DNA of 64,000 bases from an uncultured Olsenella sp. (GTDB lineage: Bacteria > Actinomycetota > Coriobacteriia > Coriobacteriales > Atopobiaceae): assembly GCA_900314495.1 (NCBI GenBank), contig OMVJ01000011.1:1-64000 (forward strand). Reading direction: 5' to 3'. The position numbers and the translations under genes were made by a program. The notes beneath the pieces were generated by a model. It did not search any database, was not told the origin of the DNA, and saw nothing but the letters and a program-made list of their open reading frames with translations. Below are positions 1-64,000 of the stretch, in pieces; position 1 is the first letter of the stretch; each line of letters opens with the position of its first letter.

Positions 1-60
1 AGGCTCGGGGGCATCACCCCGTTCGCCTATGCGCAGAAGCTAGAGAAGCAGGCTGCCTAG
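1..60 (+). CDS. 3' end of a transposase-like CDS (partial)
   Basis: Only the last 19 codons of a plus-strand gene lie in the window, ending in TAG at 58-60. The visible C-terminus reads RLGGITPFAYAQKLEKQAA. A short LGG(I/L)TP-x-x-(Y/F) stretch close to the stop is typical of the C-terminal end of DDE integrase-core transposases of the IS3 type, where it follows an RPH motif. A possible terminal repeat lies just downstream (71-90), which agrees with an insertion sequence. The upstream part lies outside the window, so the family is an inference from very few residues. Confidence 0.4.
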   Translation, partial: RLGGITPFAYAQKLEKQAA

Positions 61-70
61 CGGAATTGTT

Positions 71-90
71 TGTCCACTAGACGGGGTCCA
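71..90 (+). repeat. Possible right terminal repeat of an insertion sequence
   Basis: Eleven bases after the transposase-like stop codon is TGTCCACTAGACGGGGTCCA, whose complement starts TGGACCCCGT. It has the look and position of an IS3-type right end. The left end is outside the window, so the match cannot be tested here. Confidence 0.3.
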
Positions 91-135
91 CCTCAGCTGG
101 CGTGGCTGGCGCCTGGCACCCCCCCGCGGCCCGCC

Positions 136-1326
136 TTACAGCAGCCGCAACACGCCGCGCACCAGCTTCTCGAAGTCCTCGGCGTGCTTCTCGGCCTCGG
201 CAAGCACGCTCTGGTGCGTCACGGAGCCATCGCCGGAGTAGTTGGCCGCCAACGTGAGGCCAAGCACGTTCATGTCCAGCGCGCGGGCCATGATGACCTC
301 GTTCACCGTGGACATGCCCACGTACGAAACGCCCAGCATGCGCAGGGCGCGGACCTCGGCCGCGGTCTCGAAGCAGGGGCCCAGCACGCCGGCGTACACG
401 CCCTCCTCCACGCTGATGCCCTGGTCGTCCGCCACGCCACGCGCAATGGTGCGCAGGTAGGGGCTGTAGGCGTCGGCCATGTCAACGAAGGGGGTTTCCA
501 CGTCGCGAATGTCATCCCACTCGGCCAGGGGGTTGCGGCCGGTAAAGTTGATCTGATCCGTCAGGATGCCCAGGCCCATGTGGGCGTTGCCCTCCACGGC
601 GCCCGTGGCGCACGCGAAGATGATGTCCCGGCAGCCCAGGTGGTGGGCGTGGCGCACCAGGGACGTGACCTCAGAGGCGCTGTAGCCCTGGTACAGGTGG
701 ATGCGGCCGGGGTACACCACCACAGGCACGCCGTCTATGCTGCCGATGGTGGCCTCAAAGCTGTGGCCGGCAACGGGCATGGCGTCGTCCGGGAAGCCCT
801 CGATCTCGTGGTAGTCAATCCTGCGGACCGGCTTCACCAGCTTGGCCAAATGACCCAGGCCCGACCCCAGCACAATTGCCACGGGATGCTCCACGGACGG
901 CTTGCACTTCTCGACGACTTCCTCGGTAACCACGGTGATTCCTTCCTCCTGGAGCAGGCGGGCAAAGGTGCCCTCCCCCTCCGTCAGCTTGCCAGTGTAC
1001 GTTCCATCGTAGATGAGGTGCACGCCGCAGGAGGGGCTCTTTGCCTTGAGCACGGCGAGCGGCGCCGGGTGCGCCTGCACCTTGGCAAGCGAGCGCGCGG
1101 ATCCCAGCCGGAACTCCGCCGTCACGTCCCTGCCGTCGCGCAGGAAGACGCGGCCGTTGCGCTGCTCCGCGGGGGGACGGGGCACCGGAAGGCCGGACGC
1201 GGCCTCCGGGCACACGCCCACCACCTCCACCTTGCCGCACAGGTCCTGCACGGCGGCGTTGGGCTTGGCCCCGCCGTCGTAGCGGCAGGGCACGCCCCGC
1301 AGGCACTCGCTGACTATTACGCGCAT
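136..1326 (-). CDS. DUF523 (TudS-like) - purine nucleoside phosphorylase fusion
   Basis: A 396-residue protein with two domains. Residues 1-142 are a DUF523 domain: Cys8 in SECLRG, Cys39 in VCPEAASG followed by PRPPAE, DVTAEF, and Cys100 in SPSCG. DUF523 includes TudS, a [4Fe-4S] enzyme that removes sulfur from thiouracil; the three conserved cysteines fit cluster ligands. Residues about 145-396 are a trimeric-type purine nucleoside phosphorylase (inosine/guanosine phosphorolysis): VLGSGLG phosphate loop, YPGRIHLYQGY, GPCFETAAEVRALR and VGMSTVNEVIMAR. ATG at 1326 follows GGGAG. The frame continues upstream, but without domain homology or a ribosome site. The fusion implies the two steps act on one nucleoside, perhaps a thiolated one; that coupling is inference. 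It is transcribed away from the membrane-protein gene upstream, separated by a hairpin. Confidence 0.85.
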   Translation of the reverse strand: MRVIVSECLRGVPCRYDGGAKPNAAVQDLCGKVEVVGVCPEAASGLPVPRPPAEQRNGRVFLRDGRDVTAEFRLGSARSLAKVQAHPAPLAVLKAKSPSCGVHLIYDGTYTGKLTEGEGTFARLLQEEGITVVTEEVVEKCKPSVEHPVAIVLGSGLGHLAKLVKPVRRIDYHEIEGFPDDAMPVAGHSFEATIGSIDGVPVVVYPGRIHLYQGYSASEVTSLVRHAHHLGCRDIIFACATGAVEGNAHMGLGILTDQINFTGRNPLAEWDDIRDVETPFVDMADAYSPYLRTIARGVADDQGISVEEGVYAGVLGPCFETAAEVRALRMLGVSYVGMSTVNEVIMARALDMNVLGLTLAANYSGDGSVTHQSVLAEAEKHAEDFEKLVRGVLRLL

Positions 1327-1350
1327 GGCTCCCAGCCCTTCCAAATAGCC

Positions 1351-1384
1351 CAGAGGGACGGGGCTGGCTGCCTCCGTCCCTCTG
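1351..1384 (-). terminator. Terminator-like hairpin after the SurA-like gene
   Basis: CAGAGGGACGG (1351-1361) pairs perfectly with 1374-1384 around a 12-base loop. On the minus strand it is followed by GGGCTATTTGG rather than a U run. The flanking bases CCAAATAGCCCAGAGGGACG recur, with one change, at 11133 in the same position relative to a gene end. Confidence 0.5.
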
Positions 1385-1435
1385 TTCCCGTTCTGTTCCC
1401 GTTTCGTCGCTGACCGAAGCACCCCAGCAGGGCCG

Positions 1436-2314
1436 CTAGGCAACCATGGTGTTGACGGTGATGGACGCCTTGGAGAGCAGGGAGTTCGTGAAGTCCGTCC
1501 ACTGCTTCTGGTACTCCGAGTAGTCCGTCTGGTACTTGAGCGCGGCCACGTTGTAAGCTGCCTGCGCGGCACCATAGGACGCGGAGTCGTTGGAGATGGT
1601 GTAGCTGGAGAGGGACGCGTAGTAGTCGCCGTCCGTGCGGGCCCAGGTGTTCTTCTCGGAATCCCACTCGTCGCCAACGAGGTTGATCACGTACTGCGCG
1701 TAGTCACCCGAAGTGGTGTCCGCGTTGCCGTCGGACGGGGCCTCGGGGGCCTCCGGCTGGGTGGGGGCCTCAACCGTGACGACGTCGTCGTGCAGCTTCT
1801 TCATGAGGGCCGCCTGGCGAATCATGGTCTTGACCTGGTCCTCCGTCATGCTGTAGGTGGAGGCGATGGTAGCGTAGTCGTTCGTCCTGAGCTCGTCCTG
1901 CGCGTAGGAATCCATCTCCTCGTCGGAGACGCTGAGACCGCGGCTCTCCGCCTCCTTGCTGATGATCTGGTAGCGCGCGTACGAGAGGACCGCGTCCGCA
2001 GTGGGCACGTTGTAGGTTCCGTCGTCGTTCTTTGCGGCGTCGACGCTGGAGCTCTCCTCAATGGCATTGCGGGCAGTGACCTCGTACGTGGTGCCGTTGT
2101 AGGTGTAGCTGCCGATCACCGTGTCCAGCTGGTCCTCAGAAATGGTGGTAGCACCGTTGAAGACGGCGGTGCTGCCCGGCAGCGGGAGGTTCTTGTAGGC
2201 CAGCATGCCAACGCCGCAGCCCAGAAGCAGGGCGACCACCGCAATGATGACCACCGCGCCAACGCCCAGCTTCTTCGCGCCCGCCTTTGCCTTCTTGGTC
2301 TCTTTCTCGTCCAT
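1436..2314 (-). CDS. Membrane-anchored SurA_N/PrsA-like chaperone domain protein
   Basis: 292 residues. A lysine-rich cytoplasmic start (MDEKETKKAKAGAKK) precedes one membrane segment (about 16-40, VGAVVIIAVVALLLGCGVG), then an extracellular region. Residues 55-185 resemble the SurA N-terminal chaperone fold: I-S-E-D-Q-L-D, ARYQIISKEAESRGLSVSDEEM, and a helix ending in MIRQAALMKKLHDDVV. No parvulin PPIase domain follows. The C-terminal 100 residues are polar (PTQPEAPEAP linker, many Asn, Ser and Tyr). The likely role is a cell-surface holdase for secreted proteins. The charged start and absence of a cleavage site argue for a membrane anchor. ATG at 2314 has AAAGGGG upstream. Confidence 0.65.
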   Translation of the reverse strand: MDEKETKKAKAGAKKLGVGAVVIIAVVALLLGCGVGMLAYKNLPLPGSTAVFNGATTISEDQLDTVIGSYTYNGTTYEVTARNAIEESSSVDAAKNDDGTYNVPTADAVLSYARYQIISKEAESRGLSVSDEEMDSYAQDELRTNDYATIASTYSMTEDQVKTMIRQAALMKKLHDDVVTVEAPTQPEAPEAPSDGNADTTSGDYAQYVINLVGDEWDSEKNTWARTDGDYYASLSSYTISNDSASYGAAQAAYNVAALKYQTDYSEYQKQWTDFTNSLLSKASITVNTMVA

Positions 2315-2416
2315 TGGTTCCCCTTTGACTCATGCGCGCGCCATGAGCCGGTTGGCCTTGCAACCGCCCCAGAACGCACCGCGTAATCGACGCAAGCCCG
2401 TGCATAAACGTATGTG

Positions 2417-2447
2417 ATTCTACCCCATGCGCGTGCGGCCCAACCAA
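2417..2447 (-). promoter_or_regulatory. Promoter for the SurA-like gene
   Basis: On the minus strand TTGGTT (2447-2442), a 19-base spacer, then TAGAAT (2422-2417) preceded by GGGG. It lies about 100 bases upstream of the ATG at 2314. The 205-base gap between this gene and the next one upstream otherwise shows nothing I recognise. Confidence 0.4.
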
Positions 2448-2519
2448 AGTAGGGACGAAGTGCAGCCCAGCCGCGCACAACGCGCAAAGCTCAAGGAAAC
2501 CTGCAAGCGCGGCATGCGG

Positions 2520-3101
2520 CTACTGCTTGGAGATCTCCATGATGTCCGCAGAGAAGGTCCTGATGTAGCCGCGGCCGTTCTTTGCGTCGAACGCCACGCG
2601 GCTGACCAGCGCCTCCCGGCTCTTGTCAGAGATGGGGCCCTTTGCGAAGCTGACCAGGGACTCCAGCATCTCGCGGTACTCGGGGTCTCCGTGGTAGCAC
2701 TGGATGGCCTCGTCCAGCAGGGGCCAGACGCGGTCAGACCGGTCCACGGACGTGGAGCCATAGGCAGCCAGGAACTTGAAGGCCGCAAGGTTCACCGCCG
2801 CGGAGTCCTCGTCAAAGAGGGACTCCTCAGCGCCCTCGCACGCGGGCGCGACCTCCTCTGGATGCGTCGGCGCCATGGCGGCAAGCGCGTCCAGGCACTC
2901 CCAGCGCGTCTGCGCCTCGGGGCGGTTGAGCGCATCGATCAGCCTGTCCACAATAGGCAGGCCCATCTCGGGGTCCTGCGTGATCATCTCTGCCAGGTCA
3001 CGGGACGCCTCCTGCCGATGCCGGCGGTTGGGGCCCGTGAGCCAGAGCACCAGCGCCGTCCGCGACTCCTCAGGCGTTGCCTGCCTACCACTCTCTGCCA
3101 T
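2520..3101 (-). CDS. HEAT-like helical repeat protein of unknown function
   Basis: 193 residues, acidic and almost entirely helical, with no signal peptide or membrane segment. Repeated helix pairs such as ASRDLAEMITQDPEMGLPIV, TRWECLDALAAMAPTHPEEV and NLAAFKFLAAYGSTSVDRSD suggest an alpha-solenoid of about four HEAT-like units. I recognise no catalytic motif. Solenoids like this are usually protein- or nucleic-acid-binding adaptors. It sits alone between the SurA-like gene and the dehydrogenase gene on the same strand, about 140 bases downstream of the latter. Confidence 0.6.
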   Translation of the reverse strand: MAESGRQATPEESRTALVLWLTGPNRRHRQEASRDLAEMITQDPEMGLPIVDRLIDALNRPEAQTRWECLDALAAMAPTHPEEVAPACEGAEESLFDEDSAAVNLAAFKFLAAYGSTSVDRSDRVWPLLDEAIQCYHGDPEYREMLESLVSFAKGPISDKSREALVSRVAFDAKNGRGYIRTFSADIMEISKQ

Positions 3102-3243
3102 GCTGAACCTCTTTCCTCATTTACAGAATCCAGAATCCGCCCGCGGTGGCCGCCGGCCCTCGGATTCCGACGAATTTTGATGAACCTGTAACCCGCAGAC
3201 CCGCAGGGAGGAGCCCCCGGCGGACGGCGCTAGCAGCAGAACG

Positions 3244-4209
3244 TCACCACTCCTCGGCGGAAGCCTGGGAGTCGTCCTGCGGCTGGCCGTCCAGCAGCGT
3301 CCAGTCCAGGCCGGCAGCCACGCAGGTCTCCTCGTCCTCGTACATGAGCGAGATTGCCTGCGTGCCGAGCCTTGAGCCGCCCACGCTGCAGAGCGTGTCG
3401 TACAGGTCGAAGGCGTTGCGGGTGCCCGGCAGCGTGAGCTCCTGGTCCTCCGCCTGCCGAATGGCCAGGGCAAGGTCCTTGCGAAAGTGCTCGTTCATGA
3501 AGCCGGGCCTGAAGTCGCCGTCCACGGACTTGGGGGCAAGGCTCTGCAGGGCGCCGGAGTTTCCCGTGCCGTGCATTATGAGGTCTATGAGCTCCCTCTG
3601 GTCCAGACCGGACTGCTGGGCCAGGCCAAGGGCCTCCGCATAGCCCACCATGCAGCCCGCCAGCGCAACCTGGTTGCACAGCTTTGCCGTCATGCCGGAG
3701 CCGGGCTCCCCAAAGTAGTAGATGCTGTTGGAGAAGCACTCCAGCACGGGCAGAATGGGGTTGACCTTGGCGGGCGTGGACCCCACCATGAGCGTGAGCG
3801 TGCCCTCCTGGGCGCCCGTCTGCCCGCCGGTGACGGGGCAGTCAACGAAGTGCTTGTCTGTGACGTCCGCCGCGTCGTGCAGCTCCTTCGCGAGCTGGGG
3901 GGAGGAGGTGGTGAGGTCCACCATCCAGGCACCCTTGCCAGCTGCGTCCAGAATGCCGTCCTTGCCAAGGTACACGTCCTCCACCTGGTTGGGGTAGCCC
4001 ACCATGGTGAAGGTCACGTCCGCCTGCCGCGCCGCCTGCGCGGGCGTGTCCGCCCACGTGGCGCCGCGGTCCAGCAAAGGCTGGGCCTTCGCCCTTGTGT
4101 GGTTGTGAACCACCAGCTGGTAGCCGGCATCCAGAATGTGGCCGGCAATGGGCGCACCCATGATGCCCGTGCCTATGAACGCGACCCTGCGCACGCGCGT
4201 AACAGCCAT
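3244..4209 (-). CDS. 3-hydroxyisobutyrate dehydrogenase-family NAD(P) oxidoreductase
   Basis: 321 residues, the usual length for beta-hydroxyacid dehydrogenases. The N-terminus has the Rossmann dinucleotide loop GTGIMGAPIAGHIL (residues about 11-24). The substrate motif DCPVTGGQTGAQEGTL corresponds to the family DxPVSGG, and GMTAKLCNQ carries the catalytic lysine (family GxxxKxxxN). The family oxidises 2-hydroxymethyl or 3-hydroxy acids (3-hydroxyisobutyrate, tartronate semialdehyde, gamma-hydroxybutyrate); the substrate cannot be told here. The start MAVTRVRRVAFIG at 4209 has AAAGGAAG upstream; the frame extends 28 codons further with no family homology. A strong hairpin separates it from the DegV gene upstream. 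Confidence 0.85.
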   Translation of the reverse strand: MAVTRVRRVAFIGTGIMGAPIAGHILDAGYQLVVHNHTRAKAQPLLDRGATWADTPAQAARQADVTFTMVGYPNQVEDVYLGKDGILDAAGKGAWMVDLTTSSPQLAKELHDAADVTDKHFVDCPVTGGQTGAQEGTLTLMVGSTPAKVNPILPVLECFSNSIYYFGEPGSGMTAKLCNQVALAGCMVGYAEALGLAQQSGLDQRELIDLIMHGTGNSGALQSLAPKSVDGDFRPGFMNEHFRKDLALAIRQAEDQELTLPGTRNAFDLYDTLCSVGGSRLGTQAISLMYEDEETCVAAGLDWTLLDGQPQDDSQASAEEW

Positions 4210-4233
4210 GCGACTTCCTTTCGTACCTACCGC

Positions 4234-4273
4234 CCAGCGGCCGCGGTGCCCCATTCTGCACCGCGGCCGCTGG
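4234..4273 (-). terminator. 16-bp perfect hairpin after degV
   Basis: CCAGCGGCCGCGGTGC (4234-4249) pairs perfectly with 4258-4273 around an 8-base loop, in the gap between the DegV gene and the dehydrogenase. There is no U tract, so it may act with Rho or as a processing hairpin. Confidence 0.6.
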
Positions 4274-4317
4274 TACAAGCCCCTGGCGCGCAAACCAGCG
4301 CCAATGGCCGTGCTTGC

Positions 4318-5403
4318 CTACCTGCCGCGCACCTTCCGCGCAATGCGGTCCGTGAGGGAGGCCTTCTCCCTGCGGTCCGTGCCCCAGAAGATGAGCGCCA
4401 CCATGCCCGGCCCCACGTGGGAGCCAAGGATGGGCGAGACCTGGCTGCGAATAATGGTCACGTCCTCGCAGCCCTTCTCCTTGCGAACCTCCTTCTCCAG
4501 CCAGCTGGCGTCCTTCTCTGCGTCCGTCGAGACGATGGCGAGGGGCAGGGAGGTGTCATGCGAGTAGTTGTCGCGGAAGTCCTGCATGATGGCACGCAGG
4601 GCCTTCTTGCGGCCACGGCACATGCCCCGCAGCATGAGGGCGCCGTTGGTGTCGTACGAGAGCTCCGGCTTTATGTCCAGCTTGCCGCCCACGTTTGCCG
4701 CTGCGGGCGGGATGCGGCCGCCGGCGGCTAGGGCGTCGAAGTTGTCCAGCGTGAAGTAGCCGTGGACGAAGTAGCGCGCGTCACGCGCCCACTCGTACAC
4801 CTCCCGCGCGGTCATGCCGCTGCTGGCCTGGCGCACCACCTCTATTGCCAGCAGCTCGCCCGCGGCGGAGTCGCACCGGTTGTCCAGAATGTAGAGCTCG
4901 TAGTCCGGGTACTTCTCGCGAATCATGTCTGCCGCGCGGCGTGCGGAGTCAATTGAGGAAGAGAGGCCCGCCGTCAGGCCCATGTAGATGGCAGGCTTGC
5001 CCTCCTTGGCGGCGCGCTCGAAGACCTCGTAGTAGGCGCCGGGCGTGACGGCCTGGGTCTTGAAGTGCACCGTGGGGTTCTTGCGCATGTACTCGTAGAA
5101 CTCGTGCGCGTTGCGCGTCTGCCACATGTCATCCACTTGCTCGCCGTTCTGGTCAACGTAGTGGAAGGGGATGACCTCCACGCCCAGCTGCTGGGCGACG
5201 GCCGGCGCGTAGTCCGCCGTGGAGTCGACAATGATCTTGCAGGAAGTAGCCTGGTGGTATGCCTTGCCCACACGAACGACGTCGGCAGGCGCCTTGGCGG
5301 CCGCCTGCTCGACGTCTTGAGCTACAACCTGATTGTCAGCCACGGGACCCTGGCCGTCGGCCTGCTGGGCCCCGTTTGCCTGATTCTCAGTTTGGTTACT
5401 CAT
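4318..5403 (-). CDS. DegV family fatty-acid-binding protein
   Basis: 361 residues. A polar, Gln/Ala-rich N-terminal extension of about 50 residues precedes the DegV fold: CKIIVDSTADYAPAVAQQLG, then the lipid-head region TQAVTPGAYYEVFERAAKEG, MGLTAGLSSSIDSARRAAD and GGRIPP. The C-terminal domain ends in SHVGPGMVALIFWG, the family SHvGPGa. DegV proteins (FakB-like) bind a fatty acid and present it to FakA kinase; no fakA is in the window. ATG at 5403 overlaps the end of hpf by 8 bases, with GAGGGAG just upstream, so translation is probably coupled. A GTG four codons upstream has no ribosome site. It is longer than usual because of the N-terminal extension. Confidence 0.85.
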   Translation of the reverse strand: MSNQTENQANGAQQADGQGPVADNQVVAQDVEQAAAKAPADVVRVGKAYHQATSCKIIVDSTADYAPAVAQQLGVEVIPFHYVDQNGEQVDDMWQTRNAHEFYEYMRKNPTVHFKTQAVTPGAYYEVFERAAKEGKPAIYMGLTAGLSSSIDSARRAADMIREKYPDYELYILDNRCDSAAGELLAIEVVRQASSGMTAREVYEWARDARYFVHGYFTLDNFDALAAGGRIPPAAANVGGKLDIKPELSYDTNGALMLRGMCRGRKKALRAIMQDFRDNYSHDTSLPLAIVSTDAEKDASWLEKEVRKEKGCEDVTIIRSQVSPILGSHVGPGMVALIFWGTDRREKASLTDRIARKVRGR

Positions 5404-5989
5404 CTGCTCCCTCACTCTTGGGCTTGATGATTCCGTACCCGCCGTTCTTACGGTGATAGATTACGTTGACCAAACCCGTGGCGCTGTTCTGGAACACATA
5501 AAAGTCATGACCGAGAAGGTCCGTCTGAACCAAGGCCTCCTCCTCCGTCATGGGCCTGAGCTCAATGTACTTCTCGCGCACCAGGGCGTCCTCGTCCTCG
5601 GGGGCGACGTGCTCAGGCTCAATGAGGTCCGCAAGGTCTGCCACGCGCTCCACCACGGGCTCCGGCCTCTTCACGCGCTGGCGCTTGTCCACCACGCGAG
5701 TCTTGTACTTGCGCATCTGCCGCGTTAGCTTGTCCGCCGCGTCGTCAATGGCGGCGTCCAGGTCTGCGCTGCTTGCGGCGACGCGCACCACGGAATCACG
5801 GACGAAAACCGTTACCTCACACGTGCGGCGCTCCGGGTTGGAACGGTTCTTGTCCACACGCAGAACAACGTCACAGCTCATGGGCTTGATGTCGAACACC
5901 TTGAGGGCGTCGCCGATCTTGGACTCCACGTGCTCACGCAGGGAATCGGTAATCGTGACCTGACGACCCGAAATCTTGATGTCAACCAT
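5396..5989 (-). CDS. hpf: Ribosome hibernation promoting factor, long form
   Basis: 197 residues, typical of the long HPF that dimerises 70S ribosomes into 100S particles. Residues 1-100 are the S30AE/RaiA ribosome-binding domain (MVDIKISGRQVTITDSLREHV; a basic stretch near KLTRQMRKYKTRVVDK). After a linker, residues about 135-190 are the dimerisation domain (LRPMTEEEALVQTDLLGHDFYVFQ, then VIYHRKNGGYGIIKP). Two ATGs are adjacent; the one at 5989 has GGAGG at the better spacing. It is the first gene of a pair with degV. The structured region at 6153-6420 lies upstream on the same strand and may be a raiA-type RNA. Confidence 0.95.
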   Translation of the reverse strand: MVDIKISGRQVTITDSLREHVESKIGDALKVFDIKPMSCDVVLRVDKNRSNPERRTCEVTVFVRDSVVRVAASSADLDAAIDDAADKLTRQMRKYKTRVVDKRQRVKRPEPVVERVADLADLIEPEHVAPEDEDALVREKYIELRPMTEEEALVQTDLLGHDFYVFQNSATGLVNVIYHRKNGGYGIIKPKSEGADE

Positions 5990-6152
5990 CATTGCCTCCT
6001 CGTAGCCGAACCGACACTGACCCACGGGGCGAATGGCGCCCGCTTATGGTCATTGATACCCATTACGCGCAGCTTTCACTCCCCCAATTTTTGTTGGGAC
6101 GCTTGCCGCCCAAACGCGCACGGTGGGCAGGGCGCAAGGCGCCGCAGGCGGC

Positions 6153-6420
6153 GCGTCTCGCCCCAGCTGACCTGGTATTTGCCCCCACACTCGCGCACTG
6201 GGGCCCTCGCTGGTGCGCCGCGGCGCCCTCACTGCTAGCCCTCTCGCCCGCGAGGCGGCATGCCTCTGCTTGTTTGGTTGAACGGGCGGTGCGACTTACT
6301 CCTAGGACGAGCCATGCTCGCGCGGGCGCGCACGCCCGCGCTTACGTGGATCCTTTTGGCCTCGTCTGCCATGAACTAGGGCGCACGGGCGCCCGCAACC
6401 ACAGACCTGGGGCGAGACGC
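6153..6420 (-). ncRNA. Candidate raiA-type structured noncoding RNA upstream of hpf
   Basis: A 500-base gap separates hpf from comF. It contains no credible ORF, but the two ends of a roughly 266-base segment form a perfect 14-bp stem: GCGTCTCGCCCCAG (6153-6166) with CTGGGGCGAGACGC (6407-6420). Reading the minus strand, a TATAAT box (6430-6425) puts the start site at about 6418, at the first bases of that stem. Inside are further G+C-rich palindromes. A closed, promoter-driven RNA directly upstream of an hpf/raiA gene in a Gram-positive is the arrangement known for the raiA motif RNA of Firmicutes and Actinobacteria. I do not see SRP, RNase P or tmRNA signature bases. The family assignment is inference from position and shape. 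Confidence 0.55.
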
Positions 6421-6424
6421 AGGA

Positions 6425-6430
6425 ATTATA
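6425..6430 (-). promoter_or_regulatory. -10 box (TATAAT) for the candidate raiA-type RNA
   Basis: A perfect TATAAT lies seven bases before the expected 5' end of the structured RNA. It sits just downstream of the comF stop codon. No clear -35 is visible at 17 bases. Confidence 0.55.
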
Positions 6431-6490
6431 CCAGCTTGCGGCAGGCGTGGGCCGGCAGCCGCGAGGCCACGCCCAGACCAGGCGCCCCGC

Positions 6491-7228
6491 TCACCACACC
6501 CGCGCGACAGCGGCGCACGTCACCTCCGCCGCCCCGCGCGAGAGCAGCACGCGCGTGGCCTCGCGCATGGTCGCGCCCGTGGTCACCACGTCGTCCACCA
6601 AAAGGAGCCTCATTCCGCAGACGTCGTCGCACACCCAGACGGAACCGGCCAGGTTGCGGGCCCTGTCCTCCTTGCCCAGCGTGCGCTGGTCCCGCGCAGA
6701 GCCACGCACCAGCACGTCCATGAGGGGGATGCCCGTGAAGCGGGAGAGCTCGCGCGAGACCAGCTCCATGTGGTCGAAGCCGCGGCGCCGGTAGGCCGCC
6801 GCGGTGGCGGGCACGAAGCACAGGGCGTCCACCCGCGACGCGTCGAAGCGCGGGGCACCGTCTGCCGCCGGCCACGAGGAGGCCTCGTCCAGCGCGCAGG
6901 CGATGGCGGCGGCGTTCACGCCGGCCAGCCTGAGCTCGTGCTTGTCCTTCAGGAAGGCGACCATCTGGGCGGATATCTGACCGAACCCAAGGGCGCAGAT
7001 GGTGGCCCGCGCCTCCCACGGCCCGTCGCACTCCGTGCACGTGAGGGCACCGAAGGGGGCGCCGCAGTTGGGGCAGGCGAACTGCTGGCGTATCCACGGC
7101 ATGGCGGCGCGGCACTCCTCGCAGATGAGCTCCCCCGGCATGTCGCACGAGACGCACCGGGTTGGCCAGAGCATCTCCTCGGAGCCCTGCACCAGCCGCC
7201 GCGCCAATCCTCTTGGGTCCAAAGGCAC
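6491..7228 (-). CDS. comF: ComF family phosphoribosyltransferase-like protein
   Basis: 245 residues. The N-terminal zinc ribbons are visible: CVSC then CEEC, followed by CPNCG and CTEC (residues about 27-75). The C-terminal PRTase fold has the PRPP loop LLLVDDVVTTGATM, and RRRGFDHMELVSRELS precedes the family stretch QRTLGKEDRARNL. ComF proteins work in DNA uptake and recombination in competent bacteria; no other competence genes are in the window, so the role here is open. GTG at 7228 has GGGGGAGG at good spacing; an internal ATG at MLWPTRC would cut the family N-terminus. It is separated from tatD by 133 bases with its own promoter. Confidence 0.85.
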   Translation of the reverse strand: MPLDPRGLARRLVQGSEEMLWPTRCVSCDMPGELICEECRAAMPWIRQQFACPNCGAPFGALTCTECDGPWEARATICALGFGQISAQMVAFLKDKHELRLAGVNAAAIACALDEASSWPAADGAPRFDASRVDALCFVPATAAAYRRRGFDHMELVSRELSRFTGIPLMDVLVRGSARDQRTLGKEDRARNLAGSVWVCDDVCGMRLLLVDDVVTTGATMREATRVLLSRGAAEVTCAAVARVW

Positions 7229-7278
7229 ACGACCTCCCCCGCGCCATCGCGCTGGTGAGGTCGCCTCGATTTGCTTGG

Positions 7279-7284
7279 ATTCTA
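7279..7284 (-). promoter_or_regulatory. -10 box for comF
   Basis: TAGAAT on the minus strand preceded by CGGG, 51 bases upstream of the GTG. A TTGGAA lies 15 bases further upstream. It matches the GGGTAGAATC pattern seen before other genes here. Confidence 0.4.
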
Positions 7285-7361
7285 CCCGGGCGCGCCCGCT
7301 TCCAAACCACCCGCAAGCCACGGCTCGCGCGGGCCACGCCAACCGCGGGTGCGGCGCCCGG

Positions 7362-8369
7362 CTAGCAGGCCTGCCCGATGAGGCGGTTCGCGTTCCGCCA
7401 CAGGGCCTGGTAGGTGTCCTTCTCGGGGCAGACGCCCGCAATGCTGCGCACGCTGGCAACGCACGCCGCGGAGAAGGCGACCATGGCGGGCTCGCACTCC
7501 TGGCCCCGCAGGGGGACGGGAGCCATGTATGGGCAGTCAGTCTCGCAGAGGATGAGGTCCGTGGGGCACTCCACGGCAGCGGCACGAATGTCGTCCGAGC
7601 GCTTGAAGGTTGCCGCGCCGCCAAAGGCCACGTAGCAGCCAAGCTCCACGAACGGCCGCATGACCTCCGGCCCCTGGGTGAAGCAGTGCAGGTCGCAGCC
7701 TGCCTGGGGCACGCCCTCCTCCTGCAGGACGCGCACGGCGTCGGCGTGGGCGGCGCAGCCCGCGTCGTCGGCGGCATCGCGAATGTGCAGCTCAACGGGC
7801 AGGTTGCGGCTGCGGGCGATCCTCAGCTGCTGGCGGAAGGCGGCAAGCTGGGCGTCTCGGGGGACCTGGCTGTAGGGACCGTAGTCAAGGCCGATCTCAC
7901 CCACGCCCACGCAGCGCGGGTCGTTCAGGAGCGCGTCCAGCCGGGAGAGCGCGGCCCCGTCCAGCCGCTCCGCGCCGTAGGGGTGGGCCCCCGCCACCAG
8001 GCGGATGTTGTCCACAAGGTCCGGAACGTCCCAGCCGGTGAAGTCCGGCGGCACAAGCCCGTGCTCCGCGCACTCCTCCACGCGCTCCCGGGCACGCCGG
8101 GTAATCTGGTCCAGCCACGCCAGGAAGGCGGGGACGTCGGCCACGTCGTCCGTAGGGTCCACGGGCACGACCAAGAGCCTGACGCCCGCGATGGCCGCTC
8201 GGCACAGGGCGATGGAGGCCTCGTGGGCGCGGAAGGACGTCAGGTGGCCATGGCTGTCCGCCAGCGGCGCAAGCGCAACGGGCAGGGGCTTGGCCCTGCC
8301 CTTCTTGTCGTGGAACAGCTCTCCGTCGGCGAGGGTCAGCTCGTCCACGGAGACGGGTACGCTAGGCAT
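7362..8369 (-). CDS. tatD: TatD family metal-dependent hydrolase / DNase
   Basis: 335 residues; the TatD TIM barrel occupies about residues 35-335 after an unusual polar N-terminal extension of roughly 35 residues. Metal and catalytic motifs are present: DSHGHL (usual DxHxH), VGVGEIGLDYG, PVELHIRDA, DLHCFTQG and CETDCPYMAP. TatD enzymes are 3'-5' exonucleases or deoxyribonucleases acting in DNA repair and turnover. The start overlaps the rsmA stop by 8 bases, so metG, rsmA and tatD form one translationally linked unit, a common bacterial arrangement. Confidence 0.9.
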   Translation of the reverse strand: MPSVPVSVDELTLADGELFHDKKGRAKPLPVALAPLADSHGHLTSFRAHEASIALCRAAIAGVRLLVVPVDPTDDVADVPAFLAWLDQITRRARERVEECAEHGLVPPDFTGWDVPDLVDNIRLVAGAHPYGAERLDGAALSRLDALLNDPRCVGVGEIGLDYGPYSQVPRDAQLAAFRQQLRIARSRNLPVELHIRDAADDAGCAAHADAVRVLQEEGVPQAGCDLHCFTQGPEVMRPFVELGCYVAFGGAATFKRSDDIRAAAVECPTDLILCETDCPYMAPVPLRGQECEPAMVAFSAACVASVRSIAGVCPEKDTYQALWRNANRLIGQAC

Positions 8370-9441
8370 CGAAGGCCTCCAGGCCAGAAGCGGACCCCGG
8401 AATCACCATTCCGTCGTGCACGATGTCCGGTGCGTCGACGTCGCCCAAGTCCTCTCCCCGCGTCTCCGCCAGCGCGTGCGCAAGCCAGACGAAGTCCTCC
8501 ACGGAGAGCGTCTCCGCCCGGGAGCGGGGGTCTATTCCGGTGGCGGCAAAGGCGGCGTCCAAGGCCTCCTTGGGGTAGCCCGAGGCGGCCATGGAGTTGC
8601 GGATGGTCTTCCTGCGCTGGGCGAAGGCGGCGTCGATAACCTGGGAGGTCTCGCGCACCGCATGGGACGAGAGGGGCACTCCGTCGGGGCCCGCCACCGG
8701 CGCACGGTCTATGCGCACCACGGCGGAGTCAACGTGGGGTGCCGGGGCAAAGTTCTCCGGACCCACCTCGAAGCGACCCACCACTCGCCCGTACAGGTTC
8801 AGCTTGGCGGTGTAGGCCCCGTAGTCGCGGGAGCCGGGCGTGGCGGCAATGCGGTCCGCCACCTCGGCCTGCACCATCACGACGGCGCGGTGCAGGTGAT
8901 GCATGGTCTCGAACGAGCGCAGGATGACGGTGGCGGCAACCTGGTAGGGCAGGTTGGACACGAGCTTGCGCGGGCGCGGGTCCAGGCCCTCTATGTTGAG
9001 GGAGGTGACGGCCTGCGTAAGCTGATCCGGGGTGACCTTGAGGGCGTCCCCCATGATCAGGGCAAAGCGCTCGGAATCACGCGCGCAGGTCTCCGCAAGG
9101 ACGGGCTCCAGGGAATGGTCCGCCTCCACGGAGACCACGGCACCGGCACGCGCGAGCATGGCCACGGTGAGCGTGCCTATGCCAGGGCCCACCTCGAACA
9201 CGACGTCGTTGTCGTGCAGGTGCGCCAGGTCCAGAATCCCGCCAATCACGGCGTCGTTCACCAGGAAGTTCTGGCCCAGCCGGTGCTTGGTGTTCAGGCC
9301 GAAGTGCTCGATGACGGAGCGCGTCTCACGATGGTTCGCCAGCCACGAGTACGGCAGGCGATCGGTGGTACTGGAAGGGTCCGAGAGGTCGGGCCCAGGC
9401 TGGTCGGGTTCTTGGTGGCCGGGCGTTTGGTTGTCGGGCAC
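8362..9441 (-). CDS. rsmA: 16S rRNA dimethyladenosine transferase RsmA/KsgA
   Basis: 359 residues, longer than the usual 270 because of polar tails at both ends. The SAM domain shows LGQNFLVND, VFEVGPGIGTLT (motif I), the acidic VEAD and GDALK, and the adenine-methylase motif SNLPYQVA. The C-terminal part contains FAPAPHVDSAVVRI and QRRKTIRNSM. The enzyme dimethylates two adjacent adenosines in helix 45 of 16S rRNA during 30S maturation. GTG at 9441 has AAGGAG upstream. The start is 9 bases after the metG stop, and the end overlaps tatD. Confidence 0.95.
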   Translation of the reverse strand: MPDNQTPGHQEPDQPGPDLSDPSSTTDRLPYSWLANHRETRSVIEHFGLNTKHRLGQNFLVNDAVIGGILDLAHLHDNDVVFEVGPGIGTLTVAMLARAGAVVSVEADHSLEPVLAETCARDSERFALIMGDALKVTPDQLTQAVTSLNIEGLDPRPRKLVSNLPYQVAATVILRSFETMHHLHRAVVMVQAEVADRIAATPGSRDYGAYTAKLNLYGRVVGRFEVGPENFAPAPHVDSAVVRIDRAPVAGPDGVPLSSHAVRETSQVIDAAFAQRRKTIRNSMAASGYPKEALDAAFAATGIDPRSRAETLSVEDFVWLAHALAETRGEDLGDVDAPDIVHDGMVIPGSASGLEAFDA

Positions 9442-9450
9442 AAGTACTCC

Positions 9451-11061
9451 TTACTTCTTGGCTTTGGCGAGGCGCGGGAAGAGCGCGTCGCCCTTGGTCA
9501 CGGGGAGGCCGCCCTTGAGCTGGCCCCACTCGCATGCGGCGGCAAGGTCGCAGGTGTCAACCTCGTCACCCAGGCTCATGCGGCGCAGGACCTCCGCGGA
9601 GGTGGTGGGCATGAAGGGTGCCAGCAGGTGGGCGCAGATGCGGATGCTCTCCAGCAGGTTGACGATGATGTCCTTGAGCTCGCCGGCACGGGCAGGGTCC
9701 TTGGCGACGGCCCAGGGTGCGGTGTCCTCGATGTAGTGGTTGGCGGCGTGGACCAGCTCCATGACCACGTCCTTGGCCTGCACGTACTGGAGCTTGTCCA
9801 TGTGCTGGGCGTAGCGTGCCGCAATGCCCTGGGCCACGGTGCGCAGGGGGTTGTCCTTGCTGGCCCAGCCCTCGTCCAGCTGGGGCGTCTTGCCGTCAAA
9901 GTACTTGGCGCTCATGTTGAGGGAGCGGGACACGAGGTTGCCCCAGCTGTTGGCCAAGTCGGCGTTGTAGACCTGCTCCATGCGGTCGAAGCTGATGGCG
10001 GAGTCCTCGCCGTGCACGACGTCAGTCATGAAGTAGTAGCGGTAGCCCTCCACGCCCAGCATGTCTATGACGTCCTGCGGGGCAATGGCGTTGCCGCGGG
10101 ACTTGGACATCTTCTCGCCCTTGCCCGTCTGCTCGTTGCGGACCATGAGGAAGCCGTGGGCAAACACGTGCTCCGGCAGGGCCGCGCCAATTGCCATGAG
10201 CATGGCCGGCCAGATGATGCAGTGGAAGCGGATGATGTCCTTGCCCACCACGTGGTACTGGGCCGGCCAACGGTAGGCAAGCTCCGCCGCGGCCTCCGGG
10301 CCGTCCTGGCCGTAGCCCACGGCCGTCATGTAGTTTAGAAGGGCGTCAAACCAGACGTAGGTCACGTGCTTCTCGTCGAACGGGACCTTTATGCCCCAAT
10401 CGAAGCTGGTGCGGGAGACGGAGAGGTCCTGCAGGCCGCCCTCCACGAAGCTGCGCACCTCGTTCATGCGGAAGTCGGGCTGGACGAAGTCCGGGTGCTC
10501 CTCGTACAGCTTGAGGAGCCTGTCCTGGAAGGCGCTGAGCTTGAAGAAGTAGGACTCCTCCTGCACGCGCTCCAGCGGACGGCCGCAGTCCGGGCAGAGG
10601 TGCTGGCCCTCCGTGTGGTTGGCCTCGTCGGACTTGGAGACCTGGGTCTCTGTGAAGTAGGTCTCCTCCGGCACGCAGTACCAGCCGTCGTAGCTGCCCT
10701 TGTACAGGTAGCCAGACTCCTTCATACGCTCCCACAGGTACTGCACGGCCTTGACCTGGCGCGGCTCCGTCGTGCGAATGAAGTCGTCGTTGGAAATCTC
10801 CAGCGTCTTCCACAGGTCCTTGAAGAGCGGAGCCTGGGAATCGCACCACTCCTGCGGCTGCATGCCGTGGTTGCGGGCGGCCTCCTCCACCTTCTCGCCG
10901 TGCTCGTCCATGCCGGTGAGGAACTTGACGTCGTAGCCGGAGGCGCGACGGTAGCGCGCCTGCACGTCGCAGAGGATGGTGCAGTAGGCGGTGCCCAGGT
11001 GCGGCGCGGCGTTGACGTAATAGATTGGCGTGGTGATGAAGAAGGGCTTCTTGTCTGCCAT
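9451..11061 (-). CDS. metG: Methionyl-tRNA synthetase
   Basis: 536 residues. Class I features: TTPIYYVNAAPHLGTAYCT at the HIGH position (here HLGT), DEHGEKVEEAA, one zinc knuckle CPDCG, FDWGIKVPFD, WFDALLNYMTA, and the KMSKS loop GEKMSKSRGN. The anticodon-binding domain follows, and the protein ends there with no C-terminal Trbp111-like tRNA-binding domain. It charges initiator and elongator tRNA-Met. The start MADKKPFF at 11061 has GAGGAG upstream. The frame stays open beyond this, but that part reads as low-complexity translation of the neighbour region. It is the first gene of metG-rsmA-tatD. Confidence 0.95.
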   Translation of the reverse strand: MADKKPFFITTPIYYVNAAPHLGTAYCTILCDVQARYRRASGYDVKFLTGMDEHGEKVEEAARNHGMQPQEWCDSQAPLFKDLWKTLEISNDDFIRTTEPRQVKAVQYLWERMKESGYLYKGSYDGWYCVPEETYFTETQVSKSDEANHTEGQHLCPDCGRPLERVQEESYFFKLSAFQDRLLKLYEEHPDFVQPDFRMNEVRSFVEGGLQDLSVSRTSFDWGIKVPFDEKHVTYVWFDALLNYMTAVGYGQDGPEAAAELAYRWPAQYHVVGKDIIRFHCIIWPAMLMAIGAALPEHVFAHGFLMVRNEQTGKGEKMSKSRGNAIAPQDVIDMLGVEGYRYYFMTDVVHGEDSAISFDRMEQVYNADLANSWGNLVSRSLNMSAKYFDGKTPQLDEGWASKDNPLRTVAQGIAARYAQHMDKLQYVQAKDVVMELVHAANHYIEDTAPWAVAKDPARAGELKDIIVNLLESIRICAHLLAPFMPTTSAEVLRRMSLGDEVDTCDLAAACEWGQLKGGLPVTKGDALFPRLAKAKK

Positions 11062-11132
11062 GTGGGACTCCTCATGATGGATTGACAATCGTTGATTGTA
11101 GCGTCCGGAGCGCCGCATTACGGGCACACACA

Positions 11133-11175
11133 CCAAATAACCCAGAGGGACGGCCATGGCTGGTCGTCCCCCTGG
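11133..11175 (-). terminator. Terminator-like hairpin after the HerA-like gene
   Basis: CCAGAGGGACGG pairs imperfectly with the segment around 11163-11174 (CGTCCCCCTGG), followed on the minus strand by GGGTTATTTGG. It is a near copy of the element at 1341-1384; see findings. Confidence 0.45.
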
Positions 11176-11213
11176 AATTCCGAAGTCCTGGCTGCGTTTG
11201 GCGCAGCGGCGAT

Positions 11214-12803
11214 CTACCTCAGGCCCTTGAAGATGCCGCGGACGATCTGGCGCGAAGCCTCGCGGCCGATGGTGCCCAGCATGCTGCCGACCTGGCGGTT
11301 CACCTGCTTGCGAATCTGCTCCTCGCGCCTCTCGCGCGCACGCTCCGCCTTTGCGGCCTCCTGCTCGCGCCGACGCTGTTCCTTTGCCTCCTCGGCTGCG
11401 CGCTGCTTCTCTGCCTTGGCCTGGGCAGCCGCCTTCTGCTTCTCGAACTCCGCGCGCTCCTTCTCCAGCTGGGCACGCTCCGCGGCAAGTTGGGCGTCCG
11501 CCTGGGCCTTGGCCTTGATGCCGGCTATGTCCTCGTAGGCGGACTGGCGATCCACCGCCGTGCCGTACTTTGCCATGAGGTCTGCCTGGCCGCTGGAGAC
11601 CTGGGAGAGGACCGCCGCGTCGGCCGCCGCCATGCGGCACTGGGGGAAGAGGACCTTGGCGCGCTCCACCACGCTGGGGCTGCCCTCCTCGTCCAGGAAG
11701 CTGACCAGGGCTTCGCCCGTGCCAAGCGCCTGGAGCGCCTCCTCGGAGTCGAAGGCGGGGTTGGGACGGAAGCTCTCCGCCGCGGCGCGCACGCTCTTGC
11801 GCTCCGCGGGCGTGTAGGCGCGCAGGCCATGCTGCACGCGGTTGGAGAGCTGGGCCAGGACCTTGTCGGGGATGTCGCTGGGGCTCTGCGTGATGAAGTA
11901 CACGCCCACGCCCTTGGAACGGATGAGCTTTACCACCTGCACGATCTTGTCTCCCAACTCCTTGGGCATGCCGTCAAAGAGCAGGTGGGCCTCGTCAAAG
12001 AAGAAGACGAAGCGGGGCTTCTGCAGGTCGCCCACCTCGGGCAGGCGGTCGTACAGGGCAGAGAGCATCCACAGCAGGAACATGGCGTAGATCTGTGGCG
12101 TCTGGATGAGCTTGGCCGCGTTGAGCACGTTCACGTAGCCTCGGCCGTCCGGCGCGGTGGCAAACCAGTCGTTGAGGTCCAGCGCGGGTTCGCCGAAGAA
12201 GATGTTGCCGCCCTGGTTCTCCACCTCTATGAGCGCGCGCTGGATGGCACCCACGGACTGCGGCGACACGTTGCCGTAGGTGGTGGTGAGGTCGGAGCGG
12301 TGCTCCGACACGTAGCCCAGCATGGCGCGCAGGTCCTTGAGGTCTATGAGCAGGAGGTTCTGGTCGTCCGCCACGCGGAAGACTATGTTGAGCACGCCCT
12401 CCTGCACCTCCGTCAGGTCAAGCAGGCGGCTGAGGATCTCTGGCCCCATGTCCGACACCGTGACGCGCACGGGAATGCCCTCGCCGCCCGTCATGTCCCA
12501 GATGCGCGTGGGGCAGCCCTGGAACTTCACCGCCGCCGGGTCCAGGTTGAAGGTGTCCGCGCAGCGCTTCTGTATGAAGCTGGTGAGCTCGCCCGCCTGC
12601 GCCATGCCCGTGACGTCGCCCTTGACGTCGGCCATGAAGACCGGCACGCCCGCCTGCGAGAAGCCCTCTGCCAGGACCTTGAGCGTGACCGTCTTGCCCG
12701 TGCCGGACGCGCCGGCGATGAGGCCGTGGCGGTTGGCCTGGTTGAGCAGCAGGTAGCAGGGGTTGTCGCCTTGGGCAACCCAGATCTTGTCTTCCGCGAG
12801 CAC
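11214..12803 (-). CDS. HerA-like (DUF853) ATPase
   Basis: 529 residues. Walker A is GASGTGKTVTLK (about residues 31-42) and Walker B is RFVFFFDEAHLLF. An FITQSPSDIP stretch follows, the usual arginine-region sequence of DUF853/YjgR proteins, which belong to the HerA/FtsK ATPase clan. The last 110 residues form a long charged coiled coil (AERAQLEKERAEFEKQKAA) ending in a conserved GSMLGTIGREASRQIVRGIF. The function of the family is not firmly known; DNA translocation is assumed from the clan. GTG at 12803 has AGAAGGAGG. It is flanked by repeats on both sides and is monocistronic. Confidence 0.85.
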   Translation of the reverse strand: MLAEDKIWVAQGDNPCYLLLNQANRHGLIAGASGTGKTVTLKVLAEGFSQAGVPVFMADVKGDVTGMAQAGELTSFIQKRCADTFNLDPAAVKFQGCPTRIWDMTGGEGIPVRVTVSDMGPEILSRLLDLTEVQEGVLNIVFRVADDQNLLLIDLKDLRAMLGYVSEHRSDLTTTYGNVSPQSVGAIQRALIEVENQGGNIFFGEPALDLNDWFATAPDGRGYVNVLNAAKLIQTPQIYAMFLLWMLSALYDRLPEVGDLQKPRFVFFFDEAHLLFDGMPKELGDKIVQVVKLIRSKGVGVYFITQSPSDIPDKVLAQLSNRVQHGLRAYTPAERKSVRAAAESFRPNPAFDSEEALQALGTGEALVSFLDEEGSPSVVERAKVLFPQCRMAAADAAVLSQVSSGQADLMAKYGTAVDRQSAYEDIAGIKAKAQADAQLAAERAQLEKERAEFEKQKAAAQAKAEKQRAAEEAKEQRRREQEAAKAERARERREEQIRKQVNRQVGSMLGTIGREASRQIVRGIFKGLR

Positions 12804-12826
12804 GTTGGCCTCCTTCTGCGTGGCAG

Positions 12827-12893
12827 GGGGGACGTTTCCCTTTTGTCACGCGTGACAAAAGGGAAACGTCCCCCTGTCACGCGCCCTGTCTCA
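12827..12893. repeat. Paired GTGAC-type hairpin repeat after fbp
   Basis: 12827-12850 and 12851-12874 are perfect inverted copies with no loop, core GGGGGACGTTTCCC joined to TTTTGTCACG. A further GACAGGGCGCGTGACA segment reaches 12893, so the TGA stop of fbp is part of the repeat. It probably also ends fbp transcription. Confidence 0.85.
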
Positions 12894-14801
12894 CCGTTCC
12901 AGAATCACACCTGAATCGTACGCTTCCAACAGGTCCTTCAGGTCGGCAATCTGCTCGCGCACCTCGTCGCCGGTGTCGGTGTCTGAAACCAGCTGCGGGC
13001 GGTCGTACCTCTCTATGACCGTGCTCTCGCTCTTGATGTCCGCGTCCCGCTCCAGCGCGGCCTCCACCGTCTGGAAGGGGCGGTGGGCACGCAGCGTGAG
13101 GGCATTGTCGTCAGAGACCAGGGTGAAGCCCGCGATGCCCGTCGTGTCGTGGTAGGCCCTGCAGAAGCCGCCGTCTATGATCAGCAGCTTGCCGCCTGCC
13201 CGCACGGCGCTCTCGCCCTTGCTCACCTTGATGGGGGTGTGGCCGTTGATGATGTGGCCGCGAACTGGGTCCGCGCCAAACTCGCGCAGGATCGTCTCGC
13301 ACGTGCGGGGCTCCAGCGTGAGGCTCCAGTACGCGTTGCGCGGCTCGGCCCAGGTGGACTTGTCACGCACCAGGGTGCGCTCCAGGGTCTTGGTCACGCG
13401 ACCAGAGAGCGGCGAGCACTTGCCGCACCACAGGTACCACATCCAGTCAAGCGACTGCTGGTCGTGCGCCTGCCAGGCGTGCCGCGCCGCGCGGTCGCAG
13501 AAGTCGAAGTACGCCTTGCCGGAAAGCCGCCTGCCAGCGCAATCCATCATGTGGAGCGTGCCGTCGTCGTTCATGGGCACGCAGCCGTGGAAGAGCAGGT
13601 CGCCGTTGTGCACCAGGTAGACGGAGCCACGGTCAAAGAGGAAGTCCACGTGGGCCTGGAGCTTGGCGGACTCGCGGAAGGAGCGCACCAGGTCCCGGAT
13701 GACCTCGTCCTCCTCCGGCGTGAGCTCGTAGGGGTGCGCGGGGTCGAAGGTGGGGAAATCGGTGGTGGAAAGATCGTAGTCCCTGCCATTCATGTGCAGT
13801 ACGCCCGCGGAAGGGTCCAGCCCGTCCAACAGGAGCCTGCCCGTAAGGTCGAAGCCGGGGTTCCTCATTATGAGCTGACCCTCCAGCTTGAGCAGGATCA
13901 TGGATATTGCCTTGACCTCCGCGGACATGCCCCCCGTGGCGGATTCGTCACGGTAGGTGTGCTCCGCGAAGAGCGCAAGCTCGCGAAGGGATATGCCGTA
14001 GGCGCTCTCCAGTATTGAATAGGCGTCGTAGCGAACGTTGTTCCGGACCACCGTGGCGACACAGGCAGCAGAGCCCGCCGCAGCGCCCATCCACAGGATG
14101 TCGTGGTTGCCCCACTGGATGTCAACGTTGTGGTGCCTCATGAGGCGGTCCAGGATGCGGTCGGCATGCGGGCCGCGGTCGAAGAGGTCGCCCACGATGT
14201 GCAGCCGGTCCACCGCAAGCCGCTTGATGAGGGCCGCGAGGGAGAGGAAGAAGTCCTCCGCGGAGCCCGTCTCGATGATGGACTCGATAATGCGCACGTG
14301 GTAGTTGTGCCTGTTCAGGTTGCGGATGCCCGCCTCGTGCAGCAGCTCCTCGATGATGTAGGCGTACTCCACTGGCATGGCCTTGCGGACCTTGGAGCGC
14401 GTGTAGGAGTTGGACAGGTAGCGCGCGATGCGCACCATGCGGTGCAGGGTCTCCCGGTACCATTCCTCGGTGTCGCGGTGCTGGGCGCGAATGAGCTCCA
14501 GCTTCTCGGCCGGGTAGTATATGAGCGTGCAGAGCTCAGCCTGCTCCGCGTCGGAGAGCTCTCCCTCGTAGGTGGCGCGCACGCGCTCGCGGATGACGCC
14601 GGAGCAGCTGTTGAGGATGTGGTTGAAGGCCTCGTCCTCCCCGTGCACGTCGCTCATGAAGTGCTCCGTGGCCCTGGGCAGGTTGAGAATGGCCTGCAGG
14701 TTGATGATTTCCGTGAACACCGCCTGGCGCGTGGGGAACTTCTGGGCAAGCAGCCGCAGGTACTTGAGCTCCTCCTGCGTGGAGAACATCGTTTGTTGCA
14801 A
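12891..14801 (-). CDS. fbp: Fructose-1,6-bisphosphatase class III
   Basis: About 636 residues, the class III size (B. subtilis type). The calcineurin-like metal motifs are in place: MSDVHGEDEAFNHIL, VGDLFDRGPHADRI, IQWGNHDILWMGAA and INGHTP. Further family stretches are LMRHHNVDIQWGNH and VRGHIINGHTPIKV. The enzyme dephosphorylates fructose-1,6-bisphosphate for gluconeogenesis. The start is uncertain. TTG at 14801 lies 8 bases after AGAGGAG and is my choice; an ATG six codons earlier has no ribosome site and another sits four codons later. The gene lies between two hairpin repeats, so it is probably transcribed alone. Confidence 0.9.
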   Translation of the reverse strand: MQQTMFSTQEELKYLRLLAQKFPTRQAVFTEIINLQAILNLPRATEHFMSDVHGEDEAFNHILNSCSGVIRERVRATYEGELSDAEQAELCTLIYYPAEKLELIRAQHRDTEEWYRETLHRMVRIARYLSNSYTRSKVRKAMPVEYAYIIEELLHEAGIRNLNRHNYHVRIIESIIETGSAEDFFLSLAALIKRLAVDRLHIVGDLFDRGPHADRILDRLMRHHNVDIQWGNHDILWMGAAAGSAACVATVVRNNVRYDAYSILESAYGISLRELALFAEHTYRDESATGGMSAEVKAISMILLKLEGQLIMRNPGFDLTGRLLLDGLDPSAGVLHMNGRDYDLSTTDFPTFDPAHPYELTPEEDEVIRDLVRSFRESAKLQAHVDFLFDRGSVYLVHNGDLLFHGCVPMNDDGTLHMMDCAGRRLSGKAYFDFCDRAARHAWQAHDQQSLDWMWYLWCGKCSPLSGRVTKTLERTLVRDKSTWAEPRNAYWSLTLEPRTCETILREFGADPVRGHIINGHTPIKVSKGESAVRAGGKLLIIDGGFCRAYHDTTGIAGFTLVSDDNALTLRAHRPFQTVEAALERDADIKSESTVIERYDRPQLVSDTDTGDEVREQIADLKDLLEAYDSGVILER

Positions 14802-14821
14802 CCCAACCACTCCTCTCATGG

Positions 14822-14883
14822 GACGCGGGGGGACGCACCTTCTGTCTCATTCAAATGAGACAGAAGGTGCGTCCCCCCGTCTC
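14822..14883. repeat. Paired GAGAC-type hairpin repeat
   Basis: 14827-14851 and 14854-14878 are perfect 25-bp inverted copies separated by CA, core GGGGGGACGCACCTT then CTGTCTCATT. Outer GAGAC/GTCTC bases extend the pairing. It starts 7 bases after the stop of the next minus-strand gene upstream and lies about 20 bases before the fbp start. Confidence 0.85.
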
Positions 14884-14890
14884 CCGGCAT

Positions 14891-15829
14891 CTAGTGCTTT
14901 GACAACCAGTGCTTGGCCTCCACGCGGTCAGCCAGCGTTCCGCCCTCAAGGTTCACGTAGGTGAAGTCCTCCCGGGCCTCCTCCAGCTCTCCGCGCCGCG
15001 CAAGAATCCTTCCGCGGTCGAAGCGCGCCTCGACGTATGGCAGCTTGTTGACCGCCGCGTCGATTACCCTCTCGCTCTGCACCTGGCACTGCTCCAGGTC
15101 GTCACCAAAGCAGGACGCGGCGAAGGTGGCCTCGAGCAGCAGCTGGTCGCTCTCCTTGATGAGGGGGTGCTTGCCATACATGCGGGAGTCGATGTCCTTT
15201 GCCAGCGAGAGGATTTCCTCCACGGACCTCTGGTCGCCCTTCGCCTTGGCCACGACCAGCCGCAGGTTGGCCAGGTTGATGGCGCGGCCAAGCTCCACGA
15301 CCTTGCCCTTGGGGTCCCCCTGGCCCACCGAGTCCGCCAGGGCGAGCGCCTCCTTGTACTCGTGCATGTAGGCCATGCACATGCCGCGCCACACGCTGAG
15401 GTTGTCGCGCAGGGCCGCCTGGGCCTTCTGACGCTTGGCCGACTTCCGCTTGCCAGCGGCCTCCGCGTCCTCGCGCTCCTCCAGCTTGCTCAGCACCTTG
15501 AGCATCTTCCTGGGATCGCAGTCCTGCACCAGGATGGCCGAGATGGACTTCCACGAGTCGTTGGAGGTGCGCTGTTCCATGTTGAGCGTGCCGCGCGCCG
15601 CCACGGCGTAGGCCATGATGCCCACGAGCGCAACGAAGAAGCTGCTGCGCAGAATAACGACAACGACGACGAGCGTCATGAGGAAGATGCCCGCGAGGGA
15701 GAGGGTGCGAACCTTGCGGAGCTCCCTGACGTGCGTCTGCACGACCTCCTCCGCATCCATGTTTATGTACTTGGACGCGGGAAACAGCCGCGCCTCGTCC
15801 TCCACCTTGTTGTTGAGCTCGCTCGACAT
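14891..15829 (-). CDS. Membrane protein with TPR-like C-terminal domain
   Basis: 312 residues. After 45 polar residues come two adjacent membrane segments (about 46-66, TLSLAGIFLMTLVVVVVIL, and 68-83, FFVALVGIMAYAVAA). The remainder is a cytoplasmic helical region with a charged stretch EREDAEAAGKRKSAKRQK. Helix pairs resemble tetratricopeptide repeats (WRGMCMAYMHEYKEALALAD; EARFDRGRILARRGELEEAR). No enzyme motif is visible. It may be a scaffold at the membrane. ATG at 15829 has GAGGGGG upstream. The 162-base A+T-richer gap upstream (15830-15991) probably holds its promoter, but no clear -10/-35 pair stands out. Confidence 0.65.
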   Translation of the reverse strand: MSSELNNKVEDEARLFPASKYINMDAEEVVQTHVRELRKVRTLSLAGIFLMTLVVVVVILRSSFFVALVGIMAYAVAARGTLNMEQRTSNDSWKSISAILVQDCDPRKMLKVLSKLEEREDAEAAGKRKSAKRQKAQAALRDNLSVWRGMCMAYMHEYKEALALADSVGQGDPKGKVVELGRAINLANLRLVVAKAKGDQRSVEEILSLAKDIDSRMYGKHPLIKESDQLLLEATFAASCFGDDLEQCQVQSERVIDAAVNKLPYVEARFDRGRILARRGELEEAREDFTYVNLEGGTLADRVEAKHWLSKH

Positions 15830-15991
15830 TGGATTCCCCCTCGGGCAAAACACGATATCAGGATGTTAGTAAACTAGTTTTGCACAGTGCATGGCACCAC
15901 GATAATTCCAATCACCTGGAATTCAATCGCGATGAGTTTTTATCATACGACGCCCATGGCCCCGCAACCACGTCGCAGGCGCCGAACGAGC

Positions 15992-16897
15992 CTACTCCTC
16001 GGTACCTGCGGCAAGTTGAAGCACGCGATCGTACACCTGTGACCGTGGCTGGTGGTACTGCTTGGCAAGCCGCTTTGCCAGCGACGCCTTGGGCTCACCC
16101 GAGGCAAGCCCTCCCGCAATCGCCTGGTCAAGGGAAGGCGCGGAGCCGGCGGCATCCGCACTGGCGAGCTCCTCTGCGGAAGGCCCCTCGATCACGAGGA
16201 CGCACTCCCCGCGCACCTGAGCCCGCTCCGCCACCCGGCGCGCCAACTCCGGAGCCACGTCGCGCACGACCTCCTCGTGCAGCTTGGTAAGCTCCCGCAC
16301 CAGCGCCACGCGGCGCGCTGGCAGGCACTCGGCAATCACGGCGAGCGTCCCCGCCACGCGGTGTGGTGACTCGTAAATGACGAGCGCCCCCGGGATGCGG
16401 GCCAACGCCGAGAGCCGCTCCCGTTGCGCCGAGGCCTTGCGCGGGAGGAAGCCCTGGAAGAAGAAGTTGGACATGGGCAGGCCCGAGGCCACGAGCGCGC
16501 AGGTGACGGCGCTGGGACCGGGAATCACCTCCGTGGGCAGGCCACGATCAAGCGCGCCGTCCACCAGGTGCTGGCCGGGGTCAGAGACCCCCGGCATGCC
16601 GGCGTCCGACACGAAGGCGACGCGGTCACCCGCCGCCACGCGGTCAAGAATGGCCTCCGCACGGTCAGCGATAACGTTCTCGTCGCAGCGCTGCAGCGGA
16701 ACGCGAATGCCAAAGTGCGCGAGCAGCTTGCTGGTAACGCGCGTGTCCTCGCACAGGAGCAGGTCAGCCCGGCGCAGGGTCTGCAGCACGCGCGGCGAGG
16801 CGTCTTCCAGGTTGCCGATGGGCGTGCCCACCATGGAAAGCATGCCGTCCGATGCTGCCTCCCCCTGCCGTGGCGCGGCGGCGTCACACCCCGACAT
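15992..16897 (-). CDS. rsmI: 16S rRNA (cytidine-2'-O)-methyltransferase RsmI
   Basis: About 301 residues. Tetrapyrrole-methylase fold motifs typical of RsmI: VGTPIGNLEDASPR, CEDTRVTSKLLAHFGI, VSDAGMPGVSDPGQHLV, VIPGPSAVTCALVASGLP, FFFQGFLPRK, YESPHRVAGTL and ELTKLHEEVVR. It 2'-O-methylates C1402 of 16S rRNA (E. coli numbering). The ATG at 16897 overlaps the TGA of the GH5-like gene in a TGATG junction, so translation is coupled. A later ATG at MLSMVGTPIG would match the usual family start and cannot be excluded. The C-terminal 45 residues end in a helix (KASLAKRLAKQYHQPRSQVY). Confidence 0.9.
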   Translation of the reverse strand: MSGCDAAAPRQGEAASDGMLSMVGTPIGNLEDASPRVLQTLRRADLLLCEDTRVTSKLLAHFGIRVPLQRCDENVIADRAEAILDRVAAGDRVAFVSDAGMPGVSDPGQHLVDGALDRGLPTEVIPGPSAVTCALVASGLPMSNFFFQGFLPRKASAQRERLSALARIPGALVIYESPHRVAGTLAVIAECLPARRVALVRELTKLHEEVVRDVAPELARRVAERAQVRGECVLVIEGPSAEELASADAAGSAPSLDQAIAGGLASGEPKASLAKRLAKQYHQPRSQVYDRVLQLAAGTEE

Positions 16898-17931
16898 CAG
16901 ACCAACATCCCACGCTCGAAGCTGGAGAGGGCAAGCCGGGAGTCCCAGCCAGAGAGGCGACCGCTGGTCTTCCACGTCTGGAAGAACCAGGCGGGACGGT
17001 CTGCGAAGGTGCGCAGCTGGTCCGCCACGTACACGCGCTCCAAGGCTATGCGGCCCTCGGGCGTCATGGCGGAGTCCGCAAAGGGCAGGGCGCCGGACCA
17101 GGTGCCCACCATGACGGGAAGGCCGCTCTTCTCCGCCTCCTTGAGGGTCTTGCGCGACGCATTCACCAAGAGGCGCGTGCCGGCGGGACCGGTGGCGTCC
17201 ACGTGGTCAGAGTAATGGTAGAGGTGGCAGTCCAGCCACACGTTCTGGTAGCGCTTGGGAGCCATGAAGCTGCGCCATGCACCGGGCAGGCCGGCGTCCG
17301 GGAACACGATGACGGGCCGCGGCCCGGCCTCGTTGCGAACGGCCGCGTAGGCGTCACGGTAGAAGTTGCGAAGCACATGAAGCGGCACGCCGGGAACCAC
17401 GCTGAAGCCGCGTCGGTGCTGCGCCACGGGGTTGTTTGCCACCTCGATGCCAAAGAAGGCAGGCCAGTCCGCATAGCGCTTGGCCAGTGCGGAGAGAACC
17501 ACGAGCAGGTCCTCGCGATGGCCGGAGCCTCCAACGGAGATGACGTTCTCCTCGCCAGGGGCGCCGGGGTTGATGCCGAACGTCAGAAGGATGCTGATGT
17601 CGTACTTGGCAGCCCAGGAGAGGGCATTGTCCACCTGCGTAAGGCAGCCCAAGTGGTAGCCCGCGTTTGGCCCCTTGTCACCGAAGACGTACCAGGGCAC
17701 GAGGATGCGCACCGCATTGAGGCCGCGTTGCGCGATCTGCGCGAAGTCGTCCTCAGTGATGAAGGTGTCCCAGTGCCGCAGCAGGAGCTCTGCATACACG
17801 TCCTCCCCCAGCGACTCCGCAAGGGTGTCCTCACCCAGGGAGCCGCTGCCGGCAAAGAGCTCCGGCGTGACCCATGGCTCCAAGATGAGCCAACCGGAAA
17901 GATTTACGCCATGAAGCACACGTTCGGCCAT
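16897..17931 (-). CDS. GH5-family glycoside hydrolase homologue lacking both catalytic glutamates
   Basis: 344 residues, no signal peptide, so cytoplasmic. The fold is the GH5 exo-1,3-glucanase/cellulase barrel: GVNLSGWLILEPWVTPELFAG at the N-terminus, RGLNAVRILVPWYVFGD, and DCHLYHYSDH for the His-Tyr pair in the sugar-binding cleft. At the acid/base position the usual NEP reads NNP (Asn167), and at the nucleophile position VGEWS reads VGTWS (Thr277). Both reactive glutamates are therefore replaced, which should abolish retaining hydrolysis. A role as a sugar-binding or regulatory protein is inference. ATG at 17931 follows GGGGGTTGTG. It is coupled to rsmI through a TGATG overlap. Confidence 0.75.
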   Translation of the reverse strand: MAERVLHGVNLSGWLILEPWVTPELFAGSGSLGEDTLAESLGEDVYAELLLRHWDTFITEDDFAQIAQRGLNAVRILVPWYVFGDKGPNAGYHLGCLTQVDNALSWAAKYDISILLTFGINPGAPGEENVISVGGSGHREDLLVVLSALAKRYADWPAFFGIEVANNPVAQHRRGFSVVPGVPLHVLRNFYRDAYAAVRNEAGPRPVIVFPDAGLPGAWRSFMAPKRYQNVWLDCHLYHYSDHVDATGPAGTRLLVNASRKTLKEAEKSGLPVMVGTWSGALPFADSAMTPEGRIALERVYVADQLRTFADRPAWFFQTWKTSGRLSGWDSRLALSSFERGMLV

Positions 17932-17972
17932 CACAACCCCCAAGAAAGGTCGACTGGTGAGGACTTCCCAAG

Positions 17973-17978
17973 AGTATA
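17973..17978 (-). promoter_or_regulatory. -10 box for the GH5-like gene / rsmI
   Basis: TATACT on the minus strand preceded by GCGGG, about 42 bases upstream of the ATG. A second GGGTATAC lies near 18055-18062. The rest of the 253-base divergent gap contains the leader of the SDR gene. Confidence 0.4.
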
Positions 17979-18120
17979 CCCGCGGCGGGACACGAATTCC
18001 CAAGCGCGGCCTCCTCCCCGAGACGTTCCACCATCGGTTTCATAATCGCGAAGACCGTATACCCTCGAAATCTAACCACTGAGATGTTTTGTGCTATCAC
18101 ACTAAGTCATTGCAATTAAT

Positions 18121-18167
18121 ATGGACGCACGTACAAATCGGAGTCCATCAGTTGACTTGCGGACTCC
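18121..18167 (+). promoter_or_regulatory. Leader with two mutually exclusive hairpins before the SDR gene
   Basis: GGAGTCC (18140-18146) can pair with GGACTCC (18161-18167). ATGGAC (18121-18126) can instead pair with GTCCAT (18143-18148), which uses the same bases. The first hairpin ends 9 bases before the ribosome site. Control of translation or transcript stability is possible but unproven. Confidence 0.3.
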
Positions 18168-18184
18168 CGTGAAAGGGGAAGCAA

Positions 18185-18961
18185 ATGGCTAAGAACTACT
18201 TCGACCTCAAGGACCGCGTCGCAATCGTCACCGGCTGCTCCGGCGGCCTGGGCGTCCAGATGGCAAAGGCCCTGGCCAACCAGGGTGCCACCATCGTGGC
18301 CGTTGCCCGCCGCCAGAACAAGATCGAGGAGGTCGCCAAGGAGATTGCCGACGAGTTCGGCGTTCCCACCTGGTGCTACCAGTGCGACATCACCGACACG
18401 GAGGGCGTGAACAAGATGGTCGACGCCGTGCTGGAGAAGTTCGGCCGCATCGACATCCTGATCAACAACGCCGGCACCGGCGCCGTCGCTCCCGCTGAGG
18501 ACATCACGGACGAGCAGTTCGGCAACGAGTGCAACATCGACCTCTTCGGCACCTTCCGCGTTGCCCGCGCCGTTGCCAAGAAGGCCATGATCCCCGCCCA
18601 GTACGGCCGCATCATCAACATCGCCTCCATGTACGGCCTGGTCGGCAACAAGGTCGCCGGCTCCGCTCCCTACCACGCGGCCAAGGGCGGCGTCGTCAAC
18701 CTGACCCGTGCCCTCGCCTCCGAGTGGGGCAAGTACGGCATCACCGTCAACGCCATCTGCCCGGGCTACTTCTACACCCCGCTCACCAAGGAGACCCTGG
18801 ATTCTGACTTCTTCCAGGCCAACGCCCGCACCATGATCCCCGAGGAGCGCTACGGCCACGAGGGTGAGCTTGACCCCGCCGCCATCATGCTTGCTTCCCC
18901 CGCCGCCAGCTACATCACCGGCATCATGCTCCCCGTCGACGGTGGCTACACCTGCATGTAA
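18185..18961 (+). CDS. Short-chain dehydrogenase/reductase, gluconate 5-dehydrogenase-like
   Basis: 258 residues, classical SDR. Cofactor loop TGCSGGLGVQMAKAL (about 16-30), LINNAGTGAV, catalytic serine in NIASMYG, YHAAKGG with the Tyr-x3-Lys pair, and CPGYFYTP. The ending YITGIMLPVDGGYTCM is typical. The DLKDRVAIVTG start recalls IdnO/gluconate 5-dehydrogenases, but hydroxysteroid and 3-oxoacyl reductases share these motifs, so the substrate is open. Codon use is strikingly restricted (Arg CGC, Ile ATC, Leu CTG/CTC, Lys AAG), which suggests very high expression. AAAGGGGAAG precedes the ATG, and a classical terminator follows. It is monocistronic. Confidence 0.85.
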   Translation: MAKNYFDLKDRVAIVTGCSGGLGVQMAKALANQGATIVAVARRQNKIEEVAKEIADEFGVPTWCYQCDITDTEGVNKMVDAVLEKFGRIDILINNAGTGAVAPAEDITDEQFGNECNIDLFGTFRVARAVAKKAMIPAQYGRIINIASMYGLVGNKVAGSAPYHAAKGGVVNLTRALASEWGKYGITVNAICPGYFYTPLTKETLDSDFFQANARTMIPEERYGHEGELDPAAIMLASPAASYITGIMLPVDGGYTCM

Positions 18962-19003
18962 GCTGCACGGTACCACGCACCGCGCAAACAAAGACTGCTT
19001 TTG

Positions 19004-19032
19004 GGGGCCGGCTTTTCGCCGGCCCCTTTCTT
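19004..19032 (+). terminator. Intrinsic terminator of the SDR gene
   Basis: GGGGCCGGC (19004-19012), loop TTTTC, GCCGGCCCC (19018-19026), then TTTCTT. It is about 45 bases after the stop codon. Confidence 0.9.
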
Positions 19033-19035
19033 GTG

Positions 19036-19073
19036 GCGTGACAAAAGAGAAACGTCCCCCTGACACGCCCTCA
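19036..19073 (-). repeat. Single GTGAC-type hairpin repeat after dinB
   Basis: GCGTGACA (19036-19043) pairs with TGACACGC (19061-19068) with one mismatch around a 17-base loop containing GAAACGTCCCCC. It begins three bases after the dinB stop on the minus strand. The geometry matches the copy at 56446. Confidence 0.75.
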
Positions 19074-20345
19074 CGCGAAGTACGAGACCGGGTGCACGTA
19101 GTGGTCGCGCGCCGGGTCAATCATCTGCAGCCTGTCGTCCGTTAGCTCAGAGAGGCGCCTCACGGAGTGGTTGCCAAACCGCGAGCGCAGGCCGTCTATG
19201 GTGCGGTCGAGCTCCCGCATGCGAAGCCGCCGCTCCTCCACCCCAGCCAGGTCAAGCTGGATGGGGGTGTCGCCCGGCACCAAACCCGACGCGCGCACGC
19301 CTATGGAGCGTACCTTCTCGCTCCGGAAGTCCCAGTCTGCAAGCAGCAGGTCGGTTGCGGTGGAGCAGATCTCCCCCGTTATGTCCGACGGACGCTCCAG
19401 GTGACGCTGGCGCGAACGGCCGATGAGGGTCTGCGAGTCACGCCCCGTGACAGAGACGCACGTGCAGCGGAAGCCCAGCGCGCGCAGGCGTTGCGCCACG
19501 GACTCCCCCATGAGCCAGACCACCTGGCGGGCCGTTACCGGATCGTCCACGTCAAACGAGCAGGTGATGCCGTTGCCCACGCTCTTGACCTCCCTGTCTA
19601 TGTCACACGCGACCATGTTGAGCGAGCGGACGGGGCTCTGGTCCATGCCCTGCGCGAAGGACTGCACCATGGCACCCATCTTCCCCAGGCGGTGGCGGAT
19701 GAGCTCCCCGTCTGCCAGGGCCAGCTCCCCAATGGTGCGAATGCCCAGGCGGTTGAGCTTTGCCGTGGTGGCCGGCCCAACGTACAGGAGGTCTGACACG
19801 GGCGCGTTCCACACTATGCGGGTGTAGTTCTGAGGGGTGACCACCGTGAAGCCGTTGGGCTTGCGGTAGTCGCTGCCGAACTTGGCGAAGATCTTGTTCC
19901 ACGAGAGGCCGATGGAGACGGAAAGCCCCAGCTCGGACCGGATGCGCTCCGATATCTCCCTCGTCACGAGGGTGGCGTCACCGCCCGCAAGCCCCACGGT
20001 GCGCGTTATGTCCAGCCAGGCCTCGTCCATGCCGAAGGGCTCGACAAGGTCTGTGTAGTTGTAGTAGATGCGCCGCGCAAGCTGGGAGTAGCGGCTGTAC
20101 AGCCCGTAGCGAGGCGGCACGACGATTGCCTCCGGGCAGGCCTGGCGCGCCTGCCACAACGCCATGGCAGTCTTGACGCCGCGACGCTTGGCCTCGTAGC
20201 TTGCCGTGAGGACGATTCCGTGCCGCGATTCCGCATCACCCCCCACAATGATGGGAAGCCCCCGCAGCTCCGGCCGCTCCGCCTGCTCCACGCCTGCGTA
20301 GAAGGCGTTCATGTCACTGTGGATGATGACCCTAGAGACGTCCAT
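19071..20345 (-). CDS. dinB: DNA polymerase IV (Y-family translesion polymerase)
   Basis: 424 residues. Y-family motifs: IIHSDMNAFYAGVEQAERPEL with the first metal aspartate, VLTASYEAKRRGVKTAM, YSRYSQLARRIYYNYTDLVEPFGMDEAWLDIT with the second acidic pair, and SIGLSWNKIFAKFGSDYRKPNG. The helix-hairpin-helix and little-finger domains follow. No beta-clamp motif is obvious at the end. It copies damaged templates under SOS. The start MDVSRVIIHS at 20345 has AAGGAGG. A LexA-type box lies 24-35 bases upstream of the ATG, so SOS control is expected. Confidence 0.9.
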   Translation of the reverse strand: MDVSRVIIHSDMNAFYAGVEQAERPELRGLPIIVGGDAESRHGIVLTASYEAKRRGVKTAMALWQARQACPEAIVVPPRYGLYSRYSQLARRIYYNYTDLVEPFGMDEAWLDITRTVGLAGGDATLVTREISERIRSELGLSVSIGLSWNKIFAKFGSDYRKPNGFTVVTPQNYTRIVWNAPVSDLLYVGPATTAKLNRLGIRTIGELALADGELIRHRLGKMGAMVQSFAQGMDQSPVRSLNMVACDIDREVKSVGNGITCSFDVDDPVTARQVVWLMGESVAQRLRALGFRCTCVSVTGRDSQTLIGRSRQRHLERPSDITGEICSTATDLLLADWDFRSEKVRSIGVRASGLVPGDTPIQLDLAGVEERRLRMRELDRTIDGLRSRFGNHSVRRLSELTDDRLQMIDPARDHYVHPVSYFA

Positions 20346-20368
20346 TAGCCCCTCCTTGCCCGTGTCCA

Positions 20369-20380
20369 GAACGTTAGTTC
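20369..20380 (-). promoter_or_regulatory. LexA (SOS) box upstream of dinB
   Basis: GAACTAACGTTC on the minus strand is a perfect GAAC-N4-GTTC palindrome flanked by C and T. It matches the Gram-positive LexA/DinR box (CGAAC-N4-GTTCG). GATACT just upstream may be the -10, so LexA would block promoter clearance. Confidence 0.8.
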
Positions 20381-20408
20381 GCAGTATCGCGGGTATGCGG
20401 GACATGAA

Positions 20409-20435
20409 TTCGGGCCCGGGGAGCCCGGGCCCGAA
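20409..20435 (-). terminator. Hairpin between ricT and dinB
   Basis: TTCGGGCCCGGG (20409-20420), loop GAG, CCCGGGCCCGAA (20424-20435): 12 bp, perfect. It lies about 45 bases after the ricT stop on the minus strand. The bases beyond the stem are only weakly U-rich. Confidence 0.65.
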
Positions 20436-20478
20436 CTTTATTGCGCTTTATTTTGGACGATGCCCGCCAGCCATGTGA

Positions 20479-22128
20479 CTACTCTCCGCCCGGCTTCCGC
20501 GCGTCACCGCCAGCGCCCTGGCCCCCGCGGCCGCGTCCGCCACGGTGGCGGCGACGCGTCTTCGGGGCCCCGTCCTGCCCCGCCGAAGCCTGTAGCTGCT
20601 GGGCCTGACCCTTGGGCCTCTGACTCTGCGGTTGGCGGCCCTTGTTCTGGCCACCCTGACCAACCTGCGGCTGCTGGCCACCGTGGTCGCCGGGCCTCCG
20701 CATGTGGCGCGCAGGTGCCTTTTCCGCCTTGCCTTGGGGCTGGCCCTGGCCCTGGCGCCTCTCCTGCTGGCCGCCCTTGGCCTGGTCACGCTGCTGGGAT
20801 GCCTGCACCACGTCCTCGCTGGTGCGGTGATGGCGGCGCTTGCGCATGCCATGTTGCTTTTCGGGCTGGGATTGCTGGCCACCAGGCTGACCGCCTTGGT
20901 CCTGGCGCTGGCGCTGGGTGCTCGCGGGTGCCGTGGTGACCTCGCCCTCGCCGGCCTTGCGGTGGCGACGGCGCGTCCTGGTGGAGGCGGCCAGGGCAGA
21001 GTCGTCGGCCGCCGCATCATCCGCAGGCTTGCGATCCACGCGCTTGCGCTGCTGGGGACGGTCCGCGCCCCTGGCAGAGGTCTCCTTCGCACCCTCGTCC
21101 GCAGCCCCCGCCTTGCGACGCCTGCGTGCGGGCTTGGTGTCCACGAAGATGTCCGAGTCGTCGAAGGTGGGCTCCGCCGGGATGACGCCGTTCTGCCGGT
21201 CGAGCTCCGCAAGGGCCATCTGCACGTCTGGGCTGCTGAGCCTGTCCAGCGTGGAGCGGAGCACGGTGTCCGGGCGGCATGCGCAGCCCAGGTCCTTGGA
21301 CTTCTTCTTGGCGGCGTCGGAAGCGACCATCTCGCCCAGGGGGACGCGTACCTGCTTCCCGCTCTCCAGACGCAGGCACAGCTCCTCCTTGGGCGTGTCG
21401 TACTCCACGATCTTCGCCTTGCCCAGGGGGGTCTCTATGACGGCGTTGCGCTTGGGGGCGCGGCTCTTGAAGTCGCGGTAGGCCTCGAACTCGTAGCGCA
21501 GGCAGCACATGAGGCGTCCGCAGGCACCGGAGATCTTGCTGGAGTTGAGCGGCAGGTCCTGCTCCTTGGCCATGCGAATGGAGACCGGCTCGAACTGCAG
21601 GCCGAAGCGGGCGCAGCACAGCTCCTGGCCGCAGTGGCCGTAGCCGCCCATCACGGCGGCCTCCTCGCGCACGCCAATCTGGCGCATGTCGATGCGCTCG
21701 TGCAGCTCGCGGGAGAGGTCCCTCACCAGCTGGCGGAAGTCCACGCGCTCCTCCGCGGCAAAGTAGCAGACCACCTTCTCGCCACCGAAGACGTACTCGA
21801 CGCCCACGGGCTTCATCTCGAGCCCGCTCTGCTCCACCAGCTTGCGGAAGACGGGCAGGGCCTCCTCGCCCTTGCGCGCCAGCAGCTCGGCGTGGTTGAG
21901 GTCAGCCTCGGTAGCAATGCGCACGACGCTCTTCAGCGCCGCGTGGCCAATGGTCTCGCCCAGGGCCTCCTCGGAAATCTCGCGCGGGTCACCCGTGGCC
22001 AGGCCGATCTCCGTCCCGCGCTCCGTGGCGCATATGACGTGGTCCGCCTCCTGCGCGCCGGTCTCCGCAGGGTCGAACCAAAGGTCCCGCGCAGCATATT
22101 GGAACTTCACCGGTATGACGGTGGGCAT
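20479..22128 (-). CDS. ricT: RicT/YaaT-type PSP1 protein with a long basic tail
   Basis: 549 residues, about twice the usual size. Residues 1-280 are the PSP1/RicT domain with the cysteine sets GHCGQELCCARF and GACGRLMCCLRYEFEAYRDF that bind an iron-sulfur cluster in the RicAFT complex, plus VKFQYAARDLWFDP and LARKGEEALPVFRKLV. In Bacillus this complex steers RNase Y-dependent mRNA maturation. From about residue 310 onward the chain is disordered, very rich in Gln, Gly, Arg and Lys, with RRRRK, TRTRRRHRK, KRRHHR and a final RRHRGGRGRGGQG. Such tails bind RNA, so direct RNA contact is likely but inferred. ATG at 22128 has GGAGG and overlaps the end of holB by 22 bases. Confidence 0.85.
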   Translation of the reverse strand: MPTVIPVKFQYAARDLWFDPAETGAQEADHVICATERGTEIGLATGDPREISEEALGETIGHAALKSVVRIATEADLNHAELLARKGEEALPVFRKLVEQSGLEMKPVGVEYVFGGEKVVCYFAAEERVDFRQLVRDLSRELHERIDMRQIGVREEAAVMGGYGHCGQELCCARFGLQFEPVSIRMAKEQDLPLNSSKISGACGRLMCCLRYEFEAYRDFKSRAPKRNAVIETPLGKAKIVEYDTPKEELCLRLESGKQVRVPLGEMVASDAAKKKSKDLGCACRPDTVLRSTLDRLSSPDVQMALAELDRQNGVIPAEPTFDDSDIFVDTKPARRRRKAGAADEGAKETSARGADRPQQRKRVDRKPADDAAADDSALAASTRTRRRHRKAGEGEVTTAPASTQRQRQDQGGQPGGQQSQPEKQHGMRKRRHHRTSEDVVQASQQRDQAKGGQQERRQGQGQPQGKAEKAPARHMRRPGDHGGQQPQVGQGGQNKGRQPQSQRPKGQAQQLQASAGQDGAPKTRRRHRGGRGRGGQGAGGDARKPGGE

Positions 22129-23252
22129 GCAAGTGCCTCCTTGACAGAAAGAAGCATGACCTCGAGGGTCAGCTGAGGTGAAACGTTGTGTGCGAGGTCG
22201 TCCGCCGCGTGACGAACGGCCTCAAGCGCCGCAAGGGCGCCCTTGGTGGAAGTCGCAGAGGCAATGCGGTCTATGGCATCCTCGGCGTCCTGGTTCACGA
22301 CGGAATCCGCCGCGTCTTCGCAGCGCATGAGCACGTCCCGCAGGAACGACTCCGCCGCCGCTAGAGCTTCCATCATACCCGAACGCTCGCGCGCGGTGAG
22401 CTCGCGCTTGTTCGCGTCCTCCATCTGCTTCAACGCCTTGGCCGAAAGGTAGTCGGCGTCCTTGCTGGACCTTTGCTCCTGCTGCTTGCGGTAGTCCTCC
22501 AAGGGCCTGCGAATGGCCGTGAGCAGCTCGGACGCAGACTGCAGGACGTCCCAGGAGTCGTCCCGGGACAGCTCCCCCAAGACGCGCACCACCAGCCGCC
22601 TGACCTCGCGCCTGCCGGGCGAGGCGAGGAACTGGACGGCGCGCTCTGGGGTGCCTGCAACCGCGAGCGCGATCCTGGACTCCGTCACGCCCAAGCCAGA
22701 CCTGCGCCGAACCTCCCGGATGGCGTCTTCGGGCGCCACCACGCGGAAGGGGACCTGCTGGCAGCGCGAGGCAATGGTGGGCAGCACGGAGTCTGCCGAG
22801 CGGGCAAGGAGTATGAAGACAACCCCCTGGGGCGGCTCCTCAATGGTCTTGAGCAGGGCGTTTGCGGCGGCACCCCTGAGGAGGCCGGCATCGCCCAGAA
22901 TGTAGACCTTGGCACGGGCGCGTATGGGGGCGAGCGAGACGTCGTCTATGAGGTCGCGAACCTGCTGCACCAGGTAGCCCGTCACGCTGGCGGGCACCAG
23001 GTAGTGGACGTCTGGGTGCGTGCGGTGCGAGACGCGAATGCACTCGTCGCAGGTCGCGTCCCCGCCGTTGGGGCAGACCACGCACTGTGCCAGGGCAAAG
23101 GCCGCGTCCAGCTTTCCCGACCCCGGCGCACCCAGGAACAGGTAGGCATGGCTCACGCGGTCCTCGTCCACCGCCGCGGCAAGGAAGTCACGCACGCGCA
23201 CCTGTTGCGTGAGGCCTGCGAGCGCCTTGGGTATGCGGGGTCGGCTGGGCAC
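22107..23252 (-). CDS. holB: DNA polymerase III delta' subunit
   Basis: 381 residues. AAA+ clamp-loader features: HAYLFLGAPGSGKLDAAFAL (Walker A region, GAPGSGKL), zinc-module cysteines CVVCPNGGDATCDEC, VYILGDAGLLRGAAANALLKT and LEEPP-like IEEPPQGVVFILL, then SRCQQVPFR. The C-terminal helical domain is less conserved. It belongs to the clamp loader of the replicase. GTG at 23252 overlaps the TAG of tmk by one base (TAGTG) and has GGGAGGGAG. The topA-tmk-holB-ricT order is typical of Gram-positives around tmk-holB-ricT. Confidence 0.9.
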   Translation of the reverse strand: MPSRPRIPKALAGLTQQVRVRDFLAAAVDEDRVSHAYLFLGAPGSGKLDAAFALAQCVVCPNGGDATCDECIRVSHRTHPDVHYLVPASVTGYLVQQVRDLIDDVSLAPIRARAKVYILGDAGLLRGAAANALLKTIEEPPQGVVFILLARSADSVLPTIASRCQQVPFRVVAPEDAIREVRRRSGLGVTESRIALAVAGTPERAVQFLASPGRREVRRLVVRVLGELSRDDSWDVLQSASELLTAIRRPLEDYRKQQEQRSSKDADYLSAKALKQMEDANKRELTARERSGMMEALAAAESFLRDVLMRCEDAADSVVNQDAEDAIDRIASATSTKGALAALEAVRHAADDLAHNVSPQLTLEVMLLSVKEALACPPSYR

Positions 23253-23893
23253 TAGACTCCCTCCCCCAGCTGCGGGAGAACGTCTGCCAGCGCCCTCTCC
23301 AGGCGTGTCGTCACCTCGTCCACGCTGCCAGAGGCATCCACCACGCGGACGCGGGCCGGCTCCTCCTCCGCCAGCCTCAGGTACCCGGCCCGCACGCGCT
23401 CCTGGAAGGCGAGGCCGGCGCTCTCCAACCTGTCCGCGCCGTCGCGCGTCGCACGCGAGAAGGCCAGCTCCGGGTCAAGGTCGAACACGACGGTGCGGTC
23501 CGGCCGGACCCCGCAGCTGCCAAGCTCGTTGCAGGTGCGCACCAGGGCGTCCGCCAAGCCGCGGCCGGCGGCCTGGTAGGCATAGGTGGAGTCGAAGAAG
23601 CGGTCGCACACCACTACCTTGCCCGAGGCAAGCGCGGGCTCTATGACCTGCCGCACCAGCTGGGCGCGGGAGGCCTCGTACAGCAGCAGCTCGCACTCGT
23701 CGCACATGGCGGCGTTGGCGGGGTCCAGCAGGAGCCTGCGGATCTTCTCCGAGATGGGAGTCCCCCCAGGCTCGCGCAGGGACACCACCGGAACGCCCAG
23801 CTCCTGCAGGTAGTCCACCAGAAGGGCCGCCTGCGTGGACTTTCCGCTGCCGTCTATGCCCTCCAGCGAGACGAAGGCTCCGCGACGCGCCAT
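23252..23893 (-). CDS. tmk: Thymidylate kinase
   Basis: 213 residues, the family size. P-loop SLEGIDGSGKSTQAALL, then LREPGGTPISEKIR, the DRF-type motif VVVCDRFFDSTYAYQAAGRGL, VVFDLDPELAFSR and the lid region RATRDGADRLESAG. It phosphorylates dTMP to dTDP. It starts 3 bases after topA ends and overlaps holB by one base, so the four genes are co-translated. Confidence 0.95.
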   Translation of the reverse strand: MARRGAFVSLEGIDGSGKSTQAALLVDYLQELGVPVVSLREPGGTPISEKIRRLLLDPANAAMCDECELLLYEASRAQLVRQVIEPALASGKVVVCDRFFDSTYAYQAAGRGLADALVRTCNELGSCGVRPDRTVVFDLDPELAFSRATRDGADRLESAGLAFQERVRAGYLRLAEEEPARVRVVDASGSVDEVTTRLERALADVLPQLGEGV

Positions 23894-23896
23894 GGG

Positions 23897-26506
23897 CTAC
23901 TCCCCCTTCTTGGAAGAGGTCGCCTTCGTGGCGCGGGGCTTGGCGCCGGCGCGCTTGGGCTTGGGCTTCGCGGACTTCTTTGCGGCGGACGACTTGGAAG
24001 AGGAGGGTGCCTTGGCGGTGCCAGACTTTGCGCCGGCCCTTGCGCGGGACCCGCGGCCGCGGGTGGCCGCCTGCTTCTCCTTGGCGGGGCAGTCCATGTT
24101 CACGCAGAACTTCCAGGGTCCGCGCTGCGTAACGACCTCCACCATGGGGGCGCCGCAGTCCGGGCAGACCTCGCCCGTGGCATGCAGCTCGCCGCGAGCG
24201 GGCAGGGGGTAGCTGGTGCCGCACTCGTCGTAGTTCTCGCAACGGATAAAGCGCTTGCCGCTGCGCTCGGACTTGTGGGCAACGAGCTTGGCGCTTATGC
24301 CCTTCTCCGCGCAGACCTTGCAGGTGCCCACCACCACGTCGGGCTCGTAGTTGGTGGGGCACTGGGGGTTGACGCAGATCTCATACATGCGGCTGCGGAA
24401 GGGATGCACCTTCACGCGGGGCGCCCCGCACTCCGGGCAGACGCCCTTCTCGCCCTCTATGGGCTCTATGCGGCCGTTGGGCACGGGGTAGGTGACGTCG
24501 CACTCCGGCCAGCCCATGCAGCCAATGAAGTTGCCGTGGGTCTTGGCGGAGGACTTCATGACCAGGTCCTTGCCGCACTTGGGGCACACGCCCACCTTGG
24601 CGTCGGCCGTGACGGCGTCGGCAATCTGGTCACCAAGCTCGTCCTTGTGGTCGATGAGGGCGTCCACCAGGCCAGAGAGCAGGGCACGGGAGCGCTCCAC
24701 CACGTCGTCCTGGGTGTCCTTGCCCTCCGCCACGTTGGTCATGTCCTGCTCCAGCTTCGCGGTCATGTCCGGGGAGGTGATGGGCGGCGCGAACTCGTGC
24801 AGGGCACGGATGACTGCCATGCCCAGCTGGGAGGGCTCCACGGGGTCGTTCTTGAGGTACTTGACGTCGTACAGGCGCTGGATGATGCTGGCACGCGTGG
24901 ACTTGGTGCCCAGACCGCGCTTCTCCATCTCCAGAATGAGCTTGCTCTGGCTGTAGCGTGCGGGCGGCTCCGTCTGCTTGGCGTCCAGGTCCATCTTCCG
25001 CACGTCGCACACGTCGCCCTGCTGCAGGGACGGCAGCTGGTCGTCCTTCTTCAGGCCGAAGGGGTAGATGGCGCGGTAGCCCGGCTTCACCAGCACGGTG
25101 CCCGTGGAGGTGAAGGGCTCGCCGTTTATGTCGAACGAGACCTTGGTGCCCTCGCTCACGGAGGAGTCCATGAGCGTGGCCAGGAAGCGGCGGGCGATGA
25201 GATTGTAGAGCTTCCACTCCGCCGGCTCCAGCTTGCCCTGGTCGGCCGCGGCCGTGGGGTAGATGGGCGGGTGGTCGGTGGTCTCCTGCTTGCCGCGGGT
25301 TGCGTGCAGCCTCTCCTGCGAGAGGAGCTGCTTGCAGACGGCGTTGTACTGCGGCACAACGGAGAGGTTGCGCACGCACTCGCGCAGGTCCAGGGAGCTG
25401 GGGTACACCGTGTTGTCCACGCGCGGGTACGAGGTGAGACCCTTCATGTACAGTGACTCCGCCAGCCGCATGGTGCGCGCAGGCGAGAGGCCCTCTGCCG
25501 CCGCAGCCGCCTGCAGGCCCGTGGTGTTGAAGGGAATGGGCGGCTTCTGGGTGCGGGACTTCTTCTCCACCGCCGTGACGGTGGCCGTCTTGGCGCCCCT
25601 CACGCGCGAGAAGGCCGCCTCGGCCTCCTCCTTCTTCTTGAAGCGGGCCGTGGCGTGGGCCGTCTTGAAGGAATCCGACCCGTCGTGGGAAAGCAGGCCG
25701 GAAATGACCCAGTAGTCCTCCGGCACGAAGCGGTTGCGCTCCTCCTCCTTGGCAACGACCAGGGCCAGGGTCGGGGTCTGCACGCGACCTGCGGAGCGCA
25801 CGTTGCCAAAGCCGCCGCGCCGCGCCAGCGTGAGGTAGCGCGTGAGGACGGCACCCCAGACCAAGTCTATGTACTGGCGGGACTCGCCGGCGTCGGCAAG
25901 GTCCTGGTCCAGCGGGACCAGGTTGGCAAAGGCGTGGTCTATCTCCGCCTTGGTGAAGGCGGAGTAGCGGGCGCGCGAGACGGGCGTGTCCGGCGCGACC
26001 ATGCGAATCTGGTTAAGGGCGTCCGAGCCTATGAGCTCTCCCTCGCGGTCGAAGTCCGTGCCGATGACTATGCTGTCGGCCTTCTTGGCAAGGTTCTTGA
26101 GGGCGCGGATTATGCCCTTCTCCGCCGGGGTCTTCTCGATGGGAGCCCAGACCAGGTAGGGAAGGCTGGGCACCTTCCAGCCCTTAATGTCCACGCCGTC
26201 GGCGAGGAAGGGCTTGCGCTTGGTGTCGTACGGGGGCCGGGCAAGGCTGTCCGGCACGTGCGCCGGCATGACCTCGCCGTCCTGCGAGATGCCGTACCAC
26301 CCCTGCTTGGGGTCATACTGCAGCTCCGCGGGGAAGTCGGGCGCGAGGATGTGGCCGCGCAGGCCGATGGTCACCCATTCCTCGCCGCCCACCGTGAACC
26401 GGTAGACGGGCGTGTCGTACACCTTGTCGGCCTTGGGCCTACCACTACCAAGCAGACGCGCAATCTGCTGGGCCGCGTCGTTCTTCTCTGTGACAACAAG
26501 CTTCAA
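23897..26506 (-). CDS. topA: DNA topoisomerase I (type IA)
   Basis: 869 residues. The Toprim domain starts at MKLVVTEKNDAAQQIARLL and contains GTDFDREGELIGSDALNQ. The active-site tyrosine is in GLTSYPRVDNTVYP, preceded by PFNTTGLQAAAAAEGLSPA. The GLGTKSTRASIIQRLYD region follows. Four zinc ribbons come next (CPKCG...CMGWPEC; CPECG...CVNPQC; CKVC...CENYDEC; CPDCG...CVNMDC), then a Lys/Ala-rich basic tail of 60 residues. It relaxes negative supercoils. The core motifs (TDFDREGE, SYPRVDN) look closer to archaeal/TopB-like type IA enzymes than to E. coli TopA. The start is TTG at 26506 with a modest ribosome site, 30 bases after tatC. Confidence 0.93.
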   Translation of the reverse strand: MKLVVTEKNDAAQQIARLLGSGRPKADKVYDTPVYRFTVGGEEWVTIGLRGHILAPDFPAELQYDPKQGWYGISQDGEVMPAHVPDSLARPPYDTKRKPFLADGVDIKGWKVPSLPYLVWAPIEKTPAEKGIIRALKNLAKKADSIVIGTDFDREGELIGSDALNQIRMVAPDTPVSRARYSAFTKAEIDHAFANLVPLDQDLADAGESRQYIDLVWGAVLTRYLTLARRGGFGNVRSAGRVQTPTLALVVAKEEERNRFVPEDYWVISGLLSHDGSDSFKTAHATARFKKKEEAEAAFSRVRGAKTATVTAVEKKSRTQKPPIPFNTTGLQAAAAAEGLSPARTMRLAESLYMKGLTSYPRVDNTVYPSSLDLRECVRNLSVVPQYNAVCKQLLSQERLHATRGKQETTDHPPIYPTAAADQGKLEPAEWKLYNLIARRFLATLMDSSVSEGTKVSFDINGEPFTSTGTVLVKPGYRAIYPFGLKKDDQLPSLQQGDVCDVRKMDLDAKQTEPPARYSQSKLILEMEKRGLGTKSTRASIIQRLYDVKYLKNDPVEPSQLGMAVIRALHEFAPPITSPDMTAKLEQDMTNVAEGKDTQDDVVERSRALLSGLVDALIDHKDELGDQIADAVTADAKVGVCPKCGKDLVMKSSAKTHGNFIGCMGWPECDVTYPVPNGRIEPIEGEKGVCPECGAPRVKVHPFRSRMYEICVNPQCPTNYEPDVVVGTCKVCAEKGISAKLVAHKSERSGKRFIRCENYDECGTSYPLPARGELHATGEVCPDCGAPMVEVVTQRGPWKFCVNMDCPAKEKQAATRGRGSRARAGAKSGTAKAPSSSKSSAAKKSAKPKPKRAGAKPRATKATSSKKGE

Positions 26507-26536
26507 GGTAGGACCTGCCTTCCCCAGAGTACCCGC

Positions 26537-27355
26537 CTACTCCGCGTGCTCCGCGTACTCCTCTCGAGACCACTTGAGGGCGGCCTTGCCGTCACGCCTG
26601 GTAATGACGAAGCGGGCGACCGCCAGAGAAATCTCGTAAAGGGCAAGCATCATAGCAAACATGATGAGCATCGTCACGGGAGAACCGTCGGGCGTGACGA
26701 CGCCACAGATGGCAAGGAGGGCGACGTAGATGTAGCGCCAGTTCTTGCGGAAGGTGGAGTAGGGCACGATGTGCAGGATGGAGAGGTAGAAGATGACCAG
26801 CGGCAGCTCGAAGGCGATGCCGAAGCCAATCTCCAGCAGCATCATGATGTTGAGGTAGTCCTCGGCGTCGGCGATGAGGTTTGCGAAGTCGATGATCTGG
26901 TCTGCCAGCCAGCCGAAGGCGGCGCTCTGCGCCACCGCGTAGGCGAAGGCCATGCCAATGTAGAAGAGGGCCACCATGGCGGCGACCGTGGGAATGACCC
27001 AGCGGCGCTCATTGGGCTTGAGGGCCGGCAGGAAGAAGCCCATGATCTCCCAGATGATGATGGGGGTGCACATGATGGCGCCAAAGAAGAAGGCGACCTT
27101 GATCCTGATGGTGAAGCCGCCCAGGATGGTGAGGACCGTGAGCTCCGTGCCCTCGGGCAGGACCTTCATGATGGGGTCCATGAGGATGTCGATGAGGGAG
27201 GGCGTGGCGAAGTAGACCACGACGGCGGTGAGGAACAGCGACACGATGATGATCGTGAGCCTGCGACGGAGCTCCGACAGGTGATCCATGAGGGGCATGC
27301 GAGCAGGCCCGATGGGACCGTTCCCGGTGCTTGCTTTGCTGTTGGTATTTGCCAT
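26537..27355 (-). CDS. tatC: Twin-arginine translocase subunit TatC
   Basis: 272 residues with six membrane segments. The signature N-terminal PLMDHLSELRRRL precedes the first segment, and KPNERRWVIPTVAAMVALFYIGMAFAY and EIGFGIAFELPLVIFYLSI are typical of the core. It recognises the twin-arginine signal of folded export substrates. It starts 26 bases after tatA. The C-terminus is short, charged and cytoplasmic. Confidence 0.95.
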   Translation of the reverse strand: MANTNSKASTGNGPIGPARMPLMDHLSELRRRLTIIIVSLFLTAVVVYFATPSLIDILMDPIMKVLPEGTELTVLTILGGFTIRIKVAFFFGAIMCTPIIIWEIMGFFLPALKPNERRWVIPTVAAMVALFYIGMAFAYAVAQSAAFGWLADQIIDFANLIADAEDYLNIMMLLEIGFGIAFELPLVIFYLSILHIVPYSTFRKNWRYIYVALLAICGVVTPDGSPVTMLIMFAMMLALYEISLAVARFVITRRDGKAALKWSREEYAEHAE

Positions 27356-27381
27356 TGGTATGCGGGAGCGCGGCGCTAGGC

Positions 27382-28059
27382 CTAGGCGTTCCCGTCCTCC
27401 TCTCCGTCGGTTGCGGGGGCGGTGGCAGGCGCGGCCTCGGGAGCCTCTGCGGCCTTCTTGGCCTCGGCCTCTGCCTTGGCGGCCGCCTTCTGCTTTGCGA
27501 AGGAGCTCCTGCCAGAGCCACGCGAGTACAGGTCGGCCGCGCTCACGCCCGAAGCAGGCTTGGCGGCGGGCTTGGCCGCCGGCTTGGGCGCGGGCTTCTG
27601 GGCAGGCGCCGCCGGGGCGCCGGCATCGGCATCGGAATCCGCGTCTTCGGCATCGGCCTGTGCGGCCTCGGCCGCGGCGGCCTCCTGAGCGGCCTTCTCC
27701 TCGGCCTCGCGCGCCTCCCGCTCTGCCTGCAGGCGGGCCTTGCGCTCCGCGAAGGTCTCGCGCTTGCGCGGTACCGCGTCGGCGTCGAGGTCGGAATCGT
27801 CAACGTCCGCATCGTCGTCGTCCGCGACCTGCGCCGCCGCGGGCTTGCGCTTTGCCGACTTTGCCGTGGGGTTGAGCTCCTCCGTTGCCGGGTCGACGAT
27901 GTTGGTCTGCACCACCTCGGTGAAGCCCTCGGACGCCTCGCGGAACTGCCTCAGAAAACGTCCGATCGTCCTGCCCATCCCCGGGAGCTTGTCGGGCCCG
28001 AAGAGGAGGAAGCCGAAGACGATTATGATGACGAGCTCGGTCTCTCCTATGCCAAACAC
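27382..28059 (-). CDS. tatA: TatA/B-type translocase subunit with a long acidic tail
   Basis: 225 residues, much longer than the usual 60-100. Residues 1-50 are the TatA/B element: FGIGETELVIIIVFGFLLFGPDKLPGMG (membrane helix, FGP hinge, amphipathic helix RTIGRFLRQFREASEGF). The remainder is a low-complexity tail: acidic DDDDADVDDSDLDADA, a charged helix RKARLQAEREAREAEEKAA, then Pro/Ala/Lys repeats (QKPAPKPAAKPAAKPA). With a single TatA-like gene and TatC this looks like a minimal Tat system. GTG at 28059 has GGAGG. Confidence 0.88.
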   Translation of the reverse strand: MFGIGETELVIIIVFGFLLFGPDKLPGMGRTIGRFLRQFREASEGFTEVVQTNIVDPATEELNPTAKSAKRKPAAAQVADDDDADVDDSDLDADAVPRKRETFAERKARLQAEREAREAEEKAAQEAAAAEAAQADAEDADSDADAGAPAAPAQKPAPKPAAKPAAKPASGVSAADLYSRGSGRSSFAKQKAAAKAEAEAKKAAEAPEAAPATAPATDGEEDGNA

Positions 28060-28159
28060 GCGTGCACCTCCTGCACAAGTTCATTCGCACCAAGCCGACG
28101 GCCGACAAGACACCCTACCGGCCGGCAGCGAAGCACCCTTCCTGCCACCGTGGGCAGGG

Positions 28160-28474
28160 CTATGCCTTCCTCACGTTCAACTCTGCGCCGACGCCCAAGA
28201 GGTCGAGCACGCGGGCAACGTTGCGCTGCGGGTTCGCCACGACAAGGCTCGCGCCCTTGTCCCTCGCCCTATGAGCCGTGCCAACCAAGACGCCTATGCC
28301 CGTGGAGTCAATGTAAGGGACGTCGGCAAGGTCCACCTGAATCGCGGCCGCACCGTCAGCCAAGGCGGCATCGAGCGCGGAGCGAAGCTCGGCGGCGTTT
28401 GAGACGTCCACCTCGCCCGCAACCTTCACGAGCGTGGCGGTGGCGTTCTTGCTGGTTTCGACGGTAAGTGACAT
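28160..28474 (-). CDS. STAS-domain anti-sigma factor antagonist
   Basis: 104 residues, one STAS domain. The phosphorylation-site stretch YIDSTGIGVLVGTAHRARD is the SpoIIAA/RsbV signature, with the serine at about residue 57. TATLVKVAGEVDVSNAAELR matches the first strands. Such proteins bind an anti-sigma kinase when unphosphorylated and so free a sigma factor. No RsbW-like kinase or sigma factor gene is in the window. It lies 15 bases after the TPR gene and 100 bases before tatA. The gap 28060-28159 has only a small hairpin, CCTGCC/GGCAGG, near 28141. Confidence 0.9.
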   Translation of the reverse strand: MSLTVETSKNATATLVKVAGEVDVSNAAELRSALDAALADGAAAIQVDLADVPYIDSTGIGVLVGTAHRARDKGASLVVANPQRNVARVLDLLGVGAELNVRKA

Positions 28475-28489
28475 GTCCTTCCCTCCGTC

Positions 28490-29389
28490 TTAGAATCCGA
28501 GGCCGGAATCGGACGAGAGCTCGTCCGAAAGGGACTTGGAGCTGCCCGAGTCTGTGGCATTGCCTGAGTCTGAGGAGCTGATGTTGGTCGCATCGCTCGA
28601 TTGCGCGGACGACGCGGAGAGCTGCAGCAGGCGCTGGCTGGCAGCCGTCTTCACGCCGTACTCGTCGTTGGCATCTCCCTCGACCGCCTTCTGGTAGTCG
28701 GCAATGGCGGCGTCCTTGTCGCCATCAATCTCTGCCAGCATGCCCAGGCGGTACCAGGCGGGGCCATAGTCCGGCGCGGCCGTCGTGACCTCCTCCAAGG
28801 CGGCCTTGGCACCACTCGTGTCCCCCTGGAAGTACAGGCACATGGCGCGCTCGGTCTTGGCGGTGTTGGAGTCGTTCAGCTTCAGGTACTGGTCATAGTA
28901 GCCAATTGCCTTGCCAAAGAGGCCGTTCACGTACGAGGCCTCCTCGTCCGTGGTTGCCTGGCTTGCCGCCGAGGTTCCCCACGAGGTGTAGTTGTGGGCA
29001 AGGTTGATGAGCGCGGCCAGGTTGTTGGGGTCGGTCTCCAGCTGCTTCTGCAGGGTGGCGACCTCGGTTGCGTAGGTGTTGGCAACGGACTGCAGGTTCT
29101 CTGGTACGCCCTCGGTCAGGGCGGTAGTGTCAACAGCGCTGGAGCCCGAATCGCTTGTGGTGGGGGCCTGCGCCGCGGAGCCCGCGTCCTGCGCTGCCTC
29201 CTCCTGCGTGCTGGCAGAGTCGTTGCTGGCGAAGATGCTGGCCAGGGACGGAATCATCATGGAGACCGCCATGATAACGGCCAGGACGATGACGACGACC
29301 TTGGTGGAGGTCTTCATGCCCTTCTTCTTTGACGTGCCGCCGTGCTGTGCGCCCTTCGCGTGACGACCCTTCCCAGATGCACCTGCCAT
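28490..29389 (-). CDS. Single-pass membrane TPR protein
   Basis: 299 residues. A basic start (KGRHAKGAQHGGTSKKKGMK) leads to one membrane helix (about 29-53, VVVIVLAVIMAVSMMIPSLA), a Ser/Ala/Gln linker, then tetratricopeptide units outside: NLAALINLAHNYTSWG, LFGKAIGYYDQYLKLNDSN, AMCLYFQGDTSGAKAALEEV and AWYRLGMLAEIDGDKDAAIA. The end is Ser/Asp-rich. It may act as an assembly factor for exported proteins beside the Tat genes; that is inference from position. ATG at 29389 has AAAGAGGAG at slightly long spacing. It is probably the first gene of the operon ending at ricT. Confidence 0.75.
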   Translation of the reverse strand: MAGASGKGRHAKGAQHGGTSKKKGMKTSTKVVVIVLAVIMAVSMMIPSLASIFASNDSASTQEEAAQDAGSAAQAPTTSDSGSSAVDTTALTEGVPENLQSVANTYATEVATLQKQLETDPNNLAALINLAHNYTSWGTSAASQATTDEEASYVNGLFGKAIGYYDQYLKLNDSNTAKTERAMCLYFQGDTSGAKAALEEVTTAAPDYGPAWYRLGMLAEIDGDKDAAIADYQKAVEGDANDEYGVKTAASQRLLQLSASSAQSSDATNISSSDSGNATDSGSSKSLSDELSSDSGLGF

Positions 29390-29463
29390 ATGGCTACGAC
29401 TCCTCTTTCATATGAAAAGTATTAGGCTCGCATAGCCCGCTACATATATTAGTAATAAGAACA

Positions 29464-29500
29464 ACACGTGCCGGCCGATGGAACCTCGACCGACACGTGT
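29464..29500 (-). terminator. Intrinsic terminator of the aminotransferase gene
   Basis: On the minus strand ACGTGTCGGTCG pairs with CGGCCGGCACGT (12 bp, two G-U) around the loop AGGTTCCAT, followed by GTTGTTCTTATT. The flanks contain AACAACACGTGCC, related to the motif cluster at 56576-56724. Confidence 0.8.
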
Positions 29501-29542
29501 GCCATTCTACAAAACTATTGCCCTCGTGTGACCGAGACGATG

Positions 29543-30826
29543 CTAACGGGCGTCCCGCGCAATCTTAGCCGACACAAGCTTCACAGCAACCACGAAAACG
29601 TCCAACGCCGCTCCAAGGTCCTCAAGGGAGGGGTACGTTGGGGCAATGCGGATGTTGTTGTCCTTGGGATCTTCCCCATACGGCCAGGTGGCGCCAGCCG
29701 GCGTGAGCTTCACACCCAGGTCGGCCATGAGCTTGACGATGCGCCGAGCGGACCCCTCCGGACCATCAAAGCTCACAAAATAACCACCGTGCGGGTGCGT
29801 CCACGTTGCTACGCCAAGGCCGCCCAGGCCGTCCGAGAGCTTCTGCTCCACCAAGGCGAAGCGGGGGCCAACTATTGCCGCGTGCTTCCTCATGTGCGCC
29901 CTCACGCCGTCCAGGTCCTTCAGGTACAGAGCGTGCGCCAGCTGGGAGAACTTCTCAGCGGAGACACGCTCGACCTGGAAGGCCTTGCGAATCTCTGCCA
30001 TGTCCGCCGGGGAGGCTGTCACGTACGCGATGCCCGAGCTGGGGAAGGTGACCTTTGCCGTGGAGCCGAACTCGTACACCAAGTCCCTGTTGCCGGCCTC
30101 CTCCAGGGCGTCGAAGATGTTGAGGAGCTGGTCGTCCTTCTCGCCAAAGCAGTGCACCACGTAGGCGTTGTCCCAATAGATGCGGAAGTCGGGGGCGGCC
30201 GGGCGCAGCGCGGCGAAGCGGCGCACGACGCTGTCCGAGTACGTGATGCCCGTGGGGTTGGCGTACTTGGGCACGCACCAGATGCCCTTGACGGAGGGGT
30301 CGCTCTCCACAAGGCGCTGGACAACGTCCATGTCGGGGCCCTCGTCCGTCATGGGAACGGGAACGTTCTTGATGCCAAGGTGGGCCGTCACGCCGAAGTG
30401 ACGGTCGTAGCCGGGGGCGGGGCACAGCCACTTTACCTGGCCCTGCTGGTAGAAGGGCTTGTTGCCGGCCACGCCGTTGGTGAAGGCGTGGGTTACCAGG
30501 TCGTGCATGAGGTTGAGGCTGGACGAGCCGGAGACGACCACGTTGGCCGGGTCCACGTCCAGAATCTGCGCGGCAAGCCTGCGGGCGGAGGGCAGGCCCT
30601 CGGGCGTGCCGTAGTTGTCCACGAAGGCACCGCCGTCCTCCAGCGGCGTGGCGGAGGTGATCACGTCGAGCATGGGCTTGGAAAGCGCCACCTGCTCCGG
30701 CGAGGGCTTGCCGCGCGCCATGTCGAGCTTGAGCCCCTGGGCCCGAATCTGGTCTGCCTCTTGCTCCAGAGCGACGATTGCGGCGTCCAGCTCCTCTGTG
30801 GTCATGGACTCGTATGCGTTAGCCAT
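29543..30826 (-). CDS. Aminotransferase class I, aspartate-type (subgroup Ic)
   Basis: 427 residues. It starts with a helix (MTTEELDAAIVALEQEADQI), then LDMARGKPSPEQVALSKPML, the family lead of subgroup Ic aspartate aminotransferases. Also seen: DNYGTPEGLPSARRLAAQIL, VSGSSSLNLMHDLVTHAF, CPAPGYDRHF, VPKYANPTGITYSD, the cofactor aspartate in IYWDNAYVVH, and the PLP lysine in EFGSTAKVTFPSSGI. It likely interconverts aspartate and oxaloacetate. The start at 30826 has GAGGAGG; the frame continues upstream only through the promoter. It is monocistronic with its own terminator. Confidence 0.9.
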   Translation of the reverse strand: MANAYESMTTEELDAAIVALEQEADQIRAQGLKLDMARGKPSPEQVALSKPMLDVITSATPLEDGGAFVDNYGTPEGLPSARRLAAQILDVDPANVVVSGSSSLNLMHDLVTHAFTNGVAGNKPFYQQGQVKWLCPAPGYDRHFGVTAHLGIKNVPVPMTDEGPDMDVVQRLVESDPSVKGIWCVPKYANPTGITYSDSVVRRFAALRPAAPDFRIYWDNAYVVHCFGEKDDQLLNIFDALEEAGNRDLVYEFGSTAKVTFPSSGIAYVTASPADMAEIRKAFQVERVSAEKFSQLAHALYLKDLDGVRAHMRKHAAIVGPRFALVEQKLSDGLGGLGVATWTHPHGGYFVSFDGPEGSARRIVKLMADLGVKLTPAGATWPYGEDPKDNNIRIAPTYPSLEDLGAALDVFVVAVKLVSAKIARDAR

Positions 30827-30881
30827 GCTGGCCTCCTCATGGGGATAGCGGAATAAGGCACAAGACGTGCACATGCTGTGA

Positions 30882-30887
30882 AGTATA
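30882..30887 (-). promoter_or_regulatory. -10 box for the aminotransferase
   Basis: TATACT on the minus strand, about 56 bases upstream of the ATG. No good -35 at 17 bases (CATTCC). On the plus strand a TTGACA at 30947-30952 lies upstream of the small gene at 31043 but has no matching -10. Confidence 0.45.
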
Positions 30888-31042
30888 GACGCTCGCATAT
30901 TTCGGGAATGGGTCCGCATGCGTAGCAAGCAACGAATTCGCCCGCATTGACACGTGAGGTCCACACTACCCCAGGCAACTCCCTGCGGGATGCTAGCATA
31001 GGGCGCGTTGAACCCGTCGGACCAATTGATTCGGAGGCACCC

Positions 31043-31309
31043 ATGGCGCTCATCTCCCCCAGCACCCCGTCAGAAGACTACGGCGAGCTGCAAAGGCTTG
31101 TGGACGACCTCTACCGGCAGAGCGCCTCCGGCTCCGTCAAGCGGGTGGACGTGATAATTCGCGCGGAAGTGAACGACCTCCCGGAAGACCTTATGGAGGT
31201 CGTGAACCTGCTGCCTTCGGGCAGCTACAAGCGCGCCCGCCTCTGCGACCAGCTGAACTCCATCATCACCGCCCACGGGTGGGCCTTCCTGTACGGAACG
31301 GTGGAATAG
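31043..31309 (+). CDS. Small conserved-looking protein of unknown function
   Basis: 88 residues, no signal peptide or membrane segment. It reads as a compact alpha/beta protein: EDYGELQRLVDDLYRQ, VKRVDVIIRAEVNDLPEDLM, EVVNLLPSGSYKRARLCDQL, then SIITAHGWAFLYGTVE. I do not recognise the family. The pattern is seen intact with good codon use, so it is a real gene. ATG at 31043 has GGAGG at ideal spacing. An upstream in-frame extension of 32 codons runs through the promoter and is not used. It lies 127 bases before degV on the same strand. Confidence 0.7.
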   Translation: MALISPSTPSEDYGELQRLVDDLYRQSASGSVKRVDVIIRAEVNDLPEDLMEVVNLLPSGSYKRARLCDQLNSIITAHGWAFLYGTVE

Positions 31310-31436
31310 GGCCCCGCCTGACGCGGCAGGCCCCGGGCCCCGTATACGGACCCGCCCGCGCGCTTTCGCACATGTGCCCGGCAAACACGTCACGCATTGG
31401 TGGATAATGCTCGTTGACCGTCGATAGGGAGCAGCC

Positions 31437-32297
31437 ATGAACAAGTCTCGCATCGCCATCATCACGGACTCCGGCACGGACACGCCCGCAGAGTTCTGCA
31501 GGGAGCATGACGTCCGCGTCGTGCCCCTGCACATCAACTACTCCGACGGCACAAGCTACCGCAGCGGCGTGGACATCACCACCGCCGAGGTCATCGACCG
31601 CTTTGAGCAGGAGACTCCCAAGACCTCCCTCCCCTCCCCGCAGGAGATTGAGGACGCCTACAGGAAGGCGCAGGGCGACGGCTATGCGGCGGCGGTCTTC
31701 GTGACCATTGCGGCCGGCCTCTCCGCCACTAACATGACGGCCCAACTGGTTGCCAACGGCATGACCGACTTCCCGGTGGTCGTCATTGACTCAAAGAGCA
31801 TCGGCGTCGTTGCGGGCATGGTCACCATGGCGGCCGCCAAGCTTGCCGAGGAAGGTGCCAGCCTGCGCGACATTCGCGCCAAGCTGGAGCTGCTTGCCAA
31901 GCGCACCAACGTCTTCTTCACCGTGCAGGAGCTGGACCACCTGTACAAGGGCGGCCGAATCTCCGCCGCGGTGTACAAGCTGGGGTCCATGCTCAACGTG
32001 AAGCCCGTCATCAAGTGCGACGAGGCCGGCCACTACGTGGTTGCCAAGAAGTGCCGCGGCTGGAACCGCGCGCTGGACGGCCTGGTCTCTCTCGCCAAGA
32101 CGGAGGCCGACAAGTACAGCCGCGTGAGGCTGGCCATCTGCTGCTCCGACCGGGTGAAGATCTTTGACCAGATGGAAGCCAAGCTGCGCGAGAAGATTCC
32201 CAACGTGGTTGAGTTCGTCTATTCGGGCGTCTCGGCCGACCTCATTGTGCACACGGGCCCGGCGCTTGTGGGCGTGGGGGTGCAGCCCCTGGAGTAG
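31437..32297 (+). CDS. DegV family fatty-acid-binding protein (second copy)
   Basis: 286 residues, standard length without the N-terminal extension of the copy at 4318. Motifs: IAIITDSGTDTPAEFCREHD, the lipid-binding TSLPSPQEIEDAYRKAQ, ITIAAGLSATNMTAQ-like TIAAGLSATNMTAQLV, VFFTVQELDHLYKGGRIS, and SGVSADLIVHTGPALVGVGV at the end, the family SHxGPGxxGvg in altered form. FakB-type proteins present fatty acids to a kinase. AGGGAGCAGCC precedes the ATG. The gap 31310-31436 holds a G+C-rich hairpin (GCCTG/CAGGC) and nothing else clear. Confidence 0.88.
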   Translation: MNKSRIAIITDSGTDTPAEFCREHDVRVVPLHINYSDGTSYRSGVDITTAEVIDRFEQETPKTSLPSPQEIEDAYRKAQGDGYAAAVFVTIAAGLSATNMTAQLVANGMTDFPVVVIDSKSIGVVAGMVTMAAAKLAEEGASLRDIRAKLELLAKRTNVFFTVQELDHLYKGGRISAAVYKLGSMLNVKPVIKCDEAGHYVVAKKCRGWNRALDGLVSLAKTEADKYSRVRLAICCSDRVKIFDQMEAKLREKIPNVVEFVYSGVSADLIVHTGPALVGVGVQPLE

Positions 32298-32323
32298 GGC
32301 CGCACCGCGTGGCACCAACCGCG

Positions 32324-33559
32324 CTAGCCCAGGCCCAGCAGCTGGAAGGCAAACATTATGACCGTCAGCACAATGACGGACACCACGGTGAACCACGTGA
32401 GGGCATTCCACACGCGGCCGTTGGCATGCTTGCCCATGATGTGCCTGTCGCTGGCAATGAGCACCAGGCAGACCAGGAGCACTGGGAGCAGCACGCCGTT
32501 GATGACCTGCGATGCCATCATGATGCCGAAGAGGTCCATGCCGGGGACGAGGATGATGACCGTAGACAGCACGATGATGCCCGTGATGATGCCCTTGTAG
32601 ACGGGCGCCTCCTGCCAGGTGCGGTCGCTGCCGCGCTCCCAGCCAAAGGCCTCACACACGGCGCTGGCCGTGGTGCCCGGCAGCACGCAGGCGGCCAGGA
32701 AGGAGGCGCCAACCAGCCCCGCCGCAAACATGACCCCCGCGTACTGGCCCGCCAGGGGCTCAAGTGCCTGCGCCGCGTCCGCGGCATCCTGCACGACAAC
32801 GCCCGCCGGGTAGAGCACCGTGCCCGTGGCAAGGATGATGAACCAGGTGATGACCTCGGCCACCACGGCGCCCGATATGTTGTCTGCGCGCTGGCCGGGA
32901 ATGTCGGTGGCGTCGAGCTTCTTCTCCACCACGTTGCTGGCCACCATGAAGATCATGTAGGGCGAGATGGTGGTACCGACGTTTGCCACCAGGAGCGAGA
33001 CGTAGTTTGGCGCAAGCGACATCTGCGGCACAACGGTGGCCTGGATCGCCTGGCCCCAATCCGGCTTGGCCAGCACGCCTGCCACGATGTACGACACGAA
33101 GACGCAGCTTATTGCCAGCAGGATCTTCTCTATGCGGTGGTAGGAGCCGCTCATGGTGAGCACCCACGAGAGGATTGCGAAGACCACCACCGAGTAAACC
33201 ACCGGCACGCCGAAGAGCTCCATGCCGGAGGCGATGCCCGCGAACTCCGACACCGTGACCGCAAAGTTGGAGACAATGAGCGCCAGCATGGCCACGGCCG
33301 AGATCCTGATGCCAAACCGCTCGCGGATGAGCGAGGCGAAGCCCTTGCCCGTGGCGCAGCCCATGCGGGCCGACGTCTCCTGCACCACGATGAGCAAGAG
33401 GCACATGAGCGGGACGGTCCACAGCATGCCAAAGCCGAAGGTGGCACCAACGTTGGAATAGGTTGCGACGCCGCCCGCGTCGTTGCCGGCAAGAGAGGTG
33501 AGCAGGCCCGGACCCATTACCGCCAGCAGGGCAAGGATCCGCGAGTTCTTCCGCCTCAT
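32324..33559 (-). CDS. Nramp-related transporter, probably magnesium type (NRMT)
   Basis: 411 residues, about 11 membrane segments in the SLC11 fold. The TM1 metal motif, DPGN in manganese/iron Nramps, reads DAGG here (Asp27, Gly30), and the TM6 MPH reads SPY (Ser199). Loss of the TM1 asparagine and TM6 methionine is the change described for Nramp-related magnesium transporters such as that of Eggerthella lenta. The upstream neighbour is a PRC/MgtE_N/CBS protein, which supports magnesium. The ATG is only 2 bases after that gene's stop, with no ribosome site of its own, so translation should be coupled. Mg2+ as substrate is inferred from residues and context. Confidence 0.85.
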   Translation of the reverse strand: MRRKNSRILALLAVMGPGLLTSLAGNDAGGVATYSNVGATFGFGMLWTVPLMCLLLIVVQETSARMGCATGKGFASLIRERFGIRISAVAMLALIVSNFAVTVSEFAGIASGMELFGVPVVYSVVVFAILSWVLTMSGSYHRIEKILLAISCVFVSYIVAGVLAKPDWGQAIQATVVPQMSLAPNYVSLLVANVGTTISPYMIFMVASNVVEKKLDATDIPGQRADNISGAVVAEVITWFIILATGTVLYPAGVVVQDAADAAQALEPLAGQYAGVMFAAGLVGASFLAACVLPGTTASAVCEAFGWERGSDRTWQEAPVYKGIITGIIVLSTVIILVPGMDLFGIMMASQVINGVLLPVLLVCLVLIASDRHIMGKHANGRVWNALTWFTVVSVIVLTVIMFAFQLLGLG

Positions 33560-33561
33560 GG

Positions 33562-35412
33562 CTACACCAGCCCGTTGGCACCGGTGGAAACCAGCACGAA
33601 GACCGCAAGGGCCACTACCATGGCCACGCAGGCCAGGACAACGCCCGAGGTCTCCTCTCCGCGTTCGTCGCGTTTGGCAATGACGTGCAGGTAGATGGCC
33701 GAGAAGAGGAACGACGCGAGCACGCTCACCGCGGCGGCGGCGAAGCCCGCCATGGTGGAGCGGGTGAGCTCACTGGCGGGGGCGCCGAGGGAGATGACGC
33801 GCACGACCGCGGCGGCAATGGCAAGCACGAGCACGGACAGCACGATGCCCAGCCCCAGGCCCTTGAGCACAAATCCAAAAAGGGAAGGCGAGTCGTCGTC
33901 CTCGGGGTCGTTCTCAAGGTAGAAGTTGGTTACGTAGTCGATGGAGTCGTCTGCGACGATAAGGGCCACGGGCAGCGCGGCTGCCATGAGCGTGGCGTCC
34001 AGCATGGCAAGGGCGCCCCCGCGCGTGGTGCTCAGCACCACCCACAGGATGGCAACGCCCACCATCCAGAAGAAGAACCACAGCTCGCGGCGGAGCAGCC
34101 AGCGCAGGTCGCGCAGGGGAAGCTCCTCGCCTGGGTCACCCGCGTTGCGGCCGCCCGCTATCTGCAGGTCCTCCTCGTGCTCCTCCTCCATGACGTCCAA
34201 GGCGTCGTCCACCGTGACCATGCCAAGGAGCTTGCCGTTCTCGTCCACGACGGGCATGGCGAGCAGGTTGTACTTGGAGATGTCGTTGGCAACGTCTTCC
34301 TGGTCCTCGTCCGGCGCAGCGGTGATGAGGTCCGTCGTGGCAATGTCCGCAAGCTGCACGTCGGGCTGGGAGACAATAATCTGGTCCAGGGCGACGGCAC
34401 CAGACAGCTTGCCGTCCTCGTCGTGCACGTACAGGTAGCGGACGGTCTCGAAGTCATCGTCCAGGGAGCGCATCTTGGCAATGGCGTCTTCCACAGTCGC
34501 AGACTCGGGAAGCTGCACGACCTCCTGGGTCATGATGCGACCCGCAGTGTCATCCGGGTAACCAAGGAGCTGGCGAATGGCCCGCTCCTCCTTGACGCCC
34601 ATGAGCTTGAGGAGCTTCTCCGCGCGCTCGTAGTCGAGCTCGCCCACCAGCTCCGCTGCGTCATCCGGGTCCATCTCCTGCAGCATGCGGGAGGCATCCA
34701 ACTCGGACATGTTGCCAACCAGCTCGGCGGCGTCGTCGCCCTCCAGCTCCGCAATGGCGCCCGCGCGCTGCTCGTCGTCCAGCTGCGCGAAGACCTGTCC
34801 GCGCAGGCGTGGGTCCAGCTGCTCAATGATGTCGGCTATGTCTGCGGGGTGCAGCTCGTCCAGGGTCTTGTGCGACACGGACAGCTTCACGTTGGAGAGG
34901 TCGCGCTCCACCAAGTCCATGTAGCTCCAGGCAATCAGGCGCTCCGGGATGCTCTTGCCCATTGAGCGTGAGATGCGCAACGCCATGCGCTCCAGGCGCG
35001 GGCTGAGCGTGCGCAGGATGCCGCGCACCCCTACCTCTGCGCCCAGAAGGCGCAGCTGGGTGGAGCTGGTATCGGACAGCTTGAGGTCGTTCACGCGCAC
35101 GACGCGCATGCCGTGCGTGTCAACAATCTGCTTGTTGAGGATGTCGCGCGAGAGCAGGACCTCGTCGGGCTGCAGGTACGAGAAGCGAATGTCGACGGCC
35201 TTCACCTTGAGGTGAATCTCGTTCTCGTCGTAGGAGCCTACGTACTTTCCCCACGAGATCATGAGCGGCTCGTGTCCGCGGTCGCGGAAGGCCAGCGACG
35301 TGACGCGGGGAAAGACCTCGCCCGTGGCGATGCCAAGGTCGTTGACCGTACCGAGGCGCTCGCCCTCGGAGTCGATGACGGGATTGCCCAGCATTTGGGA
35401 CAGGTAAATCAT
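33562..35412 (-). CDS. PRC-barrel / MgtE_N / CBS membrane protein
   Basis: 616 residues. Two PRC-barrel segments come first (MIYLSQMLGNPVIDSEGERLG and TVNDLGIATGEVFPRVTSLA; then DILNKQIVDTHGMRVVRVNDL). Next is an MgtE N-terminal superhelix (LHPADIADIIEQLDPRLRGQ, LEGDDAAELVGNMSELDASR, MDPDDAAELVGELDYERAEK), then two CBS domains (RIMTQEVVQLPESATVEDAI; DLITAAPDEDQEDVANDISK). The C-terminal membrane region is shorter and unlike the MgtE channel. In MgtE, N and CBS domains sense Mg2+; here they probably gate the transporter encoded just downstream. ATG at 35412 has AAAGGAAG. Confidence 0.85.
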   Translation of the reverse strand: MIYLSQMLGNPVIDSEGERLGTVNDLGIATGEVFPRVTSLAFRDRGHEPLMISWGKYVGSYDENEIHLKVKAVDIRFSYLQPDEVLLSRDILNKQIVDTHGMRVVRVNDLKLSDTSSTQLRLLGAEVGVRGILRTLSPRLERMALRISRSMGKSIPERLIAWSYMDLVERDLSNVKLSVSHKTLDELHPADIADIIEQLDPRLRGQVFAQLDDEQRAGAIAELEGDDAAELVGNMSELDASRMLQEMDPDDAAELVGELDYERAEKLLKLMGVKEERAIRQLLGYPDDTAGRIMTQEVVQLPESATVEDAIAKMRSLDDDFETVRYLYVHDEDGKLSGAVALDQIIVSQPDVQLADIATTDLITAAPDEDQEDVANDISKYNLLAMPVVDENGKLLGMVTVDDALDVMEEEHEEDLQIAGGRNAGDPGEELPLRDLRWLLRRELWFFFWMVGVAILWVVLSTTRGGALAMLDATLMAAALPVALIVADDSIDYVTNFYLENDPEDDDSPSLFGFVLKGLGLGIVLSVLVLAIAAAVVRVISLGAPASELTRSTMAGFAAAAVSVLASFLFSAIYLHVIAKRDERGEETSGVVLACVAMVVALAVFVLVSTGANGLV

Positions 35413-35649
35413 GTGTACTTCCTTTCGCACACGGGTGCCGCACGCCGCGGGCAGCCGTTGCGTCTTCAGTTGCACCCCGCTGGCGCAACCAAGGAAGGAC
35501 ACGTCAGGGGGCTATCGACTATGTGGTCGATCCTTCATCAATAGCCTTTCTCCTGTAGCAGTTGCGGCAGGTGCGAGCGATGTCATCGCGCCTGCGCGCC
35601 TCACGCGTTGGGCCACGGGCGACAAAAGCGTGCCAGCATCCCAGCGCCG
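35413..35649 (-). promoter_or_regulatory. Long structured leader of the magnesium operon
   Basis: A TAGTAT box predicts an untranslated leader of about 237 bases. It contains nested hairpins: ATCGAC/GTCGAT inside GGCT/AGCC near 35510-35545, GTTGCG/CGCAAC near 35452-35490, and a competing GGGTGC/GCACCC. GTGAGGC and CTGCCGC are present, as in M-box riboswitches, but I cannot align a full M-box by eye. A Mg2+-responsive leader is a hypothesis. Confidence 0.35.
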
Positions 35650-35655
35650 CACGTC

Positions 35656-35661
35656 ATACTA
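35656..35661 (-). promoter_or_regulatory. -10 box of the magnesium operon
   Basis: TAGTAT on the minus strand preceded by GGGC; no clear -35. The expected start is near 35649. Confidence 0.35.
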
Positions 35662-35796
35662 GCCCGCACCGCGTCCGTTGGCCACCCCTCCGTTTGAATT
35701 TTGTTGGAAAACTACGAATGTGCGCTCTTGTGCGCCCTCTCGCGGACACCAATGGTTGCCCGATACGTGTGCGACGCAGTCGTGATGGCACGCGAC

Positions 35797-35802
35797 TATA
35801 AT
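35797..35802 (+). promoter_or_regulatory. -10 box of the aldolase-mtnA-deoD operon
   Basis: A perfect TATAAT with no recognisable -35. Transcription should start near 35809, about 38 bases before the chosen GTG start at 35847. Confidence 0.5.
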
Positions 35803-35846
35803 CGTCCGATGTGACCGGAGCGTTGTTGACGGGACGGGAGGCAACC

Positions 35847-36557
35847 GTGAACTTCTCACCCAGCGAGCAACAAGAAAAGCGGGCGGCAAAGGATGCGACA
35901 TCGCAGGCCCGAGAGGACATCTGTGCCATCGGCAAGCTGCTTTACGACCGCGGCTACGTGGCGAGCAACGACGGCAACATCAGTGTGCGTACCGGGGAAA
36001 ACGAGCTGCTCATCACTCCCTCGGGCGTGAGCAAGGGCCGCATGACACCGCAGATGCTTGTTCGCTGCGACCTTGACGGCAACGTTCTGCAGGACGACAC
36101 GTCGGGGCGCTTCCCCTCCTCCGAGATCAAGATGCACCTGCGCGTGTACAGGCGCCGCCCCGACGTCACGGGCGTCGTACATGCCCATCCCGTCTATGCC
36201 ACTGCCTTCGCCATTCTGCGTCACGACCTTGACCAGGCCTACCTGCCGGAGCTCGTGCTCAACTTCGGTAAGATTCCCGTTGCCCCCTTCGCCATGCTCT
36301 CCACGGACGAGGTCCCGGCGAGCATCGAACCCTATCTGGCCGACTACAACGGCCTGCTCCTCGCCAACCACGGGGCACTGGCATGGGGCAAAGATGTGTG
36401 GGCAGCCTTTGACCTCATGGAGACCATCGAGCACTCGGCCAAGATCTACAAGGCGGTGCACGACCTGGGCGGCGGCGTGGAGCTGACCGGCGACCAGGTG
36501 GAATACCTGACCAACCTGCGCGAGTTCTACAAGCAGCGCGCCGCAAAGAAGCAATAG
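35847..36557 (+). CDS. Class II aldolase, probably 5-deoxy/5-methylthio-ribulose-1-phosphate aldolase
   Basis: 236 residues, class II aldolase/adducin fold. ASNDGNISVRTGENELLITPSG binds the phosphate. The metal histidines are in VVHAHPVYATAFA and the later ANHGALAWGKDVW, with the acidic residue in AYLPELVL. Fuculose-1-phosphate and ribulose-5-phosphate enzymes share these motifs. The next two genes, mtnA and deoD, point to the Ald2 step of the DHAP shunt, which cleaves 5-deoxyribulose-1-phosphate or its methylthio form to DHAP and an aldehyde. That is inference from context. GTG at 35847 has GGGAGG; an earlier GTG at 35811 would lie at the transcription start. Confidence 0.82.
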   Translation: MNFSPSEQQEKRAAKDATSQAREDICAIGKLLYDRGYVASNDGNISVRTGENELLITPSGVSKGRMTPQMLVRCDLDGNVLQDDTSGRFPSSEIKMHLRVYRRRPDVTGVVHAHPVYATAFAILRHDLDQAYLPELVLNFGKIPVAPFAMLSTDEVPASIEPYLADYNGLLLANHGALAWGKDVWAAFDLMETIEHSAKIYKAVHDLGGGVELTGDQVEYLTNLREFYKQRAAKKQ

Positions 36558-36614
36558 ACGGTAGCAAGCCAGCCGCCTTAGAGGCACCCAGCTGGCAGCA
36601 GGAGAGGACATGCC

Positions 36615-37694
36615 ATGCAAGAGGAAAAGAGCGGAAGCGTCGTCAACGTGGACGCCGTTGAGCTGAAGGAGGATGGGAGCGCGGTCGTGATCATTGACCA
36701 GACGCTCCTGCCCAACCGCGTTGAGTACATTGAGCTCACCACGCCCAAGCAGATGTACGACGCCATTTTCCAGCTGAAGGTAAGGGGCGCGCCAGCCATT
36801 GGCGTCTGCGCGGGCTATTGCTATTACGTGCTCGCCCGCGGCATTGCCTTGGAAGCCGCCGACTGGCAGACCTTCAAGACCATGCTGCACATCCAGAAGG
36901 AATACCTCAACTCGTCTCGCCCCACGGCCGTGAACCTGAGCTGGGCGCTCAACCGCATGGAGGCGGTCGTCGACGCAGGCGAGGGCAAGCCCATGCCGGA
37001 GGTGCTGGACCTGCTTGAGGCAGAGTGCAAGGCAATCCATGCAGAGGACCTGGCGATGAGCGAGGCAATCAGCGCATACGGCGCGAGCCTCCTCAAGGAC
37101 GGTGACGGCGTGCTCACCCACTGCAACGCCGGCCCCCTCGCCTGCCTGGGCTATGGCACCGGTCAGGGCCCCCTCTTCTACGCGCACGACCACGGCAAGG
37201 AGGTGCACGTCTTTGCCGACGAGACCCGGCCCCTCTTGCAGGGCGCCCGCCTCACCAGCTACGAGCTGCAGCGCGCTGGCATTGACGTGACCCTCATCTG
37301 CGACAACATGGCAAGCATCGTGATGAAGAACGGCTGGGTGCAGGCCTGCATGGTTGGTTGCGACCGCGTGGCCATGAACGGAGACGCAGCCAACAAGATC
37401 GGCACCTCGGGCGTCGCCATCCTGGCCAGGCACTACGGCATTCCCTTCTACGTGCTGGGACCGACTTCCACCATCGACCAGAACAGCCCCACGGGCGACG
37501 ACATCAAGATCGAGCTGCGCAACCCGGACGAGATCAAGACCATGTGGTATGCGGAGCCCAAGGCCCTGCCCGAGGTCAAGTGCTACAACCCCTCCTTCGA
37601 CGTGACGGACCACGAGCTGATCACGGCCATCATTACCGAGAAGGGCATTTGCTACCCGCCGTACGAGAAGAGCCTGGCGGCACTGTTCGAATAG
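36615..37694 (+). CDS. mtnA: Methylthioribose-1-phosphate / 5-deoxyribose-1-phosphate isomerase
   Basis: 359 residues, eIF2B-like fold. Active-site motifs are complete: [32 protein letters not shown] with the catalytic cysteine, [17 protein letters not shown], the catalytic aspartate in [12 protein letters not shown], and [18 protein letters not shown]. It isomerises the aldose-1-phosphate to the ketose-1-phosphate. No mtnB, mtnD or other methionine-salvage genes are nearby. With the aldolase 57 bases upstream and deoD 81 bases downstream, the DHAP shunt is the better fit than the full methionine salvage cycle. Confidence 0.92.
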
Positions 37695-37775
37695 AACCTG
37701 GTGGCCACATCGCGCTACACTTCCCCCATGCAACTATTTTCACGTGGACCAGCACCCCCAAGAAAGGAAACACGC

Positions 37776-38498
37776 ATGTTTGAGACCGCATCCGCCTGCA
37801 TTCGCTGCAACAAGGAGGACGTCGCCAAGGTCGTCCTCATGCCTGGCGACCCCCTGCGCGCAAAGTTCATTGCCGAGCACTACCTGGAGAACCCCGTCCT
37901 CTTCAACGACGTCCGCAACATGCTGGGCTACACCGGCACCTACAAGGGCAAGCGCATCTCCGTCATGGGTTCCGGCATGGGCATCCCCAGCATGTGCCTG
38001 TATGCGCACGAGCTCTACACGCAAGTCGGCGTGGACGCCATCATCCGCGTTGGTTCCACCGGCTCCCTGCCCGAGAGCATTCACACCGGTGAGATCATCA
38101 TTGCCCAGAGTGCGGCAACCAACTCCAACATCGCCAGCCTCTACGACTCCCCCGTCAAGCTGGCACCCACTGCCAGCTGGGACATGCTGATTGACGCCGT
38201 CAAGTCCTGCGAGAAGCTGGGCGTGAACTACCACGTTGGTCAGGTCGTCAGCTCCGACGTCTTCTACAACCCGCGCGAAGATGCGCCCGTCCGTTACAAG
38301 GACCTGGGTCTGCTTTGCGTTGAGATGGAGACCGCCGGCCTCTACATCGAGGCTCAGACCAGCCACAAGAAGGCAGTCTCCATCCTCTCCGTCTCCGACA
38401 CCTTCTTCACTGGCGAGGCGCTCTCCGCCGACGCGCGTGAGAAGAGCTTCACGGACATGATGGAGGTCTCACTGGAGACCGCCCTCAACTACGCGTAG
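37776..38498 (+). CDS. deoD: Purine nucleoside phosphorylase, DeoD type
   Basis: 240 residues, hexameric PNP family. LMPGDPLRAKFIAEHYL (phosphate site), VMGSGMGIPSMCLYAHELY, VGSTGSLPESIHTGEI, the ribose-binding CVEMETAGLYIEA and SVSDTFFTGEALSAD with the catalytic aspartate. DeoD accepts adenosine analogues, so it could cleave 5'-deoxyadenosine or methylthioadenosine to the 1-phosphate used by MtnA. The start MFETASACIRC at 37776 has AAGAAAGGAAA. Codon bias is strong, which suggests high expression. It ends at a strong hairpin. Confidence 0.93.
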   Translation: MFETASACIRCNKEDVAKVVLMPGDPLRAKFIAEHYLENPVLFNDVRNMLGYTGTYKGKRISVMGSGMGIPSMCLYAHELYTQVGVDAIIRVGSTGSLPESIHTGEIIIAQSAATNSNIASLYDSPVKLAPTASWDMLIDAVKSCEKLGVNYHVGQVVSSDVFYNPREDAPVRYKDLGLLCVEMETAGLYIEAQTSHKKAVSILSVSDTFFTGEALSADAREKSFTDMMEVSLETALNYA

Positions 38499-38541
38499 TT
38501 CGAAGCACCAACTATCAGCAGCCAAGCACAGCCGCTTTTCC

Positions 38542-38585
38542 AGTCAGACGCGCCCCCTTAGCTTCGCATGGGGACGCGTCTGACT
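38542..38585. terminator. Shared hairpin terminator between deoD and the convergent gene
   Basis: AGTCAGACGCG (38542-38552) pairs with CGCGTCTGACT (38575-38585). After one C-A mismatch, CCCC pairs with GGGG; the loop is 12 bases. CTTTG follows on the plus strand. It lies between convergent genes and probably serves both. Confidence 0.75.
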
Positions 38586-38593
38586 CTTTGACG

Positions 38594-39622
38594 TTACAAA
38601 GACGGAACGCTGCCTGAGTTACTCCTCGAGGAACAGTCCTCGGAACAAGCGGCATGCACCTCGTCCGATGTATTGCAATCCTCCGCCGCCATTGGTGAAT
38701 CTTCGGCCAACCAGTACAGATGCGGCTTACCCCTACCGCCATCCTTGCGAACGACAGCCCCTTCGGCCATGAGTTGGTTGAGCGTCTTGCGCAAGCGTGA
38801 TTCGCTTTTTCTCATGACCGAGGCCAGCACGCTTACCTTTGCGGGACAGTATTGATGCAGCAAAAACTTGATCTGCTCCTCCATGCTTTTCGGCTCTGGG
38901 GCCTCAGACATCCCAAGCTCATGAAGACTGCTCTCGCTCAGGTAGTAGACGTCGTCTCGGTAATAGTGGTACTCGTCATTCTCCGTCAACACCAGGCGAC
39001 CTTGATACACAAGTTCCTTAAGGATTCCGTCTGAGCGGAAGAATCTTCGGTTGGGGCAGAAGCCTTGCAGCAGGTCTCCCATAGACGGCAGCGCCTCAAT
39101 TCGGCGTACATCAAGAGGCCCAAAGACCAGCAAGGCTTCCACAAGCCTTGGCCACACCGCCTCTATTTCCCCGGTCGTTATGCCGTAGTCCTCCCGTACC
39201 CGAACGGCCTCCTCATCAAGCTTGTCTGCTATCCATCGATACCCAGTGACAAAGTGCTCAGGCTTCTCACGTACGGCAGCCTCTATCAGCTCCTCATCGC
39301 AAGTTTCGAACAGCGCATTGAACATTGCGTCATATTCGCGCGAGCTGAGTTGGTGTGGTCCACGCCTGGATGAGAAGAACAGCGGGTCAGTCTCCTTTGG
39401 ATACTCCGAATAAGTGTAGAAGGGATCCTTGACGGCACCGTAATAGTCATGGACCGGTTCAACGCTCACGTAGATTCCGTTCGTTGCTCTCCGTCTAAAG
39501 GAGGCATCATATGTTGGCACAGCATCCAGGTATGGATTGTCCCTGCATTTCTCAAGCGCGCTCTTCACGCCGGCAGCCACTGCGAAATCCAAGACAGGTA
39601 CCAGTTCCACTTCGCGTCCCAT
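38594..39622 (-). CDS. Uncharacterised protein with a C-terminal winged-helix-like domain
   Basis: 342 residues. The N-terminal two thirds (YDASFRRRATNGIYVSVEPV, FFSSRRGPHQLSSREYDAMF) match no family I know. Residues about 250-310 look like a winged helix: MEEQIKFLLHQYCPAKVSVL, ASVMRKSESRLRKTLNQLM, then VVRKDGGRGKPHLYWLAED as the wing. This resembles a DNA-end or promoter-binding module. Base composition and codon use are visibly more A+T-rich than the flanking genes, and the promoter region is A+T-rich as well, so horizontal acquisition is likely. AAAGGAGGAGC precedes the ATG. Confidence 0.6.
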   Translation of the reverse strand: MGREVELVPVLDFAVAAGVKSALEKCRDNPYLDAVPTYDASFRRRATNGIYVSVEPVHDYYGAVKDPFYTYSEYPKETDPLFFSSRRGPHQLSSREYDAMFNALFETCDEELIEAAVREKPEHFVTGYRWIADKLDEEAVRVREDYGITTGEIEAVWPRLVEALLVFGPLDVRRIEALPSMGDLLQGFCPNRRFFRSDGILKELVYQGRLVLTENDEYHYYRDDVYYLSESSLHELGMSEAPEPKSMEEQIKFLLHQYCPAKVSVLASVMRKSESRLRKTLNQLMAEGAVVRKDGGRGKPHLYWLAEDSPMAAEDCNTSDEVHAACSEDCSSRSNSGSVPSL

Positions 39623-39665
39623 TGCTCCTCCTTTGTGATATATTCACCACTTACATCTTGAGCTA

Positions 39666-39694
39666 AACATACCACATTGAAGAGTCGTCGTGAA
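39666..39694 (-). promoter_or_regulatory. Promoter of the winged-helix gene
   Basis: TTCACG (39694-39689), 17 bases, TATGTT (39671-39666) on the minus strand, in an A+T-rich stretch unlike the rest of the window. Confidence 0.4.
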
Positions 39695-39730
39695 GAGAAA
39701 GAGAACATTTGTTCTTAATTATTTCTACTG

Positions 39731-40432
39731 CTATTGAGCCAGCGTCTGTACCATGTGCTCCACGATCTTGGCGCAGTGCTCGGCGGCCTGCGCCTCGAAC
39801 GTGGGGTAGTCCACGATGTCGGACCCGTCCGCCTTGTCGGAGATGGCACGAACAATCACGAAGGGAAGGCTGTTGAGCCACGCCGTCTGGGCAATGGAGC
39901 AACCCTCCATCTCGCAGCAGTCGGCGTGAAAGGTGCCCTTGATGCGCTGCTTGACGGCGGGGTCGCTCACGAACTGGTCACCGGAGGCGACGCGCCCCTC
40001 AAGCACGCCAATTTCTGGCGCGACCGCATGGACGGCAGCGACGGCCGCCCCGCGCAGCGCAGGGTCCGCGGCAAACGACTTGACGCCCATGCCAGGAACC
40101 TCGCCCGCCGCATAGCCAAAGACCTGCGCGTCAACGTCGTGGTGCACGGCATCCACGGAGACCAGTACGTCACCGATGTTGAGCTCGTTGTTGAGCGAGC
40201 CAGCCACACCCGTGTTGATCACGTGCGTGACGGCAAACACATCCGCCAGCACCTGCACGCACACCGCGGCGTTGACCTTGCCCACGCCGCACTGCACGAC
40301 GACCACCGGCATGCCGCCAATGGTTCCCTCGCAGAACTCCATGTTCGCGCGCTTCTCCACGCGCGAGACGTTCATGTTGCCCTTGAGGTGCCTGACCTCG
40401 ACGTCCATGGCACCGATGATGCCAATCTTCAT
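39731..40432 (-). CDS. mtnN: 5'-methylthioadenosine / S-adenosylhomocysteine nucleosidase
   Basis: 233 residues. IGIIGAMDVEVRHLKGNM at the start, VVVQCGVGKVNAAVCVQVL, NTGVAGSLNNELNIGDVLVS, ASGDQFVS, the substrate glutamates in CEMEGCSIAQTA and the catalytic aspartate in VRAISDKADGS. It removes adenine from SAH, MTA and 5'-deoxyadenosine. LuxS, the next enzyme for SAH-derived S-ribosylhomocysteine, is encoded just upstream on the same strand (43-base gap), so the two form the activated-methyl cycle. A plausible GGGAAGGGA ribosome site precedes the ATG. Confidence 0.93.
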   Translation of the reverse strand: MKIGIIGAMDVEVRHLKGNMNVSRVEKRANMEFCEGTIGGMPVVVVQCGVGKVNAAVCVQVLADVFAVTHVINTGVAGSLNNELNIGDVLVSVDAVHHDVDAQVFGYAAGEVPGMGVKSFAADPALRGAAVAAVHAVAPEIGVLEGRVASGDQFVSDPAVKQRIKGTFHADCCEMEGCSIAQTAWLNSLPFVIVRAISDKADGSDIVDYPTFEAQAAEHCAKIVEHMVQTLAQ

Positions 40433-40475
40433 GCCTAGCGTCCCTTCCCCGTTCGTCGGCGCAATGCGCCTCGTC

Positions 40476-40964
40476 CTACTCCGCGGCGTAGCTCAGGTGT
40501 GCCTCGTCAATGCCGTACAGCGTTCCGTCCAGGTAGCGACGCGCCCACCACTGGGCCATGGGCAGGTTGGAGTCGTGCCAGTTGCCGCAGTCGCGCGGGG
40601 CGGCACCGGGAATGTCACCCTCGAAGTCGCGGATGAACTCGAACATGCGCGTCACGGGATCCACCACGTCCTTGCTGGTCAGGTCGCCAAACATGACCAG
40701 GTAGAAGCCCGTGCGGCAGCCCATGGGACCAAAGTAGATAGTCCGGTCCCTCCACGTGGGATCATTGCGCAGGAAGGTGGCACCAAGGTGCTCCATGGCA
40801 TGCACGGCGTCCGTGTCCATGACGGGCTCGCGGTTGGGCGCGGTCATGCGCAGGTCAAAGGTGGTGACCACACAGCCCGTCTTGGGGTCCACGTCCTGGC
40901 GGGAAAGGTAGATGCCAGGCTCCAGCACCAGGTGGTTGACGGTAAAGCTCGCGATTTTCTCCAT
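40476..40964 (-). CDS. luxS: S-ribosylhomocysteine lyase
   Basis: 162 residues. Metal ligands in HAMEHLGATFLR (His-x3-His) and the cysteine of RDCGNWHDSNL. The catalytic cysteine is in FGPMGCRTGFYLVMFG. DVDPKTGCVVTTFDLRM is conserved. It cleaves S-ribosylhomocysteine to homocysteine and DPD, the precursor of AI-2. It starts 5 bases after the mscS stop and is followed by mtnN, so SAH detoxification is encoded in one run. Whether AI-2 is used as a signal is not shown by the sequence. Confidence 0.95.
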   Translation of the reverse strand: MEKIASFTVNHLVLEPGIYLSRQDVDPKTGCVVTTFDLRMTAPNREPVMDTDAVHAMEHLGATFLRNDPTWRDRTIYFGPMGCRTGFYLVMFGDLTSKDVVDPVTRMFEFIRDFEGDIPGAAPRDCGNWHDSNLPMAQWWARRYLDGTLYGIDEAHLSYAAE

Positions 40965-40969
40965 GGCAG

Positions 40970-41758
40970 TTATTTCCCTTCGTTGAGTGCGCTTGCCAGC
41001 CAGGGCCTGCCCTCCAGCGCCCGCACGATGGCGTCCTGCGCGGTGGCAAGGGTGACGTCTGGCTTCACGTGCACGTACACGGTACCGTGAACGCCGTATG
41101 CGTCAAAGGACGTGAAGTACACGCCAGACTCGTATTGGGTGTCCGCCATGGGGCCCAGGGCGGCATCCGCAAGCTCTACGACCTCCTCCGCCACCGCGTT
41201 GAGGTCCGCGCCCATGGCGACGGAGAAGCTCACGCCGCAGCTGCCGGCCTGGCTTGCGCTCCTGCGCAGGAAGGCGGTCTTGTTGAGCACGCTGTTGGGG
41301 ATGATCTGCTGGTTGCCCAACCGGTCTTGCACCACGGTGTTGCGCCAGTTCACGTCCGTCACCACGCCCTCGAAGTCGCCCACCTTCACGTAGTCGTGCG
41401 GGGCGATGACCTTGCCCAGCGTGAGTCCCAAGCCGCTGAAGAGGTTGGAGACCGTGTCCTGCAGGCCGAACGAGATGACCACAGAAGAGACGCCCAGGGC
41501 CGCCACGAAGGCCGTGGGCTCTATGCCGAAGACGGGTTTCAGCACCATGAGCAGGCCCAGCGCCCAGATGACACCACGCACGATGTTCACGAAGATCGAC
41601 GCCGAGGGCACCTTGGAGGCGTTCAGCATGCGCCGCAAGGCACGTGCCAGGAGGTGCTGTACGAAGTAGGTGATGGCAAAGACCACCCCGAAGTAGATTG
41701 CCCTGAACAGCAGGTCACCCAGCGTTATGCCGAACACCACCACGTTCTCCAGATCCAT
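40970..41758 (-). CDS. mscS: MscS family mechanosensitive channel
   Basis: 262 residues, the compact MscS size. Three membrane segments are visible; the pore-lining third helix and following beta domain read VSSVVISFGLQDTVSNLFSG, IAPHDYVKVGDFEGVVTDVN and RLGNQQIIPNSVLNKTAF. The C-terminal alpha/beta domain includes SGVYFTSFDAYGVHGTVYVH. It releases solutes on osmotic downshock. It is directly followed by luxS. Confidence 0.9.
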   Translation of the reverse strand: MDLENVVVFGITLGDLLFRAIYFGVVFAITYFVQHLLARALRRMLNASKVPSASIFVNIVRGVIWALGLLMVLKPVFGIEPTAFVAALGVSSVVISFGLQDTVSNLFSGLGLTLGKVIAPHDYVKVGDFEGVVTDVNWRNTVVQDRLGNQQIIPNSVLNKTAFLRRSASQAGSCGVSFSVAMGADLNAVAEEVVELADAALGPMADTQYESGVYFTSFDAYGVHGTVYVHVKPDVTLATAQDAIVRALEGRPWLASALNEGK

Positions 41759-41785
41759 TGCGCCTCCACACCGCTGCGCCGCGGC

Positions 41786-44224
41786 CTACGCGTCAATCCT
41801 CACAATGGGCGCGAAGCCCTTCATGAGCTTCTTGACCTTGCCAGTGCGCGTGAACTTGACCTCAATCACGTCGCCCTCCGCCTTGAGCACCACGCCAGGG
41901 CCAAAGGTCTTGTGTGACACGTGATCCCCCGCCTTGAAGTCCTCCGTGGCCCTCTTGGCAACGGGACGGGGTGCCGGCGCCGGCGTGCCTTGCGGGTTGC
42001 CGCCCGTGGAGCGCGTGTGCGAGCCAAAGACGTGCCCGCCGTACACGGAGGACCCTCGGCCGGAGCCGAAGGTGCCGCGGCGGTCGCCGCGCTTCTCCCA
42101 GCCCACGCCCGAGAAGCCCGAGGACCCCACGCCGATGGTCTCCACGTCCTCCGGTGGAATCTCGTTCACGAAGCGGCTGCGCGGGTACGCCTGCACGGAC
42201 CCGTACATGCGGCGCGTGGCGGCATACGTGAGGAAGAGCTTCTTGCGTGCGCGCGTTATGGCCACGTAGGCAAGGCGGCGCTCCTCCTCTATTCGGCCCG
42301 GCTCCTGCTCTGTGCCGGTGTGCGGGAAGATGCCCTCCTCCATGCCCGCCACGAAGACCACGGGAAACTCCAGGCCCTTGGCGGAGTGGATGGTCATCAT
42401 GGTCACGGCGTGCGTGTCCCCCGCCAGCGAGTCCAAGTCGGAGCGCAGGGCCAGCCACTCCATGAAGGCGGGGAGCTTCTCCGCCGCCACGGGCGGGAGC
42501 GTGTCCGCACCGGGTGCGGGCACCGACTGGACGGCAGGCGCCTGCGCGCCCGGAACGCCGTCCAGCGCGCCGGCCTCGCGCAGCTGACGCAGGCTCTCCA
42601 GAGTCTCCGCCACGTCGTCGTGGGTCTCGTCGAACTCCTGTGCAACGCCGTAGAATTCCCTAATGTTCTCTATGCGGCTGTCCGCCTCCACGGAATGCTC
42701 CGCCTCCAGCGCCTGTACCAGGCCGGACTTCTCCACGATCATCTCCACCACGTTGCCCAGGTCGCCCTGGTAGTGGCGGGCGTTCTCCACCATGTTGGTC
42801 CAGTCCTGCAGGCTGCTGCGCACCTTGGCGGAAAGCAGGCCAGTCTCCGCCGCGCAGGCCTCCGCAGCCGAGAAGAACGAGAGCCCGTGCTCCTCCCCGT
42901 AGCGCTCGATCTTGCCGATGCTGGTGGTGCCGATGCCGCGGCGCGGCGTGTTGACCGTGCGCTGGGCGCTCACGTCGTCGTCGGGGTTGACCACCAGCTT
43001 GAGGTAGGCCATGACGTCGCGAATCTCCGCGCGGTCGAAGAAGCGCGTGCCGCCGACCAGCTTGTAGGGCACGCCGGCGCGCAGGAACATGTCCTCCAGG
43101 ATGCGTGACTGGGCGTTGGTGCGGTAGAAGACGGCCATGTCGTCGTAGCTGGTGCCGGCGTCGTGCAGCTTCTCTATCTCCGCACCGACCCAGCGGCCCT
43201 CGTCGCGCTCGTCGGAAGCCTGGAAGACCTTGACCTTCTCGCCGTCTCCGGCGGAGGTGAAGAGGTGCTTCTCCGTCCGGCGGGAGTTGTGCGCCACCAC
43301 GGCGTTGGCAGCGTTGAGGATGTGGCCGGTGGAGCGGTAGTTCTCCTCCAGCTTGACCACCGTGGCGTTGGGGTAGTCCTTCTGGAAGCTGAGGATGTTG
43401 GTGATGTCCGCACCGCGCCAGGAGTAGATGGACTGGTCGTCGTCGCCAACTACCATGAGGTTCTGGTACTTGCGCGCCAGCAGGTTGGTGATGGCGTACT
43501 GCACGCCGTTGGTGTCCTGGTACTCGTCCACGCTGATCTGGCGGAAGCGCTCCTGGTAGCCGTCCAGCACGTCCGGGTGCTTGGCCAAGAGCTCGTACGC
43601 GTTTATGAGCAGGTCGTCGAAGTCCATGGCGTTGGCGCGGGCAAGGCGGCGCTGCAGCTCCACGTACACCCGCGCGGCGGCGCGGTCAAGCGGGGCCACG
43701 GCCTTGGCCTGCATCTCGTCCGGGAAGACCAGGGCATTCTTGGCAGCAGAGATGCGCGAGCGCACCGCATTTATGGGGAACTGCTTCTGGTCTATGGAGA
43801 GGTCCGACATGATGTTGCGCACCAGGCGCTTGGAATCATCGTCGTCGTAGATGGAGAAGTTGGAGTTGAAGCCGATGGCGTCCGCGTCCTCGCGTAGCAT
43901 GCGGACGCACATGGCGTGGAAGGTGCAGACCCACATGCCGCGCGTGCTGGGCACGAGCTTGGCAAGGCGCTCCCGCATCTCCGCCGCGGCCTTGTTGGTG
44001 AAGGTGATGGCAAGGACCTGCCAGGGGGCGACGCCCTCGTCCGCGATCATGTGCGCAATGCGGTAGGTGAGCACGCGAGTCTTGCCGGAGCCGGCGCCGG
44101 CCAGCACCAAGAGGGGACCCCTGGTGCAAAGCACTGCCTGGCGCTGCGCGGGGTTGAGCCCCTGGATGTCCACCGAGTAGCCGGCGGGTGGTATGTTGAG
44201 CGAGGTCTGACGAGCGTCCGGCAT
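41786..44224 (-). CDS. pcrA: ATP-dependent DNA helicase PcrA/UvrD
   Basis: 812 residues. Superfamily 1A motifs: GLNPAQRQAVLC (Q motif), LVLAGAGSGKTRVLTYRIAH (I), TFTNKAAAEMRERL (Ia), VDEYQDTNGVQYAI (II), GDDDQSIYSWRGADITNI (III), VKLEENYRSTGHIL (IV), MTIHSAKGLEFPVVFVAGME (V) and ERRLAYVAITRARKKL (VI). The C-terminal tail ends in a Tudor-like RNA-polymerase-binding domain (GDHVSHKTFGPGVVLKAEGD). It acts in nucleotide excision repair and removes RecA filaments. The start MPDARQTSLN at 44224 has GGAGG; an ATG 19 codons upstream has no ribosome site. Confidence 0.93.
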   Translation of the reverse strand: MPDARQTSLNIPPAGYSVDIQGLNPAQRQAVLCTRGPLLVLAGAGSGKTRVLTYRIAHMIADEGVAPWQVLAITFTNKAAAEMRERLAKLVPSTRGMWVCTFHAMCVRMLREDADAIGFNSNFSIYDDDDSKRLVRNIMSDLSIDQKQFPINAVRSRISAAKNALVFPDEMQAKAVAPLDRAAARVYVELQRRLARANAMDFDDLLINAYELLAKHPDVLDGYQERFRQISVDEYQDTNGVQYAITNLLARKYQNLMVVGDDDQSIYSWRGADITNILSFQKDYPNATVVKLEENYRSTGHILNAANAVVAHNSRRTEKHLFTSAGDGEKVKVFQASDERDEGRWVGAEIEKLHDAGTSYDDMAVFYRTNAQSRILEDMFLRAGVPYKLVGGTRFFDRAEIRDVMAYLKLVVNPDDDVSAQRTVNTPRRGIGTTSIGKIERYGEEHGLSFFSAAEACAAETGLLSAKVRSSLQDWTNMVENARHYQGDLGNVVEMIVEKSGLVQALEAEHSVEADSRIENIREFYGVAQEFDETHDDVAETLESLRQLREAGALDGVPGAQAPAVQSVPAPGADTLPPVAAEKLPAFMEWLALRSDLDSLAGDTHAVTMMTIHSAKGLEFPVVFVAGMEEGIFPHTGTEQEPGRIEEERRLAYVAITRARKKLFLTYAATRRMYGSVQAYPRSRFVNEIPPEDVETIGVGSSGFSGVGWEKRGDRRGTFGSGRGSSVYGGHVFGSHTRSTGGNPQGTPAPAPRPVAKRATEDFKAGDHVSHKTFGPGVVLKAEGDVIEVKFTRTGKVKKLMKGFAPIVRIDA

Positions 44225-44286
44225 GCGGAGCCTCCATACTGCGGTTGGGGTACGGTCTGAAGCGCGGTCGAGATTCGGCATGGCCT

Positions 44287-44292
44287 AGTGTA
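44287..44292 (-). promoter_or_regulatory. -10 box for pcrA
   Basis: TACACT on the minus strand after TGCTTGC, about 63 bases upstream of the ATG; the -35 is unclear. Confidence 0.35.
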
Positions 44293-44336
44293 GCAAGCAT
44301 GCGGGACAGGATGCGGGAAGACGATGTGGCTTCCCT

Positions 44337-44400
44337 GAGACACGGGGACGCACCTTTTGTCTCATTTGAATGAGACAAAAGGTGCGTCCCCCCGTCTCAT
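44337..44400. repeat. Paired GAGAC-type hairpin repeat
   Basis: 44344-44366 and 44369-44391 are perfect 23-bp inverted copies around TG, core GGGGACGCACC then TTTTGTCTCATT. On the minus strand the repeat begins TGAGACGGGG directly after the TGA of the alpha/beta hydrolase gene, giving tandem stops. Confidence 0.85.
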
Positions 44401-45692
44401 CAGCAGCGAGGCTCCACGAAGGCGAAGACCTCGTGGTAGTAGCGGGCGGGGTCCGCGAAGCAGGCGCTGTTGTGACCCGCGTGCCTGAACATGCAGAGGC
44501 GCTTGTTCTCGCCCGCCGCGGAACCGCTGGTCGCGTCGTAGAGCCTCTTGCCCATGTAGGCCGGCACCACCAGGTCCTCCTCGCCCTGCAGGTACAGCAT
44601 GGGAACCTGGGCGTGCACCACCGCGGCGGCAGGGTCGCAGGAGGCGACGTCGTAGCCGCCGGGGCTCAGCTTCAGCACCAACCGCGCGACGTCCAGAACC
44701 AGATGGGCGGGCAGACGCATGGCGCGAAGTCCGCGCAGGATGACGTTCCACGCGTCCGAGTAGCCGGAGTCCGACACCGCGGCGACCACGCCGGAGGGCA
44801 GGGTCTTCTCCGCAGCAGCCATGCAGACGGCGGCGGCCCCCATGCCCTGGCCATGCAGCACGATGCGGGCACCCTCGTCCATGTCGCGCACGATCCAGCG
44901 GCACCACAGCACCAGGTCCATGGCATCCAAGAGGCCCATGCCAATGTAGGCGCCCTCGCTCTGGTGGTGGGCACGAAGCTCTGGCACCAGGACGTTGAAG
45001 CCACGCTCCGCGTACCGGCGCACGTGAAGGAGGGCGTCCGTCCAATCCCCCTCGAAGTCGTGCACGAGGACCACCCACCGCCTGCTGGAAGGCGCACAGG
45101 CAAACACGTGCCCCACCAGGCGCGCCTCGTCCGAAGCGGCAATGCGAACGGAGACGGGGTCCTCCGCGGCGTCCAGCCAGTCCAAGGTGGCGCGGGTCTC
45201 ACGCGCCCGGTGGGCGTCCAGAACGGCCACTTCCTCGCTGGTGAGGACGGAAGCGGAGCCCGTGGGCTGCTCGTCCTCCGTCCGGCCCAGCAGGCTGCCG
45301 GCACGCTGCACGCGCTGTGCGCGCAGCGCCAGCGCCTCGTCACCCTTGTACTCCAGCGCAATGCGCTCTTCCTGGGAAAGCGCGTCCGCCTTCCATGGCC
45401 CAAGGTACTGGGTCAGAAAGCGATAGGCGCACACACCGGGAATGACCACAAGCGCCAAGGCGGCCACGCCGCAAAGCACGGCCGCGCCCATGGACGCATG
45501 CAGAATGAACCAATCGCTCAGAAGGAGCAGGGCAAGCACCGACGCCGCCAGCCAAACGAACCTCTTGCCAGTGGGGCGCTCGTCCCGCCTGCCCGCAAGG
45601 TCCACGTCCTCCGGCAGCACGGCCGGAAAGCGCTTGGGGCCGTCCTGCTGGGGCGGCTTCTTGTCTGCCCGCAGCGAGCCTTGATCGGCCAT
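44400..45692 (-). CDS. Membrane-anchored alpha/beta hydrolase homologue with Ser-to-Gly nucleophile
   Basis: 430 residues. A 45-residue polar start is followed by two membrane helices (about 46-60 and 66-90), then a helical linker and an alpha/beta hydrolase domain from about residue 175. Family cues: WVVLVHDFEGDWTDALLHVR, RGFNVLVPELRAHHQSEGAY, QGEEDLVVPAYMGKRLY (acid) and FRHAGHNSACF (His). The nucleophile elbow, GxSxG in active members, reads HGQGMGAA, with Gly283 (GGC) where serine belongs; HG and RGHG motifs are also altered to HD and RAHH. It is probably inactive as a serine esterase. The start at 45692 has GGGAGG. It is 136 bases upstream of uppP, same strand. Confidence 0.75.
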   Translation of the reverse strand: MADQGSLRADKKPPQQDGPKRFPAVLPEDVDLAGRRDERPTGKRFVWLAASVLALLLLSDWFILHASMGAAVLCGVAALALVVIPGVCAYRFLTQYLGPWKADALSQEERIALEYKGDEALALRAQRVQRAGSLLGRTEDEQPTGSASVLTSEEVAVLDAHRARETRATLDWLDAAEDPVSVRIAASDEARLVGHVFACAPSSRRWVVLVHDFEGDWTDALLHVRRYAERGFNVLVPELRAHHQSEGAYIGMGLLDAMDLVLWCRWIVRDMDEGARIVLHGQGMGAAAVCMAAAEKTLPSGVVAAVSDSGYSDAWNVILRGLRAMRLPAHLVLDVARLVLKLSPGGYDVASCDPAAAVVHAQVPMLYLQGEEDLVVPAYMGKRLYDATSGSAAGENKRLCMFRHAGHNSACFADPARYYHEVFAFVEPRC

Positions 45693-45828
45693 GCACACCT
45701 CCCTGCACTCATCCCAACCAGGCGCATTCGTACCAAGCCAGGCGGTACGAAGTGCAAGTATACTGCCCTGGTCCCACCTGAACAAACGCGTTGCCGCACA
45801 CCAGGGCGCGGGCACGCGGTCCGGGCCC

Positions 45829-46746
45829 CTATGCCGCAAGCAGGAAGTACGCGATCACCGCGACGCCCAGGACGATCCTGTACCAGCCAAAGGGCTTGAA
45901 GTCGTGGCGCTTGATGTAACCCATGAGGAAGCGGATGACGATGACGGAGACAACGAACGCGACGACGCATCCCACGCCCAGGATTGCCGACTCCTGCGCC
46001 ACGAAGCTGCCGCCCTTCATGAAGAAGCGCACGAGCTTGAGGGCCGACGCGCCGAACATGACGGGAATGGCAAGGTAGAAGGTGAACTCCGCCGCAACCT
46101 TGCGCGAGCAGCCCAGCAAGAGGCCGCCAATGATGGTGGAGCCAGACCGGGACGTGCCGGGCACCAGGGAAAGCACCTGGAAGATGCCGATGCCAATGGC
46201 CCTTGCCCAGCCAAGCTCCGACATGTCCTGAACCGCAGCGTCGGCATCCGCAAGCTGCAGGCTTGTCTGGCCCTCCGTCTTGCGGAAGTGGGCCCCGCGG
46301 GAGCGATTCTGCGCAATGCGCCGCGCCTTGCGCTCGCGCGCGGACTCAATGACGATGAACAGGATGCCGTACACGACGAGCGCGGCCGCAATGACGAAGG
46401 GCGAGCTCAGGTGGTCCTCCATCCAGTCGTTGAGGGGCACGCCGACGGCAGCCGCCGGTATGCAGGCGACCACGATCTTCGCCCACAGCCCCCACGTGGC
46501 GCGGCGCTCCTCCGCCGACTTCTTGCGCGAGAAGGGATTCAGCTGGTGGAAGTACAGCACGCACACGGCCAGGATGGCACCCAGCTGAATGACCACCAGG
46601 AACATGTTCCAGAAGTTCTCCGTCACGTCCAGCCTGACGAACTGGTCCAGGAGCAGCATGTGCCCCGTGGACGAGATGGGCAGCCACTCCGTGACGCCCT
46701 CAACCAGGCCGTACAAGGCCGCTTTCAAGAGTTCGATGGAATTCAA
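45829..46746 (-). CDS. uppP: Undecaprenyl-diphosphatase
   Basis: 305 residues, multi-pass. Active-site motifs EGVTEWLPISSTGHMLLLDQ near the N-terminus and SLVPGTSRSGSTIIGGLLLG in the middle. A charged cytoplasmic loop of about 60 residues (ARERKARRIAQNRSRGAHFR) separates the halves. It recycles the lipid carrier for peptidoglycan and other wall polymers. The start is TTG at 46746 with GGAAGGGG upstream; there is no ATG or GTG at the family start. It is divergent from the universal stress gene. Confidence 0.92.
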   Translation of the reverse strand: MNSIELLKAALYGLVEGVTEWLPISSTGHMLLLDQFVRLDVTENFWNMFLVVIQLGAILAVCVLYFHQLNPFSRKKSAEERRATWGLWAKIVVACIPAAAVGVPLNDWMEDHLSSPFVIAAALVVYGILFIVIESARERKARRIAQNRSRGAHFRKTEGQTSLQLADADAAVQDMSELGWARAIGIGIFQVLSLVPGTSRSGSTIIGGLLLGCSRKVAAEFTFYLAIPVMFGASALKLVRFFMKGGSFVAQESAILGVGCVVAFVVSVIVIRFLMGYIKRHDFKPFGWYRIVLGVAVIAYFLLAA

Positions 46747-46919
46747 GACCCAACCCCTTCCGGGAAGCCCAACGGGTGCGGCAGCGAGCCTGCCGCCCGA
46801 GCAACGCATTGACCCAGCCATGATGGACCCTCGGAATGCGCGCGGGGCCCAGCCTTGGATATCCGCCGACAAATTCCACCGCACGCGCACGATACCGACG
46901 CAAAGGCCGCGTGGGTGGG

Positions 46920-46925
46920 TAGACT
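46920..46925 (+). promoter_or_regulatory. -10 box for the universal stress gene
   Basis: TAGACT preceded by GGTGGG, about 48 bases upstream of the ATG; no -35 seen. The divergent gap 46747-46973 otherwise shows nothing clear. Confidence 0.35.
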
Positions 46926-46973
46926 CGCGGTGAGAGAGGTTAACGGAATCGGCACGACGCTCGGGAGGAACCC

Positions 46974-47447
46974 ATGGCAGAGAATCAGACCGCTTACAAG
47001 CCCAGCTACGGTGCCCTTGGCTACGACAAGATCTTCGTCGCGCTGGACGGCACCCCACAGCAGGAGCTCGTGCTGGCCCGCGCAATCATCATTGCGTCCA
47101 CCAACGAGGCCGAGCTCTACATTGGCCACGTCATTGACTCCTCGGCGCTGGAGACCTCGGGCTCCTACCCCACCGGCCTCCTGCAGAGCCTGGAGAAGCA
47201 GTTCCGCGAGTCCATTGCCCCGCAGGTGGCGGAGGCCGAGGCCGCCCCGGGCATCCGGAAGGTGGAGGTCATGGTGAAGGCGGGCCGCATTCGCGAGACC
47301 ATCAAGGAGGACATGCTGGAGGAGATCCAGCCAGACCTGGTAATCTGCGGCGCCCGCGGGCTCTCAAACATCAAGTACGCCCTGCTAGGCTCCATCTCTA
47401 CCTTCCTCGTTCGCAACGCCAAGTGCGACACCCTGGTGCTCAAGTAG
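46974..47447 (+). CDS. Universal stress protein (UspA family)
   Basis: 157 residues, one Usp domain. YDKIFVALDGTPQQELVLAR is the first strand and loop, and the ATP-binding pattern G-x2-G-x9-G-(S/T) is intact in GARGLSNIKYALLGSISTFL. The end CDTLVLK is typical. ATP-binding Usp proteins dimerise and are induced in stationary phase and energy limitation. GGGAGGAACCC precedes the ATG. Confidence 0.9.
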   Translation: MAENQTAYKPSYGALGYDKIFVALDGTPQQELVLARAIIIASTNEAELYIGHVIDSSALETSGSYPTGLLQSLEKQFRESIAPQVAEAEAAPGIRKVEVMVKAGRIRETIKEDMLEEIQPDLVICGARGLSNIKYALLGSISTFLVRNAKCDTLVLK

Positions 47448-47491
47448 GGCCGGCGCTGGCAACGCGCCCTCGCACAAGCCCTCCTTCCCTG

Positions 47492-47522
47492 CGGCCGTCC
47501 ACCTCTTTGTGGTGGGCGGCCG
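47492..47522 (+). terminator. Hairpin after the universal stress gene
   Basis: CGGCCGTCCACC (47492-47503) pairs with GGTGGGCGGCCG (47511-47522), 12 bp with one G-T, loop 7. No U tract follows. Confidence 0.55.
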
Positions 47523-47624
47523 TACCTGTACGGTGAACGGTCATAAGGGGGCCAAGCCACACCAGACAAGGGCCTGGAACCGCGGGGACCTCGTGAAGGA
47601 TGGGTTACGGGGACGAACGCGGGG

Positions 47625-47630
47625 TAGAAT
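47625..47630 (+). promoter_or_regulatory. -10 box for the secreted coiled-coil gene
   Basis: TAGAAT preceded by GGGG and followed by C, about 70 bases upstream of the TTG start. The rest of the 253-base gap (47448-47700) has the hairpin at 47492 and a G-rich stretch that I could not assign to a riboswitch. Confidence 0.4.
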
Positions 47631-47700
47631 CAGAAGTTGGTTGACTAGACAACGTCCCCCCTGCATCGCCGGGCGGGACGCCCAGACAGTTTGGATCCCC

Positions 47701-48924
47701 TTGAGACCCCACGCATTGACACGCAGAATCGCCGTACTTGCCACGAGCGCAGCGCTGGTGGTTTCGGGTACCCCTCTGGCGGCAACGCATGCCTTCGCAG
47801 AGGAGAGCGCGGCCCAGCTGCAGACTCAGGCCAACTCCCTGGCCAGCACCGTGGAGCAGAAGCGTCAGGAGTACGCAGACGCCCAGGCTGCCGTGAACGA
47901 CCTCCAGGCCAAGATTCAGGACAACGAGGCCAACATCCAGGAGATTCAGGCCAAGCTCCCGGAGGAGCGCGCCAAGGCGGCGGAGGCCATCAGGGTGCTC
48001 TACAAGCTGCAGCAGAACACGCCCGGCTTGCTCGACCTGCTCCTCTCGTCCGACAACTTCAACGACTTCATCTCCACGCTCGTCTACATAGACAGCGTGC
48101 AGAGCCGCAACACCGCCGCGGTGAGCGAGCTCGCGCAGACGCAGACCGAGCTGGACAACGCCGAGGCCACGCTCACCGCCCAGAAGCAGCAGGCGGACGA
48201 GAAGGCCGCCACCGCCCAGCAGGCGCTTCAGGAGACCAAGCAGGCACTGGCAAATGCCCGCGCCAAGGCGGAGCAGCAGGCGGCGGCAGAGGCAGCGGAG
48301 CGTCAGGCCGCCCTGGAGGCGGCTCAGCAGGCCCTTGCGGAGGCTCAGGCCAAGCAGGAGGCAGAGTCCACCTCCCAGGACGCCGACTCTGATGCCGGGA
48401 AGGCGGAGGAAGACTCCGGCTCCTCCTCCAGCTCCACGGCCGCCAGCTCTGGCTCCGCCACCTTCACCACCAACTCCGGCAACACCGCCACGGTGGAGAT
48501 TCCCCAGACCGTCACGGTGGACCCCTCCGCGGCAGAGACCAACGTCACCAGCAGCGAGCAGCAGGGCTGGGCGGCGCGCATTGACGCCTACCTGGCAGGG
48601 TCGCCCCTGGCCGGCCACGGCGCCACCTTCGCCTCCGCGGCCGCGCAGTATGGCATTGACCCGCGCCTCTCCGCCGCCATCTCCTGCGTGGAGAGCGGCA
48701 AGGGCACCTACTGCTTCCGCTCGCACAACGCCTGGGGCTGGGGCTCCAGCAACTGGGGAGACTGGGACACCGCCATCAACGCGCACGTGGCCGGCCTCGC
48801 CAGCGGCTACGGCGACGTGATGGCAGGCGGCTACACGCTCTCCGTTGCCATGGCAAGGCGCTACTGCCCGCCCACGTACCTGGAGTGGTACGCCAGCGTG
48901 GCATCCGAGATGGAGAAGATCTAA
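47701..48924 (+). CDS. Secreted coiled-coil protein with lysozyme-like C-terminal domain
   Basis: About 407 residues. A signal peptide (RRIAVLATSAALVVSGTPLA, then ATHAFA) should be cut near residue 33. Residues 36-230 form a PcsB/CwlO-type coiled coil (LQTQANSLASTVEQKRQEYA; KLPEERAKAAEAIRVLYKLQ), followed by a Ser/Thr-rich linker. The last 110 residues look lysozyme-like, with the likely catalytic glutamate in ISCVESGKGTYCFRSHNAWG. It probably remodels peptidoglycan at division, possibly regulated by the coiled coil. The start is uncertain: no ATG or GTG fits. TTG at 47701 has only weak GGA upstream, and a second TTG is at 47716. Confidence 0.72.
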   Translation: MRPHALTRRIAVLATSAALVVSGTPLAATHAFAEESAAQLQTQANSLASTVEQKRQEYADAQAAVNDLQAKIQDNEANIQEIQAKLPEERAKAAEAIRVLYKLQQNTPGLLDLLLSSDNFNDFISTLVYIDSVQSRNTAAVSELAQTQTELDNAEATLTAQKQQADEKAATAQQALQETKQALANARAKAEQQAAAEAAERQAALEAAQQALAEAQAKQEAESTSQDADSDAGKAEEDSGSSSSSTAASSGSATFTTNSGNTATVEIPQTVTVDPSAAETNVTSSEQQGWAARIDAYLAGSPLAGHGATFASAAAQYGIDPRLSAAISCVESGKGTYCFRSHNAWGWGSSNWGDWDTAINAHVAGLASGYGDVMAGGYTLSVAMARRYCPPTYLEWYASVASEMEKI

Positions 48925-48947
48925 CCAACGCAAGGGGGGGTTCCGCC

Positions 48948-48973
48948 GAGCCGGTACCCTCCGGCTCGTTTTA
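48948..48973 (+). terminator. Intrinsic terminator of the coiled-coil gene
   Basis: GAGCCGG (48948-48954), loop TACCCT, CCGGCTC (48961-48967), then GTTTTAT. The peptidase ATG follows 15 bases later, so termination may be partial. Confidence 0.75.
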
Positions 48974-48987
48974 TGTGGAGGAACCCA

Positions 48988-51900
48988 ATGAGCGAACCCG
49001 CCCCAACCGTCACCGCCCCCCAGCGGGACTTCTCCCTGCCCATCCAGGGCCTGGAGGCCGGCACGCGCCACGCCGGCTTCACCGTGACGGACGTCATACG
49101 CATACCGGAGCTCTCCGCCACCGCCTACGTCATGCGGCACGACGCCTCCGGCGCCCGCGCGCTGTGGCTGGCCTGCGCCGACAACAACAAGTCCTTCTCC
49201 ATTGCCTTCAAGACGGCGCCTTCGGACAACACGGGCGTCTTCCACATTCTGGAGCACTCCGTCCTGTGCGGGTCTGACCGGTTCCCCGTGAAGGAGCCCT
49301 TCGTCAACCTGCTCAAGACCAGCATGCAAACGTTCCTGAACGCCCTCACCTTCCCGGACAAGACCATGTACCCGGTGGCATCCACCAACACGGCCGACCT
49401 TGAGAACCTGATGGACGTGTACCTGGACGCCGTGCTCCACCCCGCCATCTACTCGCACCCCCACATCTTCCAGCAGGAGGGCTGGCACCTGGAGCTGCAG
49501 GACGCCGACGGCAACCCCGCCCCCGCGGACGACCCCACGGCCCGCCTTGCCTACAACGGCGTGGTCTTCAACGAGATGAAGGGCGCCCTCTCGGACCCGG
49601 ACGACGTGCTCTTCAAGGGCATTGACGCGGCCCTCTTCCCCAACACGCCCTACCGCTTCGAGTCCGGCGGGGACCCGCGCGCCATTCCCACCCTCACCTA
49701 CGAGCAGTTCCTGCAGACGCACGCGCGCCACTACAACCTGGCAAACAGCTACACCATCCTGTACGGAGACCTGGACGTGGACCGCGAGCTGGCCTTCATT
49801 GACTCCCGCTTCCGGCAGGCCACCCAACGCGACGTGGGGGCGCCCAACCCCCTGCCCCTGCAGGCGCCCGTCACGCCGGCGCTCTCGCGCCTTGAGATGG
49901 CGACCGCGCCGGAGAACGCCTCTGTGGGCCTTGCCTACGTCATTGGCACCTCGCACGACCGCGAGCGAGTTCTTGCCGCCGACGTCCTGCTGGACGCCAT
50001 TGCGGGCTCCAACGAGGCGCCCCTCAAGCGCGCCGTCCTGGACGCCAACCTGGGAGACGACTTCGACGCCATACTCTACGACGGCGAGATGCAGCCCCGC
50101 GTGGTCTTCCAGCTGAAGGGGGCCAGGCAGGGCGTGGCGCAGCAGTTCCGCACGCTGGTGGAGGACACGTGCGCGCGGCTGGCGGCGGACGGCATTGGCC
50201 GGGAGCACCTTGCGGCCTCGCTGGCCCAGGCGGAGTTCAACCTGCGCGAGGGCGACTGGGGCTCCTACTCCGACGGCGTCGCGCTTTCCATGCAGATCAT
50301 GTCCAGCTGGCTGTACGACGACGCCCGCCCCGTGGACTTCCTCTTCTACGAGGACGCCATCGCAAACATGCGCGCGGGCCTGGACCAGGGCTACTTCGAG
50401 GTCCTGCTCCGCTCGCTGGTATGCGAGAGCAACCACAGCGCCGAGGTGGAGCTGGTGCCCGTGGAGTCCGGCAGCGACGCCGCGGAGGCGGCCGAGCTCG
50501 CCCAGAGGAAGGCGGCCCTCTCTGGGGAGGAGCTCCAGGGCATAGTCGACGCCGTGGCGGAGCTGCGCGCGGAGCAGGAGGCGCCGGACTCGCCGGAGGA
50601 CCTGGCCAAGCTGCCCCACCTCTCCGTCGCGGACATTGAGCCCGCCAAGCCCGAGCCGGTGGGCGTGCGCATTGAGGCGCCCCTGCCCTGCGTTGCCCAC
50701 GAGCTGGACACCCGCCGCATTGACTACCTGTACCTCTACTTTGACCTGCGCCACCTCGCCTTTGACGACCTTCCCTACGTGGGCCTGCTGACGGACCTCC
50801 TGGGCAAGCTGGGCACCGCCAAGCACACGGCGTCAGAGCTGGACACGCTGGTGGAGCTCAACCTGGGCAACCTGGACTTCTTCTGCGAGGCCTACTCCAA
50901 GGACGAGGACCAGGCCGACGTCATGCCCGCCCTGGTGGTGTCTGCCAGCGCCCTTGTGGAGAACGTGGGCAAGCTGGCTACCATTCCCACCGAGGTATGG
51001 TCCGCGACGGACTTCACGGACACGGACCGCATCCTCGCCATCCTGCAGCAGCGGCGCATAGCCCTCGAGCAGGGCTTCACCAACGCCGGCCACTCCTCCG
51101 CGGCCGCCCGGCTCTCCTCGTACTTCTCGCCCGCGTCCCTGGCGGCGCAGGCCATGGGCGGCGTTGACTACTACCTGTTCCTGAAGGACCTGCTGGCCCA
51201 CTTCCCGGAGCGCAGGGATGCCCTGGCGGAGCGCCTGGCCGCCCTCTGCCGGCGCATCTTCGTGGCAGACGCCGTCACCGCCAGCTTCGTGGGGCCCATG
51301 GACGACTGCCGGGCCTACTGGCAGGCGGGAGGCACGCTGGGCCTGCCGCCCGCAGACCCCGGGCAGGCGATGCGGCAGATGGTCATCCCCACGCCGACGG
51401 TCAGGGACGAGGCCTTCGTCATTCCTTCCAGCGTCTCCTTCGTGACGGAGGGCGCCGGCCCCTCTGGCGCGGACACCGTGCCCTACGGCGTGTGGAACGT
51501 TGCCACGAGGCCCCTCTCCTTCGACTACCTGTGGAACTCCGTCCGCGTGCACGGCGGTGCCTACGGTGTGGGCTTCCGGAGGGTTCCCTCGGGCTCCGCG
51601 CAGTTCTGGTCCTACCGCGACCCCAGCATCGACGCCACCATCCAGCGCTTCGAGGGCACCGCGGCCTGGCTTGAGGGCTGGGAGCCCGCGGAGGAGGAGC
51701 TTGCGGGGTACATAGTCTCAACCGTGGCCTCGCACGACGCGCCCGTCAAGCCGCGCCAGATGGCCCGCCGGCAGGACGTGTCGCGCCTGTGCGGACGCCC
51801 CGACAGCTGGCGCGACCAGATTCGCGCGCAGGAGCTTGCCACCACCGCCAGCCAGATTCGTGCCGGCGCCGCGACCCTAGCCAGCGTCCCCTCCCACCGC

Positions 51901-51996
51901 GGCATCTGCGTCTTTGGCTCCCGCGCCGCCATCGAGGGCTCCAAGCTGGGCCTCAGGGTGATCAACCTCATGGGCGCAGGCGAGGAGGACCGCTGA
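48988..51996 (+). CDS. M16C (presequence-protease-like) zinc metallopeptidase
   Basis: 1002 residues, the full size of two M16 halves joined in one chain. The inverted zinc motif HILEHSVLCGSDRFPVKEPF (HxxEH, about residue 91) and the distal glutamate region YNGVVFNEMKGALSDPDDVL are intact. FNLREGDWGSYSDGVALSMQ, QGFTNAGHSSAAARLSSYFS and the late FRRVPSGSAQFWSYRDPS are typical of the PreP/Cym1 subfamily. There is no signal peptide, so it is cytoplasmic and likely degrades peptides. Its TGA overlaps the ATG of the next gene (TGATG), which links it translationally to the dehydratase-like genes. GGAGGAACCC precedes the ATG. Confidence 0.92.
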   Translation: MSEPAPTVTAPQRDFSLPIQGLEAGTRHAGFTVTDVIRIPELSATAYVMRHDASGARALWLACADNNKSFSIAFKTAPSDNTGVFHILEHSVLCGSDRFPVKEPFVNLLKTSMQTFLNALTFPDKTMYPVASTNTADLENLMDVYLDAVLHPAIYSHPHIFQQEGWHLELQDADGNPAPADDPTARLAYNGVVFNEMKGALSDPDDVLFKGIDAALFPNTPYRFESGGDPRAIPTLTYEQFLQTHARHYNLANSYTILYGDLDVDRELAFIDSRFRQATQRDVGAPNPLPLQAPVTPALSRLEMATAPENASVGLAYVIGTSHDRERVLAADVLLDAIAGSNEAPLKRAVLDANLGDDFDAILYDGEMQPRVVFQLKGARQGVAQQFRTLVEDTCARLAADGIGREHLAASLAQAEFNLREGDWGSYSDGVALSMQIMSSWLYDDARPVDFLFYEDAIANMRAGLDQGYFEVLLRSLVCESNHSAEVELVPVESGSDAAEAAELAQRKAALSGEELQGIVDAVAELRAEQEAPDSPEDLAKLPHLSVADIEPAKPEPVGVRIEAPLPCVAHELDTRRIDYLYLYFDLRHLAFDDLPYVGLLTDLLGKLGTAKHTASELDTLVELNLGNLDFFCEAYSKDEDQADVMPALVVSASALVENVGKLATIPTEVWSATDFTDTDRILAILQQRRIALEQGFTNAGHSSAAARLSSYFSPASLAAQAMGGVDYYLFLKDLLAHFPERRDALAERLAALCRRIFVADAVTASFVGPMDDCRAYWQAGGTLGLPPADPGQAMRQMVIPTPTVRDEAFVIPSSVSFVTEGAGPSGADTVPYGVWNVATRPLSFDYLWNSVRVHGGAYGVGFRRVPSGSAQFWSYRDPSIDATIQRFEGTAAWLEGWEPAEEELAGYIVSTVASHDAPVKPRQMARRQDVSRLCGRPDSWRDQIRAQELATTASQIRAGAATLASVPSHRGICVFGSRAAIEGSKLGLRVINLMGAGEEDR

Positions 51997-53321
51997 TGCC
52001 AGACCTGGTCAACGGCATTGTGGATTGGGGCGGCAACCTGCTGGGCCAGTACGCCACCGTAGCCCCCGAGACCATTCGCTGGATCCTGATGCGCAGCTAC
52101 GACGGCGTGCGCTGGGGCACCAAGCACCTGCCCAACCGCAGGAAGCCGCCCGCGGGGCAGATGGCCTCCCACCTTGCCCTGAAGACCATCACCGACGCCC
52201 TGGACAACTACGACCAGGCCGTCATCACCAGCATCTGGCTTCCCAGCGAGGTCTTCCTTGCCATGGGGCTTCACCCCGTGTGCGCCGAGGTGCTCTCTGG
52301 CGCCATTGCCTCCACCAAGGCGGAGGCCAGCTTCCTGGCCGAGGCGGAGAACCGCGGCGTGCCGGCAACCTACTGCAGCTACCACCGGGTGCTGCTGGGC
52401 CTGGCGGCCAGCGAGGTGCTGACTGCCCCCCGCATGCTGGCAAGCTGCTCGGTTGCCTGCGACGCCAACAACCTCACCTTCAAGACCCTGGCCCACTACT
52501 GGGGCACGCCCCACTTCTATGTGGACGTGCCCTTCGAGGCGGACGACGAGTCCATTCACTACGTGGCGGACCAGCTGCGGCGCATGGGGTCCATGGCCGA
52601 GGACGTCTTCGGCCGCAAGCTGTACCTGCCCGCCCTCACGGAGCGGGTGGCCGTCTCGCAGGAGAGCCTGGCCCTGCTGCAGCAGACGCTTCCCCTGCGC
52701 CGCGGCAAGTACCTGGCAAGCGACATGGGTCTGGAGATGCAGGAGGCCCTGGCCACCCACCTTGCCCTGGGCACCGACGACGCCCTGCATATGCTGCGGC
52801 AGCAGACGGAGGACTTCGCGCACGCCGAGCCCTACGAGGGCCTGAACATTGTGTGGGCGCACACGCCGCCCTACTTCCTTGACTCCCTGAAGCAGGAGCT
52901 CAACCAGAACCGCAACGCGCAGATCGTTGCGTCGGACATGCTGTACGACCAGATTCCCGCCCAGGGCACCACCTGGGCCTACGGGCCCGACCAGCCCTTC
53001 GAGGCCATGGCGGAGCGGCTCTGCACCTGCTGCTTCAACGGCCCGGCAACTCGCCGGGCAGACCGCCTGCTCCGCCTTGCGCGCGAGACCGCGGCCGACG
53101 GCGTGGTGGTCTTCTGCCACTGGGGTTGCAAGGAGACGGCAGGCGCCTCCCAGCTCATTGCCCACCGGCTGGAGGCGGCCGGCTATCCCGTCCTGATTCT
53201 GGACGGCGACGGCTGCGACCGCGCCAACTGCATGGAAGGCCAGATGTCCACCCGCTTCACCGCCTTCCTGGAGATGCTGAGGGCACGTCGCGAGGAGGCT
53301 GTCCATGCCGACGCGCGGTGA
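51996..53321 (+). CDS. 2-hydroxyacyl-CoA dehydratase D-type subunit homologue (first)
   Basis: 441 residues of the HgdB/HgdA-like (2-hydroxyglutaryl-CoA dehydratase component D) superfamily. Cysteines sit at Cys96, Cys127 (TYCSYHRVLLG), Cys151/155 (LASCSVACDANNLTF) and Cys374/378 (VVFCHWGCKETAGA). These could hold a [4Fe-4S] or double-cubane cluster. Such proteins dehydrate hydroxyacyl-CoA or, in the double-cubane group, reduce small molecules with ATP-driven electrons. The substrate is unknown. The next gene is a paralogue sharing the LASCSVACDANNLTFKTL block. ATG at 51996 overlaps the peptidase stop. Confidence 0.82.
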   Translation: MPDLVNGIVDWGGNLLGQYATVAPETIRWILMRSYDGVRWGTKHLPNRRKPPAGQMASHLALKTITDALDNYDQAVITSIWLPSEVFLAMGLHPVCAEVLSGAIASTKAEASFLAEAENRGVPATYCSYHRVLLGLAASEVLTAPRMLASCSVACDANNLTFKTLAHYWGTPHFYVDVPFEADDESIHYVADQLRRMGSMAEDVFGRKLYLPALTERVAVSQESLALLQQTLPLRRGKYLASDMGLEMQEALATHLALGTDDALHMLRQQTEDFAHAEPYEGLNIVWAHTPPYFLDSLKQELNQNRNAQIVASDMLYDQIPAQGTTWAYGPDQPFEAMAERLCTCCFNGPATRRADRLLRLARETAADGVVVFCHWGCKETAGASQLIAHRLEAAGYPVLILDGDGCDRANCMEGQMSTRFTAFLEMLRARREEAVHADAR

Positions 53322-54642
53322 CGCGCAGGGTCGCACCCCCATGGACCTATACGGCGACTTCGTTTCCGCAAGCGCCCAGCAGCACCCCGCGCTCGCACGC
53401 GGGGCGCTTGACTTTGGCTTCGGCTTCACCGCCTGGCGAACCACCCGCCTGCCCAACAGGGACCAGCTGCCTTCCGCCCAAGCCGCATCCGCCCTCTTCT
53501 TCAACAACCTGGTGAGGGCGCTCGCGGACCCGCAGAACGAGGCCATAACCAGCATCTTCCTTCCCACGGAGGTCTTCCAGGCCCTGGGCGTTCGCGCCGT
53601 CACGGCGGAGGCAATCTCCGGCACGTGCGCGGGAGCCCACTCCGAGGAGGGCTTCATGTCGGACGCGGAGGGTCGCGGCATTCCAGAGACCTTCTGTTCC
53701 TACCACAAGGTGCTCTTGGGGGCGGCTTTCACGGGCGTCCTCAGGCCGCCGCGCATGCTGGCCAGCTGCTCCGTGGCCTGCGACGCCAACAACCTCACCT
53801 TCAAGACCCTGTCACGTCTGTGGGACGTCCCCCACTTCTACGTGGACGTGCCCTACGAGCCCACCCGGGATGCCGCCGTCTACGTGGGGGACCAGCTGCG
53901 GCAGATGGGCGGGCTCGCCCAAGAGGTCTACGGCCGCCGGCTGAGCGAGCCAGACCTGACGCTGCGGGTGGCCCGCAGCCAGCGCACGCTTGCGCTGCTG
54001 GCAAAGTCGCTTCCGTTGCGCCGAGGCCGCTACCTGGCAGGCGACCTCACGCTGGAGCTCATGGAGGTGCTGGACGTGCACCTCTCGCTTGGAACCACGG
54101 AGGTCGAGAACATTGCCCAGCAGATGGTGGACGACTTTGCGGCGGCCGCGCCCTACGAGGGCCTGAATCTAGTGTGGGTCCACACGTCGCCCTTCTTCTT
54201 TGGGCCCCTCACCACGCACATGGACCGCAGCCGGGAGGCGCAGGTCGTCGCGTCGGACATGTTCTATGACACGGCACTTGCCGGCGACCCCTGGTTTGGC
54301 CCAGGCCAGCCCTACGAGGCCATGGGCGAGCGGCTTGTGCGAAACTGCCTCAACGGCCCCGCCGACCGCCGGGCCGCGTGCGTGCGCCAGCTGGCAGACC
54401 AGACCCACGCGGATGGCGTTGTCGTGTTCTGCCACTGGGGCTGCAAGCAGATTGCCGGCGCCTCGCACATAATTCGCAAGAGCCTTGAGGCTGCAGGCTA
54501 CCCCGTGCTGGTCATAGACGGCGACGGGGCGCATCGCTCCAACAACATGGCGGGGCAGGTGTCCACGCGCCTCGAGGCGTTCTTGGAGCTGCTTCGCTTC
54601 CGCAGGGAGGAGAATCATGTCACACCCAACCGCGACCGTTGA
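53305..54642 (+). CDS. 2-hydroxyacyl-CoA dehydratase D-type subunit homologue (second)
   Basis: 445 residues, a clear paralogue of the preceding gene: TFCSYHKVLLGAAFTG, MLASCSVACDANNLTFKTL, SKSLPLRRGRYLAGDL-like KSLPLRRGRYLAGDLTLELM, and VVVFCHWGCKQIAGASHII. The cysteine pattern is the same, except that the first gene's Cys343/345/346 cluster is reduced. The pair could form a heterodimer like HgdA/HgdB. The start at 53305 has GAGGAGG and overlaps the preceding gene by 17 bases; an ATG at 53341 has no ribosome site. It overlaps the next gene by 26 bases. Confidence 0.82.
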   Translation: MPTRGDAQGRTPMDLYGDFVSASAQQHPALARGALDFGFGFTAWRTTRLPNRDQLPSAQAASALFFNNLVRALADPQNEAITSIFLPTEVFQALGVRAVTAEAISGTCAGAHSEEGFMSDAEGRGIPETFCSYHKVLLGAAFTGVLRPPRMLASCSVACDANNLTFKTLSRLWDVPHFYVDVPYEPTRDAAVYVGDQLRQMGGLAQEVYGRRLSEPDLTLRVARSQRTLALLAKSLPLRRGRYLAGDLTLELMEVLDVHLSLGTTEVENIAQQMVDDFAAAAPYEGLNLVWVHTSPFFFGPLTTHMDRSREAQVVASDMFYDTALAGDPWFGPGQPYEAMGERLVRNCLNGPADRRAACVRQLADQTHADGVVVFCHWGCKQIAGASHIIRKSLEAAGYPVLVIDGDGAHRSNNMAGQVSTRLEAFLELLRFRREENHVTPNRDR

Positions 54643-56434
54643 GGCCGCGAAGGCACCCGCGGGCACCGCAGAGGGCGGCCACGTGGTCTTCTACGCATGC
54701 AAGTATACGCCGCTGGAGCTGCTTGCGGGCTTTGGGGCAAGTGGCCACCTGGCCGAGGCGGACGTTGCCTCCTTCGACCACGCCGACGCCCTGGCCCACC
54801 CCAACCTGTGCGGCTACGGCAAGGGGCTCATCGAGCGCCTGCTGCGCGACGACGTGCGCGAGGTCGTGCTTGTGACCTGCTGCGACGTGATCAAGCGCGC
54901 CTACGACGTGCTGGTTGCCCAGGGGAACCTGGACTTCGTGTACCTGCTGGACCTGCCGCACAAGCGCGGCGCGGCGGAGCGCAGGCTGTTCAGGGCCCGC
55001 CTGGCCAAGCTGGCCAAGGCCTACGCGGAGTATTCAGGCCGCACCTTCGACGTGGGTGCCGCGCTCTCGTCCTTCGAGCCGCCGGTTCCGCGCACGGACG
55101 AGCGCGTGACGCTGCTTGGCGCCCACGCCACGGGGGCGCTGCTCAAGACCGTCTCGCGCGACGTGGGCTACGCCGTGGAGAACGCCACCTGCACCAACCG
55201 GCACTTGCTGGTTTCTCCCCCGCCCCAGCTGGCGCGCATGGCAGCCGCGGGCGACTGCGACGCCTGCGAGGAGGAGGGCAGAGCGACTGACGCGCTGGGC
55301 GTCGGCCGCGCGGGCGGCACGCTGGACACCTTCCTGGACTGGTACGCCGATGCCCTGCTGAACCAGATGCCCTGCATGCGCATGGACGACATCTCCGCCC
55401 GCATGCGGCTGCGCGGCGAGAAGGGCCAGGCGGGCATTGTGTACCACACGATGAAGTTCTGCGACTACTACGGCTTCGAGTACGCCGAGGCCACCGAAGA
55501 TGGAGGAACCCCCATGGTGAAGATCGAGACGGACGGCACCTCGCAGAGCGCGGGCCAGCTCAAGACCAGACTGGCGGCCTTTGGCGAGACCCTGCGCGGC
55601 GCGGCTAAGGCCAAGGAGGCGGCGGCAGCTCGCCGCGCCAGCATGGACCCCAACAAGCCCGTCTACGTGCTGGGCGTTGACTCCGGCTCAACCTCCACCG
55701 ACGCCGTGGTAATGGACGCCAACAGGAAGATCGTAGCCTCCGTGATCCTGCCCACGGGCGCCAAGGCAACCGAGGCGGCCGCCCACGCCAAGGAGCAGGC
55801 CCTTGCCCAAGCGCATCTTGCGGAGGAGGACCTCACGCTGGAGGTCTCCACGGGCTACGGCCGCGAGGCCATCCCTGGCATGGACACCTCCATCACGGAG
55901 ATCACCTGCCACGCGCGCGGCGCCCACTACCTCATGCCCGAGGTCAAGACCGTCATCGACATCGGTGGCCAGGACTCCAAGGTCATCCATCTGGGCGACG
56001 AGGGCGACGTTCTCAACTTCGTCATGAACGACAAGTGCGCCGCCGGTACCGGCCGCTTCCTGGAGATGATGGCCCGCACGCTGGAGATGCCCCTGGAGGA
56101 GTTCTGCGAGAAGGGCCTGCAGTGGAAGCGCGACGTGAAGATCAGCAGCATGTGCACGGTCTTCGCGGAGAGCGAGGTAGTCTCGTTGGTGGCGGACGAC
56201 ACGCCCACACCCGACATCATCCACGGCCTGGACGAGTCCGTGGCGAGGAAGACCGCCACCCTGGCCAAGCGCGTGAGCGCGGAGCCGCCCTACCTCATGA
56301 CGGGCGGCGTGGCGCAGAACGCCGGCGTGGTCAAGGCGCTGGAGGATGTGCTGGGCGCGCGCGTTGCCACGCACAAGGACAGCCAGCTGTGCGGCGCCAT
56401 CGGCGCGGCGCTGCTGGGCCTCGAATCCCTGTAA
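54617..56434 (+). CDS. Fusion of an HgdB-like domain with an acyl-CoA dehydratase activase
   Basis: 605 residues. Residues 1-300 resemble a shortened HgdB-like domain (VVLVTCCDVIKRAYDVL, LLDLPHKRGAAERRLF, GIVYHTMKFCDYYGFEYAE). Residues 348-605 are the ASKHA ATPase activator (HgdC/BcrAD type): VLGVDSGSTSTDAVVMD, STGYGREAIPG, VIDIGGQDSKVI, and the two cysteines that bridge a dimer [4Fe-4S] cluster in MNDKCAAGTGRFLEMMART and SSMCTVFAESEVVS. TGGVAQNAGVVKAL closes the fold. It would feed ATP-driven low-potential electrons to the two subunits encoded upstream. The fused HgdB-like part is unusual. The TAA stop abuts a repeat. Confidence 0.85.
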   Translation: MSHPTATVEAAKAPAGTAEGGHVVFYACKYTPLELLAGFGASGHLAEADVASFDHADALAHPNLCGYGKGLIERLLRDDVREVVLVTCCDVIKRAYDVLVAQGNLDFVYLLDLPHKRGAAERRLFRARLAKLAKAYAEYSGRTFDVGAALSSFEPPVPRTDERVTLLGAHATGALLKTVSRDVGYAVENATCTNRHLLVSPPPQLARMAAAGDCDACEEEGRATDALGVGRAGGTLDTFLDWYADALLNQMPCMRMDDISARMRLRGEKGQAGIVYHTMKFCDYYGFEYAEATEDGGTPMVKIETDGTSQSAGQLKTRLAAFGETLRGAAKAKEAAAARRASMDPNKPVYVLGVDSGSTSTDAVVMDANRKIVASVILPTGAKATEAAAHAKEQALAQAHLAEEDLTLEVSTGYGREAIPGMDTSITEITCHARGAHYLMPEVKTVIDIGGQDSKVIHLGDEGDVLNFVMNDKCAAGTGRFLEMMARTLEMPLEEFCEKGLQWKRDVKISSMCTVFAESEVVSLVADDTPTPDIIHGLDESVARKTATLAKRVSAEPPYLMTGGVAQNAGVVKALEDVLGARVATHKDSQLCGAIGAALLGLESL

Positions 56435-56445
56435 GACAGGGGGGC

Positions 56446-56515
56446 GCGTGACAGGGGGACGTTTCTGTTTTGTCACGCTGGGATGAGACAGGGGGACGTA
56501 CCTTTTGTCTCATCC
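56446..56515 (+). repeat. Tandem GTGAC-type and GAGAC-type hairpin repeats
   Basis: First unit: GCGTGACA (56446-56453) and TGTCACGC (56471-56478), loop 17. Second unit: GGATGAGACA (56481-56490) and TGTCTCATCC (56506-56515), loop 15. Both loops start GGGGGACGT. The GACAGG after the preceding TAA belongs to the same array. This shows the two families side by side. Confidence 0.85.
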
Positions 56516-56575
56516 TCCCCAGCCGCGACGCCAGTTGGCCCCGCACTCCGCACTCGGCACCCCGCCAGCCGGCCT

Positions 56576-56724
56576 CAACAACACGCGCGACGGCACGTGT
56601 GTTGTTGGCACAAGGCCCGAGGGCAACAACACGCGTGCCAGCGCCATGACGTGCTAGAAAGCCAGTTGCGTAACCATCTGTCATGCCATACGCGTGTTGT
56701 TGAAACCGAATAACATGCGTGCCA
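56576..56724. repeat. Cluster of CAACAACACGCGTGCC-type inverted motifs
   Basis: Five related copies in 150 bases: CAACAACACGCG (56576), its inverse CACGTGTGTTGTTG (56594), CAACAACACGCGTGCCA (56623), inverse ACGCGTGTTGTTGA (56690) and TAACATGCGTGCCA (56711). Copies 1 and 2 can form a 9-bp stem. No gene lies in this 359-base gap (56435-56793). Confidence 0.6.
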
Positions 56725-56761
56725 TCAACGGGACGGCAGCCACCACCGGCCACCGTCCCGC

Positions 56762-56796
56762 GTGTCAATAGGGAAACGTCCCCCCCTGTCACACTA
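56762..56796 (-). repeat. Degenerate GTGAC-type repeat after the nitroreductase gene
   Basis: GTGTCA ... GGGAAACGTCCCCCCC ... TGTCACAC. The TAG stop of the nitroreductase gene is immediately followed on the minus strand by TGTGACAGGGG. Confidence 0.6.
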
Positions 56797-57381
56797 CAGC
56801 AGCAGGTCCTCCACCGAGCGCTTGGGCACGTGGTGCACGTTGCCCTCCGTGCGCCAGTACTTGGTGCCGTGGTCCGCGTCCATGGACTCCAGCACGATCT
56901 TCTCGTCCGGCGCGGGCTTGCCGAAAGCGATCATGAGGGCAAGGGCGTAGTCGTCGCCCGTCACGCCCAGCACGGAGGCGGCCTGTGCGTCGTAGCTCTT
57001 GATCATGCAGGCGCCCAGCCCCTGCGCGCACGCCGCCAGGCAAAGGGTCTGCGCGGCGATGCCCACGTCTATCTGGCGGATGGCAGACTTCGCGCCACCA
57101 GCTGGCACGAAGATGCCGATGTAACCACCCGGCTGCTCGCCCTCGGCGGGGCCGGGGAACTCCGGCAGGGCAGCCGCCCAGCCGTGGTGGTGGCCCAGCT
57201 CGGCCACCGTAGTCGGGTCAGACGCCACCGCATAGCGCAGGAGCTGCGTGTTGTTGCCCGTGGGTGCAAAGCGCGCCACGTCAATCAGGCCCAGCAGAGC
57301 CTCCCTGCTCGCTGGCTCGCCCGTAAAGCGTCGGTAGCTGCGCGAAGCCCTAACAAGCTCCGCAAACGAATTCCCATCCAT
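56794..57381 (-). CDS. Nitroreductase family protein
   Basis: 195 residues. FMN-binding cues: ASRSYRRFTGEPASREALLG at the start, VARFAPTGNNTQLLRYAV, DVGIAAQTLCLAACAQGLGA, and the GDDYALALMIAFGKP region, typical of the class. A C-terminal DHGTKYWRTEGNVHHVPKRS precedes the end. It probably reduces quinones, nitro compounds or flavins with NAD(P)H; the physiological substrate cannot be told. The start at 57381 has GGAGG. Repeats lie on both sides. Confidence 0.87.
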   Translation of the reverse strand: MDGNSFAELVRASRSYRRFTGEPASREALLGLIDVARFAPTGNNTQLLRYAVASDPTTVAELGHHHGWAAALPEFPGPAEGEQPGGYIGIFVPAGGAKSAIRQIDVGIAAQTLCLAACAQGLGACMIKSYDAQAASVLGVTGDDYALALMIAFGKPAPDEKIVLESMDADHGTKYWRTEGNVHHVPKRSVEDLLL

Positions 57382-57426
57382 CGCAACCTCCTTGCACGAA
57401 CGCGAGACGGCCGGCACCTTGCCCGC

Positions 57427-57469
57427 CCGTCTCATTCAAATGAGACAAAAGGACCGTCCCCCCGTCTCA
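57427..57469 (-). repeat. GAGAC-type repeat after the aminotransferase gene
   Basis: GTCTCATT and AATGAGAC close together, then AAAAGGACCGTCCCCCCGTCTCA. The TGA stop of the aminotransferase gene (57469-57467) is the first three bases of the repeat on the minus strand, TGAGACGGGG. Confidence 0.8.
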
Positions 57470-58621
57470 CATCTTCGCCATGGCGGCAACGGCCTCGCGA
57501 ATCTGCTCCGGCGGCATGACCAGGGCAAAGCGCACGTAGCCCTCGCCCGCCGGACCAAAGCTGCGCCCGGGCGTCACGATGACACCGGTCTTCTCCATGA
57601 GCTCCAGCACGAACTGCATGGAGTCCATGCGGCCGCCGGGGATGCGGCCCCACACGAAGAGCGTTCCGTGCGCGTTGGGGCGCTCCCAGCCAATGGACTC
57701 CAGACCGTCGCACAGGGCGTCGCGGCGCTCCTGGTAGCGCATGCGCTGGACCTCCACCTGCTCGCGCGGGCCGGTGAGCGCGGCGATGGCGGCATCCTGC
57801 TCCGGCAGGAACATGCCAAAGTTGACCTGGCTGCGCAGCTTGCGCGTGGCACCCACTATGTCCTTGCGCCCCACCAGGAACGAGAGGCGCGCGCCCGTCA
57901 CGTTGTAGCTCTTGGAGAGCGAGAGGAACTCCACGCCCACGTCCAGCGCGCCGGGGTAGCTGAGGAAGGAACCGCCGGCCGGCCCGTCGAAGACGATGTC
58001 CGAATATGCGTTGTCGTGAATGATCACGATGTCGTGGGCCTTGGCGAAGGCGATGATCTGCGCGTACACCTCGGGCGTCCCCACGGAGCCCACCGGGTTG
58101 GCCGGCAGGGAGACCACCATGTACTTGGCGCGGTCCGCCACCTCATCGGGGATGCCGGCCACGTAGGGCAGGAAGTCGTGGTCCGCCGTGAGCGGGTAGA
58201 ACTCCAGCTTAGCACCTGCCAGCAGGCTACCGGCGCGGAAGACGGGGTAGCAGGGGTCGGGCACCAGCACCGTGTCACCGGGGTCCGCCAGGGCCTCGCA
58301 CACGTACCGCATGCCCTCCTGCGTGCCCGCAACGCTCATTACCATGTCGGGCGTTATGCCCTCCACGCCATAGCGGCTGGCATAGTAGTCGCACACGGCT
58401 TGCAGCATCTCGGCCTTATCGTGCAGGGAGTACTTCCAGTTCTCCGGGTCCTGCGCGCTCTTGATGAGGGCGTCCACGATGTGCTGCGGCGGCACGAAGT
58501 CAGGCGTGCCCACGGAGAGGTCGTACACCTTGCGGCCCTCCGCCTCCAGCTCGCGCCGCTTTGCGTTGAGTGCCGCAAACACCTCGTCGCCAAACAGGTC
58601 CAACCTCTTGGAGAACTCCAT
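57467..58621 (-). CDS. Aminotransferase class I/II (PLP-dependent)
   Basis: 384 residues. VYDLSVGTPDFVPPQHIVDA, WKYSLHDKAEMLQAVCDYYA, VMSVAGTQEGMRYVCEALA, VPDPCYPVFRAGSLLAG, SLPANPVGSVGTPEVY, IIHDNAYSDIVFDG and the PLP lysine in LSLSKSYNVTGARLSFLVG. The order fits LL-diaminopimelate or alanine/aspartate aminotransferases; motifs do not decide which. The start MEFSKRL at 58621 has a weak AAAGGTGG. It is divergent from deoC. Confidence 0.88.
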   Translation of the reverse strand: MEFSKRLDLFGDEVFAALNAKRRELEAEGRKVYDLSVGTPDFVPPQHIVDALIKSAQDPENWKYSLHDKAEMLQAVCDYYASRYGVEGITPDMVMSVAGTQEGMRYVCEALADPGDTVLVPDPCYPVFRAGSLLAGAKLEFYPLTADHDFLPYVAGIPDEVADRAKYMVVSLPANPVGSVGTPEVYAQIIAFAKAHDIVIIHDNAYSDIVFDGPAGGSFLSYPGALDVGVEFLSLSKSYNVTGARLSFLVGRKDIVGATRKLRSQVNFGMFLPEQDAAIAALTGPREQVEVQRMRYQERRDALCDGLESIGWERPNAHGTLFVWGRIPGGRMDSMQFVLELMEKTGVIVTPGRSFGPAGEGYVRFALVMPPEQIREAVAAMAKM

Positions 58622-58857
58622 CGTGCCACCTTTCAGGCGCTGCCAACCCATCGGCCGCGGCGCCGCATCCCCATATGCCGCTTCACCACGCGCTTGCCTT
58701 GCACGCAATGCTTCAACACTCTAACGCAGTGCGAGGTGGACGCCCCACGCCACTCCGTCAAACGTAACATTGCGGCCATGCCCGCCGCGCACAGGTTCAC
58801 ACGCGCCGCACCCCCGCGCGCCAAAGTTTGAACCGCATTCATGTCCCGCCCCGGCCG

Positions 58858-58863
58858 TACAAT
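58858..58863 (+). promoter_or_regulatory. -10 box for deoC
   Basis: TACAAT, about 50 bases upstream of the ATG. TTGAAC lies 24 bases further upstream, too far for a standard spacer. The 292-base gap 58622-58913 shows no other clear element. Confidence 0.35.
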
Positions 58864-58913
58864 CGGGCCCATAACGCACCACGAAGCCAGCATCCAAACC
58901 GGAGGAGACCCAT

Positions 58914-59624
58914 ATGCGCAACTGGACCCTGGACGACCTTTGCCGCCTTGTTGACCACACCAACCTGCACCCCGACGCGACCGAGGAGGACATGGTCAAG
59001 CTCTGCGACGAGGCCAAGAAGTACCACTTCAAGATGGTCGCCATCAACCAGGTGCAGTCCGCCTTCTGCGCCAAGCAGCTGGCCGGCACAGACATTGACA
59101 CCGGCGCCGCAATCTCCTTCCCGCTGGGGCAAACAACCATTGCCTCCAAGGTCTTCGACACGCGCGACGCCATTGCCAACGGTGCCAACGAAATTGACTA
59201 CGTGGTCAACCTCACGCAGGTCAAGGCCCACAACTGGGCGTACATCGAGGACGAGATGGCGCAGATTGTGGCCGTCTGCAAGGAGGCGGGCATCCCCTCC
59301 AAGGTCATCTTCGAGAACTGCCTGCTCAACGAGGAGGAGAAGCTCGCCCTCTGCGCCATTGCAAAGAAGGTGGAGCCCACCTTCGTGAAGACGTCCACGG
59401 GCTTCTCAAAGTGGGGTGCCACCGTGGAGGACGTGGCCCTCATGAAGGCCAACGTGGGAGACAAGGTGCAGGTCAAGGCCGCCGGCGGCATCCGCGACGC
59501 GGACACCTTCATCGCCATGGTGCGCGCGGGTGCCACGCGCATCGGCTGCTCCGCCGGCATCCCCATCATCCAGGAGATTCGCCGTCGCATGGAAGAACAG
59601 GGCGTCGATTCCATCCAGATATAG
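58914..59624 (+). CDS. deoC: Deoxyribose-phosphate aldolase
   Basis: 236 residues. [57 protein letters not shown], the Schiff-base lysine in [19 protein letters not shown] and [16 protein letters not shown]. It cleaves 2-deoxyribose-5-phosphate to acetaldehyde and glyceraldehyde-3-phosphate. No pentomutase gene is in the window, but deoD supplies the phosphorolysis step. GGAGGAGACCC precedes the ATG. It is 19 bases before manA, so the two are co-transcribed. Confidence 0.95.
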
Positions 59625-59643
59625 CGCGAGCAAGGAGCCAGAC

Positions 59644-60618
59644 ATGGGTCCCATTCGGCTGAACCCGACCTACCTCCACCCCATCTGGGGAGGGACGGCC
59701 ATTGCGGAGGCACGCGGCATTCCCTGCGACACGGAGCGCAACCACGGAGAGTCCTTCGACGTGAGCGCCCACGAGGGGGTCTGCACCTCCGTGGCGGAAG
59801 GCCCCTACGTGGGTACCCCGCTTGACCAGCTCATTCGTCAGCACCACGACGAGGTCATCGGAGACCTGGCGGACGACACGGTGCTGCAGATGGTGTGCAT
59901 GGACGCACGCCAGAACCTCTCCATCCAAGTCCACCCAGACGAGGAGTACGCACGACGCGTGGAGGGCGACCGCGAGAAGGCGGAGTCTTGGTACATCTTC
60001 CACGCCGAGCCCGGCGCCACGCTCATTGCCGGCTGCCTGACGGACGACGTGGACGCCCTGCGCGCAGCCGCCGCAGACGACACTGTTGGCGACCGCTTTG
60101 GCCAGCGCATCCCCGTTCAGGAGGGCGACTTCGTGCTGATTCCCGCGGGCACCATGCACGCACTGGGTGCGGGCATCTTCGCCGTTGAGCTGGGCAGCTT
60201 CGGCAACACAACCTACCGCCTGTGCGACTGGGGCCGCGGACGTCCCCTGCAGGTGGAAAAGGGCTTCGACGTGCTCAGGACCCAGAACCAGCCCACCATC
60301 ACCCACCTCGGCAAGATGAGACAGGGGGACGGTCCTTTTGTCTCATGCCCCGCAGGCATGGAATCCGCACGGCCCCTCGTTCGCCCGGGCGTACGGCACC
60401 GCCTCTTCCAGGCGGACGTCGCAGACGTCCATGGGGAGTGGCACGTGACCAAGCCCAACCGCTACCAGATCCTGACCTGCGTCTCTGGCTCGGCCCAGGT
60501 GGAGACGGCCGAGGGGTCCGCACCCCTGCCCTACACCTGCTCGCTGCTCATACCCGCCTGTGTGAGCGAGTACACCGTGCGCGGCACCTGCCGCGTCATC
60601 GTCGGCTCCCGCCCATGA
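59644..60618 (+). CDS. manA: Mannose-6-phosphate isomerase, class I, carrying an in-frame repeat
   Basis: 324 residues. Metal-site motifs: LSIQVHPDEEYARRVEGDRE, AGTMHALGAGIFAVEL and the preceding VLIPAG; HPIWGGT near the start is typical. It interconverts mannose-6-phosphate and fructose-6-phosphate. Residues about 225-234, MRQGDGPFVS, are the direct translation of a GAGAC-type hairpin repeat (60316-60346) inserted between the first cupin and C-terminal halves. The reading frame is kept, so the protein is probably still made. The TGA stop is the start of another repeat copy. GCAAGGAGCC precedes the ATG. Confidence 0.88.
   Translation: MGPIRLNPTYLHPIWGGTAIAEARGIPCDTERNHGESFDVSAHEGVCTSVAEGPYVGTPLDQLIRQHHDEVIGDLADDTVLQMVCMDARQNLSIQVHPDEEYARRVEGDREKAESWYIFHAEPGATLIAGCLTDDVDALRAAAADDTVGDRFGQRIPVQEGDFVLIPAGTMHALGAGIFAVELGSFGNTTYRLCDWGRGRPLQVEKGFDVLRTQNQPTITHLGKMRQGDGPFVSCPAGMESARPLVRPGVRHRLFQADVADVHGEWHVTKPNRYQILTCVSGSAQVETAEGSAPLPYTCSLLIPACVSEYTVRGTCRVIVGSRP
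60316..60346 (+). repeat. GAGAC-type hairpin repeat inside manA
   Basis: ATGAGACA (60316-60323) and TGTCTCAT (60339-60346), loop 15 starting GGGGGACGGT. Geometry and core are identical to the copy at 56481. Confidence 0.9.
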
Positions 60619-60656
60619 GACGCGGGTGAGACGCGGGGACGCACCTTTTGTCTCAT
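60616..60656 (+). repeat. GAGAC-type repeat at the manA stop
   Basis: TGAGACGCGGG directly forms the stop codon, then TGAGAC (60627-60632) pairs with GTCTCA (60650-60655) around a loop with GGGGACGCACC. Confidence 0.85.
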
Positions 60657-60704
60657 CCGCACACAACAGGCCAAACGACCAACCGCCCCAACCAGGAGGA
60701 ACCC

Positions 60705-61568
60705 ATGAAGCGCATTGCAATCACAGGCGCCAACGGCTACATTGCCAGCCTCGTGCAGCTCTACAACGGCAACAAGTTCGAGTTCGTGCGCGTCTCCCGG
60801 CGCGACGTTGACTACACCCACCCGGAGCAGGTGCGCTCCTACTTCCAGAACCTGGACTTTGACCTGGTCTTTCACACCGCGGCCAACGCGACCACGGCCG
60901 CCTGCGAGGGCGACCCGCACGGAACGCACCTCGTGAACTGCGATTCCGCCATCGAGATTGCCAAGGTCTGCCAGGAGCGCGGCAAGCGCATCATCTTCAT
61001 CTCCACGGAGCAGATCTTCAACGGCAAGACCGTGCCAGGCCCCTTCGCGGAGGACGAGGAGCCGGTCTCCGTCACCGCGTACGGCCAGCAGAAGGCCGAG
61101 GTAGACGCCTGGATGCGCGCGAACATGGACGACTACGTGATCCTGCGATTCTCTTGGATGTTCGGCCTGCCGCTGCCCCACGTGAAGCCCTCGCCTGGCA
61201 TTGTGGGCAACACGCTGAAGGCGCTGCGCACCAAGACGCCCACCCTCTTCACCGTGAACGAGAAGCGCTGCATGACCTATACGCAGCGGCTTGCGGACCA
61301 GTTCCCGCAGGTCACGCAGCTGCCCAGCGGCGTCTACCACTTCGCCAGCCAGAACGACCTCTGCACCTATGACTGCGCTCGCCTCGTGGCGCGCAAGTTC
61401 GGTGCCAGCGAGGAGGAGATTGCGGCCTACATCCTGCCCAACCACGACCGCTACGCGGACCGCTTCCGCGACTTCCGCCTGGACAACGCCAAGGCGCTTG
61501 CCGCGGGGCTTGAGCTGGGAACCTTCGAGGACGACGTGGACCGCTGCCTGGCGGATTTTGGCTGGTAG
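60705..61568 (+). CDS. RmlD-like extended SDR (dTDP-4-dehydrorhamnose reductase type)
   Basis: 287 residues. KRIAITGANGYIASLVQLYN is the cofactor loop; FDLVFHTAANATTAACEGDP, IIFISTEQIFNGKTVPGPFA and the catalytic AYGQQKAEVDAWM (Tyr-x3-Lys) follow. RmlD-family enzymes make dTDP-rhamnose, or serve as MAT2B-like subunits. No other rml genes are in the window. AGGAGGAACCC precedes the ATG, and it lies 86 bases after manA. Confidence 0.82.
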   Translation: MKRIAITGANGYIASLVQLYNGNKFEFVRVSRRDVDYTHPEQVRSYFQNLDFDLVFHTAANATTAACEGDPHGTHLVNCDSAIEIAKVCQERGKRIIFISTEQIFNGKTVPGPFAEDEEPVSVTAYGQQKAEVDAWMRANMDDYVILRFSWMFGLPLPHVKPSPGIVGNTLKALRTKTPTLFTVNEKRCMTYTQRLADQFPQVTQLPSGVYHFASQNDLCTYDCARLVARKFGASEEEIAAYILPNHDRYADRFRDFRLDNAKALAAGLELGTFEDDVDRCLADFGW

Positions 61569-61718
61569 CGCCCGACGCCCCGTACCGGGGCAGGCAGCAC
61601 GGGAGCAGGCAGCACGCCCAAGGTCCCCAGATATGACAAACGGGACCAGGCCCGAAGGCCTAGCCCCGAATTGTCGGCGAAAAGGGGTGTGCAACTGCTG
61701 CACGACTGGAACTATAGT

Positions 61719-61792
61719 GACCCGCCGCGAAAGCTGCAAATGACGCCGGCGGCGGGTCCCGCGTCATTTTCGCGCAGGCTCCTGCAACTTTC
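61719..61792. other. Interleaved inverted repeats (possible pseudoknotted RNA)
   Basis: GACCCGCCGC (61719-61728) pairs with 61749-61758. AATGACGC (61739-61746) pairs with 61761-61768. GAAAGCTGCA (61729-61738) pairs with TGCAACTTTC (61783-61792) with one G-T. The first and second stems interlock. It may be an RNA gene or a protein-binding site; I recognise no family. Confidence 0.4.
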
Positions 61793-61813
61793 CCTGCAAC
61801 ATATGCAGGAAAC

Positions 61814-61886
61814 TACCGTTAACCGCGATTATTCGACCGTTTGATTCATCAAACGCTACCGTTCACCGACGTATTCCTACCGTTCA
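61814..61886 (+). promoter_or_regulatory. Array of four LytTR-type boxes
   Basis: Four direct copies of ACCGTTN(A/G): TACCGTTAA at 61814, GACCGTTTG at 61835, TACCGTTCA at 61857 and 61878. The periods are 21, 22 and 21 bases, exactly two helical turns. This matches the binding pattern of LytTR-domain response regulators (AgrA, ComE, VirR type). No plus-strand gene starts downstream, and no LytTR gene is in the window. Confidence 0.7.
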
Positions 61887-61910
61887 CATTCACAAATACC
61901 ACACATTGCA

Positions 61911-61945
61911 GCGCCCTCGCGTTATTCGCACCGCCACGAGGGCGC
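61911..61945 (-). terminator. Hairpin terminator after lgt
   Basis: GCGCCCTCG (61911-61919) pairs with CGAGGGCGC (61937-61945), starting about 6 bases after the lgt stop on the minus strand. U-poor. The remainder of the 382-base gap (61569-61950) holds the interleaved repeats and the box array. Confidence 0.6.
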
Positions 61946-61950
61946 CTTCC

Positions 61951-62784
61951 CTATGCGGCATCCTTCTCGGGCAGCCTGCCCACCTGCGGTCGCTTCCACC
62001 GGTGGCTCAGCACCAGCAGCAGGATTCCCGCCACCACCAAAGGCAGCGAGAGGCACTGCCCCATGGTGATCACGCCGCCAAAGAGGTAGCCCAGCTGCGC
62101 GTCTGGCATGCGCACGAACTCTATGAGGAAGCGGAAGATGCCGTAGAGCAGCAGGAACGTGCCCAGGAAGGTGAACTGCGGCCGCGGCGGCTGCCTGCGC
62201 GACAGCACGAACAGGACAAGGAACATGACCAGGCCCTCCAGCAGCGCCTCGTACAGCTGGGAGGGGTGGCGGTACACCCCGCCGCCGGTCTCGAACATGA
62301 CGCCCCAAGGCAGGTCCGTTGGTTTGCCCCACAGCTCGCCGTTGATGAAGTTGGCGCAGCGGCCGAAGAATATGCCTATGGGCGCCACGCACACGCCCAC
62401 GTCGCACATGGTGGGAACGGAGATGCGCTGCGAGCGGCACACTATGGCGCCGCCCACGATGGCCCCCGCCAGCCCGCCGTGGAAGCTCATGCCTCCCTGG
62501 TTCAGCGCAAGAACCTCCAGCGGGTGCTCCAGGTAGTACCCCGCACCGTAGAACAGCACGTAGGCGACGCGCGCCCCAACGATGATGCCAAGCGAGATGC
62601 CGATCACTATGTTGACCAGCTCGTCCTGGGTGATGTCCAGCCTCCACCTGCGGATGATGGCCCACGCGGCCAAGCCCCCCAGCACGAAGCCCGCCAGGTA
62701 GGCCAGGCCGTACCAGCGGATGGCGATGGGACCAAGCTGCAGCGCAATGGGGTCAAGCGCTTGGTAAATGTCGTTGAGGAACAC
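61951..62784 (-). CDS. lgt: Prolipoprotein diacylglyceryl transferase
   Basis: 277 residues, seven membrane segments. RWYGLAYLAGFVLGGLAAW, ARVAYVLFYG, NQGGMSFHGGLAGAIVGGAI, and the Lgt signature FGRCANFINGELWGKPTDLP, then HPSQLYEALLEGLVMFLVL. It transfers diacylglycerol to the lipobox cysteine of lipoproteins. GTG at 62784 has GAAGGAGG. The gene is monocistronic between terminators. Confidence 0.95.
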   Translation of the reverse strand: MFLNDIYQALDPIALQLGPIAIRWYGLAYLAGFVLGGLAAWAIIRRWRLDITQDELVNIVIGISLGIIVGARVAYVLFYGAGYYLEHPLEVLALNQGGMSFHGGLAGAIVGGAIVCRSQRISVPTMCDVGVCVAPIGIFFGRCANFINGELWGKPTDLPWGVMFETGGGVYRHPSQLYEALLEGLVMFLVLFVLSRRQPPRPQFTFLGTFLLLYGIFRFLIEFVRMPDAQLGYLFGGVITMGQCLSLPLVVAGILLLVLSHRWKRPQVGRLPEKDAA

Positions 62785-62814
62785 GATGCCTCCTTCTAGA
62801 ACGCCCAGGATGCA

Positions 62815-62820
62815 ATCCTA
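62815..62820 (-). promoter_or_regulatory. -10 box for lgt
   Basis: TAGGAT on the minus strand after GGGC, about 31 bases upstream of the GTG. Confidence 0.35.
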
Positions 62821-62853
62821 GCCCATGCGGCAGAATCCCGCGACAACAGAAAA

Positions 62854-62876
62854 GGCCCCGAGGAAACCTCGGGGCC
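62854..62876. terminator. Intrinsic terminator of the NifU-like gene
   Basis: GGCCCCGAGG (62854-62863), loop AAA, CCTCGGGGCC (62867-62876). T-runs lie on both sides, so it works for the minus-strand gene at 62901 and could work in both directions. Confidence 0.92.
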
Positions 62877-62900
62877 AAAAAAACCGCCGGTATGCAGGCC

Positions 62901-63158
62901 TTAGAAGATGGCGGGCTGCACGCGCGTGACGCCGGGCACGTGCTCGCGCAGGATGCGCTCGATGCCCTCGCTCATGTCGTACGCGGAAAGCGGGCAACCG
63001 GCGCAGGCACCCTGCATCTCCAGCGTGACAACTCCCTCGTCATCGCAATCGATGAGCGCAACATCGCCGCCGTCCGCCTGCAGGCTCTGGCGAATGATGT
63101 TGATGGTTGCCTCCAGCAGGTCGCGGTTGACCGGAGTCTTCTGGTCGTTCTCTGCCAT
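62901..63158 (-). CDS. NifU-like C-terminal domain protein
   Basis: 85 residues, a stand-alone NifU C-terminal domain. LLEATINIIRQSLQADGGDV and the cluster-binding CxxC in GACAGCPLSAYDMSEGIERI are intact. Such proteins carry Fe-S clusters to target enzymes, fitting an anaerobe with Fe-S-dependent dehydratase genes nearby. The second ATG (63158) is better spaced from GAGAGG than the first (63164). Confidence 0.9.
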   Translation of the reverse strand: MAENDQKTPVNRDLLEATINIIRQSLQADGGDVALIDCDDEGVVTLEMQGACAGCPLSAYDMSEGIERILREHVPGVTRVQPAIF

Positions 63159-63219
63159 GTGCATGTTCCTCTCCCCAACGCCGCAGCGCGACGTATGCTA
63201 AATCCTAGTCACTTGCTAG

Positions 63220-63225
63220 ATACTA
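63220..63225 (-). promoter_or_regulatory. -10 box for the NifU-like gene
   Basis: TAGTAT preceded by GGGGG on the minus strand, about 60 bases upstream of the ATG. The gap 63159-63350 shows no other element. Confidence 0.4.
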
Positions 63226-63350
63226 CCCCCATGATGCAACTTGTATGCACGAGACTGCGCATGAGAGGTCAATTGTCACCTCTTGACATGCACTTCTCGT
63301 GCAGCGAGTCACGAGCTGGGGGCGTGCGGGGTGCCAGCCTCTGGCAAGGG

Positions 63351-64000
63351 CTACCCAATGGGTTCGAACAGGTGCCCAGAGGTCGCGCCATGCAGCCGGC
63401 CCGCAGGCCGCCTGCCTGCCGCGGCAGCCTCCGCCGCCCGGACTACGCGCGCCACGGCAAACGCCGTGTCCTTTGGCCCAAGCAGGGTCGCATCCGCCGC
63501 AAACCGAGAGATGCCGGCCGCCAGCAGGTCTCCCATCTGGGGCGTGGCATCCAGCGGGTGCGCGGCATAGATGCGCGAGCGCCCGTGCACGTCGGTCCGA
63601 ACCGGCAGCAGCGCCCCGTCCAGGTCCCGCAGGGATATTCGCTGGCTGCGCAGCTTGCAGCGCTTGCAGTCGTGGATGCATCGGTTGGCAGCCTGCAGCA
63701 CGCAGTGCTCGCTGGTCATTGCGCGCGTGCGGCCGGAGACCACCATCCCCACGGGAACGGACGACCTCTTGGCAAGCTCGCAGGCCTCCTCCAAGGTCAG
63801 CTCCGGCGAGAGCCACACACCCTTGGCGCCCATGGCTTCCAGCTGCACCAGGCACGCCTCGTTGTGAATGGGAATGCAGCCCCGCACCTCCGCCGCGGCA
63901 CCGAGCTCGCGCGCCAGCACCAGCTCGGAGATGTTGCCCACGGCGCACGGCATTCCCTCCCGCACCCAGGGGTCAAGGCGCGCATGGTCCGCCTGACGGC
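63351..64000 (-). CDS. Peptidase U32 family protein (3' part)
   Basis: The last 215 or so codons; the frame is open to the window edge, so the N-terminus is missing. The visible part has the U32 core: HNEACLVQLEAMGAKGVWLS, PELTLEEACELAKRSSVPVG, MVVSGRTRAMTSEHCVLQAA, and the cysteine set NRCIHDCKRCKLRSQRISLR, followed by RTDVHGRSRIYAAHPLDATP. U32 proteins include collagenase-like peptidases and RlhA/UbiU-type Fe-S hydroxylases; the cysteines would fit a cluster. The type cannot be decided here. Confidence 0.82.
   Translation of the reverse strand, partial: RQADHARLDPWVREGMPCAVGNISELVLARELGAAAEVRGCIPIHNEACLVQLEAMGAKGVWLSPELTLEEACELAKRSSVPVGMVVSGRTRAMTSEHCVLQAANRCIHDCKRCKLRSQRISLRDLDGALLPVRTDVHGRSRIYAAHPLDATPQMGDLLAAGISRFAADATLLGPKDTAFAVARVVRAAEAAAAGRRPAGRLHGATSGHLFEPIG

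Follow-up and report, generated by a model that had tools for sequence, protein, structure and literature searches.

Organization of the tudS-pnp locus

The window analyzed here is the whole stretch of 64,000 nucleotides from one contig of an uncultured Olsenella sp. On its minus strand, at 136..1326, lies a single open frame of 396 codons without an internal stop, which begins with an ATG at 1326, ends with a stop codon at 138-136 and encodes a protein of 396 aa. Residues 3-136 (919..1320, minus strand) match the TudS, or 2-thiouracil desulfurase, family 2-thiour_desulf (PF04463, formerly DUF523; E 2.6e-40, 138.1 bits against a Pfam cut-off of 34.7). Residues 148-394 (145..885, minus strand) form a purine nucleoside phosphorylase (PNP) domain of the trimeric, PRK08202 type and match PNP_UDP_1 (PF01048; E 3.6e-38, Pfam). 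The C-terminal half also scores above the cut-offs of two NCBIfam models, NF006054 for PRK08202 purine-nucleoside phosphorylase (238.9 bits, cut-off 218) and TIGR01697 (204.9 bits, cut-off 197.1); by sequence, it is placed in the inosine/guanosine/xanthosine phosphorylase family. When the protein was compared with sequences in the PDB, the best solved relatives were TudS 6z92 for the N-terminal half (1.7e-26) and Thermus PNP 6tk9 for the C-terminal half (4.1e-45). A sequence-only reading of this DNA had placed a TudS-like domain fused to a PNP at 136-1326; the coordinates proved exact, and the Pfam, NCBIfam and PDB matches bear out the domain call. Identity with RudS (TudS-DUF1722) was ruled out, as the sole C-terminal Pfam match is PNP_UDP_1.

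The domains are joined by a short linker, VVEKCKPSVEH (residues 137-147; 886..918, minus strand). It has no internal Met, and a free PNP would therefore lack an obvious internal start. An AlphaFold2 model of the fusion as a monomer, built from 25 sequences, had a mean pLDDT of 86.4 and a pTM of 0.70, with a block of low pLDDT (68) at residues 141-150, in the linker region. The C-terminal part of the model aligns to PNP 6tk9 (Z 33.6, rmsd 2.0, 246 residues aligned). A structural search with the whole model returned matches to the PNP half only, and the relation of the N-terminal half to 6z92 is based on sequence.

A scan of positions 1-2600 for promoters and terminators found none. Since the contig starts at base 1 of the window, the sequence 3′ of the gene, including the tRNA side, is invisible in this genome. 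Among related loci, the upstream neighborhood is conserved and comprises SurA-like, HEAT, dehydrogenase (isocitrate or 3-hydroxyisobutyrate type) and DegV genes, and a tRNA-Thr(CGT) lies close downstream of the fusion in nearly all loci examined. The neighboring genes were checked for a link to thiopurine or nucleotide metabolism, and none was found.

Conservation of the two active sites

In TudS_A, the cluster is held by Cys10, Cys43 and Cys104, catalysis depends on Glu45, Ser101 and Ser103, Arg17 binds the phosphate of 4-thio-UMP, and Tyr18 and Tyr110 contact the base and the sugar (PMC10611767). The free iron of the [4Fe-4S] cluster removes sulfur from 4-thiouracil compounds; the best substrate is 4-thio-UMP, 4-thiouridine and 4-thiouracil are poorer by one to three orders of magnitude, and a purine substrate is not mentioned in that account (PMC10611767). 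TudS (6z92; PMC10611767) is a stand-alone protein of ∼160 aa, whereas the domain studied here precedes a PNP on the same chain. The cluster cysteines, the glutamate, the Ser-Pro-Ser-Cys motif, the substrate-binding arginine and both tyrosines align one to one.

The 6z92 alignment predicts Cys8 (1303..1305), Cys39 (1210..1212) and Cys100 (1027..1029; all minus strand) as the ligands of the [4Fe-4S] cluster, equivalent to Cys10, Cys43 and Cys104, respectively. Cys8 and Cys39 are present in 52/52 alignable fusions, as are the catalytic Glu41 (= Glu45), two residues after Cys39, and Arg15, the counterpart of the phosphate-binding Arg17; Cys100 is found in all 53 fusions. The last of these cysteines sits in the motif S97-P98-S99-C100, where S97 and S99 correspond to Ser101 and Ser103. 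Ser97 is kept throughout (53/53), and Ser99 is kept in 49 of the 53 fusions, with Ala or Thr in the other four. Tyr16 (= Tyr18) is replaced by Phe in four fusions and Tyr106 (= Tyr110) in two. The earlier claim that the DUF523 half is of the TudS type thus holds, with the cluster cysteines and the catalytic glutamate and serines present both in the alignment and in relatives. The same reading had allowed for a DUF523 subgroup with other chemistry; a subgroup with altered residues was not seen, and the key residues are intact. Fused TudS domains differ from other TudS of the class at positions 19, 21, 53, 88, 128, 133 and 138, none of which is among the catalytic or pocket residues of PMC10611767. 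A fusion-specific residue was sought at those catalytic and pocket positions, and none was found.

The PNP half shares the full domain, the fold and the catalytic residues of the trimeric class (PRK08202 / PunA / XapA; 6tk9, 1yqq), from which it differs by its N-terminal TudS extension and by a clade-wide cysteine at the position of human Asn115. The phosphate/ribose residues S155, R208, H210, Y212, S339 and H371 are present. We take Ser155, His188, Arg208, His210 and Tyr212 to be the equivalents of human PNP Ser33, His64, Arg84, His86 and Tyr88, and Glu320, Ser339, Asn362 and His371 those of Glu201, Ser220, Asn243 and His257. In the human enzyme, Glu201 is a purine contact and Asn243 a 6-oxopurine contact. 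Their counterparts, Glu320 (367..369, minus strand) and Asn362 (241..243, minus strand), are conserved in 52/53 and 50/53 fusions, respectively, and His371 is kept in 52/53 and Ser339 in 53/53. Trimeric PNPs of the PRK08202 class cleave 6-oxopurine nucleosides, and the corresponding active site is intact, in agreement with the PNP part of the earlier claim. The position of human Asn115 is occupied by Cys239 (610..612, minus strand), a signature of the clade. Cysteine is found here in 49/53 fused and 11/12 unfused clade members, and asparagine in 17/17 outgroup PNPs. Because unfused members share it, the cysteine is no mark of the fusion; the substitution, which runs through the whole PNP clade, could alter specificity.

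Distribution and history of the fusion

The sequence-only reading had suggested a survey of relatives, and the fusion proved to be widespread. Counting matches that span both domains, 96 of 140 genomes of family f1, to which the source genome belongs, carry it in one open reading frame (58-82% identity). Among the genomes sampled from the sister family f3, the fusion is present in 13, and eight have the same PNP without TudS. We take f1 to be, most likely, the Atopobiaceae, since the fusions include that of Olsenella sp. An293 and Olsenella belongs to this family. Beyond f1 and f3, a phylum-wide sample of 296 genomes yielded no fusion (E 1e-56), and in one scan of genome contigs the full-length matches came solely from Coriobacteriia-type records. 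Chance juxtaposition and assembly chimerism are ruled out by the uninterrupted frame together with the 96 full-length relatives. At one f1 locus (L169, genome G044), a frame change within the PNP half interrupts the fusion and marks either a pseudogene or a sequencing error.

In a tree of PNP domains, fused and unfused forms from f1 and f3 make up one group that excludes the PNPs of Bacillota, Eremiobacterota and other lineages; the tree requires five changes of the fused label. The TudS tree, which is weakly resolved (140 columns), clusters the fused domains with few single ones among them. The fusion is old, because both trees unite the fused forms of the two families, and the simplest course of events is a single fusion that predates the divergence of f1 and f3, followed by losses. 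TudS is missing from some f3 genomes and from most of genus g13; in these the PNP remains at the same locus, and the PNP-only genes of g13 retain the linker motif 'CKPSVEHPVAIV'. In g15 (L165), an intact TudS is followed by a PNP remnant of ∼110 residues that ends in 'LVREVLRLL', and in g6 (L163 and L164) the PNP has been lost and only TudS is left. Loss has affected either domain without taking the other; the two are separable in evolution.

In one genome of the related family f29 (G308, L194), tudS and pnp are neighboring but distinct open reading frames, separated by two stops within a shared reading frame, and the upstream genes, HEAT and isocitrate dehydrogenase, are those seen in f3. This arrangement may represent the state before fusion or a fission. 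We give it little weight because its PNP has diverged at the equivalents of Glu201 and Asn243, a divergence that may, judged by these residues, signify another specificity. A search for TudS adjoining the unfused PNP loci of other phyla (L040-L110) gave no match. The adjacent genes of L194 are compatible with neutral co-translation, whereby neighboring tudS and pnp genes became fused by loss of a stop with no kinetic coupling, and the PNP trimer merely trimerizes and stabilizes TudS. The repeated loss of either half fits the same account, as does a fusion of TudS to an unrelated GNAT domain in another family of the order, which suggests that TudS accepts partners readily. We nonetheless consider neutral co-translation unlikely: the fusion has lasted in most of f1 and in part of f3, down to ∼54% identity, and the short linker has been kept, whereas neutrality would predict more fission.

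Both halves are under purifying selection, and the PNP is the more constrained. The median dN/dS was 0.21 for TudS and 0.14 for PNP, rough values from ∼95 non-independent pairs of related fusions. A degenerate TudS was ruled out by these ratios together with the conservation of residues. The faster evolution of TudS and the loss of the domain in several lineages are what might be cited for a non-catalytic TudS half that serves the PNP as a structural or regulatory (iron- or redox-sensing) domain. We regard such a role as extremely unlikely, given that the cluster cysteines and the catalytic glutamate are universal among alignable fusions, that only Ser99 varies, in four of them, and that TudS survives alone where the PNP was lost (L165).

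Possible functions of the fused enzyme

The domains, the conserved residues, the conserved fusion, the purifying selection and the evolutionary separability of the halves are observed, and the protein is probably a bifunctional enzyme of nucleotide salvage whose single chain carries two independent sites. We infer the cluster, both activities, the oligomer and an action that is parallel rather than sequential. At the first site (residues 1-140), Cys8, Cys39 and Cys100 would hold a [4Fe-4S] cluster with one iron free, and this iron would accept the thiocarbonyl sulfur of a 4-thiouracil compound, best of all 4-thio-UMP, which would come from the breakdown of tRNA or from 4-thiouracil taken up by the cell. 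The products would be UMP (or uracil) and sulfide, and thiouridine would be kept out of new RNA. At the second site (residues 148-394), a trimer-forming PNP would convert (deoxy)inosine and (deoxy)guanosine to the base and (deoxy)ribose-1-phosphate. The two sites would thus act side by side on different products of nucleic-acid turnover, not one after the other on a single substrate. Parallel salvage fits better than a relay because the preferred substrates, a pyrimidine nucleotide and purine nucleosides, do not overlap and because the domains were lost independently. A relay on 4-thio-UMP is unsupported, since a pyrimidine nucleotide lies outside the substrates expected of a trimeric PNP. Possible gains from a single chain are co-expression or trimerization of TudS by the PNP. 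Two points count against parallel action: such long retention of a fusion would normally point to a functional link, which parallel reactions explain only loosely, and the PNP could, by analogy with the partner in RudS, redirect TudS. ThiI, the s4U synthase, is encoded in 137/140 f1 genomes, including the source genome, so the organism should make s4U in its tRNA; being nearly universal in f1, ThiI is uninformative for the s4U hypothesis.

The sequence-only reading had suggested successive action on one thiolated nucleoside, with thiopurines as a possible substrate: TudS would desulfurate 6-thioinosine, 6-thioguanosine or a free thiopurine, and the PNP would phosphorolyse the nucleoside. PNPs can use some 6-thio nucleosides, and a 6-mercaptopurine-type riboside serves in PNP-based phosphate assays. 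Both halves lie on one chain with their active sites intact, natural thiopurines occur in that bacteria making 6-thioguanine exist (PMC7994395), and the partner domain of RudS shifts the specificity of TudS (PMC11417400). The proposal is not supported and is very unlikely, however, as TudS prefers 4-thio-UMP, with purines unmentioned as substrates (PMC10611767), the fused domain has an ordinary TudS pocket that retains Arg15, Tyr16 and Tyr106 and shows no fusion-specific change at the tested positions, the domains were lost separately, and the neighboring genes have no thiopurine link. We give equally little credence to a desulfurase-phosphorylase in which the PNP half presents a 6-thiopurine (nucleoside) to the [4Fe-4S] site of TudS. 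Were it true, these gut and oral bacteria could render thiopurine drugs, or the naturally occurring toxin 6-thioguanine, inactive; thiopurine acceptance would bear on drug metabolism, and present evidence is not in its favor.

In C. difficile, a TudS is reported to protect from 4-thiouracil in the gut and to confer an advantage there (Munneke et al., 2025, as cited in PMC12210855). The TudS half of the fusion likely has the same role; PMC12210855 mentions no fused PNP. Fusion-bearing bacteria are predicted to resist 4-thiouracil. RudS, the TudS-DUF1722 eraser of s4U in tRNA, likewise joins TudS to a C-terminal partner and offers a precedent for substrate redirection (PMC11417400), but in TudS-PNP that place is taken by a complete metabolic enzyme, the PNP, instead of an RNA-binding domain. 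The understanding of TudS enzymes is recent, and TudS-PNP is a simple system in which to ask whether a partner redirects the TudS substrate. Among published TudS architectures, 58.9% are stand-alone and 40.1% are TudS-DUF1722 (PMC11417400). Among the open-access papers searched, we found none on DUF523/TudS or a thiouracil desulfurase fused to a PNP. TudS-PNP is a third conserved TudS architecture, a new arrangement of known families that covers most of one Coriobacteriales family and part of another.

TudS is also fused to a C-terminal GNAT acetyltransferase in family f2, probably the Eggerthellaceae (L005, L007, L008, L009, L010, L014, L015 and L021). The GNAT domain was identified as PF13302 in L007 (5.1e-28), and the other loci were assigned by sequence resemblance. 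TudS-GNAT is a further architecture, unmentioned in the published TudS accounts cited here. In L173 (f5) and L172 (f10), TudS carries a fused C-terminal region of ∼170 aa, which may be an unrecognized RudS-like partner. The region in L173 had no Pfam match, with DUF1722 not reported at E 0.001, and the L172 fusion adjoins a photolyase gene.

Apart from the fused PNP, no trimeric-type PNP was found in the source genome; the family is otherwise represented there by a DeoD-type PNP and an MTA/SAH nucleosidase. The DeoD-type gene stands in a row with genes for a class II aldolase and an MtnA-type methylthioribose-1-phosphate isomerase, the latter above the cut-off of TIGR00512, and the three together occupy 35811-38498 of the window (plus strand). 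The MTA/SAH nucleosidase gene is nearby at 39731-40432 (minus strand). Together these genes look like a cluster for 5′-deoxyadenosine/MTA salvage, similar to a DHAP shunt, that uses DeoD.
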